In this document: positions 1-33,444 of the stretch, one piece after another
How the letters are laid out: each line of letters starts with the position of its first letter
How positions within the stretch are numbered: the stretch's first letter is position 1
Assembly: GCA_014376985.1 (NCBI GenBank)
Contig: JACMQM010000298.1
Span: 1-33,444, forward strand
Length of the DNA stretch: 33,444 nucleotides
Direction of reading: 5' to 3'
Origin: Cytophagaceae bacterium
GTDB lineage: Bacteria; Bacteroidota; Bacteroidia; Cytophagales; Cytophagaceae
Position numbers and translations under genes: made by a program
The notes under the pieces: model-generated
Seen by the model: only the letters and a program-made list of their open reading frames with translations
Told to the model about the DNA's origin: nothing
Databases searched by the model: none

Positions 1-534
1 AGAGTCTGTCAAACGAGGTAAAATATAAACCAAAGATACAAACGCGGGAAAGGCAAAGATATTAAACACTGCACTGATGCGTGCGCGTTGCTCTTCATCT
101 TGTATAGACCCTCTCAACACGATGTAAGCAGAATAAATCAACATACCAATCGCCGCCGCATTAAGCTTTGGATCCGGCGTCCAGTAAGCACCCCAGGTAG
201 ACTTGGCCCAAACCATTCCAGTCAGAATTCCTAAGACACCAAAGCAAAGTCCCATGTTTGTATATTCTACCGAACGGATATCATGCCATTGCTTATTGCT
301 TGTACTGCGCAGATAAATGATGGCCTGAATGAAAGCGATCATTAGAAATGCTGTCATTCCAAACCACATTGGTACATGAAAGTACAGGTTACGAATGGTT
401 TCATTCAGAATAGGCAATCGTGGAACATTGCTGGTAAAGCCTTTCAGAACGACAAACAGCAGCAGAAGGAAACTCGTTATTTTCCACCAGGCCAACGGAG
501 AGCGATTGTTGAAGAACGTTTGATTGATACTCAT
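1..534 (-). CDS. ccmC: Heme exporter / cytochrome c biogenesis protein CcmC (CcsA family), C-terminus truncated by the window edge
   Basis: Own translation from the ATG at 534 (minus): MSINQTFFNNRSPLAWWKITSF...NLYFHVPMWFGMTAFL...MVWAKSTWGAYWTPDPKLNA. The WGAYWTPDPK heme-handling WWD-like region and HVP motif are typical of CcmC. It is adjacent to ccmB. It is absent from the ORF track because it is open-ended. Confidence 0.9.
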   Translation of the reverse strand, partial: MSINQTFFNNRSPLAWWKITSFLLLLFVVLKGFTSNVPRLPILNETIRNLYFHVPMWFGMTAFLMIAFIQAIIYLRSTSNKQWHDIRSVEYTNMGLCFGVLGILTGMVWAKSTWGAYWTPDPKLNAAAIGMLIYSAYIVLRGSIQDEEQRARISAVFNIFAFPAFVSLVYILPRLTDS

Positions 535-652
535 GGTATTTAACTCAGATTATGCATTAGAGTACTAGGATTATTTGACCATCGTATGTGTTTTATAATA
601 CAAATGATTTCAATTATTCATAGGATACTAATGGGCTAAAGCACAATATAGT

Positions 653-1327
653 TTAAGCCTTCCAAAGGTAAGGAAATAAGAGATAAGAAACAGCTACCGT
701 AATGACATTCAATGCGGCCAATAATATTAGTTCGTCCCAGGAAACCGAACGATCGAGCCCATCCATAGCAGCCTTGGAAGCCTTGACAGCCATGATAATG
801 AGTGGAATGAGAATGGGAAAACTGAGAATAGCAGATAAACTGAAATTGCCTCCTGCTTTATAAGCAATTCCTGCGGACATCGTGATGACAGCGGCAAAGC
901 CACCTACAGCAAACATCTGTATCAGAAGGAATAAGGCAATATCCTGAACAGGAGAATCGAATACGATACCAAACAGCAGCCAGGAGACCAAAGAAACGGC
1001 TACTGATAATACCATGTGGTAAACTAATTTAGATAAGATCAGAGATTCAGCGGAAACGAGCGTTCCATAAAATAGGACCCTGCCGGCAGTTTCTCCAAGA
1101 AAAGCTTTGGCGACCGTATTGAACGTAGTGAAGGTCAGCAACAACCAGTACACTGACAGCCAGACAAAAGGACTCAGAGCGGAAGATTTTCCCAGAAAAC
1201 TATAATACATGATGAAAATCGTACTTCCCAGGTACAGCAGAAGACTCTGGAAAATATGGCGGTTTTTCCATTCCAGGGAGAATTCCTTTTGTAGCAGTAC
1301 TATGGTTTCTTTGATGATCAAGCGCAA
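653..1327 (-). CDS. ccmB: Heme exporter protein CcmB
   Basis: 224-aa multi-TM protein with CcmB-like features (FNTVAKAFLGETAGRVLFYGTLVSAESLILSKLVYH); directly upstream of ccmC. Confidence 0.85.
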   Translation of the reverse strand: MRLIIKETIVLLQKEFSLEWKNRHIFQSLLLYLGSTIFIMYYSFLGKSSALSPFVWLSVYWLLLTFTTFNTVAKAFLGETAGRVLFYGTLVSAESLILSKLVYHMVLSVAVSLVSWLLFGIVFDSPVQDIALFLLIQMFAVGGFAAVITMSAGIAYKAGGNFSLSAILSFPILIPLIIMAVKASKAAMDGLDRSVSWDELILLAALNVITVAVSYLLFPYLWKA

Positions 1328-1472
1328 GTGTGTAAGACTTGGGCAAAATTACGTCAGGGATCGCAAATAGCCACGGTATTTGGAGGATATTTTTGGGATT
1401 TTGTGGGAGATGATGATAGGAGAAGTGATCATGAATATTTTTTGAATTTTTGAATTTAGAGATCAATAGTGA

Positions 1473-1727
1473 AATAATTAGGGCGTTCCCTTCGGGCCGG
1501 GCTTTCGCCACTCGGTTTTTTTGGACTTAGGCTTTGTGTTTCATACCATTTTCTCGAATCCAAAGAAAAAGAACTCAAACAATGGCTCAATCCCTAACGC
1601 GAAGGGCATTATATAAGTATTGTGAAATTTTGCGTTAGGGATTGAGCCATTGTCTGAGCTCTTCCCGCTTTTTCAGCGGGAAGAGCAAGTGGCGAAAGCC
1701 CGGCCCGAAGGGAACGCCCTAATTATT
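1473..1727. repeat. Inverted pair (tail-to-tail) of the GCGTTAGGGATTGAGCC...GGAACGCCC repeat family; 255-bp potential cruciform
   Basis: Perfect 40-bp inverted repeat 1473-1512 / 1688-1727 (AATAATTAGGGCGTTCCCTTCGGGCCGGGCTTTCGCCACT) plus a perfect inner 21-bp inverted repeat 1580-1600 / 1632-1652 (CAATGGCTCAATCCCTAACGC). Units at 1481-1600 (-) and 1632-1719 (+). Confidence 0.95.
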
Positions 1728-1863
1728 GCTGTGAAACAGAAAGCTTAACATTTCTCCTAAAACTTTACATCATATTATTATTCCAAACCCATCCCTCACC
1801 TCATACTATAAATCCATCTCAACTTACTGACCACTGACCACTAACAACTTTCTAACTATTTTA

Positions 1864-1871
1864 TATCTTTG
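1864..1871 (+). promoter_or_regulatory. Bacteroidetes-type -7 box (TAnnTTTG) for pheS
   Basis: TATCTTTG immediately upstream of the ATG at 1878. Confidence 0.5.
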
Positions 1872-1877
1872 TATCCT

Positions 1878-2903
1878 ATGTTGGAAAAGATTAAAGAGTT
1901 AAACAAACAGATCGAAGACTTTAAGATAGAGTCTAAGGAACAGTTGGAAAATTTCCGACTGGAATTCATCAGCCGCAAGGGCAAGGTGACATTACTGTTT
2001 GACGATTTTAAAAATGTGGCGCCTGAGCTGAAAAAGCAAATGGGTCTGGAGTTGAACAAATTGAAAGTTGCCGCGCAGTCTAAGTTTGATGCGTTGCAAG
2101 AAAATATGGGAACCAATAAGGTTCAGGGCAAAAACGAGGGAGCTGATTTAACACTTCCTGTAGTTCCTCATGCTTTGGGATCTCTGCATCCATTGAATGT
2201 AGTGAAGAATCGCATGATTGAAATTTTCGAACGCATGGGTTTTAATCTTTCTGAAGGACCTGAGATCGAAGACGACTGGCATAACTTTACGGCTTTGAAT
2301 TTCCCGGAAGACCATCCCGCAAGAGAAATGCAGGATACTTTCTTCGTGCAAAAAAATCCAGACATCGCTTTGCGTACGCATACTTCATCGGTACAAGTTC
2401 GTACGATGGAAACTCAAAAACCTCCTATCCGTACGATTTCCCCGGGTAGAGTATATCGAAACGAAGCCATCTCTGCACGCGCGCATTGTATGTTCCATCA
2501 GATCGAAGGAATGTACATCGATAAAAAAGTAAGTTTCGCAGATCTTAAAAATACGCTGTATCATTTCGTTAAAGAATTGTTTGATGAAGACACGAAGATC
2601 CGTTTCCGTCCATCGTATTTCCCATTCACTGAACCCAGCGCAGAAATAGATATCACGTGCAACATCTGTAAAGGCAAGGGCTGTAACATCTGTAAATATT
2701 CCGGTTGGGTAGAAATCGGAGGCAGCGGCATGATGGATCCGAACGTATTGACCAATTGCGGCATCGATCCGAACGAATATACTGGCTTCGCTTTTGGTAT
2801 GGGTATCGAACGTGTGACCATGTTGAAATATCAAATCAGAGACTTGAGATTGTTTACTGAAAATGACATTCGTTTCCTGAGACAATTTAAAGGCGCGGAA
2901 TAA
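1878..2903 (+). CDS. pheS: Phenylalanine--tRNA ligase alpha subunit
   Basis: Class II aaRS motifs (FERMGFNLSEGPEIEDDWHNFTALNFPEDHPAREMQDTFF, RVYRNEAISARAHCMFHQIEG, GFAFGMGIERVTMLKYQIRDLR). The ORF track starts at TTG 1869; the first ATG (MLEKIKELN) is 1878. Confidence 0.97.
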   Translation: MLEKIKELNKQIEDFKIESKEQLENFRLEFISRKGKVTLLFDDFKNVAPELKKQMGLELNKLKVAAQSKFDALQENMGTNKVQGKNEGADLTLPVVPHALGSLHPLNVVKNRMIEIFERMGFNLSEGPEIEDDWHNFTALNFPEDHPAREMQDTFFVQKNPDIALRTHTSSVQVRTMETQKPPIRTISPGRVYRNEAISARAHCMFHQIEGMYIDKKVSFADLKNTLYHFVKELFDEDTKIRFRPSYFPFTEPSAEIDITCNICKGKGCNICKYSGWVEIGGSGMMDPNVLTNCGIDPNEYTGFAFGMGIERVTMLKYQIRDLRLFTENDIRFLRQFKGAE

Positions 2904-2906
2904 TTT

Positions 2907-2978
2907 AAGAGATGAGAAATGTGAAATGAGATATAGACAGCTTGTAATCATTTCACATTTCACATTTCTCATTTCTTG
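2907..2978 (+). terminator. Hairpin downstream of pheS with a 7-bp slipped repeat in the right arm
   Basis: AAGAGATGAGAAATGTGAAATGA (2907-2929) is complementary to TCATTTCACATTTC[ACATTTC]TCATTTCTT (2949-2978), followed by a short T-tract (ATTTTT). Confidence 0.5.
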
Positions 2979-3012
2979 ATATTTTTACCATAAGTTTCTT
3001 TACTACTCCTCT

Positions 3013-3921
3013 ATGAAAAAACTCCTCTTACTCCTCACCCTTCACTGCTCACTCTTCACTGCACTGCAGGCGCAAAAATCTTCCTTTCCTGTAATCGGCT
3101 ACTATGCTTCCTGGAGCGGAGAACCGGAGGACATACAATATGACAAACTCACTCAGGTTAATTTCTCTTTCGCTTTTCCCAACAGTGACGGAACGGTTCG
3201 ACTGACAGATACGGATAAGTTGATGTCGCTAGTAGAACTGGCACATGAGCAACATGTAAAAGTATACTTGGCCATTGGAGGTTGGGATCTTGGAGAAGGC
3301 GGCGGCAATGATGCGATCTTTGAAACGATGGCTTCTAAAGAAGCAAGCAGAAAAAAATTCGCTTCGTCATTATTGTTTCTCATCAAAGAATACGAATTAG
3401 ATGGTATCGACATCGACTGGGAGTATCCCGATTCAAAAGAAACTTTTTTATTGTTGATGAAAGAAATCTATCCAGCACTACAAGCTAAAAACAAAAAAAT
3501 CAGTGTGGCTGTTGCCGGAGAAGGTGTACATGGTGATGCTATATCCGCAGAATCTTTCCCATATTTTGACTACCTCAACATCATGGCCTATGATGGAGGC
3601 ACGCCACATTCACCTTATAGCTACGCCATTAAATGTTTAGACTATTGGAGTTTGAAAGGATGTCCAAAAGAAAAAATGGTTTTGGGTCTACCCTTCTATG
3701 GTAAAGATCCAAATACTGATTATAAGGTAATCATAGAAGGCGAACCTAACGCGTACAACATGGACAATATTGACAACTTGCATTACAATGGTATTCCAAC
3801 GATCAAAAAGAAAACATTACTCGCTAAGGAAAGAGGAGCAGGTGTTATGATTTGGGAACTTAGTCAGGATACAACTAATCAATACTCTTTATTGAAAGCG
3901 ATACAAGATGCTTTGAAATAA
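3013..3921 (+). CDS. Glycoside hydrolase family 18 protein (chitinase-like), secreted
   Basis: GH18 signature DGIDIDWEYPD (DxxDxDxE), VIGYYASW and LNIMAYD; N-terminal signal peptide MKKLLLLLTLHCSLFTALQAQ. Confidence 0.93.
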   Translation: MKKLLLLLTLHCSLFTALQAQKSSFPVIGYYASWSGEPEDIQYDKLTQVNFSFAFPNSDGTVRLTDTDKLMSLVELAHEQHVKVYLAIGGWDLGEGGGNDAIFETMASKEASRKKFASSLLFLIKEYELDGIDIDWEYPDSKETFLLLMKEIYPALQAKNKKISVAVAGEGVHGDAISAESFPYFDYLNIMAYDGGTPHSPYSYAIKCLDYWSLKGCPKEKMVLGLPFYGKDPNTDYKVIIEGEPNAYNMDNIDNLHYNGIPTIKKKTLLAKERGAGVMIWELSQDTTNQYSLLKAIQDALK

Positions 3922-3945
3922 AAAGAACCGAAATAATAAGATAAG

Positions 3946-4004
3946 AGCGAAGAGTATAGAAAGAGAGCGAAAAACGATCGGTGCCTCTTTCTACACTCTT
4001 CGCT
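3946..4004 (+). terminator. Intrinsic terminator downstream of the GH18 gene
   Basis: 20-bp stem with one mismatch, AGCGAAGAGTATAGAAAGAG (3946-3965) / CTCTTTCTACACTCTTCGCT (3985-4004), followed by TTTTTT. Confidence 0.85.
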
Positions 4005-4067
4005 TTTTTTGGCACCTATCTTGTCTTTTGTAGCATGTATTCAATGTTTCACTAAACTTGTACAACT

Positions 4068-4496
4068 ATGAAAACGGTAGATTTAGAAAAAGAAAATACA
4101 ACAGGGCAAAACACAAACGGTGTAAATGCAAATTTCCCTGTAAGGCTGCTGACGGCTACTTCCATCATTGGAGATAGCGTTCAAAATCGCTCAGGTGATG
4201 ATTTAGGAAAGATAAAAGACATCATGGTGAATGTCAGAAGAGGCACTATTGAATATGTAGTATTAGAATTCGGAGGCTTCCTTGGTGTAGGTGAAAAATA
4301 TTTCGCGGTTCCATTTGAAGCGCTTGAATTGAAAGCGGGCAAACAAGTGTACGTTTTGGATAAAGATAAAGACTTTCTTAAAAATGCTCCTGGATTTAAC
4401 AAAGAACACTGGCCAGGCACAAACAGTCAACATTACGCTGAAGTAACAGGCTATTGGGGCGATTTCATGGGCCCAAGTGTTGGCGGTGGAGTATAA
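4068..4496 (+). CDS. PRC-barrel domain-containing protein
   Basis: IGDSVQNRSGDDLGKIKDIMVNVRRGTIEYVVLEFGGFLGVGEKYFAVPFEAL is a typical PRC-barrel sequence. Confidence 0.85.
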   Translation: MKTVDLEKENTTGQNTNGVNANFPVRLLTATSIIGDSVQNRSGDDLGKIKDIMVNVRRGTIEYVVLEFGGFLGVGEKYFAVPFEALELKAGKQVYVLDKDKDFLKNAPGFNKEHWPGTNSQHYAEVTGYWGDFMGPSVGGGV

Positions 4497-4504
4497 AGAA
4501 TAAA

Positions 4505-4556
4505 ATTTCTACAATAAAAAAGGGAGTATAAATACTCCCTTTTTTATTGTAGAAAT
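4505..4556. terminator. Bidirectional terminator between convergent genes
   Basis: Perfect 24-bp stem ATTTCTACAATAAAAAAGGGAGTA / TACTCCCTTTTTTATTGTAGAAAT with TAAA loop; A-tract and T-tract on opposite sides of the GC core. Confidence 0.9.
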
Positions 4557-4585
4557 AGCTCGCGCTTTGAGCAATAACTTCGCAA

Positions 4586-5506
4586 TTACATTCTACTCTT
4601 TTTGCCTATTCCAAATGTTCTGGAAATATTAAATCCGAATTTGAATTGTCCCTTTGCCCATGAGTCGGTGCTATTTGCTAAATAAGAATTTTCGATGATC
4701 GCGGGATTATTAGTAAAATGTAAATGAAACACATGACCGCCTGTCTCTATTTCAATGCCTAAACCTAATGGTGGAAAATATAAATCTTTGTTTTCCGAAC
4801 GAAAACCTGAAAATATCAGGTAGTAATCTGCTAATAACGCGAAACGCTTGGTTAGTTTTAATCTTACTCCTGTCCCTAATACAAACAAATCGTTTTCATC
4901 TCTTGGATTTGAAACGAAATTGCGATGCAAAAAAGCAGGCATCAATTGCCAAGACAAACGGTTATTAAACCTTCTCGCAATCATAACTTCATAGGTATAA
5001 GATAATCGATTATTAAAATCACTGCTATATGGACCGTTGATGTCGTCTGTTGCGGTCATAGCGGCGTTGGCAAATACAGTTAGACTTACAGGAACTGTAT
5101 TGTCTTCTGTCTGATACAAGACCCTGTACTTTAAATAAGTATCTATCATTTCTCCAATTTTGCTCCGGCCCGCACCCACCGTCAATCTTTCATTTACTCC
5201 ATATTCAAAAGCGATACGAATGTCGGATGCGTTGTCTAAACCAAAGATAGTATGACCACCGCCTTTAACACCCGCATTTCCAAAATGATGAGTTACTCTG
5301 AAATCAAGGTGATGCGCTTTAACTGTTTCTACCGAATGGCTGTTAACGATTCGCGTTGTTTTAAAAGTCGGTAATGCTCTTGCTGATTTTACCGGAATGC
5401 TGTCTAAACTGGCTAATAAATCATCTTGGGCTAATACCTCTAAACTGATCAAAAAAGAGAAAGCAGTCAAAAACAGAAAACTACTTTTTACGAATAAATT
5501 CTGCAT
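4586..5506 (-). CDS. DUF5777-type predicted outer-membrane beta-barrel protein
   Basis: Signal peptide (MQNLFVKSSFLFLTAFSFLISLEVLAQ); ALPTFKTTRIVNSHSVETVKAHHLDFRVTHHFGNAG and alternating beta-strand pattern resemble the DUF5777 family. Confidence 0.75.
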   Translation of the reverse strand: MQNLFVKSSFLFLTAFSFLISLEVLAQDDLLASLDSIPVKSARALPTFKTTRIVNSHSVETVKAHHLDFRVTHHFGNAGVKGGGHTIFGLDNASDIRIAFEYGVNERLTVGAGRSKIGEMIDTYLKYRVLYQTEDNTVPVSLTVFANAAMTATDDINGPYSSDFNNRLSYTYEVMIARRFNNRLSWQLMPAFLHRNFVSNPRDENDLFVLGTGVRLKLTKRFALLADYYLIFSGFRSENKDLYFPPLGLGIEIETGGHVFHLHFTNNPAIIENSYLANSTDSWAKGQFKFGFNISRTFGIGKKSRM

Positions 5507-6038
5507 GTAACGTTACTTTAATGGTTTGTGAAATATTAGAAAGTTTATCGTTTGGAATGTCAATCTTATGATCCGCAACTGGCATCATGAATTCAGAATC
5601 CAGGAAAAGACGTCCGGCTTTATTCTCTATCACACCGGTGAATTTTCTTGGCTTTGAAATACCATGCACGTCAAGCGTACCTTCTACAGTAACCGGGTAT
5701 CGCCCTTCTTTAGTCAGGTCTACCTCGTCCAAAATTTTCCCTTTGAAAATTCCATAAGGGAATTTATTGCTGTCCATGTAATTTTCATTGAAATGCTCTT
5801 CCATCAATGAATTTTTGAAACGAAAAGAAAGAATAGAAATTTTAAATGCGATATCTCTGTTCGTGGCATTGATAGCAGCAGTAGAGCCTGTAGTAGAAGT
5901 AGCGTCAATATTCTCTATCCTTGCTTCAGAAAAGAATGCAGTTTTCATCTTATCCGCTAAAAATATAACATTTTGTGAAAAAGCTTCCCCTAACGTCAAG
6001 AAGAAAAAGCTTAATAGGATTATAATATTTCGTTTCAT
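5481..6038 (-). CDS. YceI family periplasmic protein
   Basis: Signal peptide plus YceI-like pattern (TAFFSEARIENIDATS..., SLMEEHFNENYMDSNKFPYGIFKGKI, GTLDVHGISKPRKFTGVIE). Its 3' end overlaps the DUF5777 gene start by 26 nt. Confidence 0.85.
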   Translation of the reverse strand: MKRNIIILLSFFFLTLGEAFSQNVIFLADKMKTAFFSEARIENIDATSTTGSTAAINATNRDIAFKISILSFRFKNSLMEEHFNENYMDSNKFPYGIFKGKILDEVDLTKEGRYPVTVEGTLDVHGISKPRKFTGVIENKAGRLFLDSEFMMPVADHKIDIPNDKLSNISQTIKVTLHAEFIRKK

Positions 6039-6044
6039 AGTAGT

Positions 6045-6446
6045 TTAGTTTAACGGAGCACCTTGCCTAACCCAATTTTCGATTTTCCGAATAAGCGAAT
6101 CCGGAAGTGGGGCTCTTTCAAATGGCATAGCGGGAGATTCAATTCCTCTCAATCTAGCGGGCACTTTAGTGTAAGCAGGATTTGCAGTACTAGTTTCTGT
6201 TGCGTATCTCTTAAATTCACTAAAATCGTTAGTGCCCTGTAAAAAGAAAGCATACCCAGGCTTCTTTGGATTAGTAGCGGTATCAGAATGACAAGTCAGG
6301 CAATGGTTTATTAGAATAGGTTTAATCTCCGTTTGAAAATTAACCGTTGGACCAACCGGGCCCAAATCTTCCCCTTTATTGTATCTGCAAGCATTCAACA
6401 TAAGAATACAACCAAAAATGAACACTGGCCATTTTAAGTGTGACAT
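6045..6446 (-). CDS. Predicted lipoprotein c-type cytochrome-like protein
   Basis: Lipobox LNAC near the N-terminus; single heme c motif CLTCH; Met/Pro-rich C-terminus (GIESPAMPFERAPLPDSLIRKIENWVRQGAP). Confidence 0.82.
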   Translation of the reverse strand: MSHLKWPVFIFGCILMLNACRYNKGEDLGPVGPTVNFQTEIKPILINHCLTCHSDTATNPKKPGYAFFLQGTNDFSEFKRYATETSTANPAYTKVPARLRGIESPAMPFERAPLPDSLIRKIENWVRQGAPLN

Positions 6447-6493
6447 AAGTAATTATTTAAGATATAAATTAAGGTAATTGAATTAAAAAAATA

Positions 6494-6526
6494 ATAGGGG
6501 AATACAAAATTACTGTATTCCCCTAT
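6494..6526 (-). terminator. Intrinsic terminator after the CHRD gene
   Basis: 13-bp perfect stem ATAGGGGAATACA / TGTATTCCCCTAT, 7-nt loop, A/T-rich flanks giving a U-tract on the minus strand. Confidence 0.8.
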
Positions 6527-6543
6527 ATTTTTAATAAATATAA

Positions 6544-7722
6544 TTATTTAACCTGACCTCTCAACTCACCACTAGCATTTGTTGCAGTGTGAATGTTGAT
6601 GTAAGTATTACCTGCTTTCAAAGTTTGTGCATCCGTAGCAGAAACCGCATTAACTGTTCCTGTAGTAGTCACGTCACCAGCACCAGCAGCTGGAGTAGTT
6701 AATGTATACAACACAGCACCAGCAGCACCAATAGCACCAGCATGAAGATGTGCTCCATTAGCAGTCAACATATTCGTTATTAATACATAATCAAGCTTGC
6801 TTGATAAAGCGTTGTATGTAACATAAGCCTTACCAGAAGAAGATGCAGTCACTGCAGGTACTTCATTGGCACCAGACAAAGTAATGTTGTTATATACCCA
6901 CACATTCTCGTTAGCCAATTGCGCACGTACTTCGCCATTTCCATTAGCGGCAGTATGAACGTTTACATACATTTTACCGGCTTCAAGATTTGCTACCTGG
7001 GCATCAGTAAAGGCCAAAGTTGTTCCTGAAGTTGTTCCAGCAGCAGGAGTAGCTAATGTAAATACAACACCACCTGTAGCACCCGCTAAACCATCATGAA
7101 TATGAGCTCCATTTGGAGTTGTTCCTGAATACACGAAAGTATAATTCATGATTTTAGTAGACTTGTTGAATGTTCCGTAGAAAGTACCTGTTGAAGTTGT
7201 AGTAACAGCCGGAACCTGGTTAGCACCTGATAATGCATTTTGGTACAAAACGATATCGTTAGTTAAGATTTGTGCTCTCAATTCACCACCAGCGTTTCCA
7301 GAAGTGTGAATGTTAACATACAACTTACCTGCTAATAAATCTTCTTCCTGAGCATCAGTAAGAAGTACAGTAGCTTCAGCAGGAGATGATGTGGGTGTTC
7401 CTAAATCTATTGCAACAGCACCATTAACACCAGCAAATCCAGCATGAATATGCATGCCTGTAGGAGTAAGGTTTGAATAGCTAATTTTATAAGTAAGCTT
7501 ATTCGATGTTTTATTTAAAGATCCTTCAACAGTTCCCGATGCGGTAGTAGTTACTGCTGGATTTTCATTAGCACCTGATAATTTAGATTGTTTCAAAGTG
7601 ATCACTTCATCAGATGGAGCTGGAGCTGGATCATCAGATTTCTTTTTACAAGCTGTTGTTAAAAGAGAAATACAAAGCAAACCAAAAGTTGCTTTTTTAA
7701 GAATTAGAATGTGTTTTTTCAT
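6544..7722 (-). CDS. Lipoprotein with three tandem CHRD domains
   Basis: Lipobox LLTTAC; three LSGAN(E/Q)xPAVTxxxxG ... GxHxHxGxxGxxG ... LxAGxxYxNxHTxxNxxGExRxQ repeats. Confidence 0.9.
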   Translation of the reverse strand: MKKHILILKKATFGLLCISLLTTACKKKSDDPAPAPSDEVITLKQSKLSGANENPAVTTTASGTVEGSLNKTSNKLTYKISYSNLTPTGMHIHAGFAGVNGAVAIDLGTPTSSPAEATVLLTDAQEEDLLAGKLYVNIHTSGNAGGELRAQILTNDIVLYQNALSGANQVPAVTTTSTGTFYGTFNKSTKIMNYTFVYSGTTPNGAHIHDGLAGATGGVVFTLATPAAGTTSGTTLAFTDAQVANLEAGKMYVNVHTAANGNGEVRAQLANENVWVYNNITLSGANEVPAVTASSSGKAYVTYNALSSKLDYVLITNMLTANGAHLHAGAIGAAGAVLYTLTTPAAGAGDVTTTGTVNAVSATDAQTLKAGNTYINIHTATNASGELRGQVK

Positions 7723-7983
7723 AAATTTTTTTAGTTAAACGTTATATAATTTTCTCACTACCGTGATAAAGTTTCACGGATGCCATATTTACGGAACAAT
7801 TATATAATTGGATTTTATTTAGTAAAAAAAAGCTTGCTTGCTGTAACACTTATGCATCAAATGCTTGAAATTCGGCTTTAAAAGCAATAATAAGGTATAA
7901 ATAAAATCTTTTTTTGAAAGGGTATTCTGATTCTATTAATAAAACGTTATAACATTAATAAAGATAGATATTGGCCAATTCGA

Positions 7984-9306
7984 TTATAAACTGCCTGTGG
8001 CTTTCTTATAATTCATAACCGCCACTAAATAATTATAAGCCGCATTCAAATAATTGGTCTGCGTTTGTTGCAACGTATAATAAGTAATGGTTAAATCATT
8101 GGGCTTAATGGAACCATTACGCAAACGATCTCCATCAATGCGATATAGTTCATTGGCCAACTCTAAGTTTTTCTTTTGCGACTCCAAATCTGTCTGAGCA
8201 TTTTTCACACTCGTCAATGCTGTATTCGTTTCCTGATTGTAGTCGCTTTTTAGTTTTTCATATTTTAAACGGGAAGATTCGCTTTTCAATCTGTACTCCG
8301 TTTTTGTGCGCTCTTTTAAAAACCCATCAAACAACGGAATACTTGCTTTCAATCCTAAGTAATTAAACGGATACCAATATTGAGATTGTGTGGGATTAAA
8401 TTCCGAGTTTAAATATTGCCATGAATAATTGGCATAAAAACTAATGGTTGGCAGGTAAGAGAAATTTTGCTTCTTCACACCCAATTCATAAATCTTATAT
8501 TGGATTTTCTCCATTTCCAACTCAGGACGCTGTACTTCAACAGCAGATAAATTGGTCGATTGATAGGTCGTGTATAAACTTGAAATGTTGTCAGATAAAG
8601 AATCGGACTGTATAGAATCTGATCCAATTTTATAATACAATCCACTCAATGCTAAATCAGCATTGTTTTTATTCTTCTCGTGCTCAGCCACCGCATTCTC
8701 ATAATCGATGCGGTAACGTTGGTAATCGTAGGACGTAATACTCCCCTGCGTCAACTGATCTTTAGAAGTAGTAAATACAGCATTGGCGCGTTTTAAGTTT
8801 TCACCAGATAATTTTGTTTTCTCATTCCATAACAATACGGAGTAATAGGCCTCTGTTACCTCTTGCTTTACAGCCAATTCTGTTTTCTTCTCTCCTATTC
8901 GATTGTATTCTGCTTGTACTTTGGCTATTTGTTTGTCGCCTTTGTTGGAGGGGTTAAACAAATTTTGATTGAGGTTCAATCCCCAAAGTGTATTATAAGT
9001 TGTCCCGAACTGCACCGCACGATCATTCCCCGGCGATCCGAATATAGCACCGGGCAATACGTTGGTTTGAAGTTGTGTATTGTATCGAACATCCAGATCG
9101 GATGTCAATTGAGGTAAATTCTTAGCATTGACTTTTTTAACTTCGTTCTCCGCTATTTGTACATTTAAGTGTTCGATCTTTACATCTCGTCTGTTTTGCA
9201 AAGCATATTGTAAAGCTTCAGGAAGAGAAAGAGGTTTGCCGTTTTGTGCATTCAAACAAACAGGAATACCAAGAAGCATGAAAGTGAATAAACTTAATCT
9301 TTTCAT
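7984..9306 (-). CDS. TolC family outer-membrane efflux protein
   Basis: Signal peptide; SLPEALQYALQNRRDVKIEHLNVQIAENEVKKVNAKNLPQL at the N-terminus and long coiled-coil repeats; next to ABC and MFP genes. Confidence 0.92.
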   Translation of the reverse strand: MKRLSLFTFMLLGIPVCLNAQNGKPLSLPEALQYALQNRRDVKIEHLNVQIAENEVKKVNAKNLPQLTSDLDVRYNTQLQTNVLPGAIFGSPGNDRAVQFGTTYNTLWGLNLNQNLFNPSNKGDKQIAKVQAEYNRIGEKKTELAVKQEVTEAYYSVLLWNEKTKLSGENLKRANAVFTTSKDQLTQGSITSYDYQRYRIDYENAVAEHEKNKNNADLALSGLYYKIGSDSIQSDSLSDNISSLYTTYQSTNLSAVEVQRPELEMEKIQYKIYELGVKKQNFSYLPTISFYANYSWQYLNSEFNPTQSQYWYPFNYLGLKASIPLFDGFLKERTKTEYRLKSESSRLKYEKLKSDYNQETNTALTSVKNAQTDLESQKKNLELANELYRIDGDRLRNGSIKPNDLTITYYTLQQTQTNYLNAAYNYLVAVMNYKKATGSL

Positions 9307-9323
9307 TTCTTTTTTATTAATGA

Positions 9324-10448
9324 TTAACCTCTGAACACTTGCGCCGGTTCAAGGCTTGTAATTCTTTTAATAGCGAATGAACTTCCCAATAAGGCAATCA
9401 ACATGGTGACAATAAAGAATGTCAGACGCAGCCATAAGGGATAATTAAAAAACGTACCCGCATTGGCAATACCATTTCTAAACCCTTCTACTAAAATAGT
9501 TCCGATCACAAAGCCAACGAAAGAAACAATCATAGCTTGACAAATGATCAGCTTTCTGATATAAGCATTGGTAGCCCCGATGGCTTTCAATGTTCCATAA
9601 TCCTTAATACGATCAATTGCTGCTGAATACAGAGTCAATCCTATGATTACAAAACCAACAATTAAAGCGAAAACGATTAGCGTACCGAAGGAAATGGCGA
9701 TACCTGAAGTCTTCAACACCGTGATGATAGAAGAACTGGCAAAGTCATCGCTGTTCCACGCTTTTACAGTATTGATGTTTTTATTGATCAAAGCGATCAC
9801 TTTAGCCTCGTCTTCTTTATTTTTCAATTTCACTAAAAAAGCACTGGCCTTATTCTTTGGAAAATTGCCGAGATAGCGTGCTCTTTCCAATGTGGTGAAA
9901 GTGTAGACTCCTCCGCCAAAGGCTCTCACTCCTCTGGTCTGCGCGGCATTGAAAACTTTCTTGCCATTGATTTCAAAATACTGATACAATTGCAGATCAC
10001 CTAATGTCGCCTTGTCAAAGTAATCTGTAATGATGGCCCCATCCTGCAGCATGTCTTCGTTTTTACCGATAGATAAATTCCAGGGTCCTCCCGCAAAGGT
10101 GGGGGATTCTACGCCAATCAACGTAACGCCGGAAGATTTGCCATTCTCAAAACGTGCCGCACCGGCTGTAACGATAATAGGATGAACACTCTCTATGCCT
10201 TCAATACTTTTCAATTCGTAACCCACACGCATGTCAAGCGTAGCAAGCGCTGTAACATTTGTTGTTCTATCGTCTACTACCCAAACGTATTCTGTATTGT
10301 TTCTAACTAAACTGCTCATCGCATTGATCAGGAATATAAAAATCCCGCATTGCTGGCCAATCAAGAAAACAGATATGACGGTGCCCGCAAGAGCTCCGAT
10401 AGATTTCGGTTTATCGTAAAGAATAAATCGTAAAGCTGTTCTGAACAT
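9324..10448 (-). CDS. FtsX-like ABC transporter permease (DevC/MacB-type)
   Basis: N-terminal TM, large periplasmic domain, C-terminal FtsX-like core (DRIKDYGTLKAIGATNAYIRKLIICQAMIVSFVGFVIG). Confidence 0.9.
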   Translation of the reverse strand: MFRTALRFILYDKPKSIGALAGTVISVFLIGQQCGIFIFLINAMSSLVRNNTEYVWVVDDRTTNVTALATLDMRVGYELKSIEGIESVHPIIVTAGAARFENGKSSGVTLIGVESPTFAGGPWNLSIGKNEDMLQDGAIITDYFDKATLGDLQLYQYFEINGKKVFNAAQTRGVRAFGGGVYTFTTLERARYLGNFPKNKASAFLVKLKNKEDEAKVIALINKNINTVKAWNSDDFASSSIITVLKTSGIAISFGTLIVFALIVGFVIIGLTLYSAAIDRIKDYGTLKAIGATNAYIRKLIICQAMIVSFVGFVIGTILVEGFRNGIANAGTFFNYPLWLRLTFFIVTMLIALLGSSFAIKRITSLEPAQVFRG

Positions 10449-10461
10449 AAAAATATGTTTA

Positions 10462-11406
10462 CTATTTTAATAAAATCACACACTCTACACGACTACCGAT
10501 CAATGCTTTTGCATTACTATCCAGCAACACGCGCACTTCACGCACTCTTCTGTCTTCCATGTTAGCAGCGCCGTCCGAGAATAACGATTTCTTTCTCAAA
10601 TAAGGAGAGGTCAGGTATATAGTGCCAGTGCCTAAGGTATCAGTCTTACCTTGTGGACGGATATAGGTTTTCATGCCTTCTTTTACTTTATCCGCAAATA
10701 ATTCATCCACTTCCGTGACCGCCATTAAAGGACCTTCCGGAGCGAAATCACAAACAGTCTGACTAGAAGAAATATTATTTCCGATATTTACATCCATAGA
10801 TAATATTTTACCGTTAGAAAGTGCTTTGATTTTTTTGCGATCAACCAGTTTCTGATAATAATTAATGTCTGCATTCAATTCATTTAAACGGCTTTGTTGT
10901 TGATTAATGTTAGCCTGAGCACTGGCTAAATCAGCTTGCAGCGATTCGTTGGCAAAACGACTATCATCTGATGCTTGTTTGGTAACACCACCCGATTGAA
11001 GCAAATTTGTATTGCGATCGAAATTAGCTTTCGCATTTTCTGATTTGATACGAATAGAATTGTACTGTGATTGTGCCGCACTGATGAGTGCTCTTTGTGT
11101 CGCCAATTTGGATTGCGCCTGGTTCAATTGCGCCTGCTCTACATCACTGATTAATTCAACAATGACATCACCTACTTTTACTTCTTCATTGATGTCGTGA
11201 TTGATTTTTTTGACAATACCGCCTGTTTCTGCATACAAGGAGACAATGTGCGCCTGAGGTTCGATCAACGCAACTCCAATAATCTGTGAAACTTGTAAAG
11301 GGCTTTTCACCAGCGAATCTATTGCACGTTGCTCTTCTTTACTCTTGCCTCCACAAGAAGCAAGCAATACGACGGAGCTTAGTACTAAAATTATTTTTTT
11401 AAGCAT
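10462..11406 (-). CDS. Periplasmic adaptor subunit (HlyD/DevB-like membrane fusion lipoprotein)
   Basis: Lipobox LLASCGG; biotinyl-lipoyl-like half motifs (AETGGIVKKINHDINEEVKVGDVIVEL, KALSNGKILSMDVNIGNNI) flanking a coiled coil. Confidence 0.9.
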   Translation of the reverse strand: MLKKIILVLSSVVLLASCGGKSKEEQRAIDSLVKSPLQVSQIIGVALIEPQAHIVSLYAETGGIVKKINHDINEEVKVGDVIVELISDVEQAQLNQAQSKLATQRALISAAQSQYNSIRIKSENAKANFDRNTNLLQSGGVTKQASDDSRFANESLQADLASAQANINQQQSRLNELNADINYYQKLVDRKKIKALSNGKILSMDVNIGNNISSSQTVCDFAPEGPLMAVTEVDELFADKVKEGMKTYIRPQGKTDTLGTGTIYLTSPYLRKKSLFSDGAANMEDRRVREVRVLLDSNAKALIGSRVECVILLK

Positions 11407-11426
11407 AAAAGAAAAGATTAAATCTA

Positions 11427-12110
11427 TTAATGAGTGAACTCTGTTGTTTCTGTTACGATACCATTATTAACTTCAATGATGCGGTGCGCATATTGCCTTA
11501 AGCGTGGATCATGTGTGACGACAGCTACTGCCTTTCCTTTATCAGCGAGAGAACGCAGTTCTTTCATCACAACTTCCAACGAATCTTTATCCAAAGAAGC
11601 TGTTGGCTCATCGCATAAAATGATTTTAGGATCTGTAACCAAAGCTCTTGCAATGGCAACGCGTTGTTGTTGTCCTCCAGACAATTGCCTAGGTAAATTC
11701 TTGCGACGATCGGTCATTCCTACCAATTCCATCGCTTGTTTTGTTTTCTCTAGTGCAATACTGCTTTTCATGCCCATCAACTGCAATGGCATCAACACAT
11801 TTTGTTCTGCATTGAGTGGTGCCAACAAATTGAAATTTTGAAAAACGAATCCTATAGTATTCAATCTCAACTTCGCGAGTTGTGCCTGGTTCATCTCATT
11901 GACATGTTGCCCGTCCACCCAGAGATCTCCTTCTGTAGGATAAATGACACAACCCAATAAAGAAAGAAGTGTTGTTTTACCAGATCCTGAAGGACCGATG
12001 ATTAAAATCAATTCACCTTCGTTGATCTTCAAATCGGTTTTTTGCAAAGCCATCAAGCGCTGGTCTCCAACTTTATATTCTTTGGAAACACCTTTTAATT
12101 CTGCGATCAT
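11427..12110 (-). CDS. ABC transporter ATP-binding protein (DevA/LolD/MacB-type)
   Basis: Walker A GPSGSGKTT, signature LSGGQQQRVAIARAL, Walker B IILCDEPTASLD. Confidence 0.97.
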   Translation of the reverse strand: MIAELKGVSKEYKVGDQRLMALQKTDLKINEGELILIIGPSGSGKTTLLSLLGCVIYPTEGDLWVDGQHVNEMNQAQLAKLRLNTIGFVFQNFNLLAPLNAEQNVLMPLQLMGMKSSIALEKTKQAMELVGMTDRRKNLPRQLSGGQQQRVAIARALVTDPKIILCDEPTASLDKDSLEVVMKELRSLADKGKAVAVVTHDPRLRQYAHRIIEVNNGIVTETTEFTH

Positions 12111-12305
12111 AATTTAAAAATTGTTGAAATTCCATTAAAGCCTGTTGACAGGTCTAAAACAAATCATGCTTAAAAATGTTTATCAAACTTTATAACTAAA
12201 TAAACATCATTGTTGATATATATTTTACAAACATACAACAAAATTGATATAATAAACAACATTTAAAATATAATTACCCTATATTTGAAACGAAAATAAT
12301 ATAAA

Positions 12306-12956
12306 ATGAACAAAACAGTCCATCTGGTTAATCTTTGGGGAGAATTTGAAGCAAAGCATCCTGATGCAGAAATTGAAGATTTTTGTAGGTATTATTTGAC
12401 CACAACAAGAGAAAAAGAAAATGCAGGCAAACTGTTTGGAGGCTTGATGCCACCCACAGATAAGATCATATTATCTAAACTCATTCAGCGACTATTCACC
12501 TTTCAACAAACTTATGCCAATGCCTCATTGAGTAATATACCGATCAAGCAATTGGAAGAATTTCTTATACTAAACGCGGTATCTAATCTTAAAGAAGGAA
12601 AAAAAACAGAAATCATTCATACGGTTTTAATGGAGTTATCTACAGGTCTCAATATTTTATCTAACCTATTGAAACAAGAGTTCATTACAGAAGAAGAAGA
12701 TAAAATTGACAAACGTTCCAAGCGTGTAAAAATAACACCGAAAGGTGAAAAGGTATTGCAGGATTGTTACCGTCAAATGCGTAAAGCCAATAGCTTCATG
12801 TTTCAGGACATGGCGGAAGAAGATATTCTATTGACGATTCAATTACTGAAAAATTCCGAGATCAGGCATTCTGCTTTATGGCTACAAAATAAAGGGAAGA
12901 CTTTTGATGAAATAGTTATTGCGGCCAATGCTACTTCTTCCGATCAAAAGGATTAA
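12306..12956 (+). CDS. MarR-like winged-helix transcriptional regulator
   Basis: Wing region LLKQEFITEEEDKIDKRSKRVKITPKGEKVLQDCY; divergent to the efflux operon. Confidence 0.78.
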   Translation: MNKTVHLVNLWGEFEAKHPDAEIEDFCRYYLTTTREKENAGKLFGGLMPPTDKIILSKLIQRLFTFQQTYANASLSNIPIKQLEEFLILNAVSNLKEGKKTEIIHTVLMELSTGLNILSNLLKQEFITEEEDKIDKRSKRVKITPKGEKVLQDCYRQMRKANSFMFQDMAEEDILLTIQLLKNSEIRHSALWLQNKGKTFDEIVIAANATSSDQKD

Positions 12957-13027
12957 TAAAAATTAAATCCACTTGTAGAATCTAAATTACTTCTCCAGCC
13001 TTTTGCTTTATCAAATGTCTGCCAATT

Positions 13028-13861
13028 CTATAATGGCACCTGAAACCCGAAGGTAAAAATCATCATCACAGTCGTGAATTTATGATTGGCCTTACCTGTA
13101 TCTTCCAATACCAAAGAATTGGTATAATTCGCGAAACCGACCTTACCCGTAAATTCTGTAAAGAAATATTTGAAGAATTCTAAACGAGGCCCTACTTCAG
13201 CACTCAAAATATAACCGGCTACGTGCCATTTGTTATTGACACGTGTACCAAACAGAGTAACGTCTGTTCTTGGATACACTAATCCGGGACCAGCCCTAAA
13301 CACGGCGCTGAATCTTAATTTTTTACTGGGTGCATTATAGATCTGTTTTCTTTTTACCAGGTTAACACTTAAAAAATTTGCACCGTCACTGTGTTCAAAA
13401 TGTAAAAACGTTTTGGGATCAACGATGGTGTCTTTATCAATTGGTGTTCCGAAGATCTGTCCTGTGACATGCAGGTTTTGATAATCGTTCATGATATATT
13501 TTGCATGATCGTAATTGATCTCTATACCTAAATCATGTTTGTCGTTGAATAAATAGCCCAAGCGTGCGCTGAACTGCGGAATGGTGATGTTTGCTACGTC
13601 CGGGATCTGATCGAAATCATCGCGGTCGTTGGCTTTTGCGTTGTGCAGAGTAAAATCGTAACTTCCGTATTGATTGTGTTGATTGATGTCTCCGTCATTC
13701 TTAATATGAATGTCACTCTTGCTGTACCACTCGCGGTTATAACCCCAGGAAGCGTATAGCGTTCCTTTATTACGTTTCTTAGGAGTAGGAGTGTCTGTCG
13801 TTTGTGCAAAAACAGTTACTGAAGAACACAGTAACAAGAAGAAGCAAGAAAATGATTTCAT
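13028..13861 (-). CDS. Predicted outer-membrane beta-barrel protein of unknown function
   Basis: Signal peptide (MKSFSCFFLLLCSSVTVFAQ), alternating hydrophobic/aromatic beta-strands, C-terminal TFGFQVPL. Confidence 0.65.
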   Translation of the reverse strand: MKSFSCFFLLLCSSVTVFAQTTDTPTPKKRNKGTLYASWGYNREWYSKSDIHIKNDGDINQHNQYGSYDFTLHNAKANDRDDFDQIPDVANITIPQFSARLGYLFNDKHDLGIEINYDHAKYIMNDYQNLHVTGQIFGTPIDKDTIVDPKTFLHFEHSDGANFLSVNLVKRKQIYNAPSKKLRFSAVFRAGPGLVYPRTDVTLFGTRVNNKWHVAGYILSAEVGPRLEFFKYFFTEFTGKVGFANYTNSLVLEDTGKANHKFTTVMMIFTFGFQVPL

Positions 13862-13936
13862 ATAATATATGGAGCTTGACTACAAAATTGCAGAAAAAAG
13901 CACACATTTCCTGTGAACTTTTTCTGAAATGCACTA

Positions 13937-15109
13937 TTAATAAAGAACAGTTTCCTGAATGCCTGGAACGGTCAAATGCACCTCGTTCTTGCCGGGCAGG
14001 CTTTCTACACGACCGATAACTTGTGCGTCGATACCAAATCCTTTACTGATTTCGATTAAGGATTGTGCCGTTGTTTCGTCCGTATAAATCTCCATCCGGT
14101 GACCCATGTTGAAGACCTTATACATTTCGGACCAGGAAGCTTTGCTCTGCTCTTTGATGGCCTGGAATAAAGGGGGAATAGGGAATAAGTTATCTTTTAT
14201 GATTTTTACATCCGAAGTGAAATGCAATACTTTACTTTGTGCTCCTCCGCTACAATGTACCATGCCTTTGATCTGATCACGGTGTGCTTTCAATATCGCT
14301 TTAATAACTGGTGCATAAGTTCTTGTAGGAGAAAGGACCAGCTTACCCATATTCAGCGGTACGCCTTCCAAAACGTCTTCCAATCCGTAAGTGCCGGAAT
14401 AGATCAGGTCAGCAGGAACTTTCGGATCAAAACTTTCCGGATACTTTGCAGCCAACGCTTTGCCAAACACGTCGTGACGTGCAGACGTGAGGCCGTTGCT
14501 GCCCATGCCCCCGTTGTATGAACTTTCATACGAAGCTTGACCATAGGATGCCAAACCTACTATGACCTGACCACCTTTGATGTTTGCGTTGTCGATAACA
14601 TCACTTCTCTTCATTCGGCAAGTCACCGTGCTGTCTACAATGATCGTACGGACTAAGTCTCCGACATCAGCTGTTTCTCCGCCAGTGCTGTATATGTTTA
14701 CGCCATGCTCTCTGAGCATTTGCAAAACTTCTTCTGTACCGTTGATGATTTCTGAAATGACTTCACCTGGTATTAAATTTTTATTTCTACCAATCGTAGA
14801 AGAAAGTAAAATGTGATCTGTGGCACCTACACACAACAAATCGTCTGTGTTCATGATGACCGCATCTTGTGCAATGCCTTTCCAAACACTGATGTCACCT
14901 GTTTCTTTCCAGTACAAATACGCCAACGAAGATTTGGTACCCGCACCATCGGCATGCATGATGTTGCAATAGGCTTCATCACCTCCCAAAATATCCGGGA
15001 TGATTTTGCAAAATGCCTTCGGAAAAATCCCCTTATCTATGTTTTTGATGGCAGCATGTACATCCTCTTTTGAAGCAGAAACACCTCGTTGGTTGTAGCG
15101 ATCACTCAT
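13937..15109 (-). CDS. purM: Phosphoribosylformylglycinamidine cyclo-ligase (AIR synthase)
   Basis: MSDRYNQRGVSASKEDVHAAI, HADGAGTKSSLAYLYW, STGGETADVGDLVRT, YNGGMGSNGLTSARHDVF. The track ORF extends to 15130; the conserved start is probably 15109. Confidence 0.92.
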   Translation of the reverse strand: MSDRYNQRGVSASKEDVHAAIKNIDKGIFPKAFCKIIPDILGGDEAYCNIMHADGAGTKSSLAYLYWKETGDISVWKGIAQDAVIMNTDDLLCVGATDHILLSSTIGRNKNLIPGEVISEIINGTEEVLQMLREHGVNIYSTGGETADVGDLVRTIIVDSTVTCRMKRSDVIDNANIKGGQVIVGLASYGQASYESSYNGGMGSNGLTSARHDVFGKALAAKYPESFDPKVPADLIYSGTYGLEDVLEGVPLNMGKLVLSPTRTYAPVIKAILKAHRDQIKGMVHCSGGAQSKVLHFTSDVKIIKDNLFPIPPLFQAIKEQSKASWSEMYKVFNMGHRMEIYTDETTAQSLIEISKGFGIDAQVIGRVESLPGKNEVHLTVPGIQETVLY

Positions 15110-15141
15110 AATCTGAATTTTATCCTGCAAAAATAATAAAA

Positions 15142-15173
15142 ATCCCGGTCTCGACAGCTATCGGGACCGGGAT
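15142..15173 (-). terminator. Intrinsic terminator downstream of the OmpA-like gene
   Basis: ATCCCGGTC (15142-15150) / GACCGGGAT (15165-15173); read on the minus strand it is followed by TTTTTATTATTTTT. Confidence 0.75.
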
Positions 15174-15202
15174 CAAGGTCATTTCAACTAAAATATTATT
15201 TC

Positions 15203-17215
15203 TTATTTGGTTTCTTTTTGTTTCTCTAGAAGCTCCTTCTCCTTTTGCTCACCTTCATTGATCAAACGGATAGTTTCTTTGTCGATACCTGTTACACGAA
15301 TAGTTGTACGACGGTTTTTCTGATGATCGTCTTCTGTTTTCGCATCCACAATCAACAATTTATCTTCTCCATAACCTTTAGCGATGATGCGACTTTTATC
15401 AATGCCTTTAGAAACGATGAAGCTAACGGCAGCCTGAGCACGTTTTTGAGCCAGGTTTCTATTATACTTTGCAGAACCCCTTGCATCCGTATGAGAACCT
15501 AACTCGATGGCTACGTCTGGATTGAGTTTCATGAATTCGACCACCTTAAACAACTCGATGGCGGCATCCGGACGGATATCCCATTTGTCGTAATCGTAGT
15601 AGATATTGTCGATCGCGAATTCCACATCTTTTTCTTTCACAGGAAGTACGATTTTTACTTTGTGAATCACTTCGTTGTCACCTGGTTTCAAGTCTTTGTA
15701 ATCCACTTTCGGAATGAATACTTCTATCTCTTCCGTTAAGTGACCTGGTTGTTTGGATGCGATAATAGTGTATTTAGTGTCCGGTTGAAGATCTGCTTTA
15801 AACTGTCCGTTTTCATCCGCTGTAATCACCTGAACGGTATCTCCTTTTTCATCTTTGATAATGATATGGCTACCTGGAAGTAAGAATTGCACTTTGTCCT
15901 TGCCTTCTCCAAACACGGTACCGTCTAATGTATAATGAGCGATTCTTATTTTTGATTCGTCAACGAATTCGTAGATATCGTCATCTCCTTTGCCATTCGG
16001 TCTGTTAGAAGCGAAATAACCATTAGTTGAATCTGTATAGAATAAAGTTAATTCATCGTAACTGGTATTGATACCAGAACCCATGTTTTCGATTTTTACA
16101 GAGTTGCCTTCTTTCTTTACTTCGAAGAAATCCAGTGCGCCGATAGAAGGGTGACCATCAGAAGAGAAGTAGAATTTACCTTCGTGGCTTTCGTAAGGGA
16201 ACATGTCATTGCCTCTGGTGTTGATAGGCGTACCCAAGTTTTCAGGAGCATCCCATTCGCCATCTGCATTCTTAGTAGCTTTATAAAGATCTATACCACC
16301 ATTACCACCTTCACGGTTAGATGCGAAGTATAAAGTTTTTTCATCTTTAGACAACACCGGACTTGCATCCCATGCTTCAGGACTATTGATTTTCAGCAAT
16401 ACTGCTTCTCCCCAAGTACCGTCTGCCTGACGTTTAGACAAGTAGATGTCTACGTCTTGCGCACCTTTTTTAGAGCCGTCATTTCCTCTGGCGAAAATCA
16501 AATTGTTGCCATCTTTAGTAAAAATAGCATTTGATTCGTGGGCATCCGGCGTGTTGATGGTTTCTCCTAACTTCTTAGCCTGTCCGGAGAAATGAGTGGA
16601 GCCATCAAAAATGTACTGGTAGATTTCTGTGAACCCTGTTCCAGTTGCAGCATGCATTTTATCTACGCCTCTTGATGTAGTAAAATAAAGATTTTTGTCG
16701 AATACAAACGGAGAATATTCCGCAGCATCTGTATTCAAATCTTCGATGTTGGTGATTTTGAAAAGCGATTTTTTGTTGACGATTTCACTTAGAATCTTAA
16801 TATTCTGAAGTTCATTCTTCGCTCTATTGATGAAATCGAAGTTCGTACCTACTTTAATGTAGTTACTGAACTGATTGGCTGCAGCCTCATAATTTCCATT
16901 GGATTTCAGGGCGTAAGCATAATAGAAATAAGCTTCTTCGTCTGTTACTTTCGCGTCGATGGCTTTTTTGTAAAACTGCTCAGACTCATGGTAACGGTTA
17001 GATCTGCGGTAAGATTCCGCCAATAAATAGTTTGCTTCACCTGCAGGAGCACCGTAAGAAACGGCTTGCTGTAGGTTCTCAATCGCGAACTGATATTCTG
17101 CCTGATTATATTGTACTTTGGCTTTGTTGAGGTATTTAGTCGCTTTAGGTGTACAGGCTACGATTGCATACAGCAAAATTGCCACTAAAAGACTTAGACG
17201 AAATTTCATCAGCAT
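15203..17215 (-). CDS. TPR / PD40 beta-propeller / carboxypeptidase-regulatory-like / OmpA-C lipoprotein (PorE-like architecture)
   Basis: Lipobox region IVACT; TPR segment; PD40 repeats (ASPVLSKDEKTLYFASNREGGNGGIDLYKA); C-terminal OmpA motif (IELGSHTDARGSAKYNRNLAQKRAQAAVSFIVSKGIDKSRIIAKGYGE). Confidence 0.88.
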   Translation of the reverse strand: MLMKFRLSLLVAILLYAIVACTPKATKYLNKAKVQYNQAEYQFAIENLQQAVSYGAPAGEANYLLAESYRRSNRYHESEQFYKKAIDAKVTDEEAYFYYAYALKSNGNYEAAANQFSNYIKVGTNFDFINRAKNELQNIKILSEIVNKKSLFKITNIEDLNTDAAEYSPFVFDKNLYFTTSRGVDKMHAATGTGFTEIYQYIFDGSTHFSGQAKKLGETINTPDAHESNAIFTKDGNNLIFARGNDGSKKGAQDVDIYLSKRQADGTWGEAVLLKINSPEAWDASPVLSKDEKTLYFASNREGGNGGIDLYKATKNADGEWDAPENLGTPINTRGNDMFPYESHEGKFYFSSDGHPSIGALDFFEVKKEGNSVKIENMGSGINTSYDELTLFYTDSTNGYFASNRPNGKGDDDIYEFVDESKIRIAHYTLDGTVFGEGKDKVQFLLPGSHIIIKDEKGDTVQVITADENGQFKADLQPDTKYTIIASKQPGHLTEEIEVFIPKVDYKDLKPGDNEVIHKVKIVLPVKEKDVEFAIDNIYYDYDKWDIRPDAAIELFKVVEFMKLNPDVAIELGSHTDARGSAKYNRNLAQKRAQAAVSFIVSKGIDKSRIIAKGYGEDKLLIVDAKTEDDHQKNRRTTIRVTGIDKETIRLINEGEQKEKELLEKQKETK

Positions 17216-17317
17216 TTGTTTAAATACGGTTAACTAGCTAAAAATAAACTACTGCAAGTTAGAAAAAGTGAGCAATTTTTAAAGTAATTAATTGGACTTT
17301 TTTCAAGTTTTTTATCC

Positions 17318-17821
17318 TTATACCGCAGTACTCGGTAAGAATCTTGCCAACCAGGAGTCTTTTACTTCTTTCCACAATTCACTTTTCAACTCTCCGACTG
17401 TTGCTACCTGGGTATTGACAATCAGTCCTTCAGCGTTGATTTCTCCTGCGGCAAGTTTATCCTTAAACAGTGGCAAAGGTAACACTTCTGCAGCAGCGGA
17501 AGCTTCTTTTTTATATAAGATTTGGAGTCTGTCAAACATTGAAACAGTCAATTCCTGCTCTAAATCTTTCAATATACGCACCGATTTATCAATAGAACAG
17601 CCACTGGCTGCCTCAAATCCATTTTCTACAGCTATGACAACCACAGACTGATCCAGGATTTGAACAGAGGCTTTCAGTGGAGTACCATGGCTGGACCATT
17701 CTGTAAGAAAAGGAGTCAAACGCTCCATCAACAGATTAGATTCTGCCGGAGTCAGGATACGGTTGGCCGTATATACCCAAGCTCTGGCGCTGGATGGCAT
17801 TTGGTCAAAGGAGATGTTCAT
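17318..17821 (-). CDS. Conserved Bacteroidetes protein of unknown function
   Basis: 167-aa ORF with coherent composition (MNISFDQMPSSARAWVYTANRILT...AASGCSIDKSVRILKDLEQE). No Walker A or other catalytic motif found. Confidence 0.7.
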   Translation of the reverse strand: MNISFDQMPSSARAWVYTANRILTPAESNLLMERLTPFLTEWSSHGTPLKASVQILDQSVVVIAVENGFEAASGCSIDKSVRILKDLEQELTVSMFDRLQILYKKEASAAAEVLPLPLFKDKLAAGEINAEGLIVNTQVATVGELKSELWKEVKDSWLARFLPSTAV

Positions 17822-17889
17822 AGATTATGAATTAGATTTAATCAGTGGTATTTGAAGATTAGACTGTTTGCTTTTAAGTGTATGAATTT

Positions 17890-18002
17890 GGGCGTGTCCC
17901 TTCGGGTCGGGCTATCCACTCCAAGTCCTCGCTCGGATCAAACTTCCTCTCGCTAACCTTTTTATTGGCTCGCTGTGGGCTTTCCGTTTCTATCCCTCAC
18001 GC
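17890..18002 (-). repeat. Divergent member of the structured repeat family (GCGTGAGGGAT...GGGACACGCCC)
   Basis: Shares GGGCGTnnCCCTTCGGGnCGGGCT at one end and ATCCCTnACGC at the other with the copies at 1481, 20565, 20756 and 22756; different interior. Confidence 0.8.
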
Positions 18003-18045
18003 AAACCACTTGTCGTGCCTCCTCGCTCGCACCTTGTTCCAAGCC

Positions 18046-18843
18046 TTACAAACCTTCGTTCTGAGCGATAAGTTCCGCCAGGTCATAGACCTTGATCGTG
18101 CTCTCTTTTTCTTTATTCTTCACGCCATCTGTCAACATGGTCATGCAGAAGGGGCAAGCAGCCGCTATAACCGTAGCGCCCGTTGCTATAGCTTCTTCCG
18201 TGCGCTCTACGTTGATGTCCTTCGTTCCTTTTTCAGGTTCTTTAAACATCTGGCCACCACCTGCTCCACAACATAAGCCTTTGGTTTTGCAGCGCTTCAT
18301 TTCCACCAGGTCTGCATCCAACACTTCCAATACTTTGCGGGGTGCTTCGTAAACGCCGTTGGCTCTGCCCAGGTAACAAGAATCGTGGTAAGTAATTTTT
18401 TGCCCTTTGAAACTGCCCGACTCTTTCATTTTAAGTTGGCCGGTGTCGATCAGTTCCTGAAGAAAAGTAGAATGATGCACCAGTTCATAATTTCCACCTA
18501 AGGAAGGGTATTCATTTTTCAAGGTATTGAAACAATGCGGACAAGTGGTAACGATACGCTTTACCCCATAGCCGTTCAACACCTGGATGTTAGACATGGC
18601 CTGCATTTGAAACAGAAACTCGTTGCCAGCCCTCTTTGCAGGATCTCCCGTACAGCTTTCTTCTGTGCCCAATACGGCATAAGAGATGTTTAAGTGGTTC
18701 AGGATTTTTACAAAAGAACGTGTTACAGACTTTACTCTCTCGTCGAAAGAACCTGCGCAGCCCACCCAAAACAACACATCGAATGATTTACCTTCAGCCA
18801 GCAACTCTGCTGCTAGTGGCACTTTATTTAGTTCTGACATCAT
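18046..18843 (-). CDS. Cysteine-rich (CCG) domain Fe-S protein, HdrB-like
   Basis: CPHCFNTLKNEYPSLGG, CYLGRANGVYEAPR and CCGAGGGQMFKEPE cysteine motifs. The track ORF runs to 18930 but the likely start is M(M)SELNK at 18840/18843, next to the upstream gene's stop. Confidence 0.87.
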   Translation of the reverse strand: MMSELNKVPLAAELLAEGKSFDVLFWVGCAGSFDERVKSVTRSFVKILNHLNISYAVLGTEESCTGDPAKRAGNEFLFQMQAMSNIQVLNGYGVKRIVTTCPHCFNTLKNEYPSLGGNYELVHHSTFLQELIDTGQLKMKESGSFKGQKITYHDSCYLGRANGVYEAPRKVLEVLDADLVEMKRCKTKGLCCGAGGGQMFKEPEKGTKDINVERTEEAIATGATVIAAACPFCMTMLTDGVKNKEKESTIKVYDLAELIAQNEGL

Positions 18844-18844
18844 A

Positions 18845-20161
18845 CTATAATTTATCGGCCCAATTGAATCGGTCTGCAGGAGAAAACTTCCACGGCGCCT
18901 GATTATTTTCAATGTTAGAGAACATCGCATTCCATGAACCCGGTGCCTTTGATTCTTCCATCACTCTGTAGCGTCTCATCTGTACGATGATTTCCACCGG
19001 ACTGATCTGCACCGGACAAGCTTCTACACAAGCATTGCAAGTGGTACAAGCCAGAATTTCTTCATCGCTGATGTAATCAAACAATGACTTGTTGTCTTGA
19101 TGGTCAGCACCGTGTTGGCGGATATTATTCCCTACTTCTTCCAATCTGTCACGAGTATCCATCATAATTTTACGCGGCGACAAAAGTTTGCCAGTGATAT
19201 TAGCGGGACATTGCTCTGTACAACGACCGCATTCCGTGCAACTATAAGCGTCCATCAAATTTTTCCAAGTCAGGTCCTGTACGTCTTTGGCTCCAAAGCG
19301 CATCGGTGCTGCTGGATCTGTGGGCGTATTGTCTGTCGGCGTCAAGCCCAGCATCAGTTGTACCTCTTTAGTCACAGATGCCATGTTATCTATCTCTCCC
19401 TGAGGAATCAAACGAGCATAATAGGTATTGAGGAAAGCAAAGAAAATATGTAGGTGCTTAGAGTTATAAAAGACATAATTGGCAAAGATCATCACACCAA
19501 TAATGTGGATCCACCAGGCAGAACGCTCCAAAACCAACAAAGAAGAAGCAGAAAGTCCTGAAAATAAGGGCATCAATAATCCACTGAAAGCAAAACTGCC
19601 CGTGGCTTTGTAATGTTCATTTTGACCTTGCAGTAATTGATCGCTGGCATTCATAGTTAAGAAAGCCATCATCAGCACAATTTCTATGATCAGGATCAGG
19701 TTGGCATCCAGTGTGGGCCATTTGGTCATTTCTTTTCCTGTAAATCTTTTCAAGTGAACCAAATTGCGTCGTACAAGGAAAATAGCGCAGGCAACGATGA
19801 CAGCGACAGCAAAAAACTCGAACACGTTGATGATGAACGTATAAAAGGATCCAAGGGGAGCAGCGAACAAACGGTGTGTTCCTAACAAACCGTCTAAAGC
19901 TATTTCCAGCATTTCGGCATTAACAATTAAAAAACCGAGGTAAACAAAGAGATGAAGGATAGCCGGCAAAGGCTTTTTAAACATCTTTCTTTGACCCAGC
20001 GCAGTCAAGGTCATATTGACCCAACGATCAGGTATAGAAGAACTTGGCTCGTAAGATTTGCCTAAAAGAATGTTAAAGCGGATCCTGCTGATACTTCTTA
20101 AAATACAGTAACCTGCCAAGGCCAGGAGTACAGCAAAAATGAGTTGAGGAACTATATGCAT
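18845..20161 (-). CDS. Membrane-anchored 4Fe-4S protein, HdrC-like with NarI-like transmembrane domain
   Basis: Two CxxCxxCxxxCP clusters (CTECGRCTEQCP, CTTCNACVEACP) after about 6 TM helices; adjacent to the HdrB-like gene. Confidence 0.88.
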   Translation of the reverse strand: MHIVPQLIFAVLLALAGYCILRSISRIRFNILLGKSYEPSSSIPDRWVNMTLTALGQRKMFKKPLPAILHLFVYLGFLIVNAEMLEIALDGLLGTHRLFAAPLGSFYTFIINVFEFFAVAVIVACAIFLVRRNLVHLKRFTGKEMTKWPTLDANLILIIEIVLMMAFLTMNASDQLLQGQNEHYKATGSFAFSGLLMPLFSGLSASSLLVLERSAWWIHIIGVMIFANYVFYNSKHLHIFFAFLNTYYARLIPQGEIDNMASVTKEVQLMLGLTPTDNTPTDPAAPMRFGAKDVQDLTWKNLMDAYSCTECGRCTEQCPANITGKLLSPRKIMMDTRDRLEEVGNNIRQHGADHQDNKSLFDYISDEEILACTTCNACVEACPVQISPVEIIVQMRRYRVMEESKAPGSWNAMFSNIENNQAPWKFSPADRFNWADKL

Positions 20162-20213
20162 GGCTTTAATTTAATTTATTTCGCATTATTTTTTTTATAA
20201 ATGTAAATTTAAA

Positions 20214-20221
20214 TATCTTTG
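20214..20221 (+). promoter_or_regulatory. Bacteroidetes -7 box (TAnnTTTG) for tRNA-Phe
   Basis: TATCTTTG located 16 nt upstream of the tRNA 5' end. Confidence 0.55.
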
Positions 20222-20237
20222 CACACTCAAATGAGCT

Positions 20238-20310
20238 GGTGATGTAGCTCAGTCGGTAGAGCAAAGGACTGAAAATCCTTGTGTCGATGGTTCGATTCCA
20301 TTCATCACCA
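20238..20310 (+). tRNA. tRNA-Phe (GAA)
   Basis: Acceptor GGTGATG/CATCACC; D-arm GCTCAGTCGGTAGAGC; anticodon arm AAGGA-CTGAAAA-TCCTT; T-arm GATGG-TTCGATT-CCATT; discriminator A; CCA not encoded. Confidence 0.97.
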
Positions 20311-20315
20311 CCCTT

Positions 20316-20346
20316 AAGACCTACAGCTTTGCTGTGGGTCTTTTTG
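20316..20346 (+). terminator. Intrinsic terminator after tRNA-Phe
   Basis: AAGACCTACAGC-TTT-GCTGTGGGTCTT followed by a T-tract. Confidence 0.9.
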
Positions 20347-20564
20347 TTTATAGAGGGTTATAACGGGCAAAGACGAAGCAGGGTTGATTTTTTTGCAATG
20401 GAAATGTTTCTGCTCTTACCGCCTCATTCATTTGTAATACTATTATTTTTCACCAAATTTTTCTAACCTGATAATAGTTTTGGAGTAATTCATAATGATT
20501 CTGAATGCGATCGGGTAGCATAAAGATGCAACATTATAGATTTCATTATTAATGCATGTTGTTT

Positions 20565-20692
20565 GCGTTAGGGATTGAGCCATTGCCTGAGCTCTTTTTC
20601 TTTGATTTTCCAAATTGATTTTTCATTTGATTTGATTCAAAGAAAAAAGCGAGTGGCGAAAGCCCGGCCCGCCTTTTCGGCGGGAAACGTCC
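20565..20692 (+). repeat. Structured repeat family copy (unit B1)
   Basis: GCGTTAGGGATTGAGCCATTGCCTGAGCTC ... GCGAGTGGCGAAAGCCCGGCCCGCCTTTTCGGCGGGAAACGTCC. Confidence 0.92.
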
Positions 20693-20755
20693 AAAGCAAT
20701 TGAAGATTAGAATAGATAAATGAATGCTGATCTGAAGAGTTTAACTTAATCTTTT

Positions 20756-20838
20756 GGGCGTTCCCTTCGGTTCGGACTTTCGCCACTCGCTTTCGCCGAA
20801 AAGGCGGAGAGCTCAGACAATGGCTCAATCCCTAACGC
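20756..20838 (-). repeat. Structured repeat family copy (unit B2), inverted relative to B1
   Basis: GGGCGTTCCCTTCGGTTCGGACTTTCGCCACTCGC...GAGCTCAGACAATGGCTCAATCCCTAACGC. Confidence 0.92.
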
Positions 20839-20958
20839 GGATCTTCTGGACAAATAACAATCAGACTTGAATTTTATATTCCACTAAAAAGTGCTTATTT
20901 GCAGCTTAATGGAATGAAAGATTCAATCCAGTTTCCTTTCTTTCAATAGCATACGAAG

Positions 20959-21711
20959 ATGATTGACGGCAAAAAAATAGTAGTGGTAATGCCCGCTTAC
21001 AATGCGGAAAAAACCCTGGAACAAACATTCAAAGAAATTCCTTTCCATATTGTTGACGAAGTGATTCTCGTAGACGATCATTCCAGGGACAATACGGCTG
21101 ACAAAGCTCGTCAGGTAGGTGTACACAAAGTCATTCGTCATGACAACAATAAAGGATATGGTGGAAATCAAAAAACCTGCTACAAAGCAGCGCTGGAAGC
21201 TGGTGCGGATGTGGTAGTCATGCTTCACCCGGACTATCAATACACTCCTCTTTTGCTGGAGGCTATGGTGTATCCGATTGCACGTGGCTTATTTGATGTG
21301 ATGTTGGGATCGAGGATACTTGGCAAGGGTGCATTGAAAGGCGGCATGCCTATGTATAAATACATTGCCAATCGCTTTCTAACGTTGTTCCAGAACATCA
21401 TGATGGGACAAAAACTGGCGGAATACCATACAGGTTATAGAGCATTCAGCAAGCATGTGTTGGAAACACTACCGCTTGAAAACAACTCAGACGATTTTGT
21501 TTTCGACAATGAAATGTTGGGACAAATAACTTATGCAGGTATGCAAATAGGAGAAGTAACCTGCCCTACTAAATATTTTGAAGAAGCCAGCAGCATTAAT
21601 TTTAGTCGCAGCACAAAATATGGTTTTGGCGTATTGGGTGTTTCTATAGCTTACAGATTGCAGATTTGGGGATTGGGTAGCTACAAGATTTTCAAAGGCA
21701 TTAAAAGATAA
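20959..21711 (+). CDS. Family 2 glycosyltransferase (dolichol-phosphate-mannosyltransferase-like)
   Basis: [83 protein letters not shown]. Confidence 0.93.
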
Positions 21712-21725
21712 TCACTCACAAAGTG

Positions 21726-21765
21726 AAAATAAAAAAGGCGATTATTCAATCGCCTTTTTTATTTT
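21726..21765. terminator. Bidirectional terminator between the convergent GT2 and lipocalin genes
   Basis: Perfect 18-bp stem AAAATAAAAAAGGCGATT / AATCGCCTTTTTTATTTT with ATTC loop. Confidence 0.9.
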
Positions 21766-21774
21766 ATAGGATTG

Positions 21775-22290
21775 CTAAAAGTCAAATTGAAAAAACAAGT
21801 CATCCGTTTGATAACCTCTGTTTTTACAACGTTCCACAATTTGCATGTATAATATTTTATCCATGCTCGGTTTACGACTCATGATAAATAAATATTTTTT
21901 CTTTGGATGACCAACGACCATATAGGAATAATCTTCTGCTAACTCAACAATCCAATAATCTATTTTAAACGGCCATACAAACTGTGCTTTCATTTCTGCA
22001 TTGCCTGTACCTTCTACCTGAAATAATTTTGATCGAATGTCACAGTTTTCTGATTTGTCCTTTTTTACTTTCTTGTAAGTCGTGTATACGTCGAAATAAC
22101 CTTTAGAATTCCAGGTATAGGTCTCATCTGTTTCTCTCCATTTTTTATCCAGTGCCGTAGGGATGGAGGATAAGGAGTACCATTTTCCTTCAAATTTCTT
22201 AAGGTCTACTTGAGCGACCGGTTTATTCATCTGTGCATGGGACATAAAGGCGTGTGTTAAAAAGAATAAGAGAACGAGGACTTTCTTCAT
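21775..22290 (-). CDS. Lipocalin family protein (Blc-like)
   Basis: Signal peptide then VDLKKFEGKWYSLSSIPTALDKKW (lipocalin GxW), YSYMVVGHPKKKYLFIMSRKPSM. Confidence 0.85.
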   Translation of the reverse strand: MKKVLVLLFFLTHAFMSHAQMNKPVAQVDLKKFEGKWYSLSSIPTALDKKWRETDETYTWNSKGYFDVYTTYKKVKKDKSENCDIRSKLFQVEGTGNAEMKAQFVWPFKIDYWIVELAEDYSYMVVGHPKKKYLFIMSRKPSMDKILYMQIVERCKNRGYQTDDLFFQFDF

Positions 22291-22755
22291 ACTCGAAGTT
22301 TAGCAAAATTGATGCACGTTACATCTATACAACAAGATACGCTCTATATTGTTCTTTTAACGAGCAAAATCAACAAACTCCTGCCATCTGTAGACCCAAT
22401 GAAGTTATTTGAGTATGTTCCCAATTGCACAAAGTGAGTACTTTGTATACAAAAAATCACAAGCACTTATCCCGTTACATGCACTTTGAAATCACAACAT
22501 TTATCGGATACTTTCTCCTAACACATGGTCACACTATATAACCGGGAGAGATTTTATTTTCAGCATTAAAGCCAATCAGACAAAGATTTTTTAGCTTCCA
22601 AGCCACGCGGTCAAATCTGTTTACTTTTATGGTAAACTGTACCTAATCTGTAAGCGAAAAAAATAGCACAGATGACAAGACAAAACTATTCTTCTTCATA
22701 ACTAATGTAACTATAATGATTCTACGCTAAAATTTGGTTTAACCTTCGCCCTGTT

Positions 22756-22882
22756 GCGTTAGGGACTGAGCCATTGTCTGAGCTCTTTTTCTTTGACCTT
22801 TCCAATTGATTATATTTGTCGTTTGAATCAAAGAAAAAAGCGAGTGGCGAAAGCCGGCCCGCCTTTTACGGCGGGGAACGCC
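22756..22882 (+). repeat. Structured repeat family copy (solo unit C)
   Basis: GCGTTAGGGACTGAGCCATTGTCTGAGCTC ... AGCGAGTGGCGAAAGCCGGCCCGCCTTTTACGGCGGGGAACGCC. Confidence 0.92.
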
Positions 22883-22992
22883 AAGATTAGGCTGACGTTA
22901 AATAGTGACTAATTCAATACTCATCAAACTAAACTTGTCTTGGCAAAATCAAAAAACTTAATGCTTAATTTAAAGAAGAGTACTTATAATAA

Positions 22993-23026
22993 AAAGCCCG
23001 AATGAAATAACGATCATCCGGGCTTT
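22993..23026 (-). terminator. Intrinsic terminator downstream of the pseudouridine synthase gene
   Basis: AAAGCCCG (22993-23000) / CGGGCTTT (23019-23026); T-tract on the minus strand. Confidence 0.75.
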
Positions 23027-23046
23027 GCATTTCTTCCTTCAATTTT

Positions 23047-25047
23047 CTATTCTAAATATTTCAATCGATTTATTTCCTGTACAGAAAGGAAACGCCACTT
23101 GCCCCTTGACAAATCTTTCTTCGTTAAACCGGCATATGCTACACGATCTAACTTCTCTACTGTATAACCTAGTTCTTCAAAGATACGACGCACGATGCGG
23201 TTACGTCCTTCGTGTATTTCTATACCTAATATTTTACGGGTATGATCGGTCACGGCCAAGTCGTCTACTTTTACAGGACCATCAAACAAACGCAGTTTAC
23301 CGCTTTTGATCATTTCAAAATCTTTCTCTGCGATCGGTTTGTCCAATTCTACCAGGTAGATTTTTTTAATGTTACTGGAAGGATGTGTCAACTTCTGAGA
23401 CAAGTCTCCGTCGTTGGTAAACAACAACAAACCAGTCGTGTTTCTGTCTAATCTTCCTACAGGCACGATGCGTTCTTTACAAGCGTTCGCCACAAGCGCC
23501 ATTACTGTTCTGCGTTCTTGAGGATCGTCTGTAGTGGTGATGAAATCTTTCGGCTTGTTCAGCAATACATAAACAGGTTTTTCCGGAGAGATGATTTTAC
23601 TTCCGTACTTCACAGAATCACCAGGCAATACTTTCGTACCCAACTCAGTTACCACTTTACCGTTTACTTTTACCAAACCTTCCTGAATGAACTGATCTGC
23701 TTCTCTTCTGGAGGCAATACCCGCATTAGACAAGTAACGGTTAAGCCGTATGCCATCTTCCGCTGCCGGTTCGTCTTTACTTCTGGCTTTCTTCACATTC
23801 AGTTCACGGTGGTGACTGTCTGTTTTCTCTTGTTCCTTGCTAAATTTAATATCGATAAAATCTTTGTCCACCTTGCGACGTACCAAAGACTTCTCCGCAC
23901 GCTTCGTCATTTTGACATCGTCTTTTTTCACAGCAGCTTTTTTCGGCTGACGCTTGCGGGCATTGATTTCATCTTCTACAGAGCGAGTGCTCGTTCTACC
24001 GAAGAATTCATCTTCATTAAAACGTGGATTAGTTTTCTCTTCCGAATCGTCTGTTTTCTTTCCTCTTCCAAAACTCTTCGGTGCTCTTTCCGGCTTATCG
24101 CCAAAAGAAGATTTTCTTTTATCGGAAAAACTTTCATTCCCTTCTTTTTTGAAACCACCTGTTCTGCCGGCACCGCCGCGAGGTCCTGATGAGGCTCTTT
24201 CTGATCCAGCGGATGATCTGCTGCTTCTTTCAGATGAACCCTCTTCTTTCTTAAAGCCGCCTGTTCTTCCAGCGCCGCCACGAGGTCCTGATGAAGCTTT
24301 TTCGCTTCTGCCTGTTCCTGATGATGATCTGCTACTTCTTTCAGATGAACCTTCTTCTTTCTTAAAACCACCTGTTCTACCAGCGCCGCCACGAGGTCCT
24401 GAAGAAGCTCGTTCGCTTCTGCCTGATCCTGCTGATGATCTGCTGCTTCTTTCGGATGAACCTTCTTCCTTTTTAAAGCCACCGGTTCTACCTGCACCAC
24501 CGCGCGGTCCTGAAGAGGTGCTGCCACCTCTTTCAGATCCTGCAGAAGATCTGTTTCTATCCGATGGACCATCCTTCTTGAAGCCACCACGTGCACCTCC
24601 TGAAGAAGGTTTTTCACTTCTTCCCGATGAAGCACTTCTTCCTCTGTCAAACGAATCGCCATCAGAAGTTTTATTCTTTGTGCGAGGCCCTGAAGAAGGC
24701 TTGTCATTTTTAGTAAAACCTGCTGTAGAAGAATTTCTACTCTTGTCTCCAAAACCACCGGCGCTTCTCTTTTTAAAGTTCGCGTCCGAAATAGATTTCT
24801 TTTCTTCACGGCTAAATTCGCCTGCTGCAGGACGTGCGCTTCGTCCTCCTGATTTAGCTCCTCCTCTTGATCCTCCCGCAGGACGATCTTCTTTGCTGCC
24901 CGCAGATCTCCCAGCACGGCCTTTGCCGGATGACTTATCAAAAGCAAAAGCAGGCTTAGATTTTCCAGAGCCTGCTTTGCCGCGTGATGTATTGGAGGAA
25001 GACCTACTGTTGCTCCCCTTCTTCTTGTTGTCCATTTGTTTCTTCAT
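23047..25047 (-). CDS. RluB/RsuA-family rRNA pseudouridine synthase with a roughly 430-aa low-complexity R/G/S/K-rich N-terminal extension
   Basis: S4 domain (IRLNRYLSNAGIASRREADQFIQEGLVKVNG) and catalytic motif (PVGRLDRNTTGLLLFTNDG) in the C-terminal third. Start could be 25047 or 25035. Confidence 0.92.
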   Translation of the reverse strand: MKKQMDNKKKGSNSRSSSNTSRGKAGSGKSKPAFAFDKSSGKGRAGRSAGSKEDRPAGGSRGGAKSGGRSARPAAGEFSREEKKSISDANFKKRSAGGFGDKSRNSSTAGFTKNDKPSSGPRTKNKTSDGDSFDRGRSASSGRSEKPSSGGARGGFKKDGPSDRNRSSAGSERGGSTSSGPRGGAGRTGGFKKEEGSSERSSRSSAGSGRSERASSGPRGGAGRTGGFKKEEGSSERSSRSSSGTGRSEKASSGPRGGAGRTGGFKKEEGSSERSSRSSAGSERASSGPRGGAGRTGGFKKEGNESFSDKRKSSFGDKPERAPKSFGRGKKTDDSEEKTNPRFNEDEFFGRTSTRSVEDEINARKRQPKKAAVKKDDVKMTKRAEKSLVRRKVDKDFIDIKFSKEQEKTDSHHRELNVKKARSKDEPAAEDGIRLNRYLSNAGIASRREADQFIQEGLVKVNGKVVTELGTKVLPGDSVKYGSKIISPEKPVYVLLNKPKDFITTTDDPQERRTVMALVANACKERIVPVGRLDRNTTGLLLFTNDGDLSQKLTHPSSNIKKIYLVELDKPIAEKDFEMIKSGKLRLFDGPVKVDDLAVTDHTRKILGIEIHEGRNRIVRRIFEELGYTVEKLDRVAYAGLTKKDLSRGKWRFLSVQEINRLKYLE
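24142..24516 (-). repeat. In-frame tandem repeat array (four units, about 37 aa / 111 bp) in the pseudouridine synthase extension
   Basis: Units start at residues 178, 215, 252 and 286: SSGPRGGAGRTGGFKKEEGSSERSSRSS(A/S)G(S/T)GRSE(R/K)A; the third is shortened by 3 aa and the fourth diverges after KKEG. Confidence 0.9.
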
Positions 25048-25813
25048 CTAAATTATTATCCTCCCCACTTTCTCCCTCACTTTTTTCTTCTTCTTCTTTG
25101 CGTGCTTCTTGTTCAAATCGAATCACGTCTTGCAAGTCCAATTGCTTTCCCGCTTCAATTTCCATAGCCGTCAATGCCGCACCGGCCTGTGCCTGTGCGC
25201 CCGGATCGTTTTCTCCTTCTGTCAAACCAAATTGCGCATAATCGTTGAAGTTCGGGTCCAATTCTGTTCCGATCGTATTTTCAAGTGTAGCAAAATCTTT
25301 TGGACTAGGCAGTTCTACTAAACTGTTCAAGCCAAAATACTCCATGAATTTTTTGCTGGTACCATACAACAAAGGTCTGCCGACACCGTCTGACTTTCCT
25401 TTGATCTCAACCAATTCTTTTTCCAGCAACTTCTGAACGGCGTAATCACAATTCACACCACGGATATCTTCTACTTGTCCTTTGGTGATCGGTTGTTTGT
25501 AGGCTATGATCGCCATGACTTCCAAAGCAGAAGTAGACAATCTTTTCTTAGATTTTTGTTTTAGGAAAATACCTAAGCTGGTTTGGTAAGCAGGCTTCGT
25601 CAAAAACTGATAGCCTCCAGCGATTCTAAATACCTGAAACGGATAATTATCAGACATGTACTTTTCTAACAAAGAATCCAATGCGGCTTCAATGTCTTCA
25701 ATCTGCACTTCTGCCTCAAACATTTCAGACATTACTAATCTGATCTCCTCTGCCTTTACAGGCTCGGTAGCACAGAATACGATGCTTTCAACATGGTTTT
25801 GAAGAAAATCCAT
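25004..25813 (-). CDS. scpB: SMC-Scp complex subunit ScpB
   Basis: STSALEVMAIIAYKQPITKGQVEDIRGVNCDYAVQKLLEKELVEIKGKSDGVGRPLLYGTSKKFMEYFGLNSL is diagnostic; acidic C-terminal tail. Confidence 0.96.
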   Translation of the reverse strand: MDFLQNHVESIVFCATEPVKAEEIRLVMSEMFEAEVQIEDIEAALDSLLEKYMSDNYPFQVFRIAGGYQFLTKPAYQTSLGIFLKQKSKKRLSTSALEVMAIIAYKQPITKGQVEDIRGVNCDYAVQKLLEKELVEIKGKSDGVGRPLLYGTSKKFMEYFGLNSLVELPSPKDFATLENTIGTELDPNFNDYAQFGLTEGENDPGAQAQAGAALTAMEIEAGKQLDLQDVIRFEQEARKEEEEKSEGESGEDNNLDEETNGQQEEGEQQ

Positions 25814-26556
25814 TACTTACGGTTCAATTTAGCTTCGATGGAATGCTGGGTATGTGGCACGGCACGCAAACGCTCTTTAGGAATCAATTTTCCGGTTTCG
25901 ATACACACGCCATATGTTCCGTTTTTAATACGGATCACAGCGAATTCTAATTGCTGAATAAATTTCATTTGTCTTGCAGCCAACTGACTGAAGCTTTCTT
26001 TTTCCAACGTGTCTGCTCCGTCTTCCAATAACTTTAAATTACTGTTAGAGTTATCAGAACTCTCGTCGTTCTTTCTGCTCAAAGATTCTTTGATGTAAAC
26101 CAATTCTTTCTTTGCTCTTTCAAGTTTTTCAAGGATCAATGCTTCAAACTCTTTCAATTCTTCTTCAGAATACTTGGTGCGTGTATCCTCCGGTCCGTTG
26201 GTGTTGTTCTTAGGTTGCATAATAGCTTGTGGTTTAACCTTTTTGCTGTTTAATTCTAAAACCTGTGGAGAGGTTTCTTTTATGACTACTTTTTTTATCG
26301 GTGGTTTTGCTTTCGCTACAACTTTTTTAGGAGCTGCTGCTGCTTTTTTAACGACTGCTTTTTTTGCCGTGACTTTCTTCACTGCTGTTTTTTTTGCAGG
26401 GGCTTTTTTAGCTGCTGTTTTCTTTGCAGCAAGTTTAGCTTTTGGCTTCACTGTTTTTGCTGACTTTTTTGCTGCAGTTTTTTTTACCGCCGCTTTCTTT
26501 TTTACAACTGCCTTTTTTACAGCTGTTTTCTTTTGTACTTTTTTAACCTTCGCCAT
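25813..26556 (-). CDS. DksA/TraR-like protein with a histone H1-like Lys/Ala-rich N-terminal tail
   Basis: MAKVKKVQKKTAVKKAVVKKKAAVKKTAAKK... followed by a DksA-like coiled coil and GTYGVCIETGKLIPKERLRAVPHTQHSIEAK. The track ORF extends to 26952; composition and MAKVKK point to 26556. TAATG stop/start overlap with scpB. Confidence 0.87.
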   Translation of the reverse strand: MAKVKKVQKKTAVKKAVVKKKAAVKKTAAKKSAKTVKPKAKLAAKKTAAKKAPAKKTAVKKVTAKKAVVKKAAAAPKKVVAKAKPPIKKVVIKETSPQVLELNSKKVKPQAIMQPKNNTNGPEDTRTKYSEEELKEFEALILEKLERAKKELVYIKESLSRKNDESSDNSNSNLKLLEDGADTLEKESFSQLAARQMKFIQQLEFAVIRIKNGTYGVCIETGKLIPKERLRAVPHTQHSIEAKLNRK

Positions 26557-26683
26557 AAAAAATAATGAATGAACCCCCGTATTTTCTTCTACCTTACCGG
26601 CAATTATTTGTCTGCAAAGGTAATAAATAAAAGATTCAAGTCCTTGTAATTTTACACCTGAAGTGTGAATTTTCCACACGAAA

Positions 26684-28444
26684 TCAACGCAATAAGACCG
26701 AAATGGTATCCTTGATTTTAAGGTGTTCTCCGTCAGGATGGAAAAATTCGGCAACAACCAGGTATAATCCAGTGCTAACTGGTTGTAAACTAGCATCCGT
26801 TCCGTTCCAGGTGCACATTCCACGCGCATCTGATGGCCCGCTTGGCTGCAGCGAACAAATCCAATTTCCCTGCAAAGAAAAAATATCCATCCGCAGCGAT
26901 CCGCCGGGTTTGGGCAGGGCATAACGAATGTTTGCATAATTTCGGTAACCATCTGTACCCGGAGAAATCGAATGAGGCTCTATACTGAGCCAACCTCCTA
27001 CTTCCCCCGATTCAGCCTGAGAATTGGCATATCCTGGGGTCGCACCGCCGGATGAAGTAGAAGCTGATTGCCAGTTGTTTGTCCATTGCGAAGGATCTCG
27101 GGCATTTACCCGTTCTAAAGAAACACCCTCCTTACTTTCCAATAATGGATGGTGCATACTTTGGTTATAATGAAAAAAGTCAATGGAGTCATTCGCTTCG
27201 TTCAACCATATGACTTCGCCTTCATCATCCGGCAAAACCGGCAAATTAATGGGCATAAAAGCACCTGCGACAGACAACGGATAAAAATCCATCACTGCAT
27301 TGCTGTCTTTTGTTAAAATAAGGTAAACACCAGGTTCCATAAGCATTGGTGGTAGCAATACTTCTTCTCCGGATTGATTTTTTATTTTGGTTCCGTTGCA
27401 TTCTACATACCATGGACTGACATTATAAAGTTCTATAAAATCAACGCCGTAAGAGAAAGGATTAAACAACAATTCATTGATGACTACATCTCGTTTTTGC
27501 AGCATTTTCGGCTTAATCAATTGCATTGTTTCAATCTTCATATTTCCAGCACGGTCTCTGATACCGGTCAATTGAGCTACCCATGCTGTTCCTTCTTCAA
27601 TGAATGATGAGGTGTCCTGAATCAATAGAGATTTCTCTGTAATCCATTGAAAAGGAAAAGAAAAAGCATTTTCCTCTATCTGAAATACCGGAACAGACAA
27701 TGGATTCAGCGCTTCGTTAAAAAACAACAACCAACCATTTTGTTCTCTCTGATAAACTTGTGAGACCAATTGGGGAGCTTCCAGATCTACAAAACCACCG
27801 TCGATTTTTAAGTCATCAAAGTAAAAATTGTTTCTTCGTGTCGACGAATGCACACATAAAAAGCCAAAGGCTTCCGAAGCAAAAATAGCGGGGTAAGTAC
27901 CCGTACTTTCCAACTGGAAATTTTCTCCTCCCAGAGTATCCGCATACACTTCCCATTTATCCAGATGATCTCTCAATACCTTTATCCGCAGGGTGACCGG
28001 ATTACCTGCTGCATGTCCTTCCTTACCTTTGGCGACAAGAGTTTGCAAAGTACCTTTTTGATAATACAAATCGATTCCGTCCTTGCTGCCGGAGAGCCCT
28101 CCAATCTTGAGGTAATAAGCTTCCAGTTGTGGATCGAGCAGGTTAGTAGAAGAAGCCGCCAGAAAAACTTTGGTGTAGTTGGAAGTAGAACTTTCAAAAT
28201 TCAAATTCAACCAAAAACTCCAGGACGCACCAGCCAGTGCATTGGAATAAGTTTGCAGAAAAATCTTGCCGGATGCTGCAGGTCCGTTGGACTGCAATTG
28301 CTTGTCGGCATTGATCCGAAAATAAGACGAGTCGCCTTGCCAGGGATGAGGATTTGTGAGACTTTCAGAAAAATCTTCTTGAAACTGCGCAAGAGAAGTC
28401 AAAGAAGAAAAAAGAAATAGAATTGATAAATACCTAGTAATCAT
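26684..28444 (-). CDS. Secreted lamin-tail-domain (LTD) protein with C-terminal FlgD-like/sorting-type domain
   Basis: KRDVVINELLFNPFSYGVDFIELYNVSPWYVECNGTKI (LTD); C-terminal LRMDIFSLQGNWICSL...WNGTDASLQPVSTGLYLVVAEF; signal peptide from M at 28444. Confidence 0.83.
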   Translation of the reverse strand: MITRYLSILFLFSSLTSLAQFQEDFSESLTNPHPWQGDSSYFRINADKQLQSNGPAASGKIFLQTYSNALAGASWSFWLNLNFESSTSNYTKVFLAASSTNLLDPQLEAYYLKIGGLSGSKDGIDLYYQKGTLQTLVAKGKEGHAAGNPVTLRIKVLRDHLDKWEVYADTLGGENFQLESTGTYPAIFASEAFGFLCVHSSTRRNNFYFDDLKIDGGFVDLEAPQLVSQVYQREQNGWLLFFNEALNPLSVPVFQIEENAFSFPFQWITEKSLLIQDTSSFIEEGTAWVAQLTGIRDRAGNMKIETMQLIKPKMLQKRDVVINELLFNPFSYGVDFIELYNVSPWYVECNGTKIKNQSGEEVLLPPMLMEPGVYLILTKDSNAVMDFYPLSVAGAFMPINLPVLPDDEGEVIWLNEANDSIDFFHYNQSMHHPLLESKEGVSLERVNARDPSQWTNNWQSASTSSGGATPGYANSQAESGEVGGWLSIEPHSISPGTDGYRNYANIRYALPKPGGSLRMDIFSLQGNWICSLQPSGPSDARGMCTWNGTDASLQPVSTGLYLVVAEFFHPDGEHLKIKDTISVLLR

Positions 28445-28735
28445 ACGCGTTAGTTTAAAAAAATAGAAAAAAAGACAATAGATGCCCTTAAAAGGTAATC
28501 TCAAAAATATGGGAGGATGTAAGGCTTAACCACCTTTATCCAATCATGATAGGGCCAAAGATAAAATAATTTAGTTACTTTGTGTCCCTTTAACCTAGAT
28601 TATGTAATCCATCGATAGGATCGGATGGTCTTGATTATTCTGTTAACGATTGATTAAATGTTCATAGGATAATAAGGTCTAAAGCATAGTATTTAGTAAA
28701 ATCAACAAAACACAAGCAACAAATTATTTAACACT

Positions 28736-29728
28736 ATGAAAGTAGCAGTCGTTGGGGCAACTGGCCTTGTCGGTACCCAAATCCTAAAAGTTCTTGCAGA
28801 AAGAAACTTTCCCGTTACAGAATTGATTCCTGTAGCCTCTCCAAAATCCATTGGTACAGAAATTCAATACAAGGGTAAGGGCTTTAAAGTCGTATCTGTA
28901 GAAGATGCTATTGCTGCAAAACCTGCTATCGCTATTTTCTCAGCAGGTGGTGGCACTTCTTTGGAGCTGGCTCCTAAATTTGCTGAAGTAGGAACTGTTG
29001 TCATCGACAACTCTTCTGCATGGCGCATGGATCCTACCAAGAAATTGGTAGTTCCTGAAGTGAATGCTGATGCCATTACAAAAGAAGATAAGATCATCGC
29101 TAACCCAAACTGTTCTACCATACAAATGGTAGTAGTGATGAACCCTTTGCATAAAAAATATAAAATCAAACGTGTGGTTGTTTCTACTTACCAATCTGTA
29201 ACAGGAACCGGTAAAAAAGCAGTAGATCAATTGATGGATGAAAGGAAAGGCATCATGGACGGCCCTAAAGCTTATCCTTATCAAATCGACCTAAACGTCA
29301 TTCCTCAAATCGATGTGTTCCTGGAAAACGGATACACCAAAGAAGAGATGAAAATGATCAAGGAAACGAACAAGATCATGCGTGACGATTCGATCAAAGT
29401 AACAGCTACTACCGTGCGCATACCGGTAATGGGCGGTCACTCTGAATCGGTGAACATCGAATTTGAAAATGAATTTGACGTGGAAGAAGTGAAAGCATTA
29501 TTGGCAAAAGAAGAAGGCATAATTGTAGTAGACGATATCGCTAACTTGAAATACCCAATGCCTTTGGATTCTCACAACAGAGACGAGGTATTTGTAGGTC
29601 GTATCAGAAGAGATGAAAGTCAGCCGAAAACATTGAACCTTTGGGTAGTGGCGGACAACTTGCGTAAAGGTGCGGCAACTAACGCCATACAAATCGCAGA
29701 ATATTTAGTAGCGAAGAAATTGGTTTAA
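28736..29728 (+). CDS. asd: Aspartate-semialdehyde dehydrogenase
   Basis: MKVAVVGATGLVGTQILKVL, NSSAWRMDPTKKLVVPEVN, IANPNCSTIQMVV, RIPVMGGHSESVNIEF. Confidence 0.97.
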   Translation: MKVAVVGATGLVGTQILKVLAERNFPVTELIPVASPKSIGTEIQYKGKGFKVVSVEDAIAAKPAIAIFSAGGGTSLELAPKFAEVGTVVIDNSSAWRMDPTKKLVVPEVNADAITKEDKIIANPNCSTIQMVVVMNPLHKKYKIKRVVVSTYQSVTGTGKKAVDQLMDERKGIMDGPKAYPYQIDLNVIPQIDVFLENGYTKEEMKMIKETNKIMRDDSIKVTATTVRIPVMGGHSESVNIEFENEFDVEEVKALLAKEEGIIVVDDIANLKYPMPLDSHNRDEVFVGRIRRDESQPKTLNLWVVADNLRKGAATNAIQIAEYLVAKKLV

Positions 29729-29750
29729 TTCTTCTTCGTTCAAATTTTGA

Positions 29751-29780
29751 AAACCGAACTCGTAAGGGTTCGGTTTTTTT
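29751..29780 (+). terminator. Intrinsic terminator of asd
   Basis: AAACCGAAC / GTTCGGTTT plus T-tract. Confidence 0.88.
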
Positions 29781-30025
29781 GTGTTCTATTAAAACTGTCT
29801 TGCCTCTAAATCCCCTAAAGGAGAATTCATATAAATGGATGGATATGGGCTACAGGACTTTCGTCCCTCCGGGACTAATAAGGAAAATAAAACTGATTGT
29901 ATCTTCTACAAGTCCCAGAGTGACGAAAGGCTTGTAGTAAACGAAATATATAAATAAGTAAATCCCTTTTAGAGCAATGTCGTTAAGTTAAGCAAATTGG
30001 TTTCATCGAGCACGAAATGATAAAT

Positions 30026-30063
30026 CCCAGTCTGACAAACAAAAAGTAGTCTGTCAGACTGGG
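30026..30063. repeat. 12-bp stem hairpin CCCAGTCTGACA / TGTCAGACTGGG
   Basis: Perfect inverted repeat 30026-30037 / 30052-30063. Confidence 0.9.
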
Positions 30064-30064
30064 T

Positions 30065-30084
30065 GTCAGGTCTGAAGACCTGAC
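30065..30084. repeat. REP-like palindrome GTCAGGTC-TGAA-GACCTGAC
   Basis: Perfect 8-bp stem with TGAA loop. Confidence 0.9.
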
Positions 30085-30124
30085 GCGGATGGAGTTAACG
30101 CTGACTACCTGCTATTGTCCAACA

Positions 30125-30148
30125 GTGTCAGGTTTGAAAACCTGACAC
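30125..30148. repeat. REP-like palindrome GTGTCAGGTT-TGAA-AACCTGACAC
   Basis: Perfect 10-bp stem with the same TGAA loop. Confidence 0.9.
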
Positions 30149-30608
30149 CAAAAAACAACAAGTATTGGAATCCCTTAACTTAACGACATTGCTCCTTTAT
30201 GGGATTTAGGGGTAATAGAGTTGTTTGATAAATAATATCTATTCCATGGCAGAAACACTATCGTTACGCATGCGATAGTCTTTTTCTTCGCTTTCCTTTG
30301 TTTATCCTGATGGAAAGGGAAATGCGCTTTAAATGTTTACGCCGATTAATAGACAACAGCCATACTTCAGCGCTTTAGAATGATCTTTTTCGGATCATCT
30401 CTTTGTTTATCCTGACGAGAACAAAATGTATAGTCATAGGCAGAATTTTGCACGTTCCACCCTTCAAGTCCACGTATATTTGTTTCATGAGAGATCTACT
30501 ATTTACAACGATCAAATCAACAACCCGATAGAATGACAAAGGCAATCCATTCGTCATTTTGAGAAGGTAAAGAGTTTTCATAACTTTAGAGAAATCTATA
30601 TCTATTCT

Positions 30609-31487
30609 ATGGTCAAGTCAATGACAGGTTACGGTGCTGCTGTAGCTGAAAATGAAAATCTTTACGTGCAGGTTGAAATCAAGAGCCTCAATTCGAAATT
30701 CCTTGATCTTTCTATCCGTGTACCGAAAGAATACGCAGAGAAGGAACTTGAAATAAGAAACTTATTTACGCAAGTCGCAGAACGAGGTAAAGTTTCTTTG
30801 TCGATTGAAGTCAAACAGAAAAACGACAACACAGCGCGTGTCAACATCAATCTCGAATTGTTGAAAGCGTATTACGATAAAATAAAAGCAGCTGCAGAAT
30901 ACGTAGGTGCTCCCTCTGACGATATTTTCCGCACGGTATTGAACATGCCTAAGGTAATTGAGTCAGACATAGAAAATGTCAACCGCGGTGAAGAGTGGAG
31001 CTTTGTTGCACAAGCAATGAAGGATGCCTTGGCACAATGCGACAAGTTTCGCGTGGAAGAAGGTGATATGCTGAAAGAAAAATTCATCGGCTATATTTTA
31101 TTCATCGGTGAAAAACTAAAAGAAGTAGAAGCACATGATCCTATTCGTATTCAACAGGTTCGTGATAGAATAAAAAACCATCTGGAAGAATATGTAGGCA
31201 AAGAACGAGTGGACCAATCTCGATTTGAACAGGAATTGATTTACTACATCGAAAAGCTAGACATCAGTGAAGAAAAAGTGCGTTTGAAAAAACACCTGGA
31301 CTATTTCATAGAAGCCATGAAAGACAAAGAAGCCAGTGGTAAAAAATTAGGATTCCTGGCGCAGGAAATCGGTCGTGAAATTAATACCATCGGTTCTAAA
31401 TGCAACGATGCAGACATACAACGCTCTGTGATCGGTATGAAAGAAGAACTGGAAAAAATAAAAGAACAATTACTGAATATACTATAA
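30609..31487 (+). CDS. YicC/YloC family endoribonuclease
   Basis: MVKSMTGYGAA N-terminal signature; RFEQELIYYIEKLDISEEKVRLKKHLDYF and GKKLGFLAQEIGREINTIGSKCNDADIQ. Confidence 0.95.
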   Translation: MVKSMTGYGAAVAENENLYVQVEIKSLNSKFLDLSIRVPKEYAEKELEIRNLFTQVAERGKVSLSIEVKQKNDNTARVNINLELLKAYYDKIKAAAEYVGAPSDDIFRTVLNMPKVIESDIENVNRGEEWSFVAQAMKDALAQCDKFRVEEGDMLKEKFIGYILFIGEKLKEVEAHDPIRIQQVRDRIKNHLEEYVGKERVDQSRFEQELIYYIEKLDISEEKVRLKKHLDYFIEAMKDKEASGKKLGFLAQEIGREINTIGSKCNDADIQRSVIGMKEELEKIKEQLLNIL

Positions 31488-31525
31488 TACTAATACCTAC
31501 TCCTCATACTCCTCAAAATCCGCTT

Positions 31526-33444
31526 ATGAAACAATTACGCATTTTATCACTCTTCTTGCTGGTCTGCGCTTTAGCATCCTGCTCGCAGCAAAGACCGAAA
31601 GGATCAGATATCAGTTTGACCTGGGGACTCGTTGGTAATTATTACGAAGGCGATCTTTTCTTAAGCCAATTGCAATTAAAAAACAATGGCACGTCCCCTC
31701 TTGAAAACAAAAACTGGAGTTTGTATTTCAACTTCTGTAGAAAATACAACCAGGATAAATTACCTAAAGAAATTACCATCGAACACGTCAACGGAGATTT
31801 GTTTGTATTGAAGCCTACCAAAGACTTCAAAGCTTTGCAGCCGGGCGACTCTATAAAATTTGATTTGTATGGTGGTTACTGGACATTAAACGAAAGCGAT
31901 GCTCCGGCCGGTTTCTTTTTTGTATTTGAAGAAGGTAAAGATAAACCAACCATTGAAGAAGTCGGGGCATTAACAGTGTTACCCTTCCTTACAGAAAAAC
32001 AATTGAACCGCACCGCTTCAGATAAAGTAGTATGTGAAAATGAAACCGTTCGTTTTGACAGAGATTCATCACTCACCATTTTACCTAAAGCGGCTGTTTG
32101 TCCGATTACTCCTACTCCACTTTCTTACACCATAGGAAAAGATTCTTTAGTAATCGACGGTTCTCTGGTAATTGTAAGTGCTAAAGATTTTATAGCAAGC
32201 GCAGCGTTTTTACAAATGCAATTGGAAAAGAGTTTGGGTACAAAACCTGCTTTGGCTGAATCAGCAAAACCAGATGCTAAGCAAGTATCATTAGTAAAAG
32301 ACGACAAACTAAAAGGTGAAGCTTATGAATTAGAAGTAAGCGCATCCAAAGGCGTTACCATCAAAGCAGGAACAAATGAAGGGGCTTTTTATGGTGTACA
32401 ATCTTTATTGGCATTGAATCCTGCTTTAGCTTCTAAATCATGGAAGATTACAGAGATCAGTGTAAAAGACAAACCGCGTTTTGCTTTCCGCGGTATGTCT
32501 GTAGATGTAGGACGTAACTTCCAGAAAAAAGAAACCATCTTGAAATTCCTGGAAGCGATGGCAACATACAAACTGAATAAATTTCAGTTTCACTTGACAG
32601 ACGATGAAGGATGGAGAATTGAAATAAAAGAATTGCCTGAGTTGACACAAGTTGGCAGCAGAAGAGGATTTTCTACGGATGAAAAAGAGATGTTACTTCC
32701 TTCTTTCGGATCGGGTGCATTTGCTGATAAAAATTCAGGCTCTGGTTTTTTCACCAGAGCTGATTTCATTGAAATTTTAAAATTTGCTAAAGCACGCAAC
32801 ATAGAAGTGATTCCGGAAGTGGACTTCCCAGGACACTCCAGAGCAGCCATCAAATCTATGTTGGTCCGTTATAACCGATTGAAAGCAGAGGGTAAAATAG
32901 AAGAGGCGGAAAAATACTTATTGAACGATTTACAGGATTCTTCGAAATACGAATCGGTACAAATGTGGACAGACAACGTATTGTGTCCTTGCCAGGAATC
33001 TACTTATAATTTCATTACTACTGTCGTAACCAGTATTGAAGACCTATACAAAGAGGCAGGTGCTCCATTAACTACTATACATACCGGTGGAGACGAAGTA
33101 CCGCACGGTGTATGGGAAAAATCTCCGAAGTGTGCCGAGTTGATTAAGGCACAACCTGAGGTTGGTCAATTGGGTGGTGTATCAAATTATTTCTTAACGC
33201 GTGTAAGTGACATCCTTTCTAAAAAAGGATTGACTACTGCCGGTTGGGAAGAGATCGCTTTGTCTAAAGTCAAAGTAGGTGATGCGATACAACACGTACC
33301 TAATCCAGTTTTCATCAATAAAAACTTCAGACCTAACGTGTGGAACAACGTATGGGGTTGGGGACAAGAAGACTTCGCCTACCAATTGGCGAATGCAGGA
33401 TACAAAACAGTATTGTCCAACGTAACGAACTTATACCTTGATCT
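31526..33444 (+). CDS. GH20 beta-N-acetylhexosaminidase lipoprotein, C-terminus truncated by the window edge
   Basis: Own translation: lipobox ALASC; CHB_HEX-like N-terminus (SLTWGLVGNYYEGDLFLSQLQLKNNG); KPRFAFRGMSVDVGRNF; catalytic HTGGDEVP. Open to the window end, hence absent from the ORF track. Confidence 0.95.
   Translation, partial: MKQLRILSLFLLVCALASCSQQRPKGSDISLTWGLVGNYYEGDLFLSQLQLKNNGTSPLENKNWSLYFNFCRKYNQDKLPKEITIEHVNGDLFVLKPTKDFKALQPGDSIKFDLYGGYWTLNESDAPAGFFFVFEEGKDKPTIEEVGALTVLPFLTEKQLNRTASDKVVCENETVRFDRDSSLTILPKAAVCPITPTPLSYTIGKDSLVIDGSLVIVSAKDFIASAAFLQMQLEKSLGTKPALAESAKPDAKQVSLVKDDKLKGEAYELEVSASKGVTIKAGTNEGAFYGVQSLLALNPALASKSWKITEISVKDKPRFAFRGMSVDVGRNFQKKETILKFLEAMATYKLNKFQFHLTDDEGWRIEIKELPELTQVGSRRGFSTDEKEMLLPSFGSGAFADKNSGSGFFTRADFIEILKFAKARNIEVIPEVDFPGHSRAAIKSMLVRYNRLKAEGKIEEAEKYLLNDLQDSSKYESVQMWTDNVLCPCQESTYNFITTVVTSIEDLYKEAGAPLTTIHTGGDEVPHGVWEKSPKCAELIKAQPEVGQLGGVSNYFLTRVSDILSKKGLTTAGWEEIALSKVKVGDAIQHVPNPVFINKNFRPNVWNNVWGWGQEDFAYQLANAGYKTVLSNVTNLYLD

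Follow-up and report, generated by a model that had tools for sequence, protein, structure and literature searches.

REPINs and REPtrons are inverted doublets of short palindromes, present in many copies, whose palindromes also flank a Y1 transposase gene (RAYT, or TnpAREP; PMC3116915, PMC6006769, PMC3733652). The Bacteroidetes REPs of subclass 2.6 have been called atypical (PMC6006769). CGTC-type REPs have no dedicated transposase; they are palindromic, often stand in inverted pairs and enclose variable spacers (PMC3733652). Bacterial MITEs such as Chunjie, QMITE2 and BrickBuilt are short, non-coding, intergenic and multicopy, and have terminal inverted repeats (TIRs; PMC10969869). Among insertion sequences, those of the IS4Sa subgroup are 1150-1750 bp long, with ends of the form CA------T and target duplications of 8-10 bp (PMC2266710). 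One element placed in this subgroup is ISRm22 (PMC2266710), whose nine copies in Sinorhizobium meliloti lie within REPs (PMC1525189).

The locus described here lies between asd and yicC in a Cytophagaceae bacterium, in a window of 33,444 nucleotides (the whole stretch of DNA that was analysed). Its genome (G000) was compared with those of three congeners (G001, G002 and G003). Very probably, four dispersed mobile repeats, none of them coding for protein, have piled up between the two genes to form the 426-bp stack from 29795 to 30220. The layers and their surroundings are as follows:

29748-29780, plus strand: intrinsic asd terminator, not part of the stack, read directly as AACCGAACTCGTAAGGGTTCGGTTTTTTT; a similar terminator stands ahead of the repeat in congeners
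29795-29827, plus strand: outer repeat (layer 1), left arm, CTGTCTTGCCTCTAAATCCCCTAAAGGAGAATT; the genus has dozens of copies, most of them paired in inverted orientation
29850-29937, no strand given: GTCCC REP doublet (layer 2), REP 29850-29876 and inverted REP 29911-29937; self-pairs in the fold, and the REP type flanks Y1 genes
29959-29974, plus strand: outer right arm, first part, up to the MITE that splits it, TAAATCCCTTTTAGAG; can be aligned to the unbroken arm of G002 and is supported by the junction table
29964-29974: decayed target duplication, left copy, in the first part of the outer right arm
29975-30191, no strand given: MITE (layer 3), 217 bp, perfect 18-bp TIRs at 29975-29992 and 30174-30191; copies in G000 and G003
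30026-30063, plus strand: hairpin inside the MITE, CCCAGTCTGAC...GTCAGACTGGG (30026-30040/30049-30063); poorer pairing in copies C165 and C35
30063-30148, no strand given: TCAGG REP doublet (layer 4), REPs 30063-30084 and 30125-30148; many copies outside the MITE, flanks Y1 genes
30192-30202: decayed target duplication, right copy, at the start of the second part of the outer right arm
30192-30220, minus strand: second part of the outer right arm, CTCCTTTATGGGATTTAGGGGTAATAGAG; pairs with the left arm, compared with G002

An earlier note, made from the letters alone, had described a nested inverted-repeat element of about 410 bp (29803-30212) whose right terminus is complementary to two separate left segments. 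Both pairings exist where it placed them. The 21 nt that it quoted for the outer arm (29803-29823) pair with 2 mismatches, within outer arms of 31 nt that are 84% complementary (29793-29823/30192-30222), and the inner arms (29972-29992/30174-30194) form its perfect core of 21 nt at 100% complementarity. The nested element is thus real, but it reaches further out than the note had it, and of the inner left arm given as 29959-29992 only 29975-29992 is the terminal repeat proper (18 nt), whereas 29959-29974 belongs to the outer repeat, whose right arm breaks off here. The hairpins that it listed are present (a REP-like pair at 30063-30084 and 30125-30146, and another at 30026-30040/30049-30063), but the GTCCC doublet had been missed. 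As it also said, the stretch has no ORF, at least none of 80 aa or more.

None of 300 dinucleotide shuffles gave a perfect inverted repeat longer than 11 nt with arms 60 nt or more apart; the longest such repeat here measures 21 nt. Folding, which the note had proposed, gave z-scores for the stretch of -9.7 with DNA energies and -12.4 with RNA energies. Together these values exclude a chance origin of the repeats in 29795-30220. A predicted fold this stable under either energy set would also suit a resident regulatory or non-coding RNA locus, with the long stems as functional RNA structure, and the position downstream of asd is kept in three congeners. However, the terminator of asd precedes the stretch, and the contents differ from congener to congener and are made of dispersed repeats. 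A search of Rfam with the stretch returned no family at gathering score, only matches at chance level. A regulatory RNA was rejected on the lack of an Rfam match at that score and of conserved contents, and we consider it very improbable. Strict conservation and the lack of any other copies of the arms, which the note had named as telling against insertion, are not what is found: both arm types are multicopy in the genome and its relatives, and what lies between asd and yicC differs in the three congeners.

How the stack was built can be read from the same site in these relatives. In G002 the spacer between asd and yicC holds the outer repeat complete with the GTCCC doublet and an intact right arm, and no MITE; in G001 degenerate outer arms surround a different hairpin, and in G003 the contig stops just after asd. 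Since the outer repeat is intact at this site in G002, with no MITE, it came first and the MITE later, in the lineage of G000, unless the MITE was cleanly lost elsewhere. The successive insertions suggested in the note are supported by G002 and by the multicopy nature of both arm types, and the inner element at 29975-30191 is indeed a MITE with terminal inverted repeats. The two pairings of the right terminus follow from its composition, because it consists of the MITE end (30174-30191, pairing with 29975-29992) and the remnant of the outer right arm (30192-30220, pairing with 29795-29823). The latter also resembles 29959-29974, since the arm is palindromic and part of it was duplicated at insertion.

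Other repeats are found around these sites as well. A palindrome pair, GGCCTGTCCCCTGACAGGCC ... GGCCTGTCAGGGGACAGGCC, adjoins the outer repeat between asd and yicC in G002 (L079, G002:C132) and two single MITE ends in G003 (L110, L112). The GGAGTATGGAGCGCGAG hairpin, another interchangeable insert, recurs between the outer arms at asd-yicC in G001 and beside MITE ends in G003 (L080, L102, L104, L100).

The whole stretch might instead be a single composite MITE of about 426 bp, with the outer arms as its terminal repeats, that moved as a unit; the outer arms do pair across all of it. Against this, G002 has the outer repeat alone at the same site, and the MITE stands in different outer contexts at C165, C35, C77 and in G003. 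No second full copy was found in the genome, and with the outer part alone in G002 the composite was rejected; we consider it, too, very improbable.

The inner element, as a layer of its own, has perfect 18-bp TIRs, CAATGTCGTTAAGTTAAG, and is inserted in the right arm of the outer repeat. It has what defines a MITE, namely terminal inverted repeats, dispersed copies, a short length without a transposase gene, and a target-site duplication. Copies that align along the interior are found in G000 at C165 (217 bp), C35 (209 bp) and C77, and in G003 at C191, those at C77 and C191 being recognisable at one end only. The three other copies in G000 have about 90% identity, and more occur in G003, where different hairpins lie between or beside the same MITE ends. 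In the copies at C165 and C35 the hairpin stretch 30026-30063 pairs less well. As for the target-site duplications that the note had proposed to look for, a perfect one of 11 bp, CCCTAAAGGAG, flanks the MITE at C165 and a near-perfect one the copy at C35, but in the window it has decayed to 7 of 11 positions, so that insertion here rests on the other copies and on the comparison with G002. When the MITE and one copy of the duplication are removed at C165, an intact outer arm is restored. The orthologous spacers of G002 and G003 lack this MITE and contain other repeats. Tandem GAAACA repeats lie beside the C165 stack (L002, from about 2020) and at the orthologous sites in G002 and G003.

The ends of the MITE lead well beyond the genus. 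A 19-nt form occurs in at least 113 genome-contig stretches, mostly of Bacteroidota but also of Selenomonas, Methylococcaceae and others. Perfect target duplications of 9-11 bp flank 31 of 76 TIR pairs across taxa, compared with 0.6% when flanks were randomly re-paired; 30 of the 31 are 9-10 bp long and one is 11 bp. Three TIR pairs of IS size in other genomes (L126, L188, L200) enclose proteins above the cut-off for NF033592, the NCBIfam model for the IS4 family. The TIRs of the MITE are those of IS4-family transposons that occur throughout Bacteroidota and in other groups. The MITE end, CAATGTCGT, matches the form CA------T, and judged from the ends and the length of the duplications the parent was probably of IS4Sa type. 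In the four genomes of the genus, which are drafts and may lack repeats, neither Pfam PF01609 nor a protein query found an IS4-family transposase, and two relatives within the family have only distant ones (28-39% identical). Because no such transposase was found in the genus, we infer that the MITE was mobilised in trans, or else by an element that has since disappeared or is missing from the assemblies. No copy of the MITE was found in plasmids.

Two TIR pairs deserve mention in their own right. In a Selenomonas MAG (L148, 5451-6576) two of these TIRs, bounded by a perfect 10-bp duplication, enclose an entire histidine-phosphatase-like gene without any transposase; the gene seems to travel as a passenger between the ends of a MITE. 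A 1.7-kb pair (L198, 2383-4076), also with a perfect 10-bp duplication, has as its longest ORF one of 273 codons that is not transposase-like.

Within the genus the choice of target is narrow. At eleven sites, with two weaker matches left out (G000:C213 and G002:C122), 14 of 15 MITE ends abut the CCCCTAAAGGGG palindrome of the outer arm in the same register, ...CCCCTNAAGGG|CAATG. These 14 have scores of 10-20, compared with a 95th percentile of 8 and a 99th of 15 for random 25-mers from the same loci; lowest among them are the window's left end, with 11, and one end at G003:C44, with 10. The other end at C44, which scores 6, is the exception. Outside the genus palindromicity of the target is only mildly raised (a mean of 5.4 against 4.8 paired positions), and CC...GG at the edges of 9-bp duplications is a clear target bias, many of these duplications coming from one genome. 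That the MITE targets in the JABDBX genome are themselves repeats was not supported in the loci that were read.

The outer repeat consists of 29795-29974 and 30192-30220, with 33-nt arms, CTGTCTTGCCCCTAAATCCCCTAAAGGGGACTT, of which there are dozens of copies per genome in the genus. BLAST matches to the arm number 15 in G000 and 53-59 in each of the three congeners, and an independent pattern search gave 27 arms in G000. The arms face each other across spacers that are usually shorter than 300 bp and highly variable in content. Three sites can be compared between species: the outer repeat is present at G001:C31 where G002 lacks it, at G001:C54 where the three other genomes lack it, and at G000:C47 where G001 and G002 lack it. 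An autonomous element was rejected, as no transposase was seen between outer arms, a single long interval (2.8 kb, L308, with ordinary genes) having been read for genes. Nor was a cognate RAYT found: of 30 Y1 loci checked in the genus, not one has inverted outer arms on its flanks.

How this first layer arose is less settled than the nesting. The arms may be two REP-like singletons that landed, inverted relative to each other, on either side of native DNA (a terminator, for instance) without ever forming a transposable unit, an origin to which we give real but minority weight. It would account for interiors that vary widely, some with terminator-like hairpins, for the forward arms that have no inverted partner within 450 bp (11 of the 48 in the loci sampled), for the lack of a consistent target duplication at the copies, and for the 25-nt core that stands alone or as a tight doublet in other bacteria. 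Yet the other 37 of the 48 arms are paired, and the distance from the arm to the GTCCC doublet is alike in many copies. In either case the nesting is unaffected, as this alternative touches the origin of layer 1 only.

The core of the outer arm is found further afield still. A 26-nt form is identical in phytoplasma plasmids (L328, 453-478; L329, 701-726) and a Spirosoma plasmid (L330, 1501-1566), and a 25-nt form is present in eight viral contigs (L332-L339). Among 395 other Bacteroidota genomes, three contain the core within one mismatch. Such matches are not expected by chance and make the core, as a lead, a candidate travelling repeat. It is a tentative, even doubtful, suggestion that CCCCTAAATCCCCTAAAGGGGACTTT (25-26 nt) is an undescribed, widely travelled palindromic mobile repeat with a mobilising enzyme of its own, and that in this genus an IS4Sa-type MITE uses it as a dedicated place to land. 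It is worth noting that in several of the viral contigs the core, CCCCTAAATCCCCTAAAGGGGACTT(T), directly follows or overlaps an apparent stop codon.

Both REP doublets have the make-up of REPINs: inverted REPs with a short spacer, many copies, and the same REP flanking a RAYT-like gene (such genes being identified by Pfam Y1_Tnp only). The GTCCC...GGGAC doublet lies inside the outer repeat, and REPs of its type stand, inverted, on both flanks of the Y1 genes L259, L260 and L261 in three genomes of the genus (G000:C169, G002:C60, G003:C123), with 21 of 27 positions, counted by eye, common to the window's REP and the flanking ones. The TCAGG REP flanks the Y1 genes L262 and L270 (G000:C371, G003:C33), and elsewhere its doublet has many copies without the MITE; since it stands at the same place in the copies at C165 and C35, it may have come along with the MITE. 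As for the GTAG tetranucleotide that REPs may have at the base of the hairpin, GTAG/CTAC terminates the GTCCC REP as read, and none was seen at the corresponding place in the TCAGG REP. Outside the genus, a search of relatives in the same order gave one weak match to these REPs.

The order of events may then be put as follows. Comparison shows that the outer palindromic repeat, which two congeners have as well and which holds the GTCCC doublet, settled at asd-yicC first. Later the 217-bp MITE, which holds the TCAGG doublet, inserted within the CCCCTTTAGGGG palindrome of the right arm and split it. An IS4-family (probably IS4Sa-type) DDE transposase presumably acted in trans, binding the 18-bp ends and preferring palindromic targets edged with G/C. 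The Y1 (RAYT-like) transposases of the genus, whose genes have these REPs on their flanks, would have spread the doublets. A host function for the stack is neither needed nor shown.

Each layer is of a known kind: layer 3 is a MITE of an IS4-family transposon, layers 2 and 4 are REP doublets of the sort that goes with RAYT-like genes, and layer 1 is a dispersed palindrome that resembles a REP. The stack is an unusually legible and clear example of a known phenomenon, not a new system, and in it one can follow, one layer after another, the growth of intergenic spacers in a Bacteroidota genus as mobile repeats land in one another. For these particular families a literature search limited to the exact sequence and a few key terms found no description, the exact arm sequence giving nothing relevant. 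The occurrence of the outer core across phyla offers a starting point from which a new mobilising enzyme might be identified.

In comparison with the described systems, layers 2 and 4 are like REPINs in all the features named at the outset. The outer repeat may be likened to the CGTC-type REPs in its palindromes, its frequent inverted pairs, its variable spacers and in that no cognate transposase was found, but its arm is longer. The MITE is short, non-coding, intergenic and multicopy with TIRs, as Chunjie, QMITE2 and BrickBuilt are; unlike those, it has the ends of an IS4-family transposon, and its copies in the genus sit in one specific palindrome. It differs from IS4Sa elements in having no transposase gene and, at one perfect copy in the genus, a duplication of 11 bp. 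ISRm22 is the precedent for an IS4Sa member in REPs, although the host palindrome here is a different repeat, and the habit of IS elements, an IS4Sa member included, of targeting REP-like palindromes is hereby extended to a MITE.
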